A stretch of 64,000 bases of DNA, from contig NYUD01000086.1 of assembly GCA_002683825.1 (NCBI GenBank), positions 1 through 64,000 on the forward strand. The letters run 5' to 3'. Shown one piece after another: positions 1 through 64,000 of this stretch (positions are counted from its first letter, which is position 1; each line of letters starts with the position of its first letter). The position numbers and the translations under genes were made by a program. The notes beneath the pieces are model-generated. The model did not search any database. It saw only the letters and a list, made by a program, of their open reading frames with translations, and was not told the DNA's origin. This stretch comes from Planctomycetota bacterium. GTDB lineage: Bacteria > Planctomycetota > UBA1135 > GCA-002686595.

Positions 1-92
1 CACCGCCGCTGGCTGCACCGCCGCTGGCTGCACCGCCGCTGGCTGCACCGCCGCTGGCTGCACCGCCGCCGGCAGCACCGCCGCTGGCTGCA
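1..92 (+). repeat. 15-bp tandem repeat encoding PPLAA units
   Basis: Six consecutive 15-bp units (ccgccgctggctgca) start at position 3, and two further bases at the edge imply the array continues leftwards. The fifth unit (63-77) is diverged and encodes PPPAA. The array is in frame inside the partial coding sequence, so copy-number changes would lengthen or shorten a proline-rich linker without breaking the frame. Confidence 0.9.
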
Positions 93-545
93 CCGGGCCC
101 CCTGGAGCCTACACCTGCGTTGCGGGCTCCGATTCCGATGACCGCTCCGGACGCAGGGGTTCCGACTCAACCGGTAGCCGGTACGGCGGCTCCGATCCCG
201 ACGGCTGCGGGTGAGGTGGGCGCCCCCCGGGCTCCCGTACCCCAGGGGGGGCTGAATCCTGCCCTCTCGACAGGGTCGGCGCAGACGCCCCTCGCGCCTG
301 CGGCCCCGCAGACGGAGCAGGCGCCAGGCACACAACACGCCCCGGCGCGCCGTTCTATTTCCGGCGGTGGCGCCGTTCAAACGGGCAGCCAGAGCGATCA
401 AAGGCGTAGGGCAACCCGCACCGTCCAGCCGCTACGTACGAGACCCAAGAAGTTCAGCAAGGGCGGACTCTTGACCGCCCTATTCGTCATTGTCGGCGTC
501 GCGCTTGGCGCCGTTCTGGCCTGGTTCGCAATGTCCATTCTCTAG
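1..545 (+). CDS. Pro/Ala-rich repeat protein with C-terminal membrane anchor (5' partial)
   Basis: The frame is open from the left window edge, so the N-terminus is missing. It begins with repeated Pro-Pro-Leu-Ala-Ala pentapeptides, continues as a low-complexity Pro/Ala/Gln/Thr-rich linker of about 130 residues, becomes Arg/Lys-rich, and ends in one strongly hydrophobic segment of about 22 residues (LFVIVGVALGAVLAWFAMSI) just before the stop. This layout suggests a cytoplasmic or periplasmic head, now outside the window, tethered to the membrane by a C-terminal helix. The stop is 12 bp before the Roadblock gene, so the two are probably co-transcribed. The function cannot be assigned from what is visible. 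Confidence 0.7.
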   Translation, partial: PPLAAPPLAAPPLAAPPLAAPPPAAPPLAAPGPLEPTPALRAPIPMTAPDAGVPTQPVAGTAAPIPTAAGEVGAPRAPVPQGGLNPALSTGSAQTPLAPAAPQTEQAPGTQHAPARRSISGGGAVQTGSQSDQRRRATRTVQPLRTRPKKFSKGGLLTALFVIVGVALGAVLAWFAMSIL

Positions 546-557
546 GAGCTACTAGCC

Positions 558-1052
558 ATGTCCCGCGACGAAAACCTCCGTAAACAACGCCTGGTCTTCT
601 ACGAAAATGACGTGCAACGTCTGAACGCAGAGATGGACACGTTCCTCGAGCTGGCCAAGGCCCGCTGTGCACTTCTCGTGGATCGTGACGGCCACCTGGT
701 GACCCGTCGCGGCGAACCGGTGCGCACTTCCGAGGACACCATCTCCGCACTGATCGCCGGCTCTTTTGCCGCCACGATGGAGATGGCCCGACTCTTGGGC
801 GAGAACGAGTTCTCGATCCTGTTCCACCAGGGGCAGAGAGACTCGATCCAGCTACAGATGATCGGTGATCGGACCCTGATGGCGGTTCTTTTTGACGGCC
901 GAACGAACCTGGGAATGGTCCGATTCTACGCCCAAGAGGCTGCCAATCGAATCCAGAGCATCTTGACCGAGGTCCTGAGCGAGAACCGCTCGGCGGATCT
1001 GGGAAACGACTTCGGGAGCGATGCCTCGGATGCGCTCGATCGTCTCTTCTAG
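558..1052 (+). CDS. Roadblock/LC7-domain protein (MglB-like)
   Basis: This is a 164-aa soluble protein. Residues about 20-125 fit the Roadblock/LC7 fold: a helix (AEMDTFLELAKARCALLVDR), the turn DGHLVTRRGE, then a helix and strand pair ending in VRFYAQEAANRIQSIL. Proteins of this family act as regulators or GTPase-activating partners of small Ras-like GTPases such as MglA, or as scaffold dimers. No GTPase gene is visible here, but the cut-off region to the left could hold one. The C-terminal 30 residues are acidic. The gene starts with ATG 12 bp after the upstream membrane protein. The family call is solid; the partner is unknown. Confidence 0.8.
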   Translation: MSRDENLRKQRLVFYENDVQRLNAEMDTFLELAKARCALLVDRDGHLVTRRGEPVRTSEDTISALIAGSFAATMEMARLLGENEFSILFHQGQRDSIQLQMIGDRTLMAVLFDGRTNLGMVRFYAQEAANRIQSILTEVLSENRSADLGNDFGSDASDALDRLF

Positions 1053-1072
1053 CGACCGACCCCATACCGCAG

Positions 1073-1093
1073 GGTGAAGAAGACCTTCTCACC
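1073..1093 (+). terminator. Possible terminator after the Roadblock gene
   Basis: An imperfect hairpin (GGTGAAGAA / TTCTCACC with one bulged A, loop GACC) lies 20 bp after the Roadblock stop and is followed by gtcttt. The T-tract is weak, so this is tentative. Confidence 0.35.
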
Positions 1094-1275
1094 GTCTTTG
1101 GCGCCACCTCAGCCTTTTTCCAGAAGTGCTTCCGCATTGCGAATTGCGCAAAGTTTTTTAATTTCGTTGGAAAGCTTCCCGAGAAGTCGACCGAAGGTGT
1201 CGCATGATGTCGTGGTGAGGGCGCCACGTGGTGCCCCTGTGTTAGGGACCCAAAAGTCCAAGGAGACTGCTCTCA

Positions 1276-1428
1276 ATGGCTAAGAGAAAAAAGAAGGCCG
1301 CCAAACGTAAGGCCACTAAACGTAAGGCCACCAAACGGAAGGCCACAAAGCGTAAGGCCACAAAGCGTAAGGCAACGAAGCGCAAGGCTGGCAAGAAGAA
1401 AGCCACCAAGCGCCGCAAGAAGGCCTAG
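1276..1428 (+). CDS. Short Lys/Arg-rich histone H1-like protein (KRKAT repeats)
   Basis: This 50-residue gene has a good ribosome binding site (AAGGAG at 1260-1265, 10 bp before ATG). The product is about 60% Lys plus Arg with almost no acidic residues. Five exact KRKAT pentapeptides are followed by KRKAG, KKKAT and KRRKKA. This composition matches the basic tails of histone H1 and bacterial Hc1/Hc2-like proteins, which bind DNA by charge and compact the nucleoid. It has no globular domain. HU is encoded immediately downstream after a terminator. Synonymous codons vary between repeat units (cgt/cgg/cgc, act/acc/aca), which argues for selection on the protein sequence rather than a recent slippage array. 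Confidence 0.85.
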   Translation: MAKRKKKAAKRKATKRKATKRKATKRKATKRKATKRKAGKKKATKRRKKA

Positions 1429-1442
1429 TCAGACTGAAACAG

Positions 1443-1480
1443 GGCCTGATTCCTTCAAACGGGGATCAGGTCCTTCTTTC
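1443..1480 (+). terminator. Rho-independent terminator after the histone-like gene
   Basis: The inverted repeat GGCCTGATTCC / GGATCAGGTCC (with G-U pairs) is separated by a loop at 1454-1462 and followed by the pyrimidine-rich run ttctttc. It lies 15 bp after the stop of the 50-aa histone-like gene. Confidence 0.6.
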
Positions 1481-1482
1481 TG

Positions 1483-1503
1483 CTCTCTCTCTCTCTCTCT
1501 CTC
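1483..1503 (+). repeat. (CT)10 dinucleotide tract upstream of HU
   Basis: About ten uninterrupted CT dinucleotides lie 30 bp before the HU start codon, in the likely 5' leader or core promoter. Such tracts are slippage-prone and could alter spacing, but no function is demonstrated. Confidence 0.8.
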
Positions 1504-1532
1504 CGTACGTTCTCCCCTTTATCTCGACTAAA

Positions 1533-1802
1533 GTGAACAAGAGCGACCTCATCACTCAGATCGCCCAGGAGATGCATACCTCGAAGCTCGCTGCGACCCG
1601 GCTGCTCGATACCGTGTTGGGCAACATCCGCAGGGGGCTGCAGGAAGAAGGAACGGTGACCATCACCGGATTCGGAACCTTCGAGGTCAAGGTCCGCAAG
1701 CCGCGCATCGGTCGCAACCCCCATACGGGGGAGCCGATCGAGATCAAAGCTGGCAAGCGGGTCGGCTTCAGGGTAGGCAAGGGACTAAAACAGCTCTGTT
1801 AG
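1533..1802 (+). CDS. HU/IHF-family DNA-binding protein
   Basis: The 89-aa protein has the full HU fold. An N-terminal helical dimerisation part (NKSDLITQIAQEMHTSKLAA) is followed by the signature GFGTFEV, then the beta-arm with the PRIGRNPHTGEPI tip that inserts into the minor groove, and a basic C-terminus. HU dimers bend DNA and organise the nucleoid. The start is GTG at 1533; the clear HU N-terminus begins there and no in-frame ATG lies upstream. It sits next to the Lys-rich histone-like gene, so two architectural DNA-binding proteins are neighbours. The sequence does not separate HU-alpha, HU-beta and IHF. Confidence 0.93.
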   Translation: MNKSDLITQIAQEMHTSKLAATRLLDTVLGNIRRGLQEEGTVTITGFGTFEVKVRKPRIGRNPHTGEPIEIKAGKRVGFRVGKGLKQLC

Positions 1803-1848
1803 CCCGACGGAGTCGGCTGGGTAGGGCCTTCAGAGCCCATCTCAGCGG

Positions 1849-3561
1849 CTAGTCCATTTGGCTGCGGTTCTGTAGAGCCTGAATTTCCGCTGCGATTTCG
1901 TCGTCGGTTAGCTTCTGGAACAGAGCCTCGACGGTGCCGAGGGGCGTTCCGCCCTTGAGTGTGCGCCAGGTTTCTTTTTCAGGGATGCCGGGCCAGCCCA
2001 GATCGGACACGGCGCCTTCCTGGCCCAGCATGGACCAGAGAGTCTGGGCCTTGTGGGGCATGAAGGGGGGCATCCAGCGAGCGATCCACAGGATCCACTC
2101 GCATGCGGTGTTCAGAACGCTTGCGGCGCGGGCGGGGTCTTCCTTGCGCAGGGCCCACGGGGCGTGCCGGTCGATGAACACGTTGGCACACGCGGCGTTG
2201 GCCACGAGTTCCTCGCAGGCGCGCCGGAAGCGGTAGCCCCGTATCGACTGCGCCGGGTCAGCCAGGGTGCCGCATTCGGTCAGGATCGACCGGTCCAGCT
2301 CGGCCCGATGGGCTCCGTTCAGGGGCGGGATCTTGCCGTCCCAGTGTTTGGCTGCGAAGCGCAGGACGCGCGTCACGAGGTTGCCGATCGTGTCGGCCAG
2401 AGAAGCGTTGACGCAGCGTTGGTAGTCTTCCCAGCGCCACTCGGCGTCGGAGGTTTCGGGCATGTTCGACAGCAGGTAGAAGCGCGTGGCCTCCATGTCG
2501 TACTTGCCGAAGAACTCGTCGAGCGGAATCGTCCAGTGCTCCGAGGTGCTGAATTTGCGACCCTGGAGGTTCAGAAATTCGTTGGCCGGGATCGTATCGG
2601 GTAGGACAAAGCCCTGTTTCTGGCCCCACAGCATCGACGGGAAGATCAGGCAATGGAAGGGGATGTTGTCCTTGCCTATGAAGTGCACCAGACGGGTGTC
2701 ATCGCTGCACCAGTACCGTTTCCAGGCCTCGGGGTCGTTCGTCTTGTCGGCCCACTCCCGTGAGAAGCTGAGGTATCCGATGGGGGCGTCGAACCACACG
2801 TAGAGAACCTTGCCCTCTTCACCGTGGGCCAGGTCTTCGGGAACGGGAACGCCCCAGTCGAGATCCCGGGTGATCGGCCGCGGCTTCAAGTCGGCGAGCT
2901 GGGCCCGCACGAATGCTTCGACATTCGGCTTCCAGCTCTTGCTCTCGAACCAGGCACCGATGTGCTCATCGCGCAGTTTCGGTAGGTCGAGATACCAGTG
3001 GGTCGTGGCCCGTCCCTCGGGCTTCGAGCCGCAGATCTTGCAGCGCGGATCCTTGAGTCGCAGGGTCTCCAGCCAGGTACCACACTTGGGGCACTCATCG
3101 CCGCGCGCGTTCTCAAAATCGCACACGTAGCAGATGCCCGAGACGAAACGGTCGGCCAGGAAGCGCTCGCACTTCGGACAATGGAACTGGTCCTGGGTCT
3201 GGCGAAGTAGGTAGCCGCCCTCGTCGAGGCGTCGGAAGAACGTCTGTGACATCTCCTCGTGATGGGGCGATATGCTCGTGCCCGACCAGACATCGAACTC
3301 GATTCCCAGGTTGTCGAAGAGCGTTCTAATTTCGTTGCGCCAGTGCTCTACATATGCGGGGTAGGACTGCCCCGCCTTCTCCGCGCCGATCGTGATGGAC
3401 GTGCCGTACTCGTCCGCACCGCAGACGTACAGGACCTCCTCTCCGAGCATTCGCAACGTCCGTACGTAGACGTCTCCCGGCAAGTAGGCTCCGACCGCGT
3501 GGCCGAAGTGGAGAGGGCCGTTGGCGTAGGGGAGGGCGCTGGTAACGAGGTGGCGAGCCAT
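1849..3561 (-). CDS. metG: Methionyl-tRNA synthetase
   Basis: This class I aminoacyl-tRNA synthetase charges tRNA-Met. The HIGH box appears as HFGH at residues 18-21 and the KMSKS loop as KFSTS at 336-340. Between them are two zinc-knuckle pairs (Cys128/131/144/147 and Cys157/160/174/177), typical of the MetG1 subtype with two knuckles. At 570 residues it has the catalytic core and anticodon-binding helical domain but lacks the C-terminal Arc1p-like tRNA-binding extension of longer MetG proteins. It lies 33 bp downstream of the EI24-type membrane protein on the same strand, so the two are probably one transcript. The ATG at 3561 gives the family's expected N-terminus. Confidence 0.96.
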   Translation of the reverse strand: MARHLVTSALPYANGPLHFGHAVGAYLPGDVYVRTLRMLGEEVLYVCGADEYGTSITIGAEKAGQSYPAYVEHWRNEIRTLFDNLGIEFDVWSGTSISPHHEEMSQTFFRRLDEGGYLLRQTQDQFHCPKCERFLADRFVSGICYVCDFENARGDECPKCGTWLETLRLKDPRCKICGSKPEGRATTHWYLDLPKLRDEHIGAWFESKSWKPNVEAFVRAQLADLKPRPITRDLDWGVPVPEDLAHGEEGKVLYVWFDAPIGYLSFSREWADKTNDPEAWKRYWCSDDTRLVHFIGKDNIPFHCLIFPSMLWGQKQGFVLPDTIPANEFLNLQGRKFSTSEHWTIPLDEFFGKYDMEATRFYLLSNMPETSDAEWRWEDYQRCVNASLADTIGNLVTRVLRFAAKHWDGKIPPLNGAHRAELDRSILTECGTLADPAQSIRGYRFRRACEELVANAACANVFIDRHAPWALRKEDPARAASVLNTACEWILWIARWMPPFMPHKAQTLWSMLGQEGAVSDLGWPGIPEKETWRTLKGGTPLGTVEALFQKLTDDEIAAEIQALQNRSQMD

Positions 3562-3594
3562 GCGCGGGCATCCTATCGACTGTTCCGTTTCTTT

Positions 3595-4791
3595 TCAGGT
3601 CGACAGCTCGCTTTTGTCCAGCCGGCACAGCAACCACAGACCGCCGATCGAAGCTCCGGGGACCATGAAGATCGGCCCGAAAATGGGGATGGCGAGCAAG
3701 GCCCCTCCCACGATCCCAAACGTTACCAAGGCGGGCAGGTTGCGCAGGATGAAGCGCATGCGCATGCCCAGCGGCCACCCCCGGCGCTCCATCGGAATGT
3801 CAAGCAGGCCGATCGCCGTTGCGAAGCCACAGACGAAGGCGAACATGAAATAGCCCAGCATGGGGACGAAGTACAGCGGTAGCGCGAACAGCAAGAGAAC
3901 CCCGGTGATTACCGAGGCTTGCAAGCTGACCCAGGCCGCACGCCCTTCGATGCGTGCCACCCACAGGAGCCAGGAGCAGTAGCGGCGGTCGACCAGAACC
4001 GCAGCCAGGGTCGATACGCTCGCGACCGCGAGGACGCTCCAGCCGGGAATCCCATCGATGAAGAAGGCTGCTACCAGCGCCCCTAGAGTCGTCGTTCCCA
4101 CCCAGGTCGACAGGCGAACGCAGCGGTCCACGGGAATGTCCGTCGGCCGCTCGAGGCGATTGCGCGGATCCGCTCCGAACCACGTGGACTCCAGGCGGGA
4201 TTGGATCTCATCCAGGAAGGGCCCGGCCAGGGCTTCGTAGGCGATCGAAAAGCAATACCACGACACCAGCGACCCCACGAGAAACCACCCGAAGAGGCGT
4301 AGCGAACCGGACGTCAAGAGACCGATCAGCAGGTTCGCGACCCATTCGAAGCCGTCGACGATTCCGTTGAAGGAGTCCTTGAGCCAATCCCATTGGCTCG
4401 ACAGCCCCGCGAGCCAGGGCCACTCCGCTCCGACCTCGAAGGTGCCGGAGGTCCGCTCCTCGATGTAGGCATCGAGCACCCCGAAGGTCCAGACGAGAGC
4501 CAGCAACAACAAGACGGAGGTGACGATCAGGGGCGGCACGATCCAGCGCTTCAGACCCCGGGTGGCAAAGAGGTAGAAGAGCCCCCGGGGCAACGCGAAC
4601 AATCCCTCGACCACGCCGGAGAACGGTCCTCGCAGGGGTTTTCGCAGGGAAGGTTCGAGCGGGTTGCGCCCGCAGTGGGGGCAGCCCTTTCCGGTGCGCT
4701 CCGGTTTCATCGCTGCCCCCGGAGCGTGATACCCACACAGGGCGCAGGGTTCGACCTTCAAGGGTCGTTTGGGGGCCGTTCGTTCGCTCAT
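3595..4791 (-). CDS. EI24/CysZ-type integral membrane protein with N-terminal zinc ribbon
   Basis: This 398-aa protein starts with a short cytosolic zinc-ribbon-like segment (Cys16/19 and Cys37/40). At least five long hydrophobic stretches follow, the first near residues 83-105. The arrangement LxxP-rich loop, long amphipathic helices and paired membrane segments resembles the EI24 family, whose bacterial members include the sulfate transporter CysZ. No sulfur-assimilation genes are nearby, so a sulfate role is not supported. It precedes metG and is divergent from glutaryl-CoA dehydrogenase across a 139-bp gap that must hold both promoters. Confidence 0.65.
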   Translation of the reverse strand: MSERTAPKRPLKVEPCALCGYHAPGAAMKPERTGKGCPHCGRNPLEPSLRKPLRGPFSGVVEGLFALPRGLFYLFATRGLKRWIVPPLIVTSVLLLLALVWTFGVLDAYIEERTSGTFEVGAEWPWLAGLSSQWDWLKDSFNGIVDGFEWVANLLIGLLTSGSLRLFGWFLVGSLVSWYCFSIAYEALAGPFLDEIQSRLESTWFGADPRNRLERPTDIPVDRCVRLSTWVGTTTLGALVAAFFIDGIPGWSVLAVASVSTLAAVLVDRRYCSWLLWVARIEGRAAWVSLQASVITGVLLLFALPLYFVPMLGYFMFAFVCGFATAIGLLDIPMERRGWPLGMRMRFILRNLPALVTFGIVGGALLAIPIFGPIFMVPGASIGGLWLLCRLDKSELST

Positions 4792-4930
4792 TGAAGGGAG
4801 AATGGGGGGCGTGTCGAGTGGATCGGTGGCTAGAATGCCCGGCCCGTCCCCGCACCTGGTATTGGGAAAAGAACGGGTCGATCCTTCAAACGCTTCCGCA
4901 AGAAACTTCGTCCAGAGACCAACCTAGAGA

Positions 4931-6100
4931 ATGGATCCCTTCCGGCAGCTCGACTTTCTGGGGATCGAAGACGAATTCTCCGAGGAGGAGTGCATGGTGC
5001 GCGACACCGTGCGCGGGTGGGTTTCCGAGCGCTTTCTCCCGGTGGTCGCGGAGCATTTCGAGGCCGGGACCTTCCCCTCCGAGCTTGTCGGGGAGCTCGC
5101 GGAACTCGGTGTCTTCGGACCCAATTTGCCCGAGGAGTACGGTTGCGCCGGCCTCAATAACGTGGCCTATGGCCTGATCTGTCAGGAGCTCGAGCGTGGC
5201 GACTCGGGTCTGCGCTCCTTTGTTTCGGTCCAGGGCTCGCTGGTCATGTACCCGATCTTCGCCTACGGCTCGGACGAGCAGAAGAGCCACTGGTTGCCCA
5301 GGCTTGCCAGCGGCGAGACGATCGGTTGTTTCGGCCTGACCGAGCCGGATTTCGGCTCGAATCCCGGCGGCATGCTGACCCGCGCGCGCCGGGACAAGGG
5401 CGACTGGATCATCGACGGTCGCAAGATGTGGATCACCAACGGGACCAACTCGCACCTCGCCGTGGTCTGGGCGCGTGCCGATGACGCCATCCGCGGTTTT
5501 CTCGTTCCGACCGACCGCCCCGGGTTCAGCGCGCCCGAACAAAAGCGCAAGTGGAGCTTGCGGGCCTCGAACACATCTGAGCTGGTCCTCGATGGCGTTC
5601 GCGTGCCCGAAGATGCGATGCTGCCGAAGGCCAAGGGCCTCGCGGGCCCCCTCGGCTGCCTGACCCAGGCGCGCTACGGCATCGCCTGGGGAGCGGTCGG
5701 AGCCGCGATGGCCTGCCTCGACGAGGCCATCCGCTACTCGAAGGAGCGCATCGTGTTCGACAAGCCGCTTGCCGGCTTCCAGCTCCCCCAGAAAAAAATG
5801 GCCGATGTGGCCACGGATATCACCCTGGCGCAGCTCATGGCCCTGCGCGTCGGGCGAATGAAGGACAAGGGCACCCTCGAGCACCAACACGTGTCGATGG
5901 CCAAACGTAACAACGTCGACATGGCCCTGCGGGCCGCGCGCACGCTGCGCGACATTCTCGGCGCGAATGGAATCACGCTCGAGTACCACACCGGTCGACA
6001 CATGTGCAATCTTGAGTCGGTCTACACCTACGAAGGAACCCACGACATCCACACCCTGGCCATCGGACAGGCGCTGACGGGCATCGCCGCCTTCCGCTAG
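4931..6100 (+). CDS. gcdH: Glutaryl-CoA dehydrogenase
   Basis: The 389-aa protein is an FAD acyl-CoA dehydrogenase. The match to glutaryl-CoA dehydrogenase runs throughout: SVQGSLVMYPIFAYGSDEQK near residue 97, the FAD loop CFGLTEPDFGSNPGG, WITNGTNS, and the catalytic base Glu368 in YEGTHDIH. It oxidises and decarboxylates glutaryl-CoA to crotonyl-CoA, passing electrons to ETF. This step ends lysine, tryptophan and benzoyl-CoA degradation. No ETF or CoA-transferase gene lies next to it. A hydroxybenzoyl-CoA-reductase-type operon at 45-49 kb offers one possible source of glutaryl-CoA. Followed after 20 bp by a small hypothetical gene in the same direction. Confidence 0.93.
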   Translation: MDPFRQLDFLGIEDEFSEEECMVRDTVRGWVSERFLPVVAEHFEAGTFPSELVGELAELGVFGPNLPEEYGCAGLNNVAYGLICQELERGDSGLRSFVSVQGSLVMYPIFAYGSDEQKSHWLPRLASGETIGCFGLTEPDFGSNPGGMLTRARRDKGDWIIDGRKMWITNGTNSHLAVVWARADDAIRGFLVPTDRPGFSAPEQKRKWSLRASNTSELVLDGVRVPEDAMLPKAKGLAGPLGCLTQARYGIAWGAVGAAMACLDEAIRYSKERIVFDKPLAGFQLPQKKMADVATDITLAQLMALRVGRMKDKGTLEHQHVSMAKRNNVDMALRAARTLRDILGANGITLEYHTGRHMCNLESVYTYEGTHDIHTLAIGQALTGIAAFR

Positions 6101-6120
6101 CCGGATACCCCATCCAAATC

Positions 6121-6366
6121 ATGTCGAAGAAGCGCATTCCTCCCCGTTTCGTCGTCAGCGACCTGGGTTTTGCGTTTGCCGTCCACGATACCCTGGTGCG
6201 CCAGCAATACGCCTTCAAAGCGGGCGCGGACAAGGAGCACGCTTCGAACAATCGCCTGAACTCCGAACGCGTCGACATCAGTTCCACGCACGAAGAGGCG
6301 CAACGCATCGCTGACGAGCTGAACCGCCGCCACGAGGTGGGAGAGCTGGAGAACAGGGCAGGCTAG
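6121..6366 (+). CDS. Small hypothetical protein, 81 aa
   Basis: I do not recognise this protein. It is soluble and charged, begins MSKKRIPPRFVVSDLGFAFA and ends in a helix rich in Glu and Arg (HEEAQRIADELNRRHEVGEL). No signal peptide, membrane segment or cysteine motif is visible. It fits between gcdH (20 bp upstream) and the sulfatase-fold gene (3 bp downstream) on the same strand, which supports it as a real gene in one transcript. Confidence 0.6.
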   Translation: MSKKRIPPRFVVSDLGFAFAVHDTLVRQQYAFKAGADKEHASNNRLNSERVDISSTHEEAQRIADELNRRHEVGELENRAG

Positions 6367-6369
6367 TGT

Positions 6370-7683
6370 ATGCGCCCTGCTGTTGCGGCTCTTCTGGGTT
6401 TGGCGGCCGCTTGCGGTAACGCTTCCCCGACACGTTCGCCCACGCGAATCGTGCTGATCACGATCGACACCCTGCGTGCGGACGCGCTCGAGCAAATGCC
6501 CGAGACCCTGGCTTTTGCCGAGCACGCGATCCATTTCGAAGAGGCCTTTGCGGCCACGGCGACGACGCAGCCTACGCACGCGAGCCTGTTCACGGGACGT
6601 CATCCCTGGCAGCACGGTGTGACGCGCAACGGCCAGGTGCTCGCGAGGTCGCTCCCTACCGTCGCCGAGAGGTTGCGCGAACGGGGGTTCGAGACGGTCG
6701 GCATCGCCGCCTCGTTTCCCATGGAGCGCCGCTTCGGCTTCGCCCGGGGATTCGATCGCTATCACGACACGTTTCGAGAGCGTTACGTGCGCGAATGGGA
6801 GGGCGAAACCCTGGAGGGGGGAGGATTCTACTCCCTCGCCGATGACATCACGGCCCGGGCACTCGACGAATTGAAGCGGGCCGAGGGGGATCTGCAGTTC
6901 TTCTGGTTTCACTTCTTCGACCCCCACGACCCCTACGGTGATCGACTGGAGAAAGGGAGTGCACGGATCGGGATCGGAGAGCTACTTGCTGCCGCTGCGG
7001 GACAGGATCCGAGAGCCTCCGATCTCGTCGCCCGTGCGAAGGGGCTGTACGAACGCGACGTTCAGGCGCTGGATCGCTCGCTGGTACCCCTCTTCGCCGC
7101 CCTCGATCGAGATGCAGAACGCATTCCAACGCACGTATTCTTCACCGCCGATCACGGCGAGAGTTTCGGCGAATCAGGTTGCCTGGGCCACGGCAAGCGC
7201 CTCGTGCGGGAGCAAGTCGAAGTGCCGCTCTTCTATGTAGGCCCTGCCGCCCCGGGCGGTAGGGGAGGCTCGCGGCAAGACAGCTGCGGTTCGGTCGATG
7301 TCGCTGCCACGCTCCTGGCGATCGGGGGGGATCGGGGGCCGACCTCCGGGCGCGATCTCTTCGCATCGAGCGACAACCCACCCGTGGCCCTCGGCATGCG
7401 TCGTACCTTCGTCGGCAACAAGTTCGAGCTGATGCTCGACGGCAGCCGTCTGGCGATCGAGGGGGAGCGCTTCTTCTTCGCCGGCGACGGGCGTCTCTTG
7501 AGCGGCAATGCCGATCACTTGTTTCTGGAGGACGACCCCACCCGGGAGCTTTCCGGAGGCACACAGCTGGAGATCCGCGAACTCTTCCGAACGTTTCAGA
7601 GCTGTCTCGAGGGCCTCGAGACCGAGGAGCTCACCGGGCATGAGGTCCGGGAGGCGTTGCGGGCGTTGGGCTATACAGACTGA
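6370..7683 (+). CDS. Sulfatase-superfamily lipoprotein with Thr in the nucleophile position
   Basis: The 437-aa protein has a lipoprotein signal (LGLAAAC, Cys15) and the alkaline-phosphatase/sulfatase fold. Metal-binding residues appear in TIDTLRAD (Asp33, Asp38) and TADHGE. The motif that in true sulfatases reads C/S-x-P-S/T-x-R is T66-Q-P-T-H here, followed by ASLFTG. The formylglycine precursor Cys or Ser is therefore a Thr and the Arg a His. This is the pattern of the non-formylglycine branch, whose members may be phosphatases, phosphodiesterases or phosphotransferases. Activity as a sulfatase is doubtful. It probably acts in the periplasm or on a membrane surface. Confidence 0.8.
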   Translation: MRPAVAALLGLAAACGNASPTRSPTRIVLITIDTLRADALEQMPETLAFAEHAIHFEEAFAATATTQPTHASLFTGRHPWQHGVTRNGQVLARSLPTVAERLRERGFETVGIAASFPMERRFGFARGFDRYHDTFRERYVREWEGETLEGGGFYSLADDITARALDELKRAEGDLQFFWFHFFDPHDPYGDRLEKGSARIGIGELLAAAAGQDPRASDLVARAKGLYERDVQALDRSLVPLFAALDRDAERIPTHVFFTADHGESFGESGCLGHGKRLVREQVEVPLFYVGPAAPGGRGGSRQDSCGSVDVAATLLAIGGDRGPTSGRDLFASSDNPPVALGMRRTFVGNKFELMLDGSRLAIEGERFFFAGDGRLLSGNADHLFLEDDPTRELSGGTQLEIRELFRTFQSCLEGLETEELTGHEVREALRALGYTD

Positions 7684-7692
7684 AGCGCGAGC

Positions 7693-10167
7693 CTACGGCC
7701 GCTTCCCACAGGCCGGCTCCTGGAACGACCCGATCGGCGACCCGGGTGGGATGCGTCCACCCATCACGTGAAAAGTAGCCGTGGGATCCTCGAAGAAGCA
7801 CCGCAGCCGCTCGCGTTCGAAGGCCGCGTGGGCTCCCGGACGGGGCGTTTCTGTCAATTCCGTATTGAGCATCGCCAGCCGCTCGAATGCAGCGGCGCGA
7901 ACGCGCGTGTGGACATCCTCGAGGGAAGCGAGCGAGAGCAGATGTTCCAGCGTGCGCGCCTGAAGGACTTCGCGTATCGAACTGAAGACAGGCGGCTCTT
8001 CCGGGTCTCCCCAGACCTCCTTTGTCAGGTGCTCGAGTACCTCCGCCAGGGAAGGCAGCGTGCCGTCGCGCTGCACCTGGCTGAGGAGGCGGGCCGCGCG
8101 CGCAGGATCGAGGAGGAGACCGAGGGTCAGGTCGATCGCGGCGGCGGCGGCCTCCAGGGGATCGAAGAAACCACCCGTGGCCCGGAAGGTCTCACGGTCG
8201 CGCCGACTCCCGGGCGGGGGAGGCGGGAGCAACTCGATCAGCCTCGGGGGAAGGGCGAGGAAGCCGGGACGGATGCTCTCCAGAGTCAAGAGCAACGCCT
8301 GCCGCTGCAGGTTCGCTGCAACGGCCTCGATGTTCGGATTCTCGTCGCGCCCGACCACGGCGTAGTCGAAGGAACGGCCGCCGATCTGGCGCACGACCGC
8401 TTCCAGCTGATAGCGGTGATGGTAATAGAGCGGCGCGAGCGCGCGCTCCAGGTCAAAAAACGATCGACCCGGTTTGACGGCGTTGGCGGAGAAGCGGGCC
8501 AGCGCCCGGCGACGCACCGAATAGGTGGTCTCCAGCGCCGTCAGCGGTTCCGAGCCCGTGTCCCAGAGAAGGGCCCGCGGGTGGGCGCGGTCGCTTCCGC
8601 GTGCATCGCGGTCCGTCAGGTAGGTGAGACCCTTCCCCTTCGCTTCCGAAATGATGTCGCTCAGGCCCTGCGCTTCGAGCCCGGGGGCGAAGGGGGTGTA
8701 GCCGTAGCGGATCGCGAACCCGTCCCAGATCCCGCCGCCCGGTTTGTACGCTCCGGACAGATCGATCTCGCCGTGTTCATCGATGCGTATCTCGGGGGCG
8801 GGGTAGTCCATGACCGAGGCGCGGTCCTCGAGACTCGAGGCGAAGTTGTGGGCCAGGCCGAGGGTGTGGCCCACCTCGTGGGCCGAGAGCTGGCGAATCC
8901 GGTCGAGCGCTGTCTCCAGCACCACCCGGTTCTCCATCGCGCCACCTCCATCGTCCCCGACATCCCCATAGGGCGAGAGCAGGCCCTCGAAAAGGAGTAC
9001 GTCCTGTCGCACGCGCAGGGCGCCGAGTGTGACGTGCCCCTTGAGGATCTCGCCGGTTCGCGGATCGCAAACGCTCATACCGTAGCTCCAGCCCCGGGTC
9101 GAACGGGGGACCCACTGGATCACGTTGTAGCGCACATCCTGCGGATCGGCGTCCGCCGGCAACAACTCGACGCGAAAGCCCTCGGGGAATCCCGCCTGCT
9201 CGAAGGCCTCCTCCCAGTAGCGCGCCCCTTCGAGGAGGGCCGTGCGTACGGGTTCCGGAGCAGCGCGATCGACAAAGTACACGATGGGCTCGTTCGCGCT
9301 CAGATGGTGCCGCGTGATGAAGACCTGTTGCACCGGCTCGTCGATCGGCACGGAGAGGTCGTTCCAGGTGAAGGGAAAGTAGCCGCTGCGCGGATCGAAA
9401 CGGCGCGATCGAAAGGGGTTCTCGGCTCGGTCGGGGAGCTGGACAAAGGAGTGCCGTACGCGCAGGCTGACCGAGGATGGGAGCGCGGCCGTGCTGCGAA
9501 CCTCCGGGCCGGGTCGTTCGCTCTCGAAGGTCAAGAGGGCTTCGATCTCCGTGTTCTTTTCGAACGAAGCGAGCTTCTCCGGGAGGAGCGTGCTTTTCTT
9601 CGCCGTCAGACTGAAACTTCCCTGTCCTCGATCGTCGAGCTTGCGCACGATCGAGTGCGCGTCGCCCAGGAAGAAGGGGGTGCCCTCGACGAGGACGCGG
9701 CCCTCTTCCTCGGCGACGATGTCGAAGCTCTCGAGCACGCCCATTGCGAAGGCATCCTCGACCGCCAGCCGTTCGACGGCATTCGTGCTCGAACTGCGCC
9801 AGCGCAGATTCGGCGCCACCAGGAAGACCCGCGGGCCTATGCGACGGAATTCAACCTGGCCGCTCCAGCCCAATTGGCCGCGCTCCAGCCCTACGGAGTT
9901 GGAGCCGAGTCCTCCCGGGAGCGAGACGTAGTAAAGCACTTCCTTTTCGGGCTCGGGGAGTTCGAAGAAGAGTCTTGCATTCGGAGGATCCCAGTAGAGG
10001 GTGAGGAATCCATCGATGCGCTGCATCCCCTTCGTCTTGTCTCCGATCGTGGAGTCGGAGGTCACCGCCGAAACCGGCGTGGGACGCTTCGATTTCTTCG
10101 ATGAAGAACAGGCGAAAGGGAGCAGCAGGGAAAGCGCAAGAAGTGCGCGGGTGAGGTGCGGCTTCAT
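7693..10167 (-). CDS. Zinc-dependent metalloprotease lipoprotein (DUF5117/DUF4953 type)
   Basis: This is an 824-aa exported protein with a lipobox (LPFAC, Cys20). The zinc site HEVGHTLGLAH spans residues 430-440 and is followed by the Met-turn-like SVMDYPAP, as in metzincin-like peptidases. The large N-terminal region (WDPPNARLFFELPE, then a beta-rich part with RVRHSFVQLP and SGYFPFTWNDLSVP) and the long helical C-terminus match the DUF5117-DUF4953 architecture common in Bacteroidota, Planctomycetota and Acidobacteriota. The substrate is unknown. It starts 12 bp after the DUF1844 stop and could be the last gene of the kdsB-pyrG operon. It converges with the sulfatase-fold gene (9-bp gap). Confidence 0.85.
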   Translation of the reverse strand: MKPHLTRALLALSLLLPFACSSSKKSKRPTPVSAVTSDSTIGDKTKGMQRIDGFLTLYWDPPNARLFFELPEPEKEVLYYVSLPGGLGSNSVGLERGQLGWSGQVEFRRIGPRVFLVAPNLRWRSSSTNAVERLAVEDAFAMGVLESFDIVAEEEGRVLVEGTPFFLGDAHSIVRKLDDRGQGSFSLTAKKSTLLPEKLASFEKNTEIEALLTFESERPGPEVRSTAALPSSVSLRVRHSFVQLPDRAENPFRSRRFDPRSGYFPFTWNDLSVPIDEPVQQVFITRHHLSANEPIVYFVDRAAPEPVRTALLEGARYWEEAFEQAGFPEGFRVELLPADADPQDVRYNVIQWVPRSTRGWSYGMSVCDPRTGEILKGHVTLGALRVRQDVLLFEGLLSPYGDVGDDGGGAMENRVVLETALDRIRQLSAHEVGHTLGLAHNFASSLEDRASVMDYPAPEIRIDEHGEIDLSGAYKPGGGIWDGFAIRYGYTPFAPGLEAQGLSDIISEAKGKGLTYLTDRDARGSDRAHPRALLWDTGSEPLTALETTYSVRRRALARFSANAVKPGRSFFDLERALAPLYYHHRYQLEAVVRQIGGRSFDYAVVGRDENPNIEAVAANLQRQALLLTLESIRPGFLALPPRLIELLPPPPPGSRRDRETFRATGGFFDPLEAAAAAIDLTLGLLLDPARAARLLSQVQRDGTLPSLAEVLEHLTKEVWGDPEEPPVFSSIREVLQARTLEHLLSLASLEDVHTRVRAAAFERLAMLNTELTETPRPGAHAAFERERLRCFFEDPTATFHVMGGRIPPGSPIGSFQEPACGKRP

Positions 10168-10179
10168 GCCCGTTCCGGA

Positions 10180-12951
<2,772 letters not shown>

Positions 12952-12955
<4 letters not shown>

Positions 12956-13497
12956 TGGCGGATGCCGGAGGGGTTCGGACGTCCGTTGTAGAAAAAGTCC
13001 TTGCCCTTGTCGTTCTCTACGGCCTGATAGGCGAAGGTCGCGTTGTAGAGTTCGAAGAAGATCCTACGACTCTCCTGGAATGCCTGCTGTTGCTTCGCGT
13101 CGGTCCCGGCACCGACGAGCCAGTGGTCGATGCCGTTCGGCCCCGCGATCTCCAGGCTCCAGGTAAGAATCGACCCACCCTGGGAAGGGGCGCGGCCGGG
13201 TTTCTTGTTGCGCTGGAAGCCCCTCCTGTCCAGTTCCTTTCTCAGGGCATCGGCGATTTTGTCCGAGACGACCTTCAACGAGGCGTTCGCGCGTGGCCTG
13301 GAGTAGTAGTCGACGCGATTGGTATGGGATTCAGCGACCAGCTGGAAGAGCTGGTTGCCGCGGTAGCTGCGCAGGGTGACCCGAACGGGTTCGCCCGATC
13401 CACCGGATCCGCTCGTGCTCGCGCAAGCACCGAGGGACACCAGGGCGAGCGCACACACGAGTGCGCGGCGAAAGAGGACATGGGGGATGCTCGACAT
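12952..13497 (-). CDS. Small lipoprotein, first gene of the kdsB-pyrG operon
   Basis: The 181-aa product starts at the ATG at 13497, which gives a clean lipoprotein signal (ALVCALALVSLGAC, Cys27). After a Gly/Ser linker comes a 145-residue domain with a long helix (LKVVSDKIADALRKELDRRGF) and a strand TWSLEIAG. I do not recognise the family; the layout resembles small outer-membrane lipoproteins. Its stop overlaps kdsB by 4 nt (TCAT on the plus strand), so it is translationally coupled to LPS precursor synthesis, and a role in the cell envelope is a reasonable inference. Upstream in-frame ATGs would destroy the signal peptide. Confidence 0.7.
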
Positions 13498-13848
13498 CGG
13501 GCTGGAAGCGGGGACTACGGCCTCCGCCGGGCGCGATGTTAACGGGCATCTTGGGGAGTGCAACGCGTTCGAAGGGGGGTCGAATTCTCGGTCCGCAGGG
13601 GGGCCGCACAGGGGGGCCGTGGGGCTCCTAGGCCCCTGGGATGGCCCCCCTGCATCCTGTGCCACGGTTGGGCGTCAACGCAACATTTTGTGGAAAAGGG
13701 GAGCTTTCCTTTGGACCCTCTCACCGCTCCTTGGACAATGCCCAGCCTGGGAGCGGCGGGCTGCGGGCGTCGCGGCGGTGCCCGTTCCCCCGACGCATGC
13801 CTGAACCACAGCAGGCGTTTTCACCTCGGCACCTTTGCACCCTGTCCC
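13498..13848. other. Divergent intergenic region with strong GC hairpin (351 bp)
   Basis: No convincing gene lies here. It separates the divergent lipoprotein-kdsB operon and the LysM gene, so it should hold both promoters. It contains two direct copies of CAGGGGGGCCG (13596-13606 and 13609-13619). The second opens a nested hairpin: GGGGGGCC at 13611-13618 pairs perfectly with GGCCCCCC at 13643-13650, and inside it GGGGC (13621-13625) pairs with GCCCC (13632-13636). A weak promoter-like pair for the LysM gene, TTGGAC (13711) and GACAAT (13734) with 17-bp spacing, lies further right. Confidence 0.6.
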
Positions 13849-14862
13849 ATGGGCAACCTCGAGAAACTGGCGGTTCTGTTCCTCCTCTTTTCAGTGATCA
13901 CAATCCTGGCCGTCACGCTCGGCGGCGATTCCAAAGACGCTGCGGAGAGCGACCCGATCACCGTGGCCATGGAAAGAATGGCGCTAGGGGGCGTGGATGC
14001 CTCCGGGGATTTCGCCCCGACCGATTCTGCGGCGGAGGATTCCCTCGCCTCAAGTGGAGAGATGCCTGCGGAAGAGGCGCCCGATTCCGGAGCGTTGCGC
14101 GGGTGGACGGCGGTAGGAGTGGCTGAGAGTGACCGGTCTCCCGGGCTCAGGTCTTCCACTCCCCGGGCCGCCGATCTCCTGCTGGATGCTTCGACCGTCA
14201 TGCCCGCGTCACTGACGAAAGGGGCGGCGAGGGTTCGGGGCGAGGAAGAAGAGTCTTCCGTCGAGAAGCGGATCCTGGGGAACCTGCGCGGTCTGCGTCC
14301 CTCGGCTAGCTCCGACTACATGGAATATCGAGTGCAGGAGGGCGACACCTGGGCCGGCCTGGCCCAGCGCTTCTATCGCAACGGCCGATATACGCGCAAC
14401 CTCCGCCTCGCCAACGAGGGCCTCGATGATCTGCGCGTAGGGCACGGGATCCTCGTACCCGTCTTCGACCACCTCGCGGAAAGCGGCAAGCGCGCCCCGT
14501 TGCGCCCTGTGCCGATCGGCGCGACTTTCGATTCGGACGCCAAACCCCTCTCCAAGTCCACACCTCGTCCGGACCAGGCCCGGCGTTCGCCGCCGACCCA
14601 GCCTGAAATCTACGAGGTCCGGGAGGGCGACAACCTCTCCAAGATCTCGCTGATGTTTTTCGGCACGCCGTCGCGCTGGCCGGAGATCTATGAGTCCAAC
14701 CGTGGGCTCCTCGGGTCGGCCGACTGGCTCGAACTGGGGACGAGGTTGACGATCCCCGTCGTGGATCTGTCGACGTCCGTCACGCGTGGCCCGGCGAAGG
14801 AGTCGTCGGAGCTCCCCCGGGCGAAGAGTTCGTCGAAGAAAGAGGCGCCCAAGGTCAACTGA
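13849..14862 (+). CDS. Membrane-anchored double-LysM protein
   Basis: The 337-aa protein begins with one membrane segment right after the start (LEKLAVLFLLFSVITILAVT), a signal anchor with almost no cytoplasmic part. A 130-residue low-complexity spacer follows, then two LysM domains at about 159-206 (RVQEGDTWAGLAQRFY) and 254-305 (VREGDNLSKISLMFFG), and a short basic tail. LysM domains bind N-acetylglucosamine-containing glycans, usually peptidoglycan. No hydrolase domain is present, so it probably tethers or scaffolds. The start at 13849 is the ATG directly before the hydrophobic segment; the in-frame extension upstream is Gly/Arg/Pro-rich and non-coding in style. Confidence 0.8.
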   Translation: MGNLEKLAVLFLLFSVITILAVTLGGDSKDAAESDPITVAMERMALGGVDASGDFAPTDSAAEDSLASSGEMPAEEAPDSGALRGWTAVGVAESDRSPGLRSSTPRAADLLLDASTVMPASLTKGAARVRGEEEESSVEKRILGNLRGLRPSASSDYMEYRVQEGDTWAGLAQRFYRNGRYTRNLRLANEGLDDLRVGHGILVPVFDHLAESGKRAPLRPVPIGATFDSDAKPLSKSTPRPDQARRSPPTQPEIYEVREGDNLSKISLMFFGTPSRWPEIYESNRGLLGSADWLELGTRLTIPVVDLSTSVTRGPAKESSELPRAKSSSKKEAPKVN

Positions 14863-14863
14863 T

Positions 14864-14933
14864 CTCACGCGCCCGATCCGTCTATCGAATGCGGGCTGTC
14901 GGGTGCGGGCGCCTCATGTCGCAAGCGCGTGAG
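14864..14933. terminator. Long-loop inverted repeat between convergent genes
   Basis: A perfect 9-bp inverted repeat, CTCACGCGC (14864-14872) and GCGCGTGAG (14925-14933), fills almost the whole 73-bp gap between the ends of the convergent LysM and NtrC-type genes. The 52-nt spacer is long for a terminator and there is no T-tract, but the placement suggests a bidirectional transcription barrier. Confidence 0.4.
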
Positions 14934-14935
14934 CT

Positions 14936-16339
14936 CTACTTCAAGTGGTATCGGTCCAGCTTCTTGTACAGGTGGCTGCGCTGCATCCCCAGCCGCTCCG
15001 CCGTGCGTTTCACGTTGCCCTCGTTCTGGGCCAGTTTCATCTTGAAGAAGAGCGTCTCGCTTTGGTTCTTGAACTCTTCGAAGGTCGCCGCCCGAAAGGG
15101 ATCTTCGCTTTCCGCTCCACCTGCGTGCGGGGGCTTGCCCATGCTCGGACCGTTTTGGAGAATGCGCTCCAGGTCCTTCTCCTGGATCTGTTCGCCGTCG
15201 GCAAAGACGTAGGCGGCTTCGATCAGATTCCGTAGTTGGCGCACGTTGCCGGGGAACGGCAGAGCTTCCAGGAGCGTCCTTGCCGCGTCGCTCAGGCGTA
15301 GAGCGCGGCGCCCCATTCGTTTGGCGATCTCCTTCAGGAAGTGCTCGGCCAGAACCGAGACATCCGCCGCCCGTTCGCGCAGCGGCGGGACGTGCAAGGG
15401 AACGACATTGAGGCGGTAGAACAGATCGACACGGAATTCCTTTTTTTCGACCGCCTGGGCCAGGTCGGCGTTGGTCGCGGCGAGAACACGGATCGCTACC
15501 TCGATCGATTCGGTTCCTCCAACGCGAGTGACCTCGCGCGTTTCGAGAGCCCTCAGGACCTTGGCCTGGGCGGCCGGTGGCATGTCTCCGATCTCATCGA
15601 GAAAGAGCGTTCCGCCGTGCGCCGCTTCGAAGTGACCGATGCGTCTTTCGTGTGCGCCGGTGAAGCTGCCTCTCTCGTGGCCAAAGAGCTCGGACTCGAT
15701 GAGCTCGGATGGAATCGCGGCACAATTGACGGCGACGAAAGGGCCTCCGGGGTTCGCCCCCAGGAGGTGCAGGTTGCGGGCCACGACCTCCTTGCCGGTG
15801 CCGTTCTCTCCGGTGATCAGGACCGGCGCGTCGGCCCGGGCGACCCGTTCGAGCTCTTCCTTGAGCTGGTTCATCGCCGCAGAGGTCCCGACCAGCTCGA
15901 AGCGGTCGGAGAGCTGACGGCGCAGCCCCGTGTTCTCCCTCGAGAGCCGCCTCGTCCGTAGGGCGTTCTGCAGGCCCACGAGAACGCGATTTTGGTCGAG
16001 GGGCTTTTCGAGGAAGTCCACCGCGCCGCGGCGTATCGCGTCCACGGCGGTCGCGACGTCTCCGTGACCCGAGATCATGACCACGGGGGGTGCATCCGGC
16101 CGCTCGCGAATCTTCTCGAGCAGTTGCACGCCGTCCATTTCGGGCATCTTCACGTCGGTCAGGATGAGATCGGCCACGGCGCCGTTCTTTTTCTCGTGGT
16201 CGAGGCGGGCAAGCGCGACTTTGGCGCTCTTCGCCGTCCAAACCCGATAACCCTCGTACTTGAGGATCATTTCCAGTGCGACGCAGATGTCCGCGTCGTC
16301 ATCGACCACCAGGACCGTCGTGAGAGGCTCTTCGGTCAT
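14936..16339 (-). CDS. Sigma-54-dependent response regulator (NtrC family), orphan
   Basis: Three domains are visible in 467 residues. A receiver at 1-125 has acidic pocket DDD (13-15) and phospho-acceptor Asp62 in LTDVKMPEMDG. An AAA+ domain at about 150-390 has Walker A GENGTGKE (177-184). A C-terminal Fis-type helix-turn-helix reads NVKRTAERLGMQRSHLYKKLDRY. The sigma-54 contact loop reads GSFTGA (224-229) instead of GAFTGA. The layout is closest to NtrX/NtrC-like regulators. No histidine kinase is adjacent, so its sensor is unknown. It is divergent from anmK over 95 bp and could regulate that gene. Confidence 0.92.
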   Translation of the reverse strand: MTEEPLTTVLVVDDDADICVALEMILKYEGYRVWTAKSAKVALARLDHEKKNGAVADLILTDVKMPEMDGVQLLEKIRERPDAPPVVMISGHGDVATAVDAIRRGAVDFLEKPLDQNRVLVGLQNALRTRRLSRENTGLRRQLSDRFELVGTSAAMNQLKEELERVARADAPVLITGENGTGKEVVARNLHLLGANPGGPFVAVNCAAIPSELIESELFGHERGSFTGAHERRIGHFEAAHGGTLFLDEIGDMPPAAQAKVLRALETREVTRVGGTESIEVAIRVLAATNADLAQAVEKKEFRVDLFYRLNVVPLHVPPLRERAADVSVLAEHFLKEIAKRMGRRALRLSDAARTLLEALPFPGNVRQLRNLIEAAYVFADGEQIQEKDLERILQNGPSMGKPPHAGGAESEDPFRAATFEEFKNQSETLFFKMKLAQNEGNVKRTAERLGMQRSHLYKKLDRYHLK

Positions 16340-16434
16340 GGCGAGATCCTGTCACAGTGGGGTGGGAGTTTGCCATAGTTGAGCTGCTCGGAGGGGGCTG
16401 GTCCGTTCCAGGGCGGGTTCCTCCGCACAACGCG

Positions 16435-17673
16435 ATGTCCTACGAAAACCTCACCCGCAAGCTCACAAGCGGCGAAGCCGTCGTTGCGGGAGTCTTGTCG
16501 GGAACGTCGGCCGACGGCATCGACTGCGCGCTTTGTCGGATGGTTTCCGCGGGAGCTCCCGAGCTTCTCGCATTCCAGACCCTGCCTTTCGACGAGGTTG
16601 GCGGGCCTGAAGACGAGATCCCATCCGAACCGCTGCGCGACCGCCTGCGCCAACTCCTGGACGGGGCCGCCATGGGTCCGCGCGAGCTGGCCCTTTTCTC
16701 CCGCGATCTCGGCCGGGCCTTCGGTCGCGCCGTCGCTCGCGTTTCGAGGGACAGCGATCTGTCCGTCGACTTGATCGGCAGCCATGGCCAGACCGTTTAC
16801 CACCATGACGGCCTCGAGGGCAGTGGAGCGGCGACGCTGCAGATCGGCGATGGGGACTTCGTGGCCTTTGAGGCCGGGGCCCCGGTCGTCTCCGACTTTC
16901 GCCAGGCCGACATCGCTGCGGGGGGGGAGGGGGCGCCGCTCACCGCCCTGTGCGACGACGAGTTGTTCGCCGAGCTCGTGCGGCCCGCCGCGATCTTGAA
17001 CCTGGGGGGGATCGCCAACCTGACGCTTCTCTCCGAGCGCGGGACTCCACCGGTCGCGTTCGACACGGGGCCGGCGTGCTCCCTCCTGGACGGTCTCTCC
17101 CGGCGCCTGCTCGGGAGCGCCTGTGATCTAGGTGGGGCCTGCGCCTCCCGGGGTCGGCCTGCCCCCGCCCTGGTGGCCGAACTTCTGGAGCACCCTTTTC
17201 TCTTGCGACCGCCCCCCAAGAGTACGGGTCGCGATACGTTCGGTTTGCGTTTCGTCGAGCTCGTCATCGATCGGTCGCGCTTCCACGGCCTCGATCCGGA
17301 GGGCCGTCCGGAAGCTGTCCTGGCCTCGGCCGTAGCCTTCATCGGGGAGAGCATCGCCCTGGGTCTCGAGCGCTTTGCGCCCGCGATTCCGGTAAGCCTC
17401 GTCCTTTGCGGGGGAGGGGGCCGCAATCGGGCGCTCGTGGGGGCCATCGAAAGAGCTTCCAGTGCGGAAATGCTCTCCAGCACCGATTTCGGGGTTTCGC
17501 CCGACGCCCGCGAGGCGATCTGCTTCGCCCTCTTGGCCGCCCGCTTTGTGCTGGAGATTCCTTCCACGCGAGAGCCTGTGACCGGGGCCTCGGAGGGGAG
17601 CGTTTTGGGCAAACTTTCCTGGTGGCGGGGAGAAACCCGCGCTTTCGACTCATCCCCGCCTTCTTTCCCGTAG
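16435..17673 (+). CDS. anmK: Anhydro-N-acetylmuramic acid kinase
   Basis: AnmK cleaves the 1,6-anhydro ring and phosphorylates anhydroMurNAc in peptidoglycan recycling. The 412-aa protein has the family's opening GVLSGTSADGID (20-30), SHGQTVYHHDG, ADIAAGGEGAPL, NLGGIANLTLL and the catalytic-Asp region VAFDTGPACSLLDG, all in order. The start is ATG 16435; a longer in-frame version to 16357 would overlap the promoter of the divergent regulator. Presence of AnmK supports a peptidoglycan wall that is turned over and recycled. Confidence 0.93.
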   Translation: MSYENLTRKLTSGEAVVAGVLSGTSADGIDCALCRMVSAGAPELLAFQTLPFDEVGGPEDEIPSEPLRDRLRQLLDGAAMGPRELALFSRDLGRAFGRAVARVSRDSDLSVDLIGSHGQTVYHHDGLEGSGAATLQIGDGDFVAFEAGAPVVSDFRQADIAAGGEGAPLTALCDDELFAELVRPAAILNLGGIANLTLLSERGTPPVAFDTGPACSLLDGLSRRLLGSACDLGGACASRGRPAPALVAELLEHPFLLRPPPKSTGRDTFGLRFVELVIDRSRFHGLDPEGRPEAVLASAVAFIGESIALGLERFAPAIPVSLVLCGGGGRNRALVGAIERASSAEMLSSTDFGVSPDAREAICFALLAARFVLEIPSTREPVTGASEGSVLGKLSWWRGETRAFDSSPPSFP

Positions 17674-17792
17674 CCGTCTGCGAGAAATGGGATAGGCTCA
17701 AATGGGAGGTGAGAGGTGTGTCATTCTTGACCGAAACGCCCCCCTCGCTATCATCCCTCAATCCTTTTTTCCGTCCGCGGGGATCTAAAAAC

Positions 17793-19859
17793 ATGCTTCG
17801 ACTGCGCCATGCGGCGATCGTGGCGGCCCTTTTCGCCGCTCCCGCCTTCACCCAGGTTCAAGAGACATTTCGCCAGGGACTCGCCTACCTCGACCAAGGT
17901 CGGGATGAGGAGGCGCTGAAGGCGTTCAAGCGCGTTCTGGCCATGGACCCGTCGCACGAGGATGCGTGGAGTCTGTGGAACGCCACCGAGCACGGTGTGT
18001 GGCTGCGCCTGCTCTCCAGAGGGGGGGAGATCGACCGAACCACCCGGGCCATCATGGCGATGGCCACGATCGGGAGGAAGGAGCGCAGTGACGACGCCGA
18101 CACGATCCGCGGACTGATCGCCATGGTCGCCTCCGAGGATGCCCTCGAAAGAAACAGCGCGATTCGCACGCTCACCGCCGATCACGGTGAATTCGCGGTT
18201 CGCTACATGGTCTACACCCTGGCCGATCGGGACGCCGAGGAAAGACGCATCGCGATCATGTCGGGCCTGGCCCGCATGGGTAGCGACGTCGTTCTGCCGT
18301 TGATCGAAGCTCTCGACTCCTCCGACGAATACCTGCGGCGCAACGTGGCCTTCACCCTGGGCTATATCGGCGACCCGCGCGCCAATGCGGCGCTCGCTCG
18401 CGTCGCAGCGAGCGATTCAGATTCGGGAGCGCGCACGGCTGCCGGCCAGGCGCTCGAGCGTTGTGGAGGTTCCACCGACGCGGTCGAGCAATATCTCGCC
18501 CTCGGCGCCGCCTACTACGGCGAGAGCGATTCCGTTCTCGCGCCGCACCGCTACTCGGACGTCGTCTGGAAATGGGAGGACGGCAAGCTCACGAGCGTCG
18601 ATGCGCTGCGCTTCCTGTACGGCCCCGAACTCGCCAAGCGCGCCTACTACCACGCGTTGGCTCTGGCTCCCGACTCCATTCCGGCGCTGGCTGGAATCGC
18701 GCGCGCCGCGGTTTCCCAGCGGGGGCGCCTCGAGGAGTGGGCCGCCAGCGGTGGGGATATCGGTGGGTGGGACGACCGCCTGGAGGCGGACGATCTGGCC
18801 GTGCAACTGGCCGGTGCTGAAGCGCTCGATACGGCCCTCGGCTGGGCTCTCGACCAGGGCGATCAGGTCGCCGCGTCGGGTCTTTGCCGCGTGCTAGGTA
18901 GCGCCGCGGGCGCCGCGACGGACAACCTCGAACGGGCCATGGCGATGACCTCCTCCGGTGCCGTCCGCGGGGAAGCCGCCGTCGCCCTCGCCTCGATCGG
19001 AAACCGCACCCACAGCAGAGCCAGCGCGGAGACCGTTTCCGCCCTCGCCGAGGCCGCAGCCCGCAGGGTCATGCGCATCGGCGCGATCATCGACTCCGAT
19101 CGAGATCGCTCCGAGGCCCTCTCCTCCCTTCTGGGGGATCAGGGGCTTTTCATAAACTGCTACAACTCCGGGGGTCGCGGTATCGCCGGTATTCGCTCGA
19201 TCCCGCACGTCGACCTGCTCCTCGTCGCCGACGGCCTTCCGGATCTCACCCTCAGTCAGGTCGTAGACGAGCTCAAGGCCGACCCGCGCACGGCGCAAAT
19301 CCCCGTCCTCGCGATCTCCTCGGAAACCGATGACAGCGTCTTCGGTGACCGGATCGAAGGCGTGATCTCTTCGGGGGGTGACACCGCCACGGTCGAAGCT
19401 GCGCTCTCCGACTCGCTGGGTTCCGACCGCCTGAAGGCGAACGTTCTCGGTGCCCGTGCAGCCAGCGCCCTTCGCGCCCTTGCCGCAGCCGGGACCACGG
19501 ACGTCGCCGCCTCCGCCGATGCCCTGGCGGGCACCCTCGGCGATCGTCCCGAGTCCGTCACGATACCGGCCCTCGGCGCCCTGGCCCACGTCGGTGGTGG
19601 CCAGCACGTCAGAGCCATCGTCGCAGCCCTCGGCGACGCGAATGGCTCGGAGGAGCTTCGTCTCGCCGCGGCCGGTGCCCTCTCCGGCATCTTCGCCCGC
19701 TCCGGCATGGTCGACTCCGAGCAACTGGGGCTGGTCCGCGAGATCGCTACGAGTTCCGACTCGAGCTCCGTGCGGGCCGCGACAGCCGGTGCTCTTGGGC
19801 GCCTGGACCTGTCTCCCTCCATGCGCGCCGAACTGATGCGCGCGGTGCGGGAAGAGTAG
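17793..19859 (+). CDS. Exported HEAT-repeat protein with embedded receiver-like domain
   Basis: The 688-aa protein starts with a signal peptide (RHAAIVAALFAAPAFTQ). A TPR-like unit follows (FRQGLAYLDQGRDEEALKAFKRVLAMDP), then a block of HEAT-type helical repeats to about 230 (AFTLGYIGDPRANAALARVA). Residues about 427-545 read like a response-regulator receiver: AIIDSDRDRSEALSSLLGDQG, HVDLLLVADGLPDLTL, ELKADPRTAQIPVLAISS. The phospho-acceptor position aligns with Ala, with an Asp one residue later, so it may not be phosphorylated. More HEAT repeats end the protein. The start is the ATG at 17793 that gives the signal peptide. The function is unknown; the domain mix outside the cytoplasm is unusual. 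Confidence 0.75.
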   Translation: MLRLRHAAIVAALFAAPAFTQVQETFRQGLAYLDQGRDEEALKAFKRVLAMDPSHEDAWSLWNATEHGVWLRLLSRGGEIDRTTRAIMAMATIGRKERSDDADTIRGLIAMVASEDALERNSAIRTLTADHGEFAVRYMVYTLADRDAEERRIAIMSGLARMGSDVVLPLIEALDSSDEYLRRNVAFTLGYIGDPRANAALARVAASDSDSGARTAAGQALERCGGSTDAVEQYLALGAAYYGESDSVLAPHRYSDVVWKWEDGKLTSVDALRFLYGPELAKRAYYHALALAPDSIPALAGIARAAVSQRGRLEEWAASGGDIGGWDDRLEADDLAVQLAGAEALDTALGWALDQGDQVAASGLCRVLGSAAGAATDNLERAMAMTSSGAVRGEAAVALASIGNRTHSRASAETVSALAEAAARRVMRIGAIIDSDRDRSEALSSLLGDQGLFINCYNSGGRGIAGIRSIPHVDLLLVADGLPDLTLSQVVDELKADPRTAQIPVLAISSETDDSVFGDRIEGVISSGGDTATVEAALSDSLGSDRLKANVLGARAASALRALAAAGTTDVAASADALAGTLGDRPESVTIPALGALAHVGGGQHVRAIVAALGDANGSEELRLAAAGALSGIFARSGMVDSEQLGLVREIATSSDSSSVRAATAGALGRLDLSPSMRAELMRAVREE

Positions 19860-19896
19860 AACTCCGAGGCAGCGCTCTATAGGATTCCGAGCACTC

Positions 19897-19971
19897 GCCA
19901 GAGTAGCTCAATGGTAGAGCACTGCTTTCGTAAAGCAGATGTTACGAGTTCGAGTCTCGTCTCTGGCTCCA
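19897..19971 (+). tRNA. tRNA-Thr, anticodon CGT
   Basis: A complete 75-nt cloverleaf. The acceptor stem GCCAGAG pairs with CTCTGGC, the D-stem GCTC with GAGC, the anticodon stem CTGCT with AGCAG around loop TTCGTAA (anticodon CGT, reading ACG threonine codons), and the T-stem ACGAG with CTCGT around TTCGAGT. The CCA end is encoded. It lies 37 bp after the HEAT-repeat gene. Confidence 0.97.
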
Positions 19972-20181
19972 TCGTTCAAGCGGCGTCCACTCGAGCAGTG
20001 CAGCGCTTCTTTCATCAGGGACGGTGGGCTCCTCGGCATGGCTCCTGCGCGTCGCTGAGCGGGGAGTTTCAGCGGGTGTTTCGAAGTGGGCGGGTCCTCG
20101 ATGAGGGGTGCCGCGATCGCAGGGAGATCGAGCGCTTGGCTCCAAGGGGTGAACGGCGCTTTTTTGTGTAGGCTGCGCCCT

Positions 20182-20988
20182 GTGCAGCGAACCTTTTCAA
20201 GGCGACCGAATCGCCCCTGGTTTCTGGGGGTGGTCCATCTGGCGCCGACGCCCGGAGCTCCCGGGGGGCGTGATTCGATGCCCGAGTTGCTCGAACGAGC
20301 CCGCCACGACGCGGCCGCTCTGGCCGCCGGTGGCGTCGACGGCGTGATCGTCGAGAATTTCGGCGATACGCCTTTCTTTGCGGAGACGGTTCCACCGGAG
20401 ACCGTGGCCGCCATGGCCCTGGCGCTGGAGGCCGTTCGCGAAGAGATCGGGACGCGTCCACTCGGCGTGAACGTTCTACGCAACGATGCCCGTGCAGCCC
20501 TGGGATTGTGTGCTTCCACGGGGGCGAGTTTTCTGCGCGTCAACGTGCACACCGGAGCCATGGTGTGCGATCAGGGGTTGATCCAGGGGCGCGCCGCGGA
20601 AACCCTGCGCGAGCGCGAGCGCCTGGCCCCCGGGGTTTCCCTCCTGGCCGATGTGCACGTCAAGCACGCCGTACCGCTGGGGCCTAAGACCCTGGAATCC
20701 CTGCTGGATGCCTGTGAAGAAACGTGGCGTCGGGGTCGGGCCGATGCCCTGATCCTGAGTGGTCGGAAAACCGGCTCGGCCCGGGACGCGGATGACTTCG
20801 CGCGGGTGCGCGAACGCATCGCAGCGCCGCTCCTGTGCGGTTCCGGGCTCGACCTGGAGAACGGGCGGGCGATTCTCGAACACACAGACGGCGCGATCGT
20901 CGGGACGGCCTTGAAGCGCGAAGGACGTGTAGGTGAGCCCGTGGAGCTCGAACGGGTCAAGCGCATGGCCGAACTCTTCAAGGGGTGA
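20182..20988 (+). CDS. BtpA/SgcQ-family protein
   Basis: The 268-aa protein is a predicted TIM barrel of the BtpA family. Recognisable blocks are GVVHLAPTPGAPGG near the start, GVDGVIVENFGDTPF, PLGVNVLRNDARAAL, GASFLRVNVHTGAMVCDQGLIQG, LADVHVKHAVPLG, DALILSGRKTG and the C-terminal GSGLDLENGRAILEHTDGAIVGTALKREG. BtpA is needed for photosystem I accumulation in cyanobacteria, while SgcQ-type members sit in sugar loci; the biochemical role of family members outside these cases is not established. GTG at 20182 gives the usual length; ATG codons further upstream are also in frame. The stop is 1 bp before the aminotransferase. Confidence 0.8.
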   Translation: MQRTFSRRPNRPWFLGVVHLAPTPGAPGGRDSMPELLERARHDAAALAAGGVDGVIVENFGDTPFFAETVPPETVAAMALALEAVREEIGTRPLGVNVLRNDARAALGLCASTGASFLRVNVHTGAMVCDQGLIQGRAAETLRERERLAPGVSLLADVHVKHAVPLGPKTLESLLDACEETWRRGRADALILSGRKTGSARDADDFARVRERIAAPLLCGSGLDLENGRAILEHTDGAIVGTALKREGRVGEPVELERVKRMAELFKG

Positions 20989-20989
20989 G

Positions 20990-22108
20990 ATGGCGCGAGC
21001 GGCGATCGATTGGGCGGCGATTCGGGCCCTGTTTCCCGCGACGCAGCGGCAGGCCTATCTGGACACGGCCTCCTTTGGTCCCGGACCCACCCCGGTGGTC
21101 GAGGCGGTCTCGAGCCACCTCGAAGAATGGAGTTGCGGCACGGGGTCATGGCGCGTGTGGGACGAGGTGGGCGAGGTCGTGCGCGCGCGTCTGGCGGCTC
21201 TCCTGGAGACCGAATCCAGTCATATCGCCCTGATGCCCGCTCTCTCCGCCGCCGCCGGACAGGTCGCGGAGACCCTGCCCTTCGAACCCGGTGCGAACAT
21301 CGTCGTCGGACAGGGCGAATTTCAAAGCAACTACTATCCCTGGGTCAATCAGCAACGGCGCGGATTCGAGATTCGCAACGTGCCGTTCGTGGAGGGGCGC
21401 CTGTTGGTGGATGAGTTCGCGCGCAGGGTCGACGAACGCACCGCCCTGGTGGCCGCTTCGCACGTCCAGAGTGTCAGCGGCTTTCGTCTGGATCTCGAGG
21501 GACTCGTCGATCTGTGCCGCCGGCACGACGCACGTCTTTTCATCGACGCGACCCAATCCCTGGGCGCGCTGCGGGTTCCGACCGAGGGAATCGACTACAT
21601 TGCCGGGGCGGCCTACAAGTGGCTCCTGTCGCCGCGAGGCAGCGCCTTTCTCTACGTCAGGCCGGAGCGCGCCGCCGAGCTCGCCCCCCTGATGCCGAAC
21701 TGGAAGACCCACGACGTTCCCTATCGAGACTACTACGGTCCACCCTTCGAACCGCCCCCCGATGCTCGACGCTTCGACCTGTCCCTGGCGTGGCCCGTGT
21801 GGATCGGTCTGGCGGCCGGCCTCGAGCTGATCTTGAAGCTGGGGACGAAGACGATCGAGGAGCGCGACCTGGGATTGGCCCAACGCTTCCGTAGCGGATT
21901 GCACGGGGTTGGACTGCAGCCCGCGTTCTCCGAGGCAGAAACCTCGCAGATCGTCGGGCTGCGTGTCCGCGATCCCAGGGGCGTGCAGGAATCCCTGGCC
22001 AGGAACCACGTGGTCGCCGCCGTGCGCGGCGAGTTCGTGCGTTTTGCCTTCCACTTCTTCAACGACGAGAGCGACGTCGAGCGCGCCCTCGGGGCCCTGC
22101 GCGTCTAG
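20990..22108 (+). CDS. Class V aminotransferase (cysteine desulfurase/isopenicillin-N-epimerase-like)
   Basis: This 372-aa PLP enzyme shows the class V layout: AYLDTASFGPGP at the start, SHVQSVSGFRLDLEGL, LFIDATQSLGAL and the PLP-binding Lys210 in AAYKWLLSPRGSAFLYV. No catalytic cysteine loop typical of NifS/SufS is evident near the C-terminus, so it may be a lyase or epimerase rather than a sulfur donor. The gene begins 1 bp after the BtpA stop, so the two are probably translated from one message. Its stop codon and that of the convergent VWA gene share a single CTAG. Confidence 0.85.
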   Translation: MARAAIDWAAIRALFPATQRQAYLDTASFGPGPTPVVEAVSSHLEEWSCGTGSWRVWDEVGEVVRARLAALLETESSHIALMPALSAAAGQVAETLPFEPGANIVVGQGEFQSNYYPWVNQQRRGFEIRNVPFVEGRLLVDEFARRVDERTALVAASHVQSVSGFRLDLEGLVDLCRRHDARLFIDATQSLGALRVPTEGIDYIAGAAYKWLLSPRGSAFLYVRPERAAELAPLMPNWKTHDVPYRDYYGPPFEPPPDARRFDLSLAWPVWIGLAAGLELILKLGTKTIEERDLGLAQRFRSGLHGVGLQPAFSEAETSQIVGLRVRDPRGVQESLARNHVVAAVRGEFVRFAFHFFNDESDVERALGALRV

Positions 22109-24465
22109 CGCGAGCTCTTCAGGCGGTCGGCCAGGTCCAAGAGGCCCAGGAAATCGCTGCGGTAGCCGAACGGATCGGCGCCGGCGGCGGCGCTGGCCAT
22201 GGCCATCACGTCCTCGATCGTCGTGTCGGGGCAGTGGGCGGAATCGCGCATCAGCATGCCGAAGGCCGCGACGCAGGCGGCGAAGCGGAAGTCCTCGGAG
22301 GCTTCCTCGAATCCGGCCGTGCTCTTGCGTACGGGGCGTTCGATCAACTTGCTGACCGAACCCTGCGGTTGCTTGTAGCGCAGCTTGACGTTGACCAGTT
22401 CCCCGGTGAACGCGACGTTCGAGACCTCGCGCTCGGGCTCCTGGTACTTCAACGGATCGAGGGGGGGTCGGGGGCCGGGAAGAGTGGCCGGGATCAGTTC
22501 GTAAAGCGCGGTCACCGTGTGCCCCGCCCCGATATCGCCCGCGTCCTTGGCGTCGTCGTTGAAGTCGGCGTGGGCCAGCACGCGGTTCTCGTAGCCGATC
22601 AGGCGGAAACCCGAGATCTCGGCCGGGTTGAATTCGATCTGGATCTTGACGTCCTTGGCGATCGTCTCGAGGGTGCCGCCGAGCTCGCGCACCAGCACCT
22701 TGTGGGCTTCCTTCAGGGTGTCGATGTAGGCGTAGTTGCCGTTGCCGTGGTCGGCGAGCTTCTCCATCTTGGAGTCCTGCAGGTTGCCCGTGCCGAAGCC
22801 CAGGACGGACAGGAATACACCGGCGTCGCGTTTCTCCTCGATCAGGCGCACCAGGGATCCCTCGTCGGAGATGCCGACGTTGAAATCGCCGTCGGTCGCC
22901 AGGATGACGCGGTTGATGCCGCCCTCGATGAAGTTTTCCTGGGCCGTCCGATAGGCCAGCTCGATCCCGGCAGCCCCGGCGGTCGACCCGCCGGAAGAGA
23001 GGCGTTCGAGGGCGGCCAGGACGGCGGGTTTTTCCGAGCAGGACGTGGCCGGCAAGACGAGTCCCGAGGAACCGGCGTACACCACGATGGCCACGCGATC
23101 CTCGGGCGTCAGCTGGTCCACGAGCAAGCGCATGGCGCGTTTCAGAAGCGGTAGCTTGTTCGCCGGCTGCATCGAACCCGAGACGTCGAGCAGGAAGGTC
23201 AGGTTGCGCGTGCGGCGGGGAAGATCGGTGATGTCGCGGCCCTTGAGTCCGACGCGCAGGAGCATGTGCTCGGGCTTCCAGGGTGCGCTGGCGACCTCGA
23301 GGTGCACTGCGAAGGGATCGGCGCCTTCGGGGGCGGGGTAGTCATAGGAGAAGTAGTTGATCCACTCCTCGATGCGTACCGCGTCGACGGGCGGCAAGCG
23401 CCCCTCGTGCAGGAACCGACGCAGGTTCGCATAGGAGGCGGTGTCCACGTCGATGGAGAAGGTCGAGCGCGGATCGTCCGCGACGCGGACGAAATCGTTC
23501 TCCACGATGTGGGCGTAGGCCTCACGCGACAGATCCTGGAGAACTTCCAGCTGCAACGCGTCCCATCTTTGGTTTACGGGACGCCTGCGGATCTCCTGAT
23601 CCGAGGACGTCCTGCTTCCGTACCTGGCCCCGGGCAAGCCGTCGCCGCCCCCGATGCCGATGACCTTGCGTTCCTTGACGCCCCCTCTCAGGAAGAAGTT
23701 GCTGTTATCCCCTTGGCGGCCACGATGAGGAGGACCTGGAGAAGCGGGGCCGGGGCCTGCTATCGGAGCGATGGACGCGACGCCCGGCGCCGAGCCTACG
23801 GCGCCGAGCGCATTCTGCGGCATGTCCGCCAGCTCCCACTCCTCGGCAGGAGGCGTCGAACCGCCTTCCGCTCCGATCCATTCCGGGCGTTGCGCCGTGA
23901 GGACCTCGCTGCCGAGGAAGAACAGGTCGCCTGCAGGCGCTGTACCGGGAGCACCGGGGGCGGGAGCAGTGGAGACAGGGGCAGCGGGGTCCAAAGCCGA
24001 CTCCGTCCGCCTTTGTGGCTGTGTCTGCAGGCCGGTGCTTTGGCGCACGGGCTCCCCTTCAGCATCCAGGGGTTTCGTCGCGACATTCTGTCTCCCGCGC
24101 TCCGGAGTCCGGTGGATGGCATTTTCCTGCAGGCCGGTGTAGAGCAACGTCCCCGCCGCGGTCGCGACCGATGCCGCACCGACCCACGACAGCCGGCGCA
24201 GCCACCTTTGCACGCCCATCTCGTTTGGCTGGTTGCGAGCGCGATCGACGATCGCGGTGCGTTGTGCATCGCTCAGCGTCAAGGCTTCGCTGCCGAGCTC
24301 CGCCTGCAGCATGTCCGCCAGCTCCCGCAGTTGAGCGACCTCGGCACGAAGCGCCGGACTGTGTTCCAGTTCGGCTTCGAAGGCCTGCCGCTCCTGCGCG
24401 CCGAGTTCGTTCAGGACGTACGCCGACGGGCGCGGATCCTCTTCGTGGTTTTCGTTCCTTTTCAT
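22105..24465 (-). CDS. VWA (YfbK-like) protein with anti-sigma-like cytoplasmic N-terminus
   Basis: The 786-aa protein begins with a cytoplasmic part (residues 1-85: SAYVLNELGAQERQAFEAELEHSPALRAEVAQL) that resembles the helical N-terminus of anti-sigma factors, without the zinc HxxxCxxC motif. One membrane helix lies at about 93-111. A low-complexity linker follows, then a YfbK-type N-terminal region (FSIDVDTASYANLRRFL), a VWA domain with a MIDAS motif DVSGSM at 427-432, and a C-terminal DUF3520-like part. It starts in a 4-nt overlap with the ECF sigma gene. The coupling and layout suggest a membrane sensor that restrains that sigma factor. The anti-sigma role is inferred; the VWA call is firm. 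Confidence 0.8.
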   Translation of the reverse strand: MKRNENHEEDPRPSAYVLNELGAQERQAFEAELEHSPALRAEVAQLRELADMLQAELGSEALTLSDAQRTAIVDRARNQPNEMGVQRWLRRLSWVGAASVATAAGTLLYTGLQENAIHRTPERGRQNVATKPLDAEGEPVRQSTGLQTQPQRRTESALDPAAPVSTAPAPGAPGTAPAGDLFFLGSEVLTAQRPEWIGAEGGSTPPAEEWELADMPQNALGAVGSAPGVASIAPIAGPGPASPGPPHRGRQGDNSNFFLRGGVKERKVIGIGGGDGLPGARYGSRTSSDQEIRRRPVNQRWDALQLEVLQDLSREAYAHIVENDFVRVADDPRSTFSIDVDTASYANLRRFLHEGRLPPVDAVRIEEWINYFSYDYPAPEGADPFAVHLEVASAPWKPEHMLLRVGLKGRDITDLPRRTRNLTFLLDVSGSMQPANKLPLLKRAMRLLVDQLTPEDRVAIVVYAGSSGLVLPATSCSEKPAVLAALERLSSGGSTAGAAGIELAYRTAQENFIEGGINRVILATDGDFNVGISDEGSLVRLIEEKRDAGVFLSVLGFGTGNLQDSKMEKLADHGNGNYAYIDTLKEAHKVLVRELGGTLETIAKDVKIQIEFNPAEISGFRLIGYENRVLAHADFNDDAKDAGDIGAGHTVTALYELIPATLPGPRPPLDPLKYQEPEREVSNVAFTGELVNVKLRYKQPQGSVSKLIERPVRKSTAGFEEASEDFRFAACVAAFGMLMRDSAHCPDTTIEDVMAMASAAAGADPFGYRSDFLGLLDLADRLKSSR

Positions 24466-25094
24466 CGCGTGCCGTCCTTTTGTTTCGCGACCTGATCGTC
24501 GCTCGCCACCTTCCCGCGCAGAGTCTTCATCCCCGTGTGAATCAAGAAGCCGACGTTGCCGACCGAGTGCCCGGTCACCTTGCCGATCTCCTTGTACGAG
24601 AGGCCTTGCTGGAACTTCAGGTAGAGCACCTCGCGTTGATTCGCCGGCAAGCGCTCGAGCAGGGCCGCGACGCGACCCTGCTCTTCCGACTGTTCGGCGA
24701 TTTGCGCGGGGTCGAGCCGGCGGGAGTCCCTGCCGTCCGCCGTCTCGTGGAGTTGCAGCTCCACCGCGTTCTTCACTGTCGTTTGCATGCTGTTCTCCTT
24801 GGCGCGCACATCGAGCGCGCGGTGTTTGCAGACGGTGAAGAGCCACTCGCCGAGATGCCCATCGACATGGCTGCGCCTTTCCGAGCACAACCTGAGGAAG
24901 GTCTCCTGAACGACGTCCCGCGCCCGCTCCGCGTCGCCGAGGAGGCGGGCGGCGTAGAGGCACAACCGTCGTTCGAACCGCGCGAGCGCGGCGAGGAGCC
25001 ATTCCTCCCGATCCAGTGCCTGGTGATCCAATTCCTGCCGATTCAACGTGTGTGGGTCCAGGTTTGCTCGGTCGGTTTCAGGTCTTTGGGTCAA
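24462..25094 (-). CDS. ECF RNA polymerase sigma factor
   Basis: The 210-aa protein has sigma region 2 (RLCLYAARLLGDAERARDVVQETFLRL, then GEWLFTVCKHRALD) and region 4 (LERLPANQREVLYLKFQQGLSYKEIGKVTGHSVGNVGFLIHTGMKTLR), with a 45-residue variable linker between. The first 30 residues are extra and poorly structured, so a later start is possible. Its stop overlaps the VWA gene by 4 nt (ATGA), which implies stoichiometric co-expression with its likely regulator. It lies 74 bp downstream of the GT-C glycosyltransferase on the same strand. Confidence 0.92.
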   Translation of the reverse strand: MTQRPETDRANLDPHTLNRQELDHQALDREEWLLAALARFERRLCLYAARLLGDAERARDVVQETFLRLCSERRSHVDGHLGEWLFTVCKHRALDVRAKENSMQTTVKNAVELQLHETADGRDSRRLDPAQIAEQSEEQGRVAALLERLPANQREVLYLKFQQGLSYKEIGKVTGHSVGNVGFLIHTGMKTLRGKVASDDQVAKQKDGTR

Positions 25095-25168
25095 GCGGTC
25101 TCTCCGTCCGCGCGATGCAACGATCGGCGGCCGGATTTCTTAGGAGAGATCTGCTGAAAAATAACGAT

Positions 25169-26881
25169 TCAGCGGCGCGAGAGGTCCCAGACCACCACCA
25201 GGTGGTCCTCGAAGGCGGGCAGGCCGAGGTCCTTTCTCAAACGGTTCTCCAGGGCCCGCAGGGGCTCGAAGCGTTGCTTCACGAAGCCGTACTGGGAATG
25301 GGCGTCCATGAAGGCCTGGCTCCTGGCATTTTCGATTTTCGGCCAGACCTGGTTCCACACGAAGGCCCAGTAGTTGGTGAGCTCTTCATAGATGTTCTTG
25401 TGAAAGACCAGGTAATCGGCCTGGACGCTCGCCAGCGCATCGCGATCGTTCAGGTCCACGTAGGGCCCCCCCGGGACGCGTTCGGGCCTCTGTTCCCACA
25501 CGAATCCGACCACGATGTTCTTTCCGTGCTGCAACCAGGCGCTGCGGTGTAAGAGGCCGGAGCGGTTCCAGAGCTCGGGCGCCTCGATCAGCGTGACGTC
25601 CTCCCGCGTCTCCTCCATCACCCCGTAGAACTTCGAGCGCCGCGGCCAGGGTGCGTCGAAAGCCTCGAGTGGCGTCAGGGCGAGATTCGAGTTGGCGAAG
25701 GGGCCCCGGCCCGTGCGGGGCAGGGGACCGGCGAAGTACAGTGCAGCGAGAAGCAGCGCGCCGCCCAGGAGAGTCACACTCTCCGTCGCGTGTCTCTTCA
25801 AGAGGATGCGTGCGGTGTAGGCCGCCAGCCAGGCGATCAGCATCCACTGGAACGGGAGGCTGGGCAGCAGATAGCGCGCGTAGGCGTAGGCCAGTCCGGG
25901 AGGCCGCGCGACACACAGCACAAGCGCCGGCCCGAGCGCCGCGCTTCCCAGGAAGAAGGCGCGCCGGGGGTCCCGTCTCCAAAGGACAAAGAGCGCCATC
26001 GGGAGGGCCCCCAGGGCGATCCACCCGAAGCCTCGGTTGCCGTACAGGATCGTGGCCACGTCGCCCGGTCCGAACTCGCCTCCGGCACCCGCAAGGGCCT
26101 TCTTATCGAGGAAGTCCCAGAGCGTTTCCCAGGCCGGAAGGTGCAGCAGGACGCTCAGGAGTGCGGCTGCCGCAAGGGCCAGGAGGATCGGGCGTCGGGA
26201 GGGAACGGGGTGCTGGAGCGTCCCGCGACGCGCTTCGATTCCGATCCAACCCGCGGCGCCGATCGAGAGGGCACTGCTGGCGGAGAACAGGTGAGCGTAG
26301 GGAAGAAGTGCCCCCGAGACGGCGACCGAAGCCGCCCAGAAGAGCCGCCTGCGTCCGGACGAAGAATCCTCGCCGAGCCGTAGCAGGGCGTAGGCCAGGA
26401 ACAGGGCGAAGAGCGACGCCAGGGCGTAGCCGCGTCCGTAGCGGGTGTAGAAGATGAAGCTCGGGCTCGAACCCAGGGCGAGGGTTACGAGGGCGGCCGG
26501 CGCCGGGCCCACCAGGCGTCGGGCGCAGGGGTAGCAAAGCAACAGGGCCAGGAAGCCGCCGAGAAGGGAAGGCGCGCGATAGGCCCACAATCCCGCACCC
26601 GCCAGATCGACCGCGATCTTCTGTGCGAGGGGAAGCAGCAATCCCGACCCGAAGGCGTCGTAGAGACCGGCCAATTCCCCGAAGGAATGGCCTAGATTGC
26701 GTACGCTGTGGAATTCGTCGCCGAAGAGGTGAGCCTGCCCCAACCCTCGCAGTGTCAGATACGTAAACGCCGAAAACCCCATGGCCAGCAACCCTGCACG
26801 TAGAGCGCTTGCCCCTGCCTCCCCTCGGGAGCCGCTTCGGTTTTCGAGGGGAACGTCGTCTTCCTGCCTGGGGATTCCCAT
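25169..26881 (-). CDS. GT-C family membrane glycosyltransferase (GT39/ArnT-like)
   Basis: This is a 570-aa polytopic protein with roughly ten hydrophobic segments. The first periplasmic loop carries the acidic motif GDEFHSVRNLGHS, in the place of the catalytic Asp/Glu of GT-C enzymes that use polyprenyl-phosphate sugars. FYTRYGRGYALASLFALF is the typical second-loop region. The C-terminal 150 residues are soluble and presumably periplasmic. The acceptor cannot be predicted; candidates are envelope glycans, lipids or proteins. The annotated start has a 27-residue hydrophilic leader; the divergent M28-like gene starts 54 bp away. Confidence 0.78.
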   Translation of the reverse strand: MGIPRQEDDVPLENRSGSRGEAGASALRAGLLAMGFSAFTYLTLRGLGQAHLFGDEFHSVRNLGHSFGELAGLYDAFGSGLLLPLAQKIAVDLAGAGLWAYRAPSLLGGFLALLLCYPCARRLVGPAPAALVTLALGSSPSFIFYTRYGRGYALASLFALFLAYALLRLGEDSSSGRRRLFWAASVAVSGALLPYAHLFSASSALSIGAAGWIGIEARRGTLQHPVPSRRPILLALAAAALLSVLLHLPAWETLWDFLDKKALAGAGGEFGPGDVATILYGNRGFGWIALGALPMALFVLWRRDPRRAFFLGSAALGPALVLCVARPPGLAYAYARYLLPSLPFQWMLIAWLAAYTARILLKRHATESVTLLGGALLLAALYFAGPLPRTGRGPFANSNLALTPLEAFDAPWPRRSKFYGVMEETREDVTLIEAPELWNRSGLLHRSAWLQHGKNIVVGFVWEQRPERVPGGPYVDLNDRDALASVQADYLVFHKNIYEELTNYWAFVWNQVWPKIENARSQAFMDAHSQYGFVKQRFEPLRALENRLRKDLGLPAFEDHLVVVWDLSRR

Positions 26882-26935
26882 ACCGTGTGCGCCAGACCAT
26901 ACTCGCCGCTGACAACACCGTCACCGCGATCTCCC

Positions 26936-28390
26936 ATGTTTAGGATCCCCTCCCTCCTGTTCGTCCCGTTCCTTGTCACGGCTCCTCTCACGGGCTCGGC
27001 CCGGCAATCGCAGGAGGCGGCGATCACCGAAGCCGCCCTGGCCGGGCATGTGAAGGCCCTGGTGGGCTCGGAGGGCAGACGGCTCGGCTCGGCGGGAGCC
27101 CGGGCGGCTGCGGACTACATCGCGGCGCGCTTTGAACGGCTGGGCCTGAAACCGGGCGAGGGGGATTCCTACTCCCAGGAACTCGCCCTCATCGATCTTC
27201 GCTACGAAGCACCGCCCGAACTCGTCTTCACCCTGGAATCCGGTGAGAAGTTCTCCGGAATCAGCGGGGTCGACTTCCAGCTCTTCCCCCGCGGCTGCGC
27301 TGCGGGGACTAAGAACCTTCCGATCCGGTCCGTGAGCATCTTCAAGAAGTTTGCGCCCGATCCGGATCCCCGTGTGGCCATCTATGTCGAGGGAACGGCG
27401 CAGCGTCGTCGGAATGTCCTGAAGACCTCCAAGCTCGAGGACCTGAGGGGGTTTGGACTCGAGTTGGAGGTCAACGTCGACGCCAGACACGCCAAACCCC
27501 TCAACAAGCCCTCCGCGCCCAGGCCGAAGATCTTGTCCAGGTCCGAACTGGATCGATCCGAGGGTTGCGAACGGATCGTTCTGCGGGGCGACATGCTACG
27601 TCGCTTCGTCACGGACGGGCCGGTGTCGGCTCAACTCCTGGTCCAGGTCGAGGAGACGAACATCCCGGCCGTCAACCTCGTCGCGCGCATTCCCGGCGTC
27701 GGTGCGCAGGGGCGCCCCGAGCTGGCGGGGCAGGCCGTCATCGTCTCGGCGCGCTACGACACGCCCGGTCGTGGCTCTCCGAATTCCGCGTCCCGCGTCG
27801 CACAGGCGGTCGATGAGGCGACCGGAGTCGCCGCGCTGCTCGAACTGGCGGAAGCATTCGCCGGCGGCGACCCTCCGGCCCGCACGATCGTCTTTGTCTT
27901 GAGCTGCGGTTGGGAATACGACCGGCTCGGGCTCGACGGTTACCTGGATGATCCCGTAGTGCCGATCGAAGATACCGTGGCGTGGATCAACCTGGATCGG
28001 TTCGGCCGTTCGGATCCGAAACTTGCGGACGAAGAAGCGCGCATCTGGATCACCGGTGAGGAGCGTAGCGACCTGCACGAGCTCACGCTCGAGTACGGGA
28101 CCGTTATCGCGACCGATCCCCATCCGAACTCGAGGATGTATGTGGTCCTGGGGGATCTCGAGAACGGTGCGCGGGGCGTGATCTCACACTCCCTTTCGAG
28201 CTTTCCGGTCGAGCGATCGAGGGGCGTCATCCTGGGGGTCGACGAGATGGACTACGCCCACCTCGCGGCAGCGACCCGGGACGCCTATGCCGTCGTGCTC
28301 TCCCTTGCCGACGGCCGTGTCACCCCGAAATGGCGCGACGGGATGCGGCCGAAAGGGATCCGGGGGCTCCTGCGCTCGAAGAACCGCTAG
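26936..28390 (+). CDS. Exported M28-peptidase-like protein with degraded zinc site
   Basis: The 484-aa protein has a signal peptide (RIPSLLFVPFLVTAPLTGSA). Its M28 aminopeptidase core is recognisable: GSEGRRLGSAGARAAADYIAARF, AVIVSARYDT, DEATGVAALLELAEAF, RTIVFVLSCGWEYDRLGLDGY, WINLDRFG. In active M28 enzymes the fourth strand reads S-x-H-x-D; here it is SARYDT, with Arg273 replacing the zinc-binding His. Other ligands are only partly kept (Asp293 and a Glu in GWEYD). It is probably not a conventional zinc peptidase and may bind peptides or glycans instead. The start at 26936 gives the signal peptide. Its stop shares CTAG with the convergent symporter. Confidence 0.75.
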   Translation: MFRIPSLLFVPFLVTAPLTGSARQSQEAAITEAALAGHVKALVGSEGRRLGSAGARAAADYIAARFERLGLKPGEGDSYSQELALIDLRYEAPPELVFTLESGEKFSGISGVDFQLFPRGCAAGTKNLPIRSVSIFKKFAPDPDPRVAIYVEGTAQRRRNVLKTSKLEDLRGFGLELEVNVDARHAKPLNKPSAPRPKILSRSELDRSEGCERIVLRGDMLRRFVTDGPVSAQLLVQVEETNIPAVNLVARIPGVGAQGRPELAGQAVIVSARYDTPGRGSPNSASRVAQAVDEATGVAALLELAEAFAGGDPPARTIVFVLSCGWEYDRLGLDGYLDDPVVPIEDTVAWINLDRFGRSDPKLADEEARIWITGEERSDLHELTLEYGTVIATDPHPNSRMYVVLGDLENGARGVISHSLSSFPVERSRGVILGVDEMDYAHLAAATRDAYAVVLSLADGRVTPKWRDGMRPKGIRGLLRSKNR

Positions 28391-30363
28391 GGCCGGCTCG
28401 CGGGCTGCGTTCTCAAGCGCAACAGTGCCCAGGCGACGGCGACCCCGCCGGCGAGCAAGACCGTGAGGGAGATGAGCGCGGGCCCGGTTCGGGCGAGGAA
28501 CAGGTAGCCCAGGCCCAGGGTCGTCCCGAAGATCAAGGCCAATCCACCCAGCGAGCCGACGACCGCGGGGGCGAGGTCGCGGGAGGGTGGGAGTTCGTGA
28601 CAGAGTTCGCGAACCGGTCCCCAAAAACCCAGTGGGCGTACCCGGGTGTAGAAGGGGACGAGGTTCTCGGGAGCCGGTTTCTTCGTCAGGAAAAGGGCGA
28701 CAAAGGCGGCGGTCAATGAGACGGCGACGACGATCAGGAGCCGCCCTTCCGGTGCCAGCGCTCCTCCCGGACTCAGGGCGCTGTCCGCGAACGTGAAGTC
28801 GCCGATGGTGAGCGTCACGGTCGTGACCAGGGAAGCCAACATGGCGGTGACCTCGGTCGAGGGCCGGATGCGCCACCACAGCCAGCGCAGGAGATAGATG
28901 GGGCCTACACCGCCCAAAAGGGCCCAGAAGAACATGAACAGATCGACGATCGAATCCGCTTGCCAGGCGAACAGTCCTGCGATGGCGAGGGCGGCGACGC
29001 TGGCGAGCTTGGCGACCAGCACGTACTCTCCGGCCGGGGCGTCAGGCACGATGAAGCGGCGGTACACATCGTTCACGAAGAACGAAGACGCGAGGTTCAC
29101 GTGGGTGTCGATGGTGGACATGAAGGCCGCCAGCAGGGAGGCGGCGACCAGTCCCAGGAGACCGATCGGCAGGTAGCGCCGCGCCATCACGATGTAGGCC
29201 CGTTCGGGGTCGGTGCGCGCTAGGACCTCGCCCTCTTCGACCCGGTTGCCCTTCGCGGCAGCGTCGGTCGGATAGGGCTTCCAATCCACCTCGGCAGGAG
29301 CCCGATCGAGGGCCAGCGTGATCGGCGCGCCGTCCTCCAGGTTCGGCTTGAAGACGATCTCGGTCTCGCTCCTGGAGACGATCGTTCCGGGGGCGGGGGC
29401 CGTCACTTCGATCTTGGGCAGGACCAGGAGCGAAGCCAGGCCCACGAGAATCCAGCACCAGGGACGCAGGGCGTAGTGCGCGAGGTTGTACCAGAGCACG
29501 GCCAGCATGCCCTGGCGATCGTCGCGCGATGCACAGATGCGTTGAACGATCGTGCCGCTCCCATCGACCGACTCCGCGGCCCACCACGAGAAGCCCAGAT
29601 AGACCGCCGCCGCCGCAAAGGATACCGTCCAGTAGGAAGCGTCGAAGAGGCCGCCCGGCCCGGGCGGGGGCATCAGGGCCAGGGTCTCGGGAGACAGGAT
29701 TCCATCGCTCGCGGCCTGTGCGATGGCCGCGCTGCCGCCAACAGCGTTCCACGCGAGCGTGGCGAGCACGATCGCCCCTGTCATGGCCATTGCGAACTGC
29801 ACCATGTCGGTGACCACGACGCCCCAGAAGCCCGCGAACCAGGAGTAGAGTAGTGCGATCAGGCTGGCGACGATCAGGGCCTGTAGCGGCTCCACTTCGA
29901 ACAGGACCCCCAGGATTTTCATGGCCGCCAAGAGCACCCAGCTCATGATGATCGTGTTGATCACCGTCGCATGCAGGATGCCCAAGACGCCGCGCAAGAG
30001 CTGCGAGCCAGCGCCGTAGCGTAGTTCGACCATCTCGGCCTTGGTCATCACGTTTCCGCGTCGCCACCAGCGGGAAAAGAGGAAGACCTGCAGAACGCCG
30101 TTGACGGCGAAGCACCACCAGGCCCAGTTCTTCCAGATTCCGTACTCCCGCACCCACCCGGAGATCGCCAGGGGCGTGTCCGCCGCAAAGCTCGTCGCCA
30201 CCATCGAGGTTCCCGCAACCCACCACGGAAGCCTGCGCCCGGAGAGGAAGTACTCCTCTACGTTTTGTCCGGCGCGCTTGGCGAAGCGCGCACCGACCCA
30301 GATCGAAAAGGCGATGTAGGCGAGAACGATCGCCCAGTCGACGGCGTGCAGGGGCCCCGGCAT
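28387..30363 (-). CDS. Sodium:solute symporter (SSS family)
   Basis: A 658-aa transporter with about 13-14 membrane helices. The N-terminus (DWAIVLAYIAFSIWVGARFAKR, then EEYFLSGRRLPWWVAGTSMVATSFAADTPLAISGWV) is the SSS sodium-binding core. A 60-residue hydrophilic insert sits near the middle (residues about 325-390) between TM helices. The substrate cannot be read from the sequence. Members of this family include sugar, amino acid, and proposed thiamine-precursor (ThiV-type) transporters. A TPP-riboswitch-like core just upstream makes the last worth testing. Confidence 0.88.
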   Translation of the reverse strand: MPGPLHAVDWAIVLAYIAFSIWVGARFAKRAGQNVEEYFLSGRRLPWWVAGTSMVATSFAADTPLAISGWVREYGIWKNWAWWCFAVNGVLQVFLFSRWWRRGNVMTKAEMVELRYGAGSQLLRGVLGILHATVINTIIMSWVLLAAMKILGVLFEVEPLQALIVASLIALLYSWFAGFWGVVVTDMVQFAMAMTGAIVLATLAWNAVGGSAAIAQAASDGILSPETLALMPPPGPGGLFDASYWTVSFAAAAVYLGFSWWAAESVDGSGTIVQRICASRDDRQGMLAVLWYNLAHYALRPWCWILVGLASLLVLPKIEVTAPAPGTIVSRSETEIVFKPNLEDGAPITLALDRAPAEVDWKPYPTDAAAKGNRVEEGEVLARTDPERAYIVMARRYLPIGLLGLVAASLLAAFMSTIDTHVNLASSFFVNDVYRRFIVPDAPAGEYVLVAKLASVAALAIAGLFAWQADSIVDLFMFFWALLGGVGPIYLLRWLWWRIRPSTEVTAMLASLVTTVTLTIGDFTFADSALSPGGALAPEGRLLIVVAVSLTAAFVALFLTKKPAPENLVPFYTRVRPLGFWGPVRELCHELPPSRDLAPAVVGSLGGLALIFGTTLGLGYLFLARTGPALISLTVLLAGGVAVAWALLRLRTQPASRP

Positions 30364-30382
30364 GGGGGCGAGAGACTAACCA

Positions 30383-30500
30383 ATCCGGATCAGGTTGCGG
30401 CCGGAGCCTTGCGGCAGGCCGGGGATTTGCATCTTACGCATGGCCCTTTCCCCTCGTCCTGGATCGGGAGCGATCGGCCGCATGCGCTTTCCTCAGGCCG
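30383..30500 (-). promoter_or_regulatory. Weak TPP-riboswitch-like sequence upstream of the symporter
   Basis: Read on the minus strand, ACCTGATCCGGAT (30395-30383) is identical to the most conserved stretch of the thiamine pyrophosphate aptamer, and CCTGAGG about 100 nt earlier resembles its CTGAGA. It ends 19 nt before the symporter ATG. The 3' part that should follow (a second CCGG arm and GCGxAGGGA) is missing, so a complete aptamer cannot be drawn. Confidence 0.2.
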
Positions 30501-30589
30501 GCTGCCCTCCGCGAACAGGGGGGGTGCGCCCCGGAAATCGGAGCACGGCGATCTGTTCACGGGGCTCTTCCCCAACTAGAGTTCCCCCC

Positions 30590-31651
30590 ATGGCCCTGCT
30601 AAAGAAAAAAAGACTGACCGACTACGCCGCCGGCGCGGGGTGAGCTGCCAAGTTGCCCCCGGGCAAACTGGCGCAGGTCTTGCGGCAGACGGTGGTTGTG
30701 GACGACGAGCGGCTGCTCGTAGGGCCGGAGAGTTTTGACGATGCCGGTGTCGTGAGGCTCGGGCAAACCGAAGGTCTGCCCGACGCCCGCGTTGCGTTGG
30801 TGCAGACGGTCGACTTCTTTCCGCCGGTCGTCGACGATCCCGCGCTGTACGGTGAGATCGCGGCGGCGAACTCATTGTCAGACGTCTACGCGATGGGGGG
30901 GCGACCCTTCAGCGCGCTCGCGATCGCGGGTTTCCCCAAGGATTTTTCCGAAGAGTGGCGCGTCGAGATCATGCGCGCCGGAGCCGCCAAAGTGCGCGAA
31001 GCCGGCGCCGTCCTGGCGGGCGGGCACACGGTCGAATCGGATGTGCAGTTTGGCTATTCCGTCACGGGCCTGATCGATCCCGGTCGCGTTCGCGCGAATG
31101 CGGGCGCCCGGACGGGGGATGTCGCCTACCTGACGAAGTCCCTCGGCATGGGATGTATGACGACGGCGGCCAAGCTGCGGAAGATCTCCTGGGAGGAGGT
31201 CGAACCGGCGGCACGTCAGATGGCGGTGCTCAATGACCGCGCGGCGGAGGCGATGGACCTGTCCGATGCCCACGCGTGTACGGACATCACGGGCTTCGGC
31301 CTGGTCGGTCACGCGATGAACATCGCGCGCTCGAGCGAGGTTACTTTCACGGTCGAGGTCGATTCGGTGCCGCTCTTCCCCGGTGCACTCGAACTCGCAA
31401 AGCGAGGTCTTTTCTCGGGCGCGATGAAACGCGGGCGCGAAACCTTCGGTGGCGAGGTGTCGATCGGGAAAGGGTTGGTGGAGGCACACGTGGGACTCTT
31501 CTTCGATGCGGAGACCTCGGGCGGTCTCCTGATCGTCGTTCCGGAGGAGAGGGCAGTTCTCCTCGAGGCGGCGCTGACGGAACGGGATCTGCCGGTCCAT
31601 CGGATCGGCGTTTTCACCGAGCCCGAGTCGGTTGGGATCGTCCTTCGGTAG
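30590..31651 (+). CDS. selD: Selenide, water dikinase, selenocysteine-containing
   Basis: SelD makes selenophosphate from selenide and ATP. Reading from ATG 30590, codon 18 (30641-30643) is TGA. It falls exactly where the catalytic Cys/Sec occurs: RLTDYAAGAG-U-AAK, with the essential Lys at 21. Translation through the TGA gives 353 aa with SelD features throughout: VDFFPPVVDDP, ANSLSDVYAMGG, GGHTVES, TKSLGMG, DITGFGLVGHAM and SGGLL. An alternative start at TTG 30653 would remove the active site. A hairpin follows the TGA and tRNA-Sec lies 1.6 kb downstream. Automatic annotation would split or truncate this gene. The stop is 9 bp before the GDPD gene. Confidence 0.95.
30644..30672 (+). promoter_or_regulatory. 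Putative bacterial SECIS hairpin in selD
   Basis: Directly after the TGA codon, GCCA (30647-30650) pairs with TGGC (30669-30672). After a 2x2 internal mismatch, TTGCC (30653-30657) pairs with GGCAA (30662-30666) around a CCCG loop. The loop lies 15-18 nt past the TGA, the range in which SelB-binding apical loops of bacterial SECIS elements lie. Confidence 0.6.
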
Positions 31652-31660
31652 CTCCGCTCG

Positions 31661-33184
31661 ATGTTCAAGTCGCAGGAGGGGATCGGAGATCGGGGTCAGA
31701 AGGTTCCGGGGCCGCCGTGGATCCTGGGACATCGGGGGGCGTCCCGGGAGGCGCCCGAGAACACCCTGGCGGCCATGCTGCGCGCCCTCGAGCTCGGGAC
31801 CGATGGGGTCGAATACGATCTGCGCGCCTGCGCCAGTGGGGAGGCGATTCTGATTCACGACGACACCCTGGATCGGACCACCGACGCTCGCGGGCCCGTG
31901 GCCAGGCGCACGCTGCCGGAGCTCAGCGGTGTCGATGCGGGTGGGTGGTTCGACAAGCGCTTCGCCGGTGAACCCCTGCCGCTCTTCGAAGAGGCGCTCG
32001 AGCTGATGCGTGACGAGGCCGGAGCCCTTCCCCAGCACATGATCGACCTCAAGGATTCACGACTCGTCGGTGAGGTGGCGCGCCTTCTGGCGGAACGACG
32101 CGAGCCCTTGACCGTTCGGCTCGCGTCGTTCTCCAGGCGCGTGTGTCTGGAGGCGCGTGACCTGCACCTGCCGACGATGCTGCTTTCGGTCGAAGCGTCC
32201 GAGGACGACCTGCGCTTCGTGGCGGATGAAGCTATCGACGCCTACGGGACCGGCCCCGGCGGCTTTCGGGTGGCGGTCGGCCGGACGGAATGGCCTTGCG
32301 AAAAATGGTCGTGGGCGGTCGACGATCCGGCGGATCTGTACGCCGCCTGTCGCACACCGCTCTTCGGCTTCAACACCAACTACCCCGAACGCGCGCTGTC
32401 GGTGCGCGCATTGACACACCTCGCGCCCGACGATTCCGGCGGCCACCCGCTGCAGGTTCCGCGCCTGGAGGTGCTGATGGACCCCTCCTCCAAGCTGGAT
32501 CCGAAATCCACCTCGGGGGTGTGGTCGGGGCACTGGCAGGTTCCCCTGAGCATTCGCAACCCCTTTCCATTCCCGGTCGCGGTCGCCCTCGCCATCGTCG
32601 TTCGAGGTGGGGCGTTTCGCGTCGAGGGACTTCCCGAGGCCATTCGTCTGGGAGTGGGCGAAGAGGAGGTCGTGGAGCTCGACATCTCCGGTGGCAGTTT
32701 TTCGCCGGGCGAGGATCCATCGCTGTTCGCGCGCTACGTGTGGCGCCGAGGGCCCGGGCGTCCCGAGGAGAGTTTGATTCTTGATGCGCCCCTGGAGCGG
32801 GTGCGCAGCCTTTCCCTGCGGCGAGATACCGCTCGCTTGGCGATGTTGCGCGAGAGGGCCAGCGACCCCTCGGCCACGATGACCCTGCGCCTGCGTCAGG
32901 GCGAGGTGCTGGCACGGGTCGAGGATCCGGGCGGCCTGCACGACGTGCAAGCGCTCCTGCGCCTGGGGGCGCGCTCGCGCGTCGGAGGACCCGGCGTCCG
33001 CCTGCGCCTTTCGCCGCTGGACGAGCTCGAGCTCGAGCGGGGACTGGCCTTCTCGGTCGGTTTCCTGGGAGTCGATCCACGCTATCCCGATCGCCCGCCG
33101 CGCTTGCGCCGTTTTTGCGGCGGGTTGCCCGAGGGGCTCTTTTCCGGCGCTCCGGGGCGGCTCTTTTTGGATCCTTCGGCCTAG
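31661..33184 (+). CDS. Glycerophosphodiester phosphodiesterase with extra C-terminal domain
   Basis: The first 250 residues are a GDPD TIM barrel: LGHRGASREAPENTLAAM with catalytic His24-Arg25 and Glu33-Asn34, GVEYDLRA, and IHDDTLDRTT. These enzymes release glycerol-3-phosphate from deacylated phospholipids. No signal peptide is seen. The remaining 250 residues form a beta-rich region (HWQVPLSIRNPFPFPVAVALAIVVRGGAFRV looks like an Ig-like strand pair) that is not part of standard GDPD enzymes and that I do not recognise. The gene follows selD by 9 bp and may be co-transcribed, with no obvious functional link to selenium. Confidence 0.82.
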   Translation: MFKSQEGIGDRGQKVPGPPWILGHRGASREAPENTLAAMLRALELGTDGVEYDLRACASGEAILIHDDTLDRTTDARGPVARRTLPELSGVDAGGWFDKRFAGEPLPLFEEALELMRDEAGALPQHMIDLKDSRLVGEVARLLAERREPLTVRLASFSRRVCLEARDLHLPTMLLSVEASEDDLRFVADEAIDAYGTGPGGFRVAVGRTEWPCEKWSWAVDDPADLYAACRTPLFGFNTNYPERALSVRALTHLAPDDSGGHPLQVPRLEVLMDPSSKLDPKSTSGVWSGHWQVPLSIRNPFPFPVAVALAIVVRGGAFRVEGLPEAIRLGVGEEEVVELDISGGSFSPGEDPSLFARYVWRRGPGRPEESLILDAPLERVRSLSLRRDTARLAMLRERASDPSATMTLRLRQGEVLARVEDPGGLHDVQALLRLGARSRVGGPGVRLRLSPLDELELERGLAFSVGFLGVDPRYPDRPPRLRRFCGGLPEGLFSGAPGRLFLDPSA

Positions 33185-33200
33185 GACCTCCTCCTTGCTC

Positions 33201-33230
33201 TTGAGGTTCGCGGGTGCGAGCGCCTTAATG
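33201..33230 (+). promoter_or_regulatory. Candidate promoter of tRNA-Sec
   Basis: TTGAGG (33201-33206) and TTAATG (33225-33230), spaced 18 bp, lie 12 bp before the tRNA start. The same stretch can also form a GGGTGC/GCACCC hairpin (33212-33239) that could end transcription of the upstream gene instead. Confidence 0.3.
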
Positions 33231-33242
33231 CCTGCACCCAGC

Positions 33243-33340
33243 GGGAGTGGATCGGTGCTGGTGTGCCGCCCGGTCTTCAAAGCCGGTAGGGCCTCGTGAA
33301 CAGCGGGGCCGGTGGGTTCGATTCCCATGCACTCCCGCCA
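33243..33340 (+). tRNA. selC: tRNA-Sec, anticodon TCA
   Basis: This 98-nt tRNA has every selC hallmark. The acceptor begins GGGAGTG and ends CACTCCC with discriminator G and encoded CCA. The D-arm is long (CGGTGC/GTGCCG, 6 bp around TGGT). The anticodon stem CCGGT/GCCGG holds loop CTTCAAA (anticodon TCA, reading UGA). An extended variable arm (GGCCTC/GGGGCC around GTGAACAGC) and the T-arm TGGG/CCCA follow. The eighth acceptor pair is a G-G mismatch as drawn. It shows that the organism inserts selenocysteine, in agreement with the in-frame TGA of selD. Confidence 0.95.
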
Positions 33341-33359
33341 TCCCCCACCCTCCAGAACC

Positions 33360-34340
33360 TTGGCGATTGAAATCCGCCCCCTGCAGAAGGGCGATGAGGC
33401 CTCGCTCCTCGAAGCTCTGAACGCCCATCGTGGGGGATGTGTACAACAAGGGCATGCGCTGAGCTCCGAGGAGCTGGCCTGGTTCCTGGCCCATCCCAGC
33501 GGGACGCGGACCTTGCTGGCCTGGGAGGAGAAGGAGATCGTCGGCCACCTCTCCGCTGCCCGTCACACGATGTGGATGAAAGGCAGGCAGGTTCTTTTCG
33601 CCGAGCTTCTCGGGGGTTTTGTCGCGATCTCCCATCGCGCGCGGCTCGGAAAGCGCGGTCTGTTTGCGCGTCTGTGCCGCGAATTTTTCTCCGAGCAGGG
33701 GATCGATGGGGACTTCATCTACTACGGCTGGCCGACACGCGAGGAGTGGCGTCTGGGTCGCAAGCTTCTGGCATACGAAACCATCCGCACGCAGGTTGCG
33801 TTGACACTTTCCGTCGGGAACGCTGCGGAGGGTTTGCCCGCGGAGGTAGAACTCATGGAGCGCTTCGATCACCAGGCGCGTTGGTTGTGGGATCGGTGCG
33901 CCGCGAAATTCGGAGCGAGCGCGATTCGAGACGAGGGTTTCTTGAATCACCGCTTCGTCGAGCGCCCCGGATACGACTATGAGAACTTCGGCGTGCGCGA
34001 CGACGACGGGGTCTTGCGGGGCTATGCCGTATTCCGCAAGGGGCAGTGGGGGGAGGAGACGAAGGGGTTGATTTGCGATTGGCTGGTGCCCACGGACGAG
34101 CCCGAAGTCGGCCGGCTTCTTCTGCGCGCGCTCGAAGCCCATGGGCGGACGCAAGGGGTGCAGCAACTCTTTTGTCTTCTGCCCGAGTGGTCGCCCTGGT
34201 TCGACAGCTTCCAGCGCGCGGGCTTTCTGGCCACCGATGCCGAACGCATGTGGATAGCGCGAACCAGCGCTCGCCGCTTCGATGTTTTCTGGCTGCGCAC
34301 GCAGTGGTTCAGCACCCTGGCCGACACCCTGATCGTCTAG
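33360..34340 (+). CDS. GNAT-type acyltransferase, paralogue 1
   Basis: A 326-aa protein with a two-part GNAT fold. The acetyl-CoA-binding region (ELLGGFVAISHRARLGKRGLFARL) occupies the first half. The second half carries YAVFRKGQWGEETKGLICDWLVP and ends RRFDVFWLRTQWFSTLADTLIV. The next gene has the same order and the same C-terminal pattern, so the pair is a tandem duplication. Longer in-frame starts run back into tRNA-Sec, so TTG 33360 (19 bp after the CCA end) is the likely start. The substrate is unknown; related long GNATs often occur in envelope glycan loci. Confidence 0.72.
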   Translation: MAIEIRPLQKGDEASLLEALNAHRGGCVQQGHALSSEELAWFLAHPSGTRTLLAWEEKEIVGHLSAARHTMWMKGRQVLFAELLGGFVAISHRARLGKRGLFARLCREFFSEQGIDGDFIYYGWPTREEWRLGRKLLAYETIRTQVALTLSVGNAAEGLPAEVELMERFDHQARWLWDRCAAKFGASAIRDEGFLNHRFVERPGYDYENFGVRDDDGVLRGYAVFRKGQWGEETKGLICDWLVPTDEPEVGRLLLRALEAHGRTQGVQQLFCLLPEWSPWFDSFQRAGFLATDAERMWIARTSARRFDVFWLRTQWFSTLADTLIV

Positions 34341-34349
34341 GCCGTCGTC

Positions 34350-35399
34350 ATGAGCGATTCTCCGATCACATCCGGGATGACAGGCAAGACCTTTCGGGTC
34401 GGTGACTTCCTGCTCAAGGAGTGGGAACCCGGCGAAGAGGAGAGGATCGTGGCCGCCTTCAACCGCGTGTTCGCCAAGGCGGATCCGAACTTCCGGCCCC
34501 GCTCACTCGATTTTTGGCGCTGGCAGTACCTGGACAATCCCTCCGGGAAACTCCTGATTCACGCGGAGGCCCCCGACGGCAGCGTGGCCGCCCACCACGG
34601 ATTCATCAATCAGAGGTTGCTGCTCGAGGGGAGACCGAGCTTGTGCGGCCAGATGGTCGACAGCATGGTCGATCCGGCTTACCGCCGTGGACTTCAGCGC
34701 GTGAGCCTCTCCGCCACCCTGTCGAACTCCTTCATCGGCCACACCGGTGGCGAAGGCGCCCGGCTACACGCGTTCTACTGGGGCGCCCCGGTTCCGGTCG
34801 CCATGCGCATCGGCAAGGCCCTCGTTCAGTACGAGGTCGTGCGCACCCAGCTCAAGCTGAGCTGCGCACCCGCCGAAGTGCGACTCCAGGGCGCATCCGG
34901 GATCAGCGTCGAGGAGCCCGCTTCGTTTCCCGAGGATACGGTCGAATTCTTTCGGAAGGTCGCACACTGCTACAAGGCCATCGCCGTGCGCGATCAGCCC
35001 CAGCTGGACTGGCGCTTCGTCCGCCACCCCGAGTGCCGGTTCTCCATCGCGACCGCTCGACTCGGCGGCGAGCTCCGCGGCTATGCCGTGTATTCTCACG
35101 GTAGTTTCGACGGATTCGAGGAGGGACTCGTTTGCGATTGGCTGGTGCATCCCGACGACGGGGCCGCGGCGAATGCTCTTTGGGCGTGGCTCGTGGAAAA
35201 AGCCCGGGCAAGTTCGGCGGAGCGCCTGACGGCGGTTTTCCCGGAAACCGTTCCGGACTGGATCCGGTTTCAAGAAGCGGGCTTTCGAGCTGCTCCGACA
35301 CAGTACCCCTTTGTGGCGAGGACCTGCGTGCGGCGTTTCGACCCGCCCTGGCTGCGACGCAATTGGTACTACACGCTGGGCGACACGGACCTCGTGTAG
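34350..35399 (+). CDS. GNAT-type acyltransferase, paralogue 2
   Basis: The 349-aa protein aligns with its upstream neighbour over its full length: FLARPxSL-type start, QMVDSMVDPAYRRGLQRVSL (the CoA-binding helix, with V-x-x-x-x-R-R-x-G), GYAVYSHGSFDGFEEGLVCDWLV and the ending RRFDPPWLRRNWYYTLGDTDLV. The stop of paralogue 1 is 9 bp upstream. The two differ strongly in the first 100 residues, which suggests they acylate different substrates or work as a pair. The end converges with the alpha/beta hydrolase-like gene (4-bp gap). Confidence 0.75.
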   Translation: MSDSPITSGMTGKTFRVGDFLLKEWEPGEEERIVAAFNRVFAKADPNFRPRSLDFWRWQYLDNPSGKLLIHAEAPDGSVAAHHGFINQRLLLEGRPSLCGQMVDSMVDPAYRRGLQRVSLSATLSNSFIGHTGGEGARLHAFYWGAPVPVAMRIGKALVQYEVVRTQLKLSCAPAEVRLQGASGISVEEPASFPEDTVEFFRKVAHCYKAIAVRDQPQLDWRFVRHPECRFSIATARLGGELRGYAVYSHGSFDGFEEGLVCDWLVHPDDGAAANALWAWLVEKARASSAERLTAVFPETVPDWIRFQEAGFRAAPTQYPFVARTCVRRFDPPWLRRNWYYTLGDTDLV

Positions 35400-35403
35400 A
35401 TCC

Positions 35404-36405
35404 CTACTCCAGATCCATCACGCCCATCTCGGCTACGGGCCAGCCGTCGCTCCACACGCCCATGTAGCGCTGCTCGGGCGTGTTGCCGAGGGCGAACTCG
35501 CGGTTCAGGCCATCGAAGCCGGCGTCGCATAGCGCGTCGAAGAGCTTCCACAGACCGAAGTAGTCCAGCGCATCCGTTTCCTCGCGTGGACCGAGGGGAG
35601 TGTCGTGCTTCCGCGCCGTGTAGCGCCGGTCGATCGAAAGCGGCGCCAGGTGATGTGCGTTCAGGGCGGGTCGGCCATGGTCGTCGGAGTGGAGCACGAC
35701 GATGTCCTTGTCGTCGGCCGGGATCGAGGTGGTCTCGAGGTAGATCCGACTCGCCTCGAGATCGCCCGCGATGCTGTCCGCATCACCGACCAGGCTCAGC
35801 AGCAAGGTTCCCTTCGCGATAAGCGAGAGATCGGCACGTGGAAAAACTCCGAAGCGCCCCGTGTCCGTGAAACCCGGCTCGATGGCGAACAGGGCCTTGG
35901 GAGAGGGCAGGTCCGCCTTCGGGGCGCGGGCAGCGACCTCGACGGCTACCATCCCACCGATCGCATGACCGGCGAAGGCGATGCGGTCGAGATCCGGAGC
36001 CACGTGCTCTCCGTCCGAAAGCACCTGCAGGGCTCTCCGTAAGGAATCGATGGCTGCGCTGGTGAACCCCTCCGGATCCGACCCCCCCCGCTCGGAGGAC
36101 TGATAGAGCGGGAAAACGACGACCTTTCCACGGCGGACCAGGTGATCGATCCAGGCGCCGTAGTTGGCAGGATCGCCGGCCCCGAAACCATGGAAGAAGG
36201 CGATGGTGGGAGCTGCGTCGGTCGGAGGTGGGGTGGGTTCGAAGAGCCAGAAGGAAGCCCGGCTGCCGTTCTCGAAGGGGCCCTCAAAGAGCGTTCTCGC
36301 GACCCCCTCGTGGGTATATTCCGCGCCCCCCGGTCCAGTGGGGGGTTGTTTCGGAGGATCTGAGTGGGCGGCCTGGCCCAGTGCGAAGAGCAGCGAGACG
36401 AGCAT
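35404..36405 (-). CDS. Alpha/beta-hydrolase-fold protein lacking the nucleophile Ser
   Basis: A 333-aa protein with a probable signal peptide (LVSLLFALGQAAHS). The alpha/beta-hydrolase core is clear: TIAFFHGFGAGDPANYGAWIDHLVRRGKVVVFPLY, then RIAFAGHAIGGMVAVEVAAR at the nucleophile elbow. The elbow reads G-H-A-I-G-G (Ala148) where active esterases and lipases have G-H-S-x-G-G. A late HH pair (NAHHLAP) is in the region of the catalytic His. Without the Ser it is unlikely to be a normal esterase; a binding role is more likely. The codon is GCG, two changes from any Ser codon in the AGC/AGT group and one from TCG. Confidence 0.75.
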   Translation of the reverse strand: MLVSLLFALGQAAHSDPPKQPPTGPGGAEYTHEGVARTLFEGPFENGSRASFWLFEPTPPPTDAAPTIAFFHGFGAGDPANYGAWIDHLVRRGKVVVFPLYQSSERGGSDPEGFTSAAIDSLRRALQVLSDGEHVAPDLDRIAFAGHAIGGMVAVEVAARAPKADLPSPKALFAIEPGFTDTGRFGVFPRADLSLIAKGTLLLSLVGDADSIAGDLEASRIYLETTSIPADDKDIVVLHSDDHGRPALNAHHLAPLSIDRRYTARKHDTPLGPREETDALDYFGLWKLFDALCDAGFDGLNREFALGNTPEQRYMGVWSDGWPVAEMGVMDLE

Positions 36406-36505
36406 GCTGGCTTGAATGTGGAAGGGAGTGGTGCGAAGGAGCGATCACTCTTCCGCTTCCGGAGGCTAGATCCGCTATCCTCGGCTGCGAGATAATGTGG
36501 CTCCG

Positions 36506-38062
36506 ATGAAGTACTTGGGAAAAGGTCGCTCGCTCTCTCGCCGGGAGGTGAGTTTTCGGTCCGTGTTTCTGGGGCCCTTGGGACTCGTGGGGCTATGCGC
36601 CTTGGTTCCCCACCAGAGGGAGCATGAGTCGGGTGGCGTCACCCACGTTCGCATCGAAGGCCCTCTCGACGTCGGCACCCAGGCCTTGCTCTCGCGCGCC
36701 CTGCGTGAGGCGGGCAAACGCGACGACCGGCTTCTGCTCGAAGTCGACACGCCCGGGGGCGAGATCGAGTTGATGTGGAAGCTGGCCAGCGCGCTGCTCG
36801 ACGCCTCTGACCAGGGAATCGGAACCGTCTGCTGGGTGCACGATCGAGCCCTTTCGGCGGGGTCCTTGCTCGCCATGGCTTGCGAGCGGCTCTACATGCG
36901 CGAACACGCCACGATCGGTTCCGCCCTGCCGGTCTCGATCGGGCCCGCCGGCCTGATGCCGGCGTCCCAGGACGATGAGGTCAAGGAGAAGCTCTCCTCC
37001 GCGCTGCGTGGCGAGTTCAGGGGCGTTGCGGAAAAACGCGGTCGGCCCGGATTGGTCGCCGAAGCGATGGTCGATCCCGAGGTGGAGGTGCTCGAGGTGC
37101 GCATTGACGGTGAGTTGCGTCTCATCTCGGCGGTCGCCCTCGAGGACTTGAGAAGGCGCGGCGACGAGGTGCGTTTCGAGCGTACCGTTTGTGCGCGCGG
37201 GGAGCTCTTCAACGCCACCGGACGGGAAGCCGTGGAGCTGGGGCTCGCCGATGGTCTGGCGGAATCGATCGGGGAGGTCATCGGCAAGATCGGTGTCGGA
37301 TCCGTAATTCCCTCCGAGGTGCGGCGTACGCGTTCGGAGGACCTCGCCGGTTGGTTGTACACCTTGACGCCCCTGCTTCTCATCGCAGCCTTTGTCTTCG
37401 CCTTTCTAGAGCTCAAGGTGCCGGGCTTTGGATTACCGGGTGTGCTTTCTGTGGTGTGCATTGCGACCCTGCTCTTCGGCCGCTATCTCGTCGGCCTGGC
37501 CGACATTCCTCACATCGTTCTCATCGCCCTCGGAGTCGGGCTGGTAGCGACGGAATTGTTCCTGATGCCCGGGACGATCTGGGTGGGTGGGCTCGGAGCG
37601 CTCCTGTGCGTCGCGGGGCTGATCTGGTCCTTCGCAGGCAACAGTACGGGATTCGAATACGCGTTGGATCGACGGATCCTCTTCGATGAGTCCTTCCGCG
37701 TCGTGGTGTCCGCTTTTGCGTCCTTGATCTTCATATGGGGCTTCTCGAGGGTGCTTCCAAAGACCCCGGTCTTCTCCAAGCTGATCCTTGAAGCTCCGGC
37801 GCGGGCGATCCCGAGCGCGGGCGATAGAGAACGCAAGGGGGTGGCGAACATCGGTGCGTGCGGTCGCGCGTTGACGCGCCTGCGCCCGGCAGGCAAGGTG
37901 GTTCTCGATGCGGACCCGGCGGCCGAGTTTGAAGCTCGTTCGGACGGGGGAGAGATCTCGCGTGACGGGCGTATCCGCGTCGTCGGAGCCATGGACGACG
38001 GGCGACTGGTCGTCGCCCCTGAATCCGTCGATTGGGAGAGCAAGGAGAACCTCAGCGTATGA
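36506..38062 (+). CDS. NfeD-family membrane protein with ClpP-class serine protease domain
   Basis: The 518-aa protein has a signal anchor, then a SppA/ClpP-type protease domain with LLEVDTPGGEIELMWKLASALL, the nucleophile Ser117 in RALSAGSLLAMACERLYM, and a Lys in VKEKL as candidate base. About four membrane helices follow (LAGWLYTLTPLLLIAAFVFAFLELKVPGFGLPGV), and a C-terminal OB-fold-like NfeD domain (ANIGACGRALTRLRPAGKVVL). NfeD proteases are encoded next to flotillin or stomatin partners, as here. The ATG at 36506 is preferred to an in-frame GTG 9 bp upstream. The stop overlaps the next gene by 4 nt. Confidence 0.9.
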   Translation: MKYLGKGRSLSRREVSFRSVFLGPLGLVGLCALVPHQREHESGGVTHVRIEGPLDVGTQALLSRALREAGKRDDRLLLEVDTPGGEIELMWKLASALLDASDQGIGTVCWVHDRALSAGSLLAMACERLYMREHATIGSALPVSIGPAGLMPASQDDEVKEKLSSALRGEFRGVAEKRGRPGLVAEAMVDPEVEVLEVRIDGELRLISAVALEDLRRRGDEVRFERTVCARGELFNATGREAVELGLADGLAESIGEVIGKIGVGSVIPSEVRRTRSEDLAGWLYTLTPLLLIAAFVFAFLELKVPGFGLPGVLSVVCIATLLFGRYLVGLADIPHIVLIALGVGLVATELFLMPGTIWVGGLGALLCVAGLIWSFAGNSTGFEYALDRRILFDESFRVVVSAFASLIFIWGFSRVLPKTPVFSKLILEAPARAIPSAGDRERKGVANIGACGRALTRLRPAGKVVLDADPAAEFEARSDGGEISRDGRIRVVGAMDDGRLVVAPESVDWESKENLSV

Positions 38063-38550
38063 TCTTCCCCATGCTCTTGCTTGGACTCGGGCTGGTCTTG
38101 ATCCTGGCCGAGATTCTCTTTCCGAGCTTCGGCATCCTCTCGGTGCTGGCCACCGTGGCGGTGGTGGTCTCCGTGGCCCTTGCCTTTCAGGAAAGTACGT
38201 CCGCCGGGCTCGTCTTCCTCGTCGCGACGGCGATCCTCGTGCCTCTGGTGATCGTGGGCGGGTTTCGCATATTCCCCAAGAGCCCGGTGGGCAAGCACAT
38301 GGTGCTCGATGGGCTTTCGTTCGACAGTCAGGCCGGTGTCGACCAGACCCTAACCGAGCTGCTCGGGCAGCGCGGGACGCTCGACGCCGACTGCCGGCCC
38401 GCCGGAATCGCTCGCTTCGACGGACGTCGGATCGATGTGGTCACTCGAGGGGAGTGGGTCACCGCTGGAACCCAGATCGAGGTGATCGAGGTTCAGGGCA
38501 ACCGTGTGATCATTCGCGGACTCGCCGACCCTCCGGCCCAGGCGACATAG
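38059..38550 (+). CDS. Short NfeD-like membrane protein
   Basis: The 163-aa protein starts in the ATGA overlap with the long NfeD gene. Two or three membrane segments ([20 protein letters not shown] with the NfeD signature [41 protein letters not shown]) are followed by a soluble OB-like domain ([52 protein letters not shown] split over several strands). It is the protease-less NfeD form that accompanies flotillins. The upstream in-frame start at 38032 lies inside the previous gene and was not chosen. Confidence 0.88.
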
Positions 38551-38602
38551 CGCAGCCATCGTTCTCTTCAACAAGCCGACAATCGAAAGGCCACAACCCA
38601 AG

Positions 38603-39649
38603 ATGCTCTCGTTCGTACTCCGGGAAACAGAATCGATGGGATTCCCGAAACTGGCGATGTTTTTTGCCATCGCTGCCGCACTTCTCATCTTCCTCTTCGT
38701 CTTTCTTCGTTATGCGAACCTCTGGGTGCGATCAATCCTCACGAAAGCCGGGGTCGGTCTGCTCGACATGGTGGGGATGAGTCTGCGGCGAGTCAGTCCG
38801 GCGACGATCGTCAACGCCAGGGTCAATCTGGTTCAGGCGCGTATCTCCGACATCGACAAGCAGGATCTCGAGGCGCACTTCCTGGCCGGCGGCGACGTGC
38901 CGCGGGTAGTACGTTCGCTGATCGCTGCGGACCGGGCCAAGATCCCTTTGAACTTCGAGACCGCCGCGGGCATCGACCTCGCGGGCCGGGACCTCCTGGA
39001 TGCCGTGCGAACCTACGTCACGCCCAAGGTGATCGATTGCCCCAATCCCGCCTCGGGAAAGACCGAGGTTGCGGCCATCGCAAAGGACGGGATTCAGGTG
39101 CTCGCCAAGGCCCGCGTGACGGTGCGTACGAATCTGAACCGTCTGGTCGGTGGGGCCGGCGAGGAAACGATTATCGCGCGAGTCGGCGAAGCCATCGTGT
39201 CGACCATCGGCTCGAAGGATTCGCACAAGTCGGTTCTCGAGAACCCCGACGAAATCACCAAAACCGTTCTCGGCAGCGGGCTCGACGCCGGAACGGCATT
39301 CGAGATCGTGTCGGTGGACATCGCCGATGTGGACATAGGCAACAACATCGGAGCTCGCCTCCAGGCGGACCAGGCGGAGGCCGACAAGCGCGTCGCCCAG
39401 GCACTGGCGGAAAAACGCCGCGCGATGGCGGTTGCGGCCGAGCAGGAGTTCAAGGCCAGCGTCGTCGAAAACCGGGCCAAGGTCGTGCTTGCAGAAGTGG
39501 AGGTACCGAAGGCCATGGCCGACGCCCTGCGCAGCGGCAACCTGGGGGTGATGGACCTGCAGAGGCTCCAAAACATCCAGTCCGACACGAAGATGCGCAC
39601 GGGCATCGCCCAGGTGGGCGACACCAAGTCCGAGACGGACACACCCTAG
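38603..39649 (+). CDS. floA: Flotillin-like protein FloA
   Basis: The 348-aa protein has one hydrophobic hairpin or helix at about 16-40 ([21 protein letters not shown]), then the SPFH-like region typical of the YqfA/FloA family: [65 protein letters not shown], and the C-terminal coiled coil [28 protein letters not shown]. FloA organises functional membrane microdomains. It lies 52 bp after the two NfeD genes, the same association as the Bacillus subtilis yqeZ-yqfA-yqfB operon. A second ATG at 38636 could also be the start. Confidence 0.92.
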
Positions 39650-39685
39650 GGCCCGGTGGTGTTTCTCTCTCAAGCGGGATTCAGG

Positions 39686-40306
39686 ATGGGGCTCGACTTC
39701 GACGAGCTCATTTACGTGCTGGTTTTTCTCGTGCCGTTGGCCCTGCGCTTTCTTTCAGGCATCGTCAAGGCCGTCGCCCGCACGTTCGGCATCGAGCTTT
39801 CGCAAACGTCAGAAGCTCCCGCTGCCGGTAAGCGGGCAGCGAGGAAGTCCCCCCGTCCGCTGCCCGAGAAGCGATGGGACGATGCCCTGGATCCGACACC
39901 AGCGGAGTACCTGATCGAACGCGTCGAGGTCGAGGAACCGAAGATCTCGGTTCCTCGCTCCTCGGACCGTGATTTCCGCCCCGAAGGGCTGATTGGGAGT
40001 TCTGGCACGTTGAAGCGGCCTCGCCTTGGACACCTGGCGGAAGCGCTGCAAGCCGATGAGGAGTCCGGTGTGCCGAGGTTCGACGGAGGATTGGTGGTGG
40101 GTGTCTCGGAGCCCCTGGCGGGATCCGGCCTCGAGACACAGCTGCAATCCCGGTCCCGGAGTTTCCGTCGACCGACCGTGGGTTTCGTGCCCGGTACGAT
40201 CGACGGCTGGCGCCGTGGAATCATTCTGCAGGAGATCCTCGCTCCGCCCGTTGCACTGAGACGCGAATACCGCCCCGGAGAGCTTCTTCCCTTCGAGATC
40301 GTCTGA
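39686..40306 (+). CDS. Hypothetical membrane-anchored protein after floA
   Basis: The 206-aa protein has one N-terminal membrane segment (IYVLVFLVPLALRFLSGIV). The rest is a basic, proline-containing, apparently disordered cytoplasmic region (KRAARKSPRPLPEKRW) with a C-terminal stretch rich in Arg and Leu (RREYRPGELLPFEIV). I do not recognise a family. It occupies the third position of the nfeD-floA operon, where Bacillus has the small protein YqfB, though no similarity is evident. Either ATG 39686 or the GTG at 39656 could start it. Confidence 0.6.
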   Translation: MGLDFDELIYVLVFLVPLALRFLSGIVKAVARTFGIELSQTSEAPAAGKRAARKSPRPLPEKRWDDALDPTPAEYLIERVEVEEPKISVPRSSDRDFRPEGLIGSSGTLKRPRLGHLAEALQADEESGVPRFDGGLVVGVSEPLAGSGLETQLQSRSRSFRRPTVGFVPGTIDGWRRGIILQEILAPPVALRREYRPGELLPFEIV

Positions 40307-40308
40307 AG

Positions 40309-40785
40309 TTGGCCGCACGCGCTAAGTACTGGCTGATCAAGTCCGAACCGGACGTTTTTTCCTTCGATGACCTGTGGAGGGCGAAGGGCAAGACCACCCC
40401 GTGGGATGGGGTGCGTAACTATCAGGCGCGTAACTTCATGCGCGACGGGATGCGTGTGGGCGATGGAATCCTCTACTACCATTCCAGCTGCAAGGCGCCC
40501 GGGGTCGCCGGTATCGCCCGGGTGGCGAGCGCCGCCTACCCCGATCCCACGCAGTTCGATTCCCGGGACGCCCACTTCGATGCGAAGAGCGAGAAGCAGG
40601 ATCCGCGCTGGTACGTGGTCGACGTCCAGGCCGTTGAGAAGTGCCCGCAATTCGTCCCCCTGGAAAGGCTGCGCGGTGAGGTCCGGCTGGGCGACATGCT
40701 CATCCTGCGGCGGGGCAACCGACTCTCGATCACTCCGGTCACGGCGGGGGAGTGGGGGCTCGTGCGCGGACTGGGGGGCCTTTGA
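40309..40785 (+). CDS. EVE-domain protein (thymocyte nuclear protein 1-like)
   Basis: The 158-aa protein is a single EVE domain, a PUA-like fold thought to recognise modified bases in DNA or RNA. The family's landmarks are present in order: KYWLIKSEPDVFSFDDL, WDGVRNYQARNFMRDGMRVGDGILYYHSSC, PGVAGIARVASAAYPDPTQFD, PRWYVVDV and LGDMLILRRGNRLSITPVT. The start is TTG at 40309, 2 bp after the previous stop; there is no ATG before the conserved start. It probably ends the nfeD-floA transcript. Confidence 0.9.
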   Translation: MAARAKYWLIKSEPDVFSFDDLWRAKGKTTPWDGVRNYQARNFMRDGMRVGDGILYYHSSCKAPGVAGIARVASAAYPDPTQFDSRDAHFDAKSEKQDPRWYVVDVQAVEKCPQFVPLERLRGEVRLGDMLILRRGNRLSITPVTAGEWGLVRGLGGL

Positions 40786-41038
40786 GCCCGCTTTCTTTGC
40801 CAAGTCTCGTGGCCTGGATCGGGACCCTGCGACATCTCTAAGTTGCACACGCGCAATAACTTAGGTCTGTTTGAGAAGGCTGCGCAGGGCGGGAGGGGAA
40901 AAAACCCGCTTCCCGGGGGGGGCAAACGGCTTGCACCGCCCCCACGCTTCTGTTTGCAATACCCGCCTGGGGCGTCGAGAACGTCGTTTTTGCCCCTTAC
41001 ACCCCGAACTCAAGAGGACGCCCAAGAGCACACCTCCC

Positions 41039-41233
41039 ATGACTCAGAACTACGAGAATCTGATTGCTGCCGTTGATGCCATTCGCGGCGACGTCGAGAA
41101 GGCGGAAAAAGGCAACAAGGCAGCCACCTCCCGCGTGCGGAAGGCCATGCAGCAAGTGAAGGCGATCGCCCAAGACATCCGCAAGGAAATGCTCGAGCTT
41201 CGCGACGCGGGTGGCGCGGAGGGCGGGGACTGA
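41039..41233 (+). CDS. Hc1-like histone H1 homologue (globular/N-terminal part only)
   Basis: The 64-aa protein matches the N-terminal half of chlamydial Hc1: an acidic-basic helical stretch with DAIRGDVEKAEKGNKAATSRVRKAMQQVKAIAQDIRKEM, in which the block D-x-x-K-A-E-K-G-N-K-A-A is the family signature. It lacks the Lys/Ala-rich tail of Hc1. That kind of tail occurs as a separate 50-aa gene at 1276-1428. Hc1 compacts DNA in Chlamydia elementary bodies and homologues occur in Planctomycetota and Verrucomicrobiota. The start is ATG 41039; the in-frame extension to 40871 is poor in coding character. The 253-bp upstream gap suggests its own promoter. Confidence 0.85.
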   Translation: MTQNYENLIAAVDAIRGDVEKAEKGNKAATSRVRKAMQQVKAIAQDIRKEMLELRDAGGAEGGD

Positions 41234-41301
41234 CCCAGGAGTCTCGCCCACAACCGGACCAAGGCCGCCGTAGGCCCGCTCGTAGGGGCGCGGCGGTCGC
41301 T

Positions 41302-42147
41302 CTATGGGGCCTCCAGGACGTGAAGCGCCTCACCACAGGCGAGGAGGCCCCTTTGCCGCGCGAGTTCTGCTAGGGAATTCAGAGCCGCGCGCCCTTCGTC
41401 ACCGAGTTCGCTCGTCCATTCGTTGACGTAGAGATCGACATGCTGCCAGAGCACGTCGTCGGTCTCTTCCTGGGCGAAGCGGCGCATCGACTGCAGGCAA
41501 GCATCGGGGTGAAGCCGGGCCCATTGCAGGGAGGCTCTGATGGCCAGCGCAACGGACCGCTGTGCGTCTTGCGATAGGCGTCGCTGGGCGACCATGCCAC
41601 CCAGTGGAAGTGCGGATGCGGTTTCGCGTTCGAACCGTGCGCCCAGGTCTTCGATCCACGAGAGACCTGCCGCTTCCCACGTGAAGCGGCCCTCGTGAAT
41701 GCACACGCCGTAGTCCGCACGCCCTGCGGCCAGCTCCGCCATGATTTCCGAGAAGACGAGGTGTTCCAGTTCGTCCACTTCCGGATGAAAGAGACGCATC
41801 AGGAGCGAAGCGGTCGTCCAGCGCCCCGGTGCCAGCACCCGCCTGGCCTGGTCTGCCCGCCAGTGCTGGCGTCCCGGGGCCCCCAGCAGGACAGGGCCGA
41901 CGCCGAAGCCCAGCGCCGATCCGCTTGGCAGCACGACGATGTTTTTCGCGTTTTCCAGCGCGGCGTGGAAGCTCACCTTGGCCACGTCGAGGCGGCCGGC
42001 GAACATGGCCTCGTTGAGTTCCTCCACATCGGCCAGCGTGAACTCCAGCTCCAGGCCCGGTACCGACACCTCACCGTTCATGAGGGCGTGGAAGGTGAAG
42101 GTGTCGTTCGGGCAGGTCGAAATGCCGATGCGCAGGCTCCGGGTCAT
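41302..42147 (-). CDS. mqnD: 1,4-dihydroxy-6-naphthoate synthase (futalosine pathway)
   Basis: The 281-aa protein has the periplasmic-binding-protein-like fold of MqnD. The start IGISTCPNDTFTFHALMNG is diagnostic, followed by LADVEELNEAMFAGRLDVAKVSFHA, GPVLL, and YGVCIHEGRFTWE. MqnD converts cyclic dehypoxanthinyl futalosine to dihydroxynaphthoate in menaquinone synthesis. Its start overlaps the mqnB stop by 4 nt. In this pathway MqnA, MqnE and MqnC act between chorismate and this step; they are not in the window. Confidence 0.95.
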   Translation of the reverse strand: MTRSLRIGISTCPNDTFTFHALMNGEVSVPGLELEFTLADVEELNEAMFAGRLDVAKVSFHAALENAKNIVVLPSGSALGFGVGPVLLGAPGRQHWRADQARRVLAPGRWTTASLLMRLFHPEVDELEHLVFSEIMAELAAGRADYGVCIHEGRFTWEAAGLSWIEDLGARFERETASALPLGGMVAQRRLSQDAQRSVALAIRASLQWARLHPDACLQSMRRFAQEETDDVLWQHVDLYVNEWTSELGDEGRAALNSLAELARQRGLLACGEALHVLEAP

Positions 42148-42821
42148 GGGCGCTCACCCCACGGCTCTTCCAGCAGTTCGAGCGCACGGCGTTGCGCTGC
42201 GGCGAGCGCCTGGGGGATACGCCAGTGTGAGGAATCACGGTTTCCGACTTCGTTGGAGATACCGCGCACGATGGCCAGGTCGGTGGCCTGCAGGCGGCAG
42301 GCGAGGGCGACGCCAAACCCCTCCATGTCTTCGGCGCTGGCCCTGGGAAAGCGCTTGCGTCGCTCCCGTGCCAGTTCCGGCCCATCGGAAGCGGCGCAGG
42401 TCGTCAGGAGCAGTTCCACATCGCTCTCCGTCTCGCTCGAGAGAGCCAGTTCCTCGTGAATTGCGTCACCGGTTTCGTCGTGAGCGGGCCACTGGGGAAA
42501 GCCCAGCCTGGGCGGTCCCACGAAGCTGGCGCCGGCGCCGACGCCCACCCCTTCGATCGCCACCGATCCGAACGACACCGCGGAACCGGGTGGATGCAGG
42601 TCGATGTCGAAGGCTCCGGCGATTCCGATGAGGAGACAGCGTTCGGGTCGGTGGCGCGCGAGCAGTTGCGTCGTGCGTGCCGCTGCCGCGATGGGACCGA
42701 AGCCGCAGATTTCGATCCTTCCCAGCTCAGGAGGGAGCCCTCCCTGGTCGCGGATGCGGTCGAGCTCGAGCTCCGTGGGGATCAAGATCAGTGTGGACGC
42801 GTCGGGGGATGAGTGTCCCAT
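42144..42821 (-). CDS. mqnB: Futalosine hydrolase
   Basis: The 225-aa protein is of the nucleoside phosphorylase/hydrolase family. IPTELELDRIRDQGG, CGFGPIAAAARTTQLL, LLIGIAGAFDIDLHPPGSAV and the C-terminal SAEDMEGFGVALACRL with VRGISNEVGNRDSSHW (the Asp/Asn general-acid region) fit MqnB. It removes hypoxanthine from futalosine or its relative. ATG 42821 (MGHSSPDAST) is preferred to an in-frame start at 42884 that would overlap the next gene. It is coupled to mqnD by a 4-nt overlap and follows the membrane protein gene by 5 bp. Confidence 0.92.
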   Translation of the reverse strand: MGHSSPDASTLILIPTELELDRIRDQGGLPPELGRIEICGFGPIAAAARTTQLLARHRPERCLLIGIAGAFDIDLHPPGSAVSFGSVAIEGVGVGAGASFVGPPRLGFPQWPAHDETGDAIHEELALSSETESDVELLLTTCAASDGPELARERRKRFPRASAEDMEGFGVALACRLQATDLAIVRGISNEVGNRDSSHWRIPQALAAAQRRALELLEEPWGERP

Positions 42822-42826
42822 GGGGG

Positions 42827-43552
42827 TCACGTTACCCGCCGGGGGGCGTCTTCCGGTAGCGATCGCTGGGGCCAGACCCTCCACATCAGCAAGAACCAGA
42901 GCCCGACGAGTCCCAGCAGCACCAGGACGCGTAACGGCCAGGGGGGAAGCAGTTCGATCAGTGTTCCCGGTAAGTCCTGGGGACCGAGGAAGCCGTAGTT
43001 CCAGTCGAAGATCAGGTCGATGGGCAAGATGATGACTGCGTAGGCCACGGTCGCCGCGAAGGCGATGACGGCATCCTTCAGTCGGGGGCGGTAGCCCCGT
43101 ACCCAGACGACGTAGCAGGCGGCTCCGACGAGGGTGGTGTGGTCACCCCAGAACAGCCAGAAGGCGAGGGTTTGGGGCCCCTGGGTCAGGATCGGCGTGA
43201 GGAAGGCCTGGGTCGAGAGCCCGAGGGCCCAGAAGTAGGTGAGGGTTTGCGACCAGCGGGACTCGTTCCACAGCGCGAGCGTGGCCGGTACCACCGCCAG
43301 GTTGCAGAGGTGCAGCGGCAGGCTCCAGTAGGGATCGAAGGAGCGCAACAGGGCCAGGGCGAAGCTCGTGAGGTGGCACACCACCAGCGCCACGGTCCAC
43401 GAGCGGCGTATCCAGAGCTCGCGTGCCGAGCCCGTCCAAGCGCGGCCGAAAAGGCAGAACCCGAGCATCACGGCGCCCGACACCGCGACCGTGACAAGAT
43501 GCTGGACGTCGGCACGCTGGAAGTCTGAGGCGAGTTGCACGTCGAGGTTCAT
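42827..43552 (-). CDS. YwaF/TIGR02206-family integral membrane protein
   Basis: The 241-aa protein has six or seven hydrophobic helices. Motifs such as PLHLCNLAVVPATLAL, YFWALGLSTQAFLTPIL and DHTTLVGAACYVVWV match the TIGR02206 family of uncharacterised membrane proteins (Bacillus YwaF). No enzymatic motif is visible. It is the first gene of a three-gene minus-strand run with mqnB and mqnD, though the family is not known to work in quinone synthesis. It is divergent from recQ with only 24 bp between starts. Confidence 0.82.
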   Translation of the reverse strand: MNLDVQLASDFQRADVQHLVTVAVSGAVMLGFCLFGRAWTGSARELWIRRSWTVALVVCHLTSFALALLRSFDPYWSLPLHLCNLAVVPATLALWNESRWSQTLTYFWALGLSTQAFLTPILTQGPQTLAFWLFWGDHTTLVGAACYVVWVRGYRPRLKDAVIAFAATVAYAVIILPIDLIFDWNYGFLGPQDLPGTLIELLPPWPLRVLVLLGLVGLWFLLMWRVWPQRSLPEDAPRRVT

Positions 43553-43576
43553 TCCCCGCTATGTTTGCGCACTCCC

Positions 43577-45289
43577 ATGGACTTTCCCACCTCAGAAATC
43601 GAACCTTCCGCTTTGCGAGATGTTCTGCAGCGGAACTTCGGCCACGGGGACTTCCATCCACGCCAGAAGGCGGCGATCGAGGCCGTCCTCGCCGGTCGGG
43701 ACACCCTGGTCACCATGCCCACCGGCGCCGGGAAGTCCCTGATCTTTCAGCTTCCGGCCCTCGTCCTGGACGGCCTCACGCTGGTCATCAGCCCCCTGAT
43801 CGCTCTGATGAAGGACCAGGTCGATGGCCTGCGCGGGCGCGGCATTCGCGCGACCTTTGTCAACTCGACCCTGGAGGCTCGCGATCGAAACAAGCGCCTC
43901 GAAGAGGCTGCCGAGGGCAAGGTCGACCTGCTCTTCGTGACGCCGGAACGCTTTCGTTCAGCGCCCTTCCGGGAGAGACTCGCTCGACTCCGCATTGTGC
44001 GTTTGGCCGTCGACGAGGCGCACTGCATCAGCGAGTGGGGGCACGACTTTCGGCCCGACTACTGGAAGCTGGGGGAGTACCGGGCCCTCTTGGGGGATCC
44101 ACCGACGATCGCATTGACGGCGACCGCGACCCCAAGGGTGGCGGCCGACATCGTGCGTGCCCTACGCCTCGAGGATCCATTCCGGGTTCGGACCGGAATC
44201 GAACGTCCCAATCTCTTTCTCGGCAGCTCGAGGGTCTTTCGAGCGGAGGAGAAAATTCCGCACCTGGCAGAGCGCATCCGCGCCATGGACGGTGCCGGTA
44301 TCGTGTACTCCACCTTGATCCGTGACCTCGAGGGGCTGCACGACGAGCTCTTGGCCGTGGGGATCAAGAGCCTGGTCTACCACGGCAAGCTCTCTTCGCG
44401 CGAGCGGCGGGAAATGCAAGGGCGTTTCATGGAGTCCGAGCGAGAGGTGATCCTGGCGACGAATGCCTTCGGCATGGGGGTCGATAAGGCGGACATTCGT
44501 TTTGTCTTGCATGCCCAGATTCCACGGACACTCGAAGCCTGGACACAGGAGGTTGGTCGAGCCGGGCGCGACGGCGCCCCCTCGTTCTGCGAACTGGTCT
44601 ATTTTGAAGAGGACCTCGCGATCCAGCAGAACTTCATCGGCTGGGCGAACCCCTCGCGCGAGTATCTGTTCGGCGTGTACGAGACGCTCGAACGCTGGGG
44701 AGAACGGGTCCAGGCCAAGGATCTCGATGATCTGCGCGACGAGCTGCTGGTGAAGAACCGTGCGGACAATCGGGTTTCGATCTGCCTCAAGTGGTTGGAA
44801 GTCCTCGGCGTCACGCGTGGCGCCTTCGAAACGCACGACCTCGAGCTGGCGTGCCGCCTCGATCCTGCGGAACTACCCGAGTTCGTGGGCAGCGAGGAGA
44901 AGCGCACCGGAGATCTCGAGGGCCTCGCGGAGATGATGCGTTTCGCCAATGGGGACAGCACCTGCCGACGCTTTCAGTTGGCGCGGCACTTCGGTCTGGA
45001 TGAGCCCGGGGAGGACTCGCCGCCGTGCGGGGCCTGTGATGCCTGCGCTGATACGCAAACTTGGATGTCCGGAAAGCTTCAAGCGCGTCCGGCGAAGACG
45101 TTGCAGGTCGAACGCAACGCTGCTTTTCAGCGTGGGGATTGGGTACGTATCGACGGGCGGCATCTGGGCCACGTCGTGAGCGTCGAGGGGGACGGTCGTT
45201 CGATGCGCTTGATCGTGGAGAGTGCCGGAGACTTTCGCCGGCGCAAGGTCGACCCGCGGCGTAGCAAGGTCGAACGCGTCGACAACTGA
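43577..45289 (+). CDS. recQ: RecQ-family ATP-dependent DNA helicase, short form
   Basis: The 570-aa protein has all helicase motifs: Walker A TMPTGAGKS (46-54), SPLIALMKDQVDGL, Walker B DEAH in AVDEAHCISEWGHDFRPDY, LTATATPRV, STLIRDLEGLHDEL, ATNAFGMGVDK and QEVGRAGRDG. A zinc-binding set follows (Cys in TCRRFQLARHFG, then CGACDAC). The usual winged-helix and HRDC domains are missing. The C-terminus is instead a short beta-rich module (FQRGDWVRIDGRHLGHVVSVEGDG) that looks KOW/SH3-like. RecQ unwinds recombination intermediates. The start at ATG 43577 avoids overlap with the divergent gene. Confidence 0.92.
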   Translation: MDFPTSEIEPSALRDVLQRNFGHGDFHPRQKAAIEAVLAGRDTLVTMPTGAGKSLIFQLPALVLDGLTLVISPLIALMKDQVDGLRGRGIRATFVNSTLEARDRNKRLEEAAEGKVDLLFVTPERFRSAPFRERLARLRIVRLAVDEAHCISEWGHDFRPDYWKLGEYRALLGDPPTIALTATATPRVAADIVRALRLEDPFRVRTGIERPNLFLGSSRVFRAEEKIPHLAERIRAMDGAGIVYSTLIRDLEGLHDELLAVGIKSLVYHGKLSSRERREMQGRFMESEREVILATNAFGMGVDKADIRFVLHAQIPRTLEAWTQEVGRAGRDGAPSFCELVYFEEDLAIQQNFIGWANPSREYLFGVYETLERWGERVQAKDLDDLRDELLVKNRADNRVSICLKWLEVLGVTRGAFETHDLELACRLDPAELPEFVGSEEKRTGDLEGLAEMMRFANGDSTCRRFQLARHFGLDEPGEDSPPCGACDACADTQTWMSGKLQARPAKTLQVERNAAFQRGDWVRIDGRHLGHVVSVEGDGRSMRLIVESAGDFRRRKVDPRRSKVERVDN

Positions 45290-45344
45290 TATTCGATGAA
45301 CTCGACGGAATCGTTCAGTTCGAGGATCAGCTCCGTGAGAAGGC

Positions 45345-46364
45345 TCAAACGTGGTGAACCGGCCCGGAGCCCTCGAGCGCGGCCAGGAGGGTGCGCCGCA
45401 CATAGACGGGGACCATTTCGTGACGCCAGTCCGAATCGCCCGGGACGTTGTCCAGCGGGCGACATTGCCGGTAGGCCAGCTCCGCCGCCTCATCGACCCC
45501 TCGTTCGAAGTCCCGAGTGCCCGGGCGTAGGCCCAGCAGGCTCTCCGCGGAGCGCTTGAGGAGGACGGGGCGGGCCTGGAGGGCCACGGCCGCCAGGGAG
45601 GCGTAGGCGACCGTCTCGTCCGCGGCCACATCGAGGCGTGCTGCGACCCCGAAGAGCGGAAAGTCGATCGATCCCCGCTCCCGCAGCTTGCCGTAGGCTC
45701 CACGATGGCCCGGGGCCAGGGCCGGGATGCGGACTGCGGTGAGGATCTCACCCCGAACCTTCTTGTTGTAGATTCCGTCCGCCAGAAAGAGCTCGTGGAT
45801 GGGGATCTCGCGTTGCCCTCCGGTGCCCTCGAAGACGAGCGTCGCCGCCAGGGTCATCAGTGCCGGAGCCGTATCGTTGCTGGCGGCGGCGACGCACTTG
45901 TTTCCGCCGGCGACCACGTGGCACAGAGTGCCGTCCTTCTTCAGACAGAACCCGAGGGCATCGCGCCAGAAGTAGGTCTGGTTGTACCACTGACAACGCG
46001 TGTCCAGCATGACGTTGCCGCCCAGGGTGCCCATTTGCCGCAGCTGCGGACCGGCAACGAGCGAGGCGGCCTGGGCCAGGGCGGGTGCGCCGTCCCGGAC
46101 CTGTTCGCTGGCGGCGACGTCCGACAACGTGCTCATCGCTCCGATCGTCAGTCCTCCCTCTTCGGCCTGCTTGATTCCCCTGAGTTTGCGGATGTTGGCC
46201 AGGGAAACGACGAGTTCCGGGGTGAACAGCTCGTGCTTCATGTTCGGTACGAGGTCCGTACCACCCGCGATCACCAGGGCGTCCTCACCGTGTTGCTCGA
46301 GAAGAGCCACAGCCTCTGCGACGGAGTCCGGTGCAGCCACCTGAAATTTCGGAAGGCGTAGCAT
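45345..46364 (-). CDS. hcrB: Molybdo-hydroxylase FAD subunit with 4Fe-4S insert, HcrB-like
   Basis: The 339-aa protein has the FAD-binding fold of xanthine-dehydrogenase medium subunits: AGGTDLVPNMKHEL and GTLGGNVMLDTRC. It carries an extra cysteine-rich loop with Cys124, Cys140, Cys148 and Cys157 (DTRCQWYNQ, GFCLKK, TLCHV, NKCVAA). This spacing of 16, 8 and 9 residues is the [4Fe-4S] insert described for the beta subunit of 4-hydroxybenzoyl-CoA reductase, which removes a phenolic hydroxyl reductively. It is the last gene of the small-large-FAD operon, 2 bp after the large subunit. Homologues exist with other or unknown substrates, so the exact substrate is inferred. Confidence 0.8.
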   Translation of the reverse strand: MLRLPKFQVAAPDSVAEAVALLEQHGEDALVIAGGTDLVPNMKHELFTPELVVSLANIRKLRGIKQAEEGGLTIGAMSTLSDVAASEQVRDGAPALAQAASLVAGPQLRQMGTLGGNVMLDTRCQWYNQTYFWRDALGFCLKKDGTLCHVVAGGNKCVAAASNDTAPALMTLAATLVFEGTGGQREIPIHELFLADGIYNKKVRGEILTAVRIPALAPGHRGAYGKLRERGSIDFPLFGVAARLDVAADETVAYASLAAVALQARPVLLKRSAESLLGLRPGTRDFERGVDEAAELAYRQCRPLDNVPGDSDWRHEMVPVYVRRTLLAALEGSGPVHHV

Positions 46365-46366
46365 CG

Positions 46367-48721
46367 TCAGGCCCGGACAGGGGCCGGCTCGCCGGTTTTC
46401 GCACGTAGAGCAGTGAGTACCGCTCCAGGCGTGAAGGGCAACTGCTTCAGCCGGATACCGCAGGCATCGAACACCGCATTGGAGATCGCCGGGACCGAGG
46501 GGTGCAGCGGCCCTTCGCCGGCTTCCTTGGCGCCGTAGGGGCCCTCCGGATCGAGGCTCTCCACGATCAAGGCGTGCAGCTCCGGCGTGTCGACCGACGT
46601 CGGGATGCGATAGTCGAGCAACGACGGGCCTGCGTGCAATCCGAAGCGATTGACGTCGTGGCTTTCCAGCAAAGCCTCCGCAATTCCCATGTAGGCGGAT
46701 CCCTCCATCTGTCCCGCGACCAGCATCGGATTGAGCGCGCGACCGCAGTCGTGGGCGATCCAGCAGTTCTCTACGGTGATGCGACCGGTCTCCTCGTCGA
46801 CATCCACTTCGACGACGTGGGCGGTGAAGGAGTAGGCCGGGGAGGCGCCTATCGTTCCTCCACGGTAATCGCCGCCGAGTTCGGGCGTATTGTAGGAGCC
46901 CGTCGCACCGAGCGTATCGAAGCGTTCTTCGGTCAGGTGGAACGCCTCCCGGGTCGAAAGCGTGCGTTCGCGATCCTCCAGGTCAAACACCTCACCCAGG
47001 CCCATCCAGACGCGCGCTGTGGGGACACCCCAGTCCTCGGCAACCGCCTGAACGATCTGCTTGCGCACCTTGCGGCAGGCGTCGATCAGGGCGTTGCCGA
47101 CCATGAAGGTCACACGGCTGGAGTATGCGCCGAGGTCGACCGGGCAGAGGTCTGTGTCCGCCGCGACGACGCGCACGTCTTCGGGGTCGAGGCCGAGCTC
47201 TTCCGCCACGATGATTCGAGCGACCGAATTGGAGCCCTGACCGATGTCGTTGCCTCCGGTGAAGACCGTGACGAGCCCGGAGCGATCCAGCTGGAGTTGC
47301 ACGCCGGCCTGGGGCATGGCGTTGGGATAGACGGCGTAGTTCGTGCCAGAGATGTACATCGAACCCGCCACCCCCAATCCGCGTCCGCGCGGGAGTTTTA
47401 CGCGGCGTTCTTTCCAGCTGGAAGCGCGTTCGACCTCGTCGAGGCATCGCAGAAAGCCGTTGGATGTGATCCTCTGGCCGTTGACCGTCTCGGTGTGTTC
47501 GCCCTGAAAATTCTTGCGGCGCAGCTCGATGGGGTCGATTCCCAGCTTCTCAGCGATCTGATCCAGCTGAACCTCGAAGGCGAAACGCGGCTGGACCGAT
47601 CCGTGACCGCGTTTCGGTCCGCAGGGCGGCTTGTTGGTGAAGACGCGCGTGGAATCGAAGCGATAGGCGGGAAAATCGTAGGGGCCGGTCAAGAGCTGGC
47701 CCGAGTAGTAAGTGGTGATCAACCCGAAGGACGAATAGGATCCGCCGTCGATCAGGATCTTGGCATCGACCGCAGTCAGCCGCCCGTCCTTGCGCGCTCC
47801 GGTCCGGTAGTGCAGGTGCATCGGGTGGCGTCCGCGGTGGGCGTAGAACACCTCTTCGCGCGTCCAGAGGCACTTCACGGGGCGACCGGTGATCATGGCC
47901 AGCTTGGCCACGACGAATTCCAGTGCGAAGGGGTCCGACTTTCCGCCGAAGGCGCCCCCCAGGCACGGTTGGATCACGCGGATCTTCGCTTCGGGGATCT
48001 CGAGCACGTGAGCCAGGGCGCGCTGCACGTAGTGGGTGATCTGGGTCGACGACCAAACCGTCAGTACGCCGTGAGGCGAGTACTGGGCAACGGCGCAGTG
48101 CGGTTCGATTGCAGTGTGTGTCGTGCCGTGGAAGAAGTAGTTGTCGTCGACGACGGCGTCCGCTGCCTCGAGGCCGGCCTCGACATCACCGAATTCGAGT
48201 TTGACATTTTTCGAGACGTTGCCCCGCACCTCCTTTCCGCGGATTTCGTCGTGGATCTGCGGTTCGGACCGTTCGAGGGCGTCGAAGGGGTCGAGGAAAG
48301 CGTGCAGCTGTTCGTACTTGACCTCCAGCAGCTTCAGGGCCGCGTTGGCCGTGTCCTCGTCGATGGCGGCGATAGCGCAAACCTCGTCTCCGGTGAAGCG
48401 GACCTTTTCGGTGGCCAGCGCATTTTCATCCGGTGTCCATGGAATCACGCCGTACTTCTTCGGCAGATCCGCGCCGGTGAGGACCGCGTGGACCCCTTCG
48501 AGTTCGAGCGCCTGGTGCACGTCGATCTCGATGATTCGCGCGTGGGGGTGGGGGCTGCGTAGCATCTTGACGTGCAGCATTCCCGGCAGCTGGATGTCGT
48601 CTGTGTAGATCGCCTGGCCGGTGGCCTTGGCGAGTCCGTCGATCTTGGGATGGGCGCGTCCGACGACCTGAAAGCCCTCCTTCCAGGGTGCATCGGTACC
48701 GTGGTTGTCACGGGCTGCCAT
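46367..48721 (-). CDS. hcrA: Molybdopterin-binding large subunit, HcrA-like
   Basis: The 784-aa subunit begins with the a/b hammerhead domain (VVGRAHPKIDGLAKATGQAIYTDDIQLPGMLHVKMLRSPHPHARI, split here for reading). It then has the molybdenum cofactor domain: GGAFGGKSDPF, GRHPMHLHYRTGA, PPCGPKRGHGSVQ, GGNDIGQGSN, and catalytic Glu733 in GAKEAGEG. The family includes xanthine dehydrogenase, CO dehydrogenase and 4-hydroxybenzoyl-CoA reductase; context with the Cys-rich FAD subunit favours the last. No cofactor maturation (XdhC-type) gene is next to it. The start overlaps the small-subunit stop by 1 nt (TGATG). Confidence 0.85.
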   Translation of the reverse strand: MAARDNHGTDAPWKEGFQVVGRAHPKIDGLAKATGQAIYTDDIQLPGMLHVKMLRSPHPHARIIEIDVHQALELEGVHAVLTGADLPKKYGVIPWTPDENALATEKVRFTGDEVCAIAAIDEDTANAALKLLEVKYEQLHAFLDPFDALERSEPQIHDEIRGKEVRGNVSKNVKLEFGDVEAGLEAADAVVDDNYFFHGTTHTAIEPHCAVAQYSPHGVLTVWSSTQITHYVQRALAHVLEIPEAKIRVIQPCLGGAFGGKSDPFALEFVVAKLAMITGRPVKCLWTREEVFYAHRGRHPMHLHYRTGARKDGRLTAVDAKILIDGGSYSSFGLITTYYSGQLLTGPYDFPAYRFDSTRVFTNKPPCGPKRGHGSVQPRFAFEVQLDQIAEKLGIDPIELRRKNFQGEHTETVNGQRITSNGFLRCLDEVERASSWKERRVKLPRGRGLGVAGSMYISGTNYAVYPNAMPQAGVQLQLDRSGLVTVFTGGNDIGQGSNSVARIIVAEELGLDPEDVRVVAADTDLCPVDLGAYSSRVTFMVGNALIDACRKVRKQIVQAVAEDWGVPTARVWMGLGEVFDLEDRERTLSTREAFHLTEERFDTLGATGSYNTPELGGDYRGGTIGASPAYSFTAHVVEVDVDEETGRITVENCWIAHDCGRALNPMLVAGQMEGSAYMGIAEALLESHDVNRFGLHAGPSLLDYRIPTSVDTPELHALIVESLDPEGPYGAKEAGEGPLHPSVPAISNAVFDACGIRLKQLPFTPGAVLTALRAKTGEPAPVRA

Positions 48722-49299
48722 CAGGTCGGCTCCGCTTTTTCCAAATCCTCGGGGCTCGTGTGGGAGATCTTCCAGGGGTTCTCACCCGGAGACCAGCTTG
48801 GATTTTCCGGTTCGCCGCCGGTCGCTTCTGCGATGGCGAGTTCGATGGCCTGCACGATTTGCGTGTAGCCCGTGCAGCGGCACAGGTTGCCGGCGAGAGC
48901 GTTGCGGATCTCCTGTCGCGAAGGTGTCGGATTCTCGTTCAAGAGCGCTCGTGCCGAGAGGATCATCCCGGGCTGACAAAAACCACACTGCAGTGCGCCA
49001 CAGCGGTGAAAGGCCTCTTGAACCGGATCGGTACCCGCGCCTCCGGCGGAGATTTGGGCCGGCAAGAGCCCCTCGATGGTCGTGACCTCGACCCCTTCGG
49101 CCAGGGCGGCCAGAGTCAGGCATGACAGGACCGGTTTGCCGTCCATGAGGACGGTACAGGCTCCGCAATCACCCTTGTCGCAGCCCTGCTTCGAGCCTAT
49201 CAGGCCCATCCTGTAGCGCAGGACCTCCAGAAGTGTCCAATGTTCGGGAGCCGCCACCTCGAAGGTGTCGCCATTGACGTTCAAGCGCGAGACACGCAT
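48721..49299 (-). CDS. hcrC: [2Fe-2S] small subunit, HcrC-like
   Basis: The 192-aa protein holds two [2Fe-2S] clusters. The plant-ferredoxin type uses Cys40, Cys45, Cys48 and Cys60 (GCDKGDCGACTV), and the C-terminal type uses Cys105, Cys108, Cys140 and Cys142 (CGFCQPGM, LCRCTGY). It passes electrons between the molybdenum centre and FAD. The start is ATG 49299, directly before VSRLNVNGDTFEV; the in-frame extension upstream to 49581 runs through the PLD gene on the other strand and was rejected. The C-terminal 35 residues extend beyond the usual end. It is the first gene of the hydroxylase operon. Confidence 0.92.
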   Translation of the reverse strand: MRVSRLNVNGDTFEVAAPEHWTLLEVLRYRMGLIGSKQGCDKGDCGACTVLMDGKPVLSCLTLAALAEGVEVTTIEGLLPAQISAGGAGTDPVQEAFHRCGALQCGFCQPGMILSARALLNENPTPSRQEIRNALAGNLCRCTGYTQIVQAIELAIAEATGGEPENPSWSPGENPWKISHTSPEDLEKAEPT

Positions 49300-49363
49300 C
49301 GCTAGGATTCTCCACCATGGAGCCAACCCGGACAAGGGAACCAACCCGGACAAGCATCGATCC

Positions 49364-50623
49364 ATGGCGAAAGAGCACGCCAAAGAGGCTCTGAAGGCCC
49401 ATCGGGATGCGGTCGAGGATGCGGTTCGACGCGTGTTTGTACCGCACCTGCGGCGGGCAGGAGGCCGGCGCTTTTGGGCGACGTGGCGCGGTACCTTGCG
49501 TCGGCTGCGTCCCCTCGGGGCCGTCTCCCTCGGCAATCGAATTCGGGTGCTCTCCGATGGTGACGAGGTCTTCGAACGCATGTGGCGCGCAATCGCGTCC
49601 GCGGAGAGGCGGATCGTGATGGAGACCTACACCCTTCAGCCGGACGAGGTGGGAGGACGCATGCTACGGGAGCTCTCCGAGGCGGCGCAGCGGGGCGTGG
49701 AGGTGGACCTGGTCTTCGACGCCTTCGGTTCCTCGGACCTGCCCGATCGTCGCGTTGAAGAGTTGCGAGCGTCGGGTGTGCGAGCGATGGCCTACAACCC
49801 CATACTGCGCTGGCCGTGGTCGGGCCGCCTTTCGCGGCTCGTTCGCAACCACCGCAAGATCCTCGTCGTCGATGAGGACACGGCGTTCTGCGGGGGGATG
49901 AACATCTCGGCGGACTATGCCGGCAAGCGTTTCGGGAATGGGCGCTTTCGCGACACCCACCTGCTGATTCGCGGCCCCAGCGCGGGCGACCTGGCGGAGA
50001 TCACGAGGCATCTGCTGGAGCAGGATCAGCGCAAGAAAAGCGCCGTGCGCATGCCGTTGCTTGCCGAGATCTCGGAAGGGTCGCTCGTTCAGATTCTGGA
50101 GTCCAACATCGGCCGCCATCGTCGTGCCATTCAACGGGCCCTGCGCTGGACCATCCGAGGCAGCCAGGAACGCTGCTATCTCACGAGCCCCTACTTTGTG
50201 CCGCCCCTCCTACTGGTGCGTATCATGACCCGTGCAGCCAGGCGCGGTGTCGACGTGCGTGTCCTGACCACCGGGCGATGCGACGTGCCTATCGTACATG
50301 CAGCGAGCCAACATATGTACGGCCGCCTCCTGCGCGAGGGCGTGCGCATCTACGAGATGACCGAGCGCACGCTTCACTCCAAGACCGTCACGATCGACGG
50401 GGTCTACGCATCGGTGGGATCCTTCAACCTCGACCGCTGGTCGCACCGAAGGAATCTGGAGGTCACCGCCGGCGTGCTCGATCGGCGAATGGCCAGCGAA
50501 CTTGAAGAGCACTTCCAAGAGGACCTCGAGTCTTCCCGCGAGGTTCGCCTGGAGGAATGGAACAAGCGCACGCTCATGGAGCGTGTCGGGCAAGCTCTGG
50601 CGTATCAGTTGATGCGGTTGTGA
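49364..50623 (+). CDS. Phospholipase D-family (cardiolipin synthase-like) protein
   Basis: The 419-aa protein has two HKD motifs: His163-x-Lys165 with Asp170 (NHRKILVVDED) and His338-x-Lys340 with Asp345 (LHSKTVTIDG), each followed by the expected GGMNIS or GSFNLD. RIVMETYTLQPDEVG is the typical first strand. Cardiolipin synthases of this family usually start with two membrane helices, which are missing; a basic amphipathic N-terminus could bind the membrane instead. A 50-bp tail overlap with the convergent amidotransferase gene marks the end. A short near-repeat (CCAACCCGGACAAG twice, 49322-49354) lies just before the start. Confidence 0.88.
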   Translation: MAKEHAKEALKAHRDAVEDAVRRVFVPHLRRAGGRRFWATWRGTLRRLRPLGAVSLGNRIRVLSDGDEVFERMWRAIASAERRIVMETYTLQPDEVGGRMLRELSEAAQRGVEVDLVFDAFGSSDLPDRRVEELRASGVRAMAYNPILRWPWSGRLSRLVRNHRKILVVDEDTAFCGGMNISADYAGKRFGNGRFRDTHLLIRGPSAGDLAEITRHLLEQDQRKKSAVRMPLLAEISEGSLVQILESNIGRHRRAIQRALRWTIRGSQERCYLTSPYFVPPLLLVRIMTRAARRGVDVRVLTTGRCDVPIVHAASQHMYGRLLREGVRIYEMTERTLHSKTVTIDGVYASVGSFNLDRWSHRRNLEVTAGVLDRRMASELEEHFQEDLESSREVRLEEWNKRTLMERVGQALAYQLMRL

Positions 50624-51221
50624 CGGAGGAAGGAGCGTGCTCCGCAGGAACGGATGGCCAGGGCTCAACGAAGTTCCGCAACACCTCGATCCCCCTGCAA
50701 CTTCGAATCGCCTCCGGATGGAACTGCACGCCCTCCAATGGCCACAGGCGGTGGCGTACCCCCATGATTTCACCGAACCCGTCGTGAGCGGTGATCTCGA
50801 GCTCTTCGGGCAAGGAGTCGGGGTCTATCGTCAGGGAGTTGTAGCGTGTCTGGTCGAGGGGGGAGGGCAGGCCTCGAAAGAGGCCGACACCGGAGTGGGT
50901 GATGCGGGTCGTTTGGCCGTGCTTGAGGTGGCGTGAAACCACGAGCCTGGCGCCCAGTTGGACCGCGATCGCCTGGTGCCCGAGGCAGACCCCGAGGATG
51001 GGCAGCGCTCCGGCGAAGGCACGGATGATCTCGAGGCTGGCTCCAGCCGTTTCCGGACGGCCCGGGCCCGGCCCGATCACGATGCGTTGGGGATCGAGGG
51101 CCCGCACGGCACGGGCGTCCAGGGTGGACGCAGGGCGTACGCGGACCTCCTGCCCCATGCCACGGAGGGCTTGGACCAGGTTGAACGTGAACGAATCCCG
51201 GTTGTCGACGATCAGGAGCAC
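50574..51221 (-). CDS. Glutamine amidotransferase, anthranilate/aminodeoxychorismate synthase component II
   Basis: The 215-aa protein is a class I glutamine amidotransferase of the TrpG/PabA kind: LLIVDNRDSFTFNLVQAL, IGPGPGRPETAG, nucleophile Cys79 in GVCLGHQAIA, RYNSLTID and the His168/Glu170 pair in GVQFHPEA. It would supply ammonia to a chorismate-using partner. No TrpE or PabB gene is in the window, so tryptophan and folate roles cannot be told apart. The start is GTG 51221. The last 50 bp overlap the end of the convergent PLD gene, and the C-terminal 20 residues are extra. It is divergent from trkA. Confidence 0.9.
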   Translation of the reverse strand: MLLIVDNRDSFTFNLVQALRGMGQEVRVRPASTLDARAVRALDPQRIVIGPGPGRPETAGASLEIIRAFAGALPILGVCLGHQAIAVQLGARLVVSRHLKHGQTTRITHSGVGLFRGLPSPLDQTRYNSLTIDPDSLPEELEITAHDGFGEIMGVRHRLWPLEGVQFHPEAIRSCRGIEVLRNFVEPWPSVPAEHAPSSVTTASTDTPELARHAP

Positions 51222-51326
51222 GAGGACCGTAGGCTCGCCCTTTTCCCGGCCCACGGCAAGCCCCCTGCCCGTAGCGTGCCTCTCCCGCTTGTTGGAATCG
51301 GTGCTGCCGGCTCCTATCGTGCCCCC

Positions 51327-52685
51327 ATGGATATCGTCATCGTTGGAGCTGGCGAGGTCGGATACCACCTGGCGGACATCCTGTCCCGCGAGGATCATCG
51401 TGTCAGCGTGGTCGACCCCGACCCCGAGCAGGCGCGGCGCCTCATGGAAGCTCTGGATGTCACGGTCGTGGTCGGAGACGGGACCCGTGCGAAGATCCTG
51501 ACCCAGGTGGGTGCTTCCAAGGCCGATCTGGTGGTGGCGGTCACGGCCGACGACAACGCCAACATGCTGGTTTGCACGCTGGCCAGGAGCCTTGGAGCCA
51601 AGCGCGTGATCCTGCGCATGAAGGACATCACGAGGCTCGAGAACTTCCGCTTCTTTTACAAGAAGACCCTGGGCTTCGACGTGGCTCTTTCGACGGACGA
51701 GCTTGCAGCCGAAGAAATCCTCGGCACCGTACGCCAGCACCGCGCCCTCGAGGTCGAATCCTTTGCAGACGGGCGCGTGCAAATGCGGCGTCTGCGTATC
51801 CGGGAAGAGGGCGAACTCACCTCGGACACCCTCGCCGGTCTCAAGCTCCCCTCGGGACTCCTCATCGTCGCCGTGGCCCGCAAGGAGCAATTCTTCGTGC
51901 CCGGTGGAGACGACCTGCTTTCGGTTGACGATCAGGTCTATCTGATCGGCCGCGGCCCGGATCTCGACCAGTTCGAGCTTCTGGCCGGCGCCCCCAAACT
52001 CGGCCGACGCAGCGTTGTCATCATGGGGGGCGGTGGCGTCGGCTGCCAGATCGCACGCCGCCTCGACCGAATGACCGGGATCTCCGTGCGCCTGATGGAG
52101 CGTTCCGCCAGACGGGCGAAAGAGGTCGCTTCCCAGTTTTCCAGTTCGATCATGGTGCTCGTCGGCGATTCGACGGACCTCGACCTCTTGATGGAGGAGC
52201 GCATCGGCGAAGCCAACGTCTTCATCGCCACGACGCAGGACGATGAGCGCAATATGGTCGCGTGCCAGCTGGCGCGGTCGCTCGGTGTGGAGCGCACCGT
52301 CGCCATGGTCAACAAGGCTTCCTACCGCCAGATCTACGATCTCCTGGGGGTCGACCGCGCCATCTCTCCCCGGGTTCTTTGCGCGAACCACATCCTGCGC
52401 TTCGTGCGTTCACGATCGGTATCCTCGATCGCGGTCATCGCCGACGGGCGTGCCGAGGTACTCGAACTCGAGGCTCACCACAAGGACGGAAAGGTCGAAC
52501 GGAAGGTCAAGAACCTCGGCCTGCCCAGGGGCACCGTCCTGGGGGCCGTGGTGCGCTCCGGGGATGTGATCATCCCCGGAGGAGACACGGTCGTGCGTAA
52601 CGGGGATCAGGTCATTCTCTTCACTCTGCCCGAGAACCTTGCGGCGATCGAGGAGATCTTCAAACCCATCGGATTCCAACGGTGA
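51327..52685 (+). CDS. trkA: Trk potassium uptake regulatory subunit TrkA
   Basis: The 452-aa protein is a tandem of two RCK units. The first nucleotide-binding fold starts IVIVGAGEVGYHLADIL (3-19) with Asp at the end of strand two (SVVDPD); the second starts VVIMGGGGVGCQIARRL near residue 232. Each is followed by a TrkA-C domain (EEGELTSDTLAGLKLP, and VKNLGLPRGTVLGAVVRSGDVIIPGGDTVV in pieces). TrkA binds NAD(H) or ATP and gates TrkH. The start is ATG 51327; an in-frame extension further upstream is out of family. The stop overlaps the trkH start (GTGA). Confidence 0.96.
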   Translation: MDIVIVGAGEVGYHLADILSREDHRVSVVDPDPEQARRLMEALDVTVVVGDGTRAKILTQVGASKADLVVAVTADDNANMLVCTLARSLGAKRVILRMKDITRLENFRFFYKKTLGFDVALSTDELAAEEILGTVRQHRALEVESFADGRVQMRRLRIREEGELTSDTLAGLKLPSGLLIVAVARKEQFFVPGGDDLLSVDDQVYLIGRGPDLDQFELLAGAPKLGRRSVVIMGGGGVGCQIARRLDRMTGISVRLMERSARRAKEVASQFSSSIMVLVGDSTDLDLLMEERIGEANVFIATTQDDERNMVACQLARSLGVERTVAMVNKASYRQIYDLLGVDRAISPRVLCANHILRFVRSRSVSSIAVIADGRAEVLELEAHHKDGKVERKVKNLGLPRGTVLGAVVRSGDVIIPGGDTVVRNGDQVILFTLPENLAAIEEIFKPIGFQR

Positions 52686-54220
52686 ATATTCGCGCCGTCG
52701 GATGGCTTCTGGGCTGCGTGCTCCTCCTGCTGGCTGGCTTCATGCTGGTTCCGGCCGTCGTCTCGGCCTGGTTTCGTGAGCAGGCGGCCTTCGAAGGGTG
52801 CATCGGGTCAGCGCTCGTAACGGCGATCGCCGGCGGCTTCTTCACGGTCACCTGCCGGGACGCAACGATCACGGAGGAGGGGCGGGTCGACTACTTTCGG
52901 CGAGAGGGTCTGGCGGCCGTCGGGCTGTCGTGGATGCTCGCCGCTCTTGCCGGTTCCATGCCGTTTCTATTCTCGGGTGTGATGACCTCGCCCGTCGATG
53001 CGTTCTTCGAATCGGCCTCGGGATTCACGACGACAGGGGCGACCATTCTGACGCCCGATGCGATCGATGGTCTTCCGCGGGGGATCGCTTTCTGGCGCTC
53101 CTTCACACACTGGCTGGGTGGGATCGGGATCGTGCTTGTGTTCGTCCTGCTGTTTCCGGCCGGAGGCCGAAGCCTCTTTCGTTCGGAGGTCCCGGGAATC
53201 TCGCGCGAAGCCGTCCAGCAACGTGTGCGCGACAGCGCCCTTGGACTGGTGCGGATCTACGTCGTTCTGACCTTGGTGGAGGTCCTGGCGTTGTGGATCG
53301 TTCAGCGCGATCTTTTCGATGCCTTCATCCACGCCTTCGGCACCCTGGCCACGGGAGGTTTCTCGAGCCACTCGAGTAGCGTCCTCTATTACAGCTCGTG
53401 GAAAGTGGAGTTGATTCTGGTCGTCTTCATGTTCGCGGCGGGGATCAACTTCGCCGTCTACGACATCTTTCTGCGTCAGGGCTTGCGGGGAGCCTGGCGC
53501 GCCGCCTGCGGTTCCAGCGAGATTCGTGCCTATGCGGGCCTCATCGTCGGTTCGACGCTTCTGATCGCCGTCATCCTCTGGTTTTGGGGGGGCAGCAACG
53601 GCAATCCCGAGAGCGATCTGCCCAACTACACCAGTCTGACCAAGTCCTTGCGGGACAGTCTCTTCACGGTCGTCAGCGTGCAGACGAGCACGGGCTTCGG
53701 GACCGAGGACTTCAACCGTTGGCCCGACGTATGTCGCATCCTCTTGATGGTTCTCGCGATCTGCGGAGCCTGCGCCGGCTCCACCGGGGGAGGGATGAAG
53801 GTCGTGCGCTTTCTCATCCTGGCGAAAGCTGCTTTGCAGGGCGTGCGGAATTTCGCACGGCCACGGGCGATCCATTCGGTCCGTCTCGATGGAGGCTCGC
53901 TGCCCGACGGCACCGTTGGAATGGTGATGTCCTACTGCGGACTTTGGTTCCTGGTCTTCATCGTGGGCACCCTGATCATCGCGGGGATGGACATCCGTCC
54001 GCCGGCGGGTTTCGAAGATCAGGTACCCCTGATCGCAGCTACGAGTGTGCTGGCGAGTTTGAACAACATTGGCCCGGGGCTGGCGGCGGTGGGCCCGGCC
54101 GGAAACTTCGCGTTCATGCCGGAAGCGGCGAAGCTCCTCTTGTCCTTCTTTATGATCCTCGGCCGACTCGAATTTTATGCGGTCGTGATCCTGTTCGTTC
54201 CGCGTTTTTGGCGAAGCTAA
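52682..54220 (+). CDS. trkH: Trk potassium transporter membrane subunit TrkH
   Basis: The 512-aa protein is a polytopic potassium channel-like transporter. Four pore-loop repeats are visible, for example ESASGFTTTGATIL, FGTLATGGFSSHSSS, QTSTGFGTEDFNRWP and a late ASLNNIGPGLAAVGP, each with the Gly of the selectivity filter. It begins with GTG in the 4-nt GTGA overlap with trkA, so TrkA and TrkH are translated together. Potassium uptake is driven by the membrane potential and sets turgor. The gene ends in a terminator. Confidence 0.96.
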   Translation: MNIRAVGWLLGCVLLLLAGFMLVPAVVSAWFREQAAFEGCIGSALVTAIAGGFFTVTCRDATITEEGRVDYFRREGLAAVGLSWMLAALAGSMPFLFSGVMTSPVDAFFESASGFTTTGATILTPDAIDGLPRGIAFWRSFTHWLGGIGIVLVFVLLFPAGGRSLFRSEVPGISREAVQQRVRDSALGLVRIYVVLTLVEVLALWIVQRDLFDAFIHAFGTLATGGFSSHSSSVLYYSSWKVELILVVFMFAAGINFAVYDIFLRQGLRGAWRAACGSSEIRAYAGLIVGSTLLIAVILWFWGGSNGNPESDLPNYTSLTKSLRDSLFTVVSVQTSTGFGTEDFNRWPDVCRILLMVLAICGACAGSTGGGMKVVRFLILAKAALQGVRNFARPRAIHSVRLDGGSLPDGTVGMVMSYCGLWFLVFIVGTLIIAGMDIRPPAGFEDQVPLIAATSVLASLNNIGPGLAAVGPAGNFAFMPEAAKLLLSFFMILGRLEFYAVVILFVPRFWRS

Positions 54221-54241
54221 CGGTAGCTCGGCTTCGCCTTT
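54210..54241 (+). terminator. Terminator of the trkA-trkH operon
   Basis: GGCGAAGC (54210-54217) pairs perfectly with GCTTCGCC (54231-54238) around a 13-nt loop and is followed by TTT. The stem includes the end of trkH and its TAA stop (54218-54220) lies in the loop. Confidence 0.65.
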
Positions 54242-54287
54242 GAGTGACGGGGCTTGTCGGAATTCGCCCGATTTCGTACGTCACTAC

Positions 54288-54962
54288 CTAGAGAATATCT
54301 TCGCGGTAGATCGCGTGTCGGGGCCGTTGCGAGTTGCGGTGATGCAGGACCAGTCGCCAAAGGTCTTCCGGTCCGGTGACCGTCACGTAGCTGAGTTCGA
54401 GGCCGTCGGAGCCCTTGATTCGGACTCTTCCGGTGATGAGGCCAAGGAGCTGCTTGCGACCCTCCTTGTCGAGTACGAAGACGCCCGCACCCAGCTGAGC
54501 CGCCGTGAGGCGGTCCAGGTCGGGAGACGGTTTCAGGAGCAGGCCTTCGACGCGGGGATCGGAAGTAATCTCGGCCCCGAATTCCCACGGGCCGCCGGAG
54601 CCTCGCCCGCGAACGACGACCTGCTCGGTCGGGTCAGGCGGGCGGAAGAGAATCGGGACGCTGGAGAGCTGGATTTCCGAGGACGTGGTGAACAGGTGGC
54701 CTCCGACCGCCTCGATCACACCTTCCTCCAGACTGGGGCCGTCTCCGAACCAGCTCGTGAATTCGATCCGTCCGCGGTTGACCCGCCGTCCCAGAAAGAC
54801 GATTCCGTAGTTTGTCGCAATGCCGAGCTCGTCCGCTTCGGGGCCGTGAATCACGACCGTGGGATCGGTCGTGAGCTTGCGGACGCTGGATCCCCCGACG
54901 CAGGCGTCCGTGAGAACGATCAGGAGAACCGGGGTCAGTCGTCGAATCCAGCTCGATTTCAT
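54288..54962 (-). CDS. Hypothetical lipoprotein, 224 aa
   Basis: I do not recognise a family. The start at ATG 54962 gives a lipoprotein signal (RRLTPVLLIVLTDAC, Cys21). The mature part is beta-rich (TVVIHGPEADELGIATNYGIVFLGRR, then EFTSWFGDGPSLEEGVIEAVGGHLFTTSS) and has no cysteines or obvious active site. It looks like an envelope protein on the inner face of the outer membrane. An in-frame ATG at 55058 would add a non-hydrophobic extension. It is convergent with trkH, and its 269-bp upstream gap is shared with the divergent 1005-aa repeat protein. Confidence 0.65.
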   Translation of the reverse strand: MKSSWIRRLTPVLLIVLTDACVGGSSVRKLTTDPTVVIHGPEADELGIATNYGIVFLGRRVNRGRIEFTSWFGDGPSLEEGVIEAVGGHLFTTSSEIQLSSVPILFRPPDPTEQVVVRGRGSGGPWEFGAEITSDPRVEGLLLKPSPDLDRLTAAQLGAGVFVLDKEGRKQLLGLITGRVRIKGSDGLELSYVTVTGPEDLWRLVLHHRNSQRPRHAIYREDIL

Positions 54963-55231
54963 GGGCCAGGAAGAGTCGATCGGTTGGGGAAACCGCCCAT
55001 GGAGGGCGGAGGTGCGAAGGAAGCAAGGCTTCTGCGGCCTCGGTGTTCGGTCTGCCATGGCCTCCGCGGTAGAGTGGCTGCGGGTCGTGGCGGGTGGTTA
55101 GCCTACTGTCAAGAAGGGGGAAAATCCCGTCCGTCGACCCAACGGTACGTCCGACCCCTCGTAAGCGGGGCGCGATCTAGCTCTCGCCCGAGCAGCCTTC
55201 CGGAAGCCACCGTCCCCTAGGAGACGCAGGA

Positions 55232-58200
55232 ATGCGCCCCACCCTGATCCTCGCCTTTGTGTGTGCCCTTGCGGCCAGCTGCCTCTTCCTTTGGATGACC
55301 GGCAGAGAGGCTTCGCCGCGCACCTCGCGGCCCGAGATCTCGGCTCCGGCCCAGGCGGCCCCTCAGAGACGCGAGCAGCCCCCGGAGAAGGCGGCCCTGG
55401 AGGGGGTCGATCCGATCCTGGAAGCGACGCGCTTGGTCGTCGAGGAATCCCAGGCCTTCCCGGAAGAACCCGGCCCGAAGAAGCCTCTCGGCCATGACTC
55501 CAACGAGACCACCGTGCGCGGGCGCGTGGTCGATGAAAAAGGCCGGCCCGTTGCGGACGCCGAGGTCAGGGCGGGTGCGGGCCGGGGACCCTTCTTCGCT
55601 CTAGACCTGGCCCCATCCATTCGCGGAGCGCAGCGTGCGGAGAAAAGCACCGATCCTCAGGGTTACTTCGAGCTCGAGGTCGCCCATGGGGGATCGGTGG
55701 ACTTTCTCGTTCGAGCGGATGGATACGCTCCCTTCAAGAGAGCGGACGTGCCGATTCCTCCGGGAGAAAAGACCGAGCTCGACGACTTCGAACTCGAACC
55801 GGGGGCCGTTCTCGCCGGGCACGTTGTCGATCCAGCGGGTCGCGGAGTGGAAGGGGCCGAGATCATCGACGTCAGAGACAGGTCGGGGGTCTTCGGGTTC
55901 GGACCGCTGCCCGCACCTATCGCGCGGACCGAGAGCGATGGGAGCTTTCTCATCGCTCAGCTAGCCGTGGGGGAATATCGTTTGAGGGTTCATGCCGAAG
56001 CGCACCCCTATCTCATCGTCGAGGGGCTGGCGGATAACACCGGTGAAAGGGTATCCGGATTGGTCTGGGTGCTCGAACCGGGTGCGGAAATCGTGGGACG
56101 CGTTATCGACATTCCGCGGGTCGACCGCGGGCATCTCGAAGTGCATGCGACGCGCACCGGGGACTCTCTCAGGATGGGAGAGTTCGGACGCTCGGCCGAA
56201 GTCGACTCGGATGGCCGCTTTCGTTTGCGCGGCCTGACACCGGATGTGTACTACAACGTCGTTGCCCGGCGACCGATTCTCAGCCGCTTCAGATTCGGGT
56301 CCGGTGCGCAGTCCCGTTCGGAGCCGGTCCAGGCCCGCGCGGGGGACCAGGGAATTACGGTGCGCTATCAGCCCGAGGGCAGCATCGTCTTTCAGCTGCT
56401 CGATGGATCTACCCGGGCCCCGATCGAAGACTTTCTGGTCAAGGCAGGGTCCGGCCTCGTGCCGCTGGAACTGCGGGACGACAACGGCGCTCTCAAAACG
56501 CACCACGCGGACGGACGTGTGCGCTTCGGGGGACTGCGACCGGCCACGAGCGAGGATCGTGCGAGACTCATCGTCAGTGCGGCGGGCTATGCGGAATACC
56601 ACCTTGACGACATCTCCTTGCGGGTGGGCCAGGAGCTCGATCTGGGGGCCATCTACCTGGAGCCCGTTCCGCTCCTGCGGGTGACGGTTCGGACTGCGGA
56701 GGGTGTTCCGGTCGAGGGGGCCAGAGTGCGGCTGCAGCGCGACATGGGGGGCTCGATGGAGATCAAACGTCGCATCGAAATCACCGATGATGGACACCGC
56801 GGCGAGGTCGAAATGGGGGAGGGACGGTCCACAGTTACCGATGAGGACGGTATCGGCGAGTTGTCCAGCTACCCCGGGCAACGTTGCAAGCTCATCGTGC
56901 GGGCCCACGGATACGCTCCCTCGACCGTCGATGGCCTGGAACTTCCGCGGGAGGGCGTCAGCGAACAAGAGGTGCGTCTGAGCAGGGGCGGGAGCGTGCT
57001 GGTACGCGTTCTCGATTCCAACGGGATCCCCATGGCCGCTGCCAAGGTCGGTCACAGGGACACGTCTTCCGGCCCCGGAGTTCTGGGTATGTGGATGGTA
57101 GGAGAATCCCCCGGGAACCGCTCTGTGGTATCCGACACCGAGGGCTACGCTCGCTTCGAGAACCTTCGGGAGGGCGTGCACTCCTTCCGTTTGCAGGATG
57201 ACGGCTCCAACAACCTGCCCTTTGGGAGCGGCGGGGAGATCGTCCGGGTGGCCGGCATGGGGGGGCAGGACGAGGATAGCTGGCGCGAAGTGCAGGTCGT
57301 CGAAGACGAGACGGCGGAACTCACGCTGATGGCCACTCCGAGGGGAAGTCTGGAGGGGACTCTACTCGAGTCCGGCGCCGAGCTGACGGGGGCGACGCTC
57401 AACCTCAAGAAGTTCAGAGACGAGGTCGAGCACGACCCGATGGCTTTGGCCCTCGCGGGTTTCGGGGGAGGTGGGATCACGGAGAGGTCGGACGGCAAGG
57501 GCGAATACGAATTCACGGATGTGAAAGAAGGACGCTACAAACTGGAGATCTCGCACCCTACACGGAGTATGTCCGACGAATACGAGGTGGAAATCCTCGA
57601 GGGGCGTAACTCACTCGATATCGATCTGCCGATCTCGATCGTCGAGGGGCGGATCACGGATGAGGAAGGCGACCCGATTCCAGGTTTGACGGTCAAAGTG
57701 GAACGGCCGCGTGATGAGGACCCAGCCGTGCGGGGCAACTTCGTCATGGTCGTCGAAGCCGAAGACGGCGGCGAAACTTCCGTCATCTCCAGCGGCAGTC
57801 CGGCGCTCGGTGTGTCCGTCAAGACAGACGAGGACGGGCGCTATTCCCTGCGCGGTGTGATGCCCGAGGTGGATCTGGTGGTGAAGGCAGAGGGCCGGGG
57901 TGTCCAACCGGGTACCAGCCGTCGGATCAGCCTGAACCCGAATGAAACCAAGCGCGGGATCGACATCCAGCTGGCGGCGGGCGGCTCGATCCTGGTCGAG
58001 GTACTTCTCGCTGATGGCGCCCCCGCCCGGATGATCGTCGTCAGTGCGCACTACCTCGGCGATGAACAGGATGTCCAATCCAAGACCGACTTCATCCAGC
58101 GCGGCTCGACTACCCTGACGGGTTTGAAACCCGGCCGCTGGATCGTGCGTGCGCAACGCGTCGGTCCCTCGGGAGGCGGTTCGCGACCCGAGGAGGAGGT

Positions 58201-58249
58201 CACCGTACAGGCCGGCCGGACGGCGAATGCGTCGCTGAGCTTCGACTAG
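55232..58249 (+). CDS. Large exported protein with repeated carboxypeptidase-regulatory-like domains
   Basis: The 1005-aa protein has an N-terminal signal anchor (ILAFVCALAASCLFLWM) and then about eight beta-sandwich repeats of the CarboxypepD_reg kind. Recurring signatures are VxGRVVDxxGRPVADAEVRAG, YFELEVAHGG, GAVLAGHVVDPAGRGVEGAEI, SDGSFLIAQL, GRFRLRGLTPD, DEEGDPIPGLTV and DEDGRYSLRGVMPE. No peptidase or other catalytic domain is present. Such proteins are common in Planctomycetota and Myxococcota and probably bind or bridge at the cell surface. The single Cys at 17 in ALAASC could be a lipobox, which would make it a lipoprotein. Confidence 0.8.
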   Translation: MRPTLILAFVCALAASCLFLWMTGREASPRTSRPEISAPAQAAPQRREQPPEKAALEGVDPILEATRLVVEESQAFPEEPGPKKPLGHDSNETTVRGRVVDEKGRPVADAEVRAGAGRGPFFALDLAPSIRGAQRAEKSTDPQGYFELEVAHGGSVDFLVRADGYAPFKRADVPIPPGEKTELDDFELEPGAVLAGHVVDPAGRGVEGAEIIDVRDRSGVFGFGPLPAPIARTESDGSFLIAQLAVGEYRLRVHAEAHPYLIVEGLADNTGERVSGLVWVLEPGAEIVGRVIDIPRVDRGHLEVHATRTGDSLRMGEFGRSAEVDSDGRFRLRGLTPDVYYNVVARRPILSRFRFGSGAQSRSEPVQARAGDQGITVRYQPEGSIVFQLLDGSTRAPIEDFLVKAGSGLVPLELRDDNGALKTHHADGRVRFGGLRPATSEDRARLIVSAAGYAEYHLDDISLRVGQELDLGAIYLEPVPLLRVTVRTAEGVPVEGARVRLQRDMGGSMEIKRRIEITDDGHRGEVEMGEGRSTVTDEDGIGELSSYPGQRCKLIVRAHGYAPSTVDGLELPREGVSEQEVRLSRGGSVLVRVLDSNGIPMAAAKVGHRDTSSGPGVLGMWMVGESPGNRSVVSDTEGYARFENLREGVHSFRLQDDGSNNLPFGSGGEIVRVAGMGGQDEDSWREVQVVEDETAELTLMATPRGSLEGTLLESGAELTGATLNLKKFRDEVEHDPMALALAGFGGGGITERSDGKGEYEFTDVKEGRYKLEISHPTRSMSDEYEVEILEGRNSLDIDLPISIVEGRITDEEGDPIPGLTVKVERPRDEDPAVRGNFVMVVEAEDGGETSVISSGSPALGVSVKTDEDGRYSLRGVMPEVDLVVKAEGRGVQPGTSRRISLNPNETKRGIDIQLAAGGSILVEVLLADGAPARMIVVSAHYLGDEQDVQSKTDFIQRGSTTLTGLKPGRWIVRAQRVGPSGGGSRPEEEVTVQAGRTANASLSFD

Positions 58250-58307
58250 CTTCCGGCAAGCCGGCAGATGAGTCGAGCCGTCGTGTGTTCCGGAGGGTAG
58301 GGCCTCC

Positions 58308-59141
58308 TCAGAACAACTCGTCGAGCAGCGCCCCGATGGCGCCCGAGTTGTTGCTGCCTATCACGCGATCCGCTTCGTCGAGCAGGCTCTGCATGCCGTT
58401 TCCCATGGCGACGCCCAGCCCGGCTTCCTGAATCATCGACACGTCGTTCGAGGCGTCTCCGATGGCGACGACCCGATCGCTGGAGATGTCGAAGCGGTCC
58501 TTGAGAATGCGTAGACCCTCGGCTTTGCCATGGCATGGCGGCTGCAAGTCCGCGACGATCAGAGGGCTCGAGCGGAAACGCGCCAGGGCGTTCAGAGGAA
58601 AGTGCGTCAGGAGCAGCGGGTGATCGATCTCCCTCTCAACCTCCCTACCCAGGGACTCCGAGTTGCTGTGTGTCTGGGAGAAGATCGTGATCCGGATCAC
58701 GAATTCGCGCGGTAGGTCGGCCAGCGTCGGAACAATCTCGACACCGTCGAGGTACTCGACGGCTTTGCTTTCGTGTTCGTTCCGCGGTGCAAGCGCATAC
58801 TTGGCGCCGGCCACCTGGGTCAGGGCCATCAGGTCACGCTCGCGGGCAAAGTCCATGGCCCGGGCGACGGCTCGGTCAGAGAGCAGCCGCTCTTCGACGA
58901 GACGGTCCTCGTGCGGGCAGTAGAGCGCGGCTCCGTTGTAGACGAGCGCGGGGTCTCCGAAACCGAGCTGGGCCAGCACAGGCCTGGCCGCCGATTCGGA
59001 ACGGCCGGTGGCGATCATGATACGGACACCCCTCGAGTGAATTCGCCGCAGGGCCGTGAGCGTCTCCGCGTGGATCTGACCTTCGTCGGTCAGCAGCGTA
59101 CCGTCGACGTCGATCAGAATGCCGTCGTAATCACGGGTCAT
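58308..59141 (-). CDS. HAD-superfamily Cof-type phosphatase
   Basis: The 277-aa protein is a HAD IIB (Cof) hydrolase. The catalytic pair is Asp11 and Asp13 in LIDVDGTLLTD, motif II is the Thr in MIATGRS, and motifs III/IV are GKAEGLRIL with AIGDASNDVSMIQEAGLGVAMGN. Between lies the large C2B cap. Members dephosphorylate sugar phosphates, flavin mononucleotide or pyridoxal phosphate; the substrate is unknown. It follows fmdB by 9 bp at the end of the chaperone cluster. Confidence 0.9.
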   Translation of the reverse strand: MTRDYDGILIDVDGTLLTDEGQIHAETLTALRRIHSRGVRIMIATGRSESAARPVLAQLGFGDPALVYNGAALYCPHEDRLVEERLLSDRAVARAMDFARERDLMALTQVAGAKYALAPRNEHESKAVEYLDGVEIVPTLADLPREFVIRITIFSQTHSNSESLGREVEREIDHPLLLTHFPLNALARFRSSPLIVADLQPPCHGKAEGLRILKDRFDISSDRVVAIGDASNDVSMIQEAGLGVAMGNGMQSLLDEADRVIGSNNSGAIGALLDELF

Positions 59142-59150
59142 GCTGGAGAT

Positions 59151-59438
59151 TCAGTCGCTCTTCTTTTTCGAGTCCTTCTTGGACGACGAATCGTCTTTCT
59201 TCGAAGCGGACTCCGTGGCCTTCTTTTCAGCTTCTGCACCCTTCTTGTAGGACTCGGAGCGGTAATCGGTTTCGTAGAACCCGGAGCCCTTGAAGATGAT
59301 GGCGGCACCGGTGCCGATCACGCGCTGGAGTTTCTGGCGACCGCACGCCGGGCACTTGCGCTTGGGGGACGACTTGATCGGCTGGAAGATCTCCAGTTCG
59401 TGGCCACATGCATCGCAGCGATAGTCGTAGGTCGGCAT
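59151..59438 (-). CDS. FmdB-family zinc-ribbon protein
   Basis: The 95-aa protein is a typical FmdB zinc ribbon: MPTYDYRCDACGHELEIF with Cys8/Cys11, then KCPACGR with Cys29/Cys32, and VIGTGAAIIFKGSGFYETDYR. The last 35 residues are a Lys/Ser/Glu-rich disordered tail. The role of the family is unknown; many members are encoded near translation or stress genes. The stop of grpE is 5 bp upstream. An in-frame extension exists upstream but lies within grpE in another phase. Confidence 0.9.
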   Translation of the reverse strand: MPTYDYRCDACGHELEIFQPIKSSPKRKCPACGRQKLQRVIGTGAAIIFKGSGFYETDYRSESYKKGAEAEKKATESASKKDDSSSKKDSKKKSD

Positions 59439-59443
59439 ACCCC

Positions 59444-60082
59444 TTATTCCGCTTCCTGTTCGGGAACATCCTCCGTGGTCCCTTCGGCCTCGGACGGCAC
59501 CTCTTCTTCGTCCTCGGGGCCCGTTGCCTTGAGATCTGCAGCCACGACCTTGACCTTGGCGGGTCGTAGGACCGACCCGTGCCACGTGTAGCCACGCCGT
59601 AGCGTTTCGAGAATGGTTCCCGGTTCCTGATCGGGATCCTCTAGGGCCTCGGTCGCATCGTGAAGGGCAGGGTCGAAGACGCCGGTCTCGGCGATGGATT
59701 CGACACTGGCGGCCTCCAGAGCCTGTATGAACTTCTTGCGCGTCATCTCGACCCCCGTGGCGAGATTCCGGGTCTCCTCGTTTGTCGCTGGGCTCGACAA
59801 TGCCATATCCAGGAAGTCGACAACGAGCAGGAGTTCTTCGAGCAAGGGCTGCATCTGGTGCTTGAGCCCTGCCTCGAGATCGGTCTGCGCTCTGCGGCGG
59901 AGGTTCTGGTAGTCGGCGTGGGCGCGCAGGGCTTTGGCCTCCAGCTCCTGGCAACGCGCGAGCAAATCGGGCTCATCTTTGCATTCAGCCGCGTCGTTTT
60001 CCTGCGTCTTGTCTGCTGAAGAACCGTGCTTGTCCTTCTTTGCTTTTCGCTTGTCCTTGCGGGATCCGGTGTCAGGTGCCAT
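59444..60082 (-). CDS. grpE: Nucleotide exchange factor GrpE
   Basis: The 212-aa protein has the basic and acidic N-terminal tail (SRKDKRKAKKDKHG), the long coiled-coil helix (LLARCQELEAKALRAHADYQNLRRRAQTDLE in pieces) and the four-helix plus beta-wing part (ETGVFDPALHDATEA, GYTWHGSVLRPAKVKV). GrpE releases ADP from DnaK. DnaK itself is not in the window. The gene lies 24 bp after dnaJ and 5 bp before fmdB. The last 30 residues form an acidic extension. Confidence 0.93.
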   Translation of the reverse strand: MAPDTGSRKDKRKAKKDKHGSSADKTQENDAAECKDEPDLLARCQELEAKALRAHADYQNLRRRAQTDLEAGLKHQMQPLLEELLLVVDFLDMALSSPATNEETRNLATGVEMTRKKFIQALEAASVESIAETGVFDPALHDATEALEDPDQEPGTILETLRRGYTWHGSVLRPAKVKVVAADLKATGPEDEEEVPSEAEGTTEDVPEQEAE

Positions 60083-60106
60083 CGCCTTGGTAGACTCTGT
60101 GTCGGT

Positions 60107-61246
60107 TCAGTTGAAGTAGTCGACGATCTTCTCGAAGAAGGTCTTCGAACCGCTCTTTTCCGATTCGATGTCTTCGAACTCACGAAGAAGATCCTCTTGA
60201 CGTTCGGTCAATGTGACGGGCGTTTCGATGAAGACTCGTACCAGCTGATCGCCGCGTCTGCGCCCCTCCAGGCCGGCCATCCCTTGGCCACGCAGTCGGA
60301 ACACCTTCCCGCTCTGCGTGCCGGCGGGAATGCTCATCTCGACCTTGCCGCGCAGGGTGGGAATCTCGAGCCGGTCACCGAGCGTGAGTTGCCCGAATGA
60401 GAAAGGCACCTCGGTGATCAAGTCCGGTCCCGAGCGCTGGAAGATCTTGTGTTCCTTCTCACGGATGATGACGTAGAGATGGCCGCGTGAGCCGCCCGGT
60501 TCGCCGACGTCTCCCTCCGCACCGACCCGGAGACTCATGCCGTCCTCCACGCCGGGCGGGACGGCGAGCTGGATGTCCGACTTGCGCGACACGCGTCCCT
60601 GACCGCGGCAATCGGAGCAGGGCGACTCGATGGTTTTGCCGGCGCCCTGGCATTGCGGGCAGGCCGTTCGCATGGCGAAGAACCCCTGGGAAGTCGTGAC
60701 CTGTCCGGCGCCGCCGCAGGTCCCGCAGGCGATGGGGGAGGTTCCGGGTTTGGCTCCGTTGCCACCGCAGGACGCGCAGTGCTCGGCGCGTTTGATCGAC
60801 ACTTCCTTCGATACACCCTGGTCGATTTCTTCAAGGGTCAGGGGCAGGACGATCCGAAGGTCGCGTCCTGCGCGCGGTCCGCCGCGCGAAGAACGCCGTC
60901 CACCGCGAAAGAGTTCGCCGAAGAGGCCGCCGCCCCCGCCCCCGAAGACATCACCGAAGGCCTCGAAGATATCTTCGATGTTGGTGAAGCGTCCGCCGTC
61001 GGAGAAGCCGCCGCTCTGTGAGAAGGCCGCGTGGCCGAACTGGTCGTAGCGTGCGCGCTTCTGTTCGTCGGAGAGGGCGTCGTAGGCTTCGGCCGCCTCC
61101 TTGAATTTCTCTTCCGCGGACGAATCCCCTGCGTTGCGATCAGGGTGGAACTCCAGGGCCTTCTTGCGGTAGGCGCGCTTGATGTCATCCTGTGAGGCCG
61201 CCTTGGCGACGCCCAGGACCGTGTAATAGTCGCGCTTTTCGCTCAT
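60107..61246 (-). CDS. dnaJ: Chaperone DnaJ
   Basis: The 379-aa protein is a full-length class I DnaJ. It has a J domain with the HPD motif at 34-36, a Gly/Phe-rich region (GGGGGGLFGELFRGG), the zinc-finger domain with four CxxCxGxG-type repeats (CASCGGNG, CGTCGGAG, CPQCQGAG, CSDCRGQG) and the two C-terminal peptide-binding domains. It delivers unfolded proteins to DnaK and stimulates its ATPase. It follows groEL1 after 113 bp that contain a hairpin, so expression may be partly uncoupled from groEL. Confidence 0.96.
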   Translation of the reverse strand: MSEKRDYYTVLGVAKAASQDDIKRAYRKKALEFHPDRNAGDSSAEEKFKEAAEAYDALSDEQKRARYDQFGHAAFSQSGGFSDGGRFTNIEDIFEAFGDVFGGGGGGLFGELFRGGRRSSRGGPRAGRDLRIVLPLTLEEIDQGVSKEVSIKRAEHCASCGGNGAKPGTSPIACGTCGGAGQVTTSQGFFAMRTACPQCQGAGKTIESPCSDCRGQGRVSRKSDIQLAVPPGVEDGMSLRVGAEGDVGEPGGSRGHLYVIIREKEHKIFQRSGPDLITEVPFSFGQLTLGDRLEIPTLRGKVEMSIPAGTQSGKVFRLRGQGMAGLEGRRRGDQLVRVFIETPVTLTERQEDLLREFEDIESEKSGSKTFFEKIVDYFN

Positions 61247-61284
61247 GACGTTCTCTTCGTCGGAAGGTCTCGTCGGTTAGTGAA

Positions 61285-61310
61285 GCGGCGGGACACCAGG
61301 GCCCCGCCGC
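61285..61310 (-). terminator. Hairpin between groEL1 and dnaJ
   Basis: An 8-bp perfect stem, GCGGCGGG (61285-61292) with CCCGCCGC (61303-61310), and a 10-nt loop lies between the two genes. There is no T-tract, so it could be a leaky terminator, an mRNA processing site or a stability element. No CIRCE operator was found in this gap. Confidence 0.4.
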
Positions 61311-61359
61311 AATTCGACAAAGGGGCCTCCAGCACGCGCTGCGGGATGCCCTGACACTT

Positions 61360-63009
<1,650 letters not shown>

Positions 63010-64000
63010 TCAGAAGTCCATGCCGCCCATGCCGCCCATGCCGGGCATGCCGCCGCCCATTCCACCCATGCCGCCGCCCATGCCGGGCATGCCGCCGCCC
63101 ATTCCACCCATGCCGCCCATTTCATCCATACCTTCCATGCCCGCGGGACCGCCCTTTTCGGGCTCGGGCTTGTTGACGATGAGGGTGTCGGTGGTCAGGA
63201 GGAGTTGCGCGACACTGATGGCATTCTGGAGGGCCGCCTTGGTCACCTTGGCTGGATCGACAATGCCCGTCTCGAGCATGTCGACATAGGCACCCTTGAG
63301 ACTGTCGTAGCCGTAGGTCTTGCTTTTTTCGCGCAGGACGCGGTGGGCTACGACGTCCCCGTCGAAGCCCGCGTTGTTTGCGATGGCGCGGATCGGGCGG
63401 GAGAGCGCCTCGTAGAGGATATCGAGGCCGGCGTTGAAATCTTCGTCGTCACCGCGGAGACCCTTGACCAGCTCACGGGCCCGCAGAAGTGCGACGCCGC
63501 CGCCGGGTAGAATGCCCTCTTCCACCGCAGCGCGGGTGGCGTGGAGGGCGTCTTCGATGAGGGCTTTGCGCTCTTTGACCTCGGTGTCCGTTGCGCCGCC
63601 GACGTTGATCTGGGCGATACCGCCGGTCAACTTGGCCAGACGCTCTTGAAGCTTCTCGCGATCGTAGTCGCTCGTGGTCTTCTCGATCTCGGCTCGGATC
63701 TGTGCGACGCGGGCTTCGATGTCGGAGCGTCCGCCGGCGCCGCCGATGACTGTGGTCGTATCGTTGTTGATGACGATGCGCCGGGCCGTACCCAACTCGG
63801 AGAGCTGCAGCTGATCTATTTCCTTGCCGAGATCGCTCATGACGGCCGTGCCGCCGGTCAGGGTCGCGATGTCCTGGAGCATGGCTTTTCGGCGTTCACC
63901 GTAGCCCGGCGCCTTGACCGCGCAGGTCTGCACGATGCCGCGGATGCGGTTGACGACCAATGTAGCGAGGGCTTCCGACTCGACGTCTTCGGCGATGATC
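63010..64000 (-). CDS. groEL2: Chaperonin GroEL, copy 2, with long GGM tail (5' partial)
   Basis: The gene runs off the right edge, so only about the last 329 residues are seen. The equatorial and apical parts are normal ([54 protein letters not shown]). The C-terminus is an unusually long Gly/Met tail of about 45 residues ([17 protein letters not shown] and onward to MGGMDF). Such tails line the chaperonin cavity. The gene precedes groEL1 on the same strand. A groES gene may lie just beyond the window. Confidence 0.94.
63013..63125 (-). repeat. In-frame Gly-Gly-Met repeat array in groEL2
   Basis: The 3' end of groEL2 is a repetitive stretch of GGM and GGGMPGM units. A 42-bp-scale block is nearly duplicated (GGGMPGMGG occurs twice), so the array probably expanded by slippage or unequal recombination. 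Confidence 0.85.

Follow-up and report, generated by a model that had tools for sequence, protein, structure and literature searches.

The selD gene and its neighbours

The window (the whole stretch of planctomycete DNA that was analysed, 64,000 nucleotides) carries a selD gene, with a tRNA-Sec gene 1.6 kb downstream. The features were placed as follows.

30590–31651, + strand: selD, selenide, water dikinase (selenophosphate synthetase), by TIGR00476 match and alignment to PDB SelD chains
30641–30643, + strand: in-frame TGA, predicted to be read as selenocysteine 18 at the catalytic position (GAG-U18-AAK), by homologues (TGA 74/80, TGC or TGT 6/80) and a family without a Cys form
30650–30652, + strand: codon of Lys21, aligned with the Lys that is conserved in the UxxK/CxxK motif, by comparison with solved SelD proteins and homologues
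31661–33184, + strand: glycerophosphodiester phosphodiesterase-like gene between selD and tRNA-Sec, by Pfam PF03009, its linkage kept in relatives (tblastn, tRNA positions)
33243–33340, + strand: tRNA-Sec (selC), anticodon TCA, by ARAGORN and Rfam RF01852 (73.4 bits, gathering score 47)

The selD frame of 353 codons runs from ATG 30590 through TGA 30641–30643, its sole internal TGA, to the stop codon TAG at 31649–31651. The read-through product was matched by NCBIfam TIGR00476 (selD) over residues 8–321 with 330.2 bits (cut-off 125), in agreement with an earlier, sequence-only reading in which a frame from ATG 30590 meets TGA at 30641 and continues in the same frame as SelD. Best solved relatives of the product were SelD chains, including 3u0o and 2yye, and its alignment with solved SelD proteins runs over the full length. 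The comparison with Sec- and Cys-type SelD that had been proposed at that stage put the TGA opposite the catalytic residue of both chains. The xxK that follows the catalytic Cys/Sec was also present, U18-A-A-K21 being aligned to C-x-x-K. When recoding is left out of account, the mechanical ORF begins at TTG 30653 and the active site is lost, which is the truncated gene call that had been foreseen. A composition scan returned two other TGA-interrupted candidates in the window, at 3597 and 59153 on the minus strand; both look like adjacent genes of which the first ends in TGA.

The order selD, glycerophosphodiester phosphodiesterase-like gene, tRNA-Sec and GNAT-like acetyltransferase genes was observed in eight genomes (31661–34340 in the window, and seven others). 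An NfeD1b-type gene (36497–38062) and a FloA flotillin-like gene (38603–39649) of the window share a strand. An Rfam mir-375 match at 32094–32131 scored under the gathering score and was set aside as a chance hairpin.

Conservation of the in-frame TGA

Homologous loci were collected by one scan of genome contigs (80 loci, several phyla). TGA stood at the catalytic position in 74 of them and a Cys codon (TGC or TGT) in the other six; an in-frame UGA at the Cys/Sec position of homologues, as the bacterial selenoprotein criterion has it, was thus found (74 TGA, 6 Cys, n = 80). The segment ahead of the TGA was kept as well, as RLTDYAxCAG and variants, with the overall form RLTDYAxxAG-U-AAK. Within the window's own family of 41 genomes, a SelD match over the cut-off was obtained in 37; 36 of these had one inner TGA and one started after that codon, and an additional, partial match at the end of a contig likewise includes a TGA. 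In the 37 family genomes whose match covers the catalytic codon, TGA was found throughout and no Cys-form SelD was seen. In most planctomycete relatives a Cys stands three residues before Sec (CAGU), where it may form a Cys–Sec redox pair; the window SelD has Gly at that place (GAGU), the same as E. coli SelD.

These data bear on two readings in which no recoding would take place. A pseudogene or a sequencing error, with a true stop at 30641, would be in keeping with TGA as a standard stop codon and with a mechanical ORF that resumes at TTG 30653; yet homologues from several phyla share this TGA (74 of 80), as does every family genome in which the codon is covered, and the frame is open and conserved on both sides of it, which refutes this reading and leaves it next to no probability. 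Translation from 30653 would give a SelD devoid of the active-site segment, from an ORF that does span most of the protein, but a downstream start would not preserve the N-terminal segment RLTDYAxxAG-U-AAK that is kept in relatives. Homologues starting at the equivalent of 30653 had been named as evidence that would speak against recoding; the pre-TGA segment was instead retained, which favours recoding and makes the downstream start scarcely credible. Conservation of the TGA in 74 of 80 homologues, together with that of the upstream segment, therefore excludes chance, a sequencing error or a pseudogene as explanations, and equally translation from 30653.

Selenium machinery and other predicted selenoproteins

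The genome assembly comprises 118 contigs at 92% completeness. Both selA (483.6 bits, cut-off 267.9) and selB (350.3 bits together with its in-frame neighbours, cut-off 242.25) were found elsewhere in it above curated cut-offs, a check on which the sequence-only reading had been made to depend, and the tRNA-Sec gene which that reading placed in the same locus was located by ARAGORN and RF01852 at 33243–33340. The genome thus holds selA, selB, selC and selD, the set named in the bacterial selenoprotein criterion. A ybbB-type tRNA 2-selenouridine synthase was also present (261.1 bits, cut-off 219.75), and two pathways are therefore probably served by SelD. No Cys-type SelD that could free the first from dependence on its own selenocysteine was found in this 92%-complete assembly, the two other matches to the SelD profile (24.9 and 22.4 bits) being too weak and far below the cut-off of 125.

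Further selenoproteins were sought family by family, using five Pfam or NCBIfam families. TGA was found at the known catalytic codon of FdhA (CSRAU-HSP), two peroxiredoxins (TPGU, TPTU), three thioredoxin-like proteins (WUGPC), two AhpD-like proteins (CHYU) and a SelW-like protein (CFQU); with these nine further genes, which lie at nine loci on eight contigs, the genome has at least 10 selenoprotein candidates including SelD. As the nine carry TGA at redox-catalytic codons, the decoding system appears to be in general use. Selenoprotein-rich organisms are usually defined as those with at least six selenoproteins (PMC5029168), and on its predicted genes the window's genome is selenoprotein-rich by that definition. 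AhpC/TSA-family matches with an inner TGA numbered at least 71 in 13 family genomes, with at least two per genome; catalytic codon positions were confirmed in the window's genome, and the counts of the other 12 are of inner TGA codons only. In a 2026 review the groups most enriched in selenoproteins are Thermodesulfobacteriota, Synergistota and Clostridia, with no mention of Planctomycetes, and literature searches, whose coverage left out most subscription journals, returned no study of a planctomycete selenoproteome.

The same genes bear on a third alternative, that UGA stands for an amino acid other than Sec through a suppressor or a reassigned code. Nothing specific speaks for it; against it stand nine other redox proteins of the genome with TGA in place of the catalytic Cys/Sec codon, Cys as the homologues' alternative to TGA and the complete Sec machinery, and its probability is accordingly minimal. 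We conclude that the window gene almost certainly encodes a Sec-containing selenophosphate synthetase, in which UGA 30641–30643 would be read as Sec at the active site.

Position of the probable SECIS hairpin

Two hairpins downstream of the TGA were compared.

30644–30674, + strand: hairpin proposed earlier, loop CCCG at 30658–30661; folds locally, unsupported as SECIS
30668–30688, + strand: most likely SECIS hairpin, loop GGUCU at 30676–30680, by covariation in 30 relatives, RNAalifold and the bSECIS model

The bacterial SECIS model specifies a loop of 3–9 nt with a G among its first two nucleotides, a stem of 4–16 bp, a spacing of 16–37 nt and an energy of at most −7.5 kcal/mol (PMC13188914). 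The 30668–30688 hairpin falls within all of these constraints, with a 5-nt loop that starts with GG, seven pairs with one G-G mismatch, an apical loop 32 nt after the UGA and −9.2 kcal/mol. Across 30 relatives 87.5% of the cells of its helix were paired and changes on both sides were seen in five of eight pairs; its covariation score was 0.277 against a shuffled mean of 0.146, a value that none of 500 shuffles reached, and the helix scored 0.085 or less when slid along the alignment. RNAalifold picked this hairpin unprompted. The GGUCU apical loop also follows the UGA of fdhA, the SelW-like gene (selW) and an AhpD-like gene of the same genome, and a GGUC loop follows that of one thioredoxin-like gene. 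By stability alone the hairpin stands out only mildly, since of 200 sequences recoded synonymously for this peptide 23 were as stable; over the whole set the signal was stronger, and synonymous-codon shuffles gave a mean z of −1.97 for 75 TGA sequences against −0.44 for 6 Cys sequences. The case for 30668–30688 is thus a comparative one, and on it this hairpin is most likely the SECIS of selD.

The sequence-only reading had instead proposed a hairpin with its loop 15–18 nt downstream of the TGA, that is, 30644–30674, and a Sec-type SelD that uses this element as SECIS was weighed separately. It exists as a fold: taken by itself it reaches about −15.5 kcal/mol and is unusual against shuffles (z −2.0), in the window alone it folds as well as or better than 30668–30688, and its pairing in relatives is slightly above that of shuffles. 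As a conserved SECIS it did not hold up. Only 72% of cells were paired in the 30 relatives against 87.5%, with a covariation of 0.079 against 0.277; five of 11 pairs fail in 11–19 sequences, the two outer pairs are unpaired in 18 of 30 relatives, and RNAalifold chooses 30668–30688. It also lies outside the bSECIS model in two respects, as the first two nucleotides of CCCG include no G, and the spacing of 14 nt is below the range of 16–37. Weak covariation and disagreement with the model led to its rejection, and a role for it as SECIS is improbable.

Distance of the SECIS-like hairpin among clades

The region 3–45 nt after the catalytic TGA was surveyed for the best SECIS-like hairpin in 80 selD loci. 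The clade of the window has it 32–33 nt from the UGA and a sister clade, also planctomycete, at 26 nt (19/19 rows); the distance was 20 nt in Zixiibacteriota and Ignavibacteriota (8/8) and 16–17 nt in seven Chloroflexales, the eighth of which has Cys. The 26-nt alignment, two rows of which come from outside the sister clade, was 96.3% paired for the 26-nt helix against 50.6% for the 32-nt helix; the window's set was 55.0% paired for the 26-nt helix, and the 20-nt set was 89.1% paired for its own. Covariation at the set's own place was found in the 32-, 26- and 20-nt sets, to which these results apply, the 16-nt set being small and uniform. On the tree, nine changes among five states (four distances and Cys) were counted against 38.5 for shuffled labels, the labels having been read by best energy off the same sequences and under strong coding constraint. 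The comparison suggests that the selD SECIS hairpin probably moved along the message in evolution while the Sec codon stayed fixed, to about 32, 26, 20 or 16 nt according to clade.

Mechanism and comparison with known systems

SelB carrying Sec-tRNA-Sec binds the hairpin of the bacterial system and delivers Sec at the UGA, and a SelD with Sec at its catalytic position makes selenophosphate, the donor required by SelA. From the genes and codons observed here we infer SelB binding, Sec insertion and catalysis for the window SelD. Selenide and ATP would be turned into selenophosphate by means of Sec18 and Lys21; this product would feed SelA for selenocysteine, including that of SelD itself, and very probably also the YbbB-type enzyme for tRNA selenouridine. 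The self-dependent loop that had been pointed out, in which SelD needs Sec in order to make the selenium donor for Sec, is real in logic, yet it is common to every Sec-type SelD.

The gene is not a surprising case, as Sec-type SelD makes up a standard selenoprotein family all members of which are self-dependent in this way (PMC4561486, PMC1794560). Sec was encoded by 19% of the prokaryotic SelD genes detected in a 2015 survey, always at the same position (PMC4561486). The window selD is an ordinary member of this known family that is misannotated as truncated unless recoding is considered. What interest the locus has is modest and lies in its lineage and in the movable SECIS. The planctomycete family keeps Sec in SelD, has no Cys version in the sample and has many other selenoproteins, a setting that may be useful. 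The selD genes of this family and of the neighbouring clades could serve as a natural series for the tolerance of SelB to different UGA-to-SECIS distances, and would also bear on how an RNA signal that lies within a coding sequence can shift its position.

Among known elements, the window hairpin resembles bSECIS elements in its small loop, which starts with GG and then U, and in a stem, spacing and energy within the model ranges; it differs in that its spacing is close to the maximum allowed and its stem has one mismatch. Among known proteins, E. coli Cys-type SelD (3u0o) shares the GAG-C/U-xxK active site over a nearly full-length alignment, with the window TGA opposite the Cys of GAGCGCK; it has Cys where the window has Sec, and UGA recoding is therefore unneeded there. 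SelD of Aquifex aeolicus (PDB 2yye/2zod), the native residue of which is Sec, has Sec/Cys at the same place followed by AAK, belongs to the same fold family and is aligned over nearly its full length, the window TGA standing opposite the Cys of SSGCAAK in 2yye; it is distant by sequence, whereas the window gene is planctomycete, with its putative SECIS about 32 nt from the UGA.
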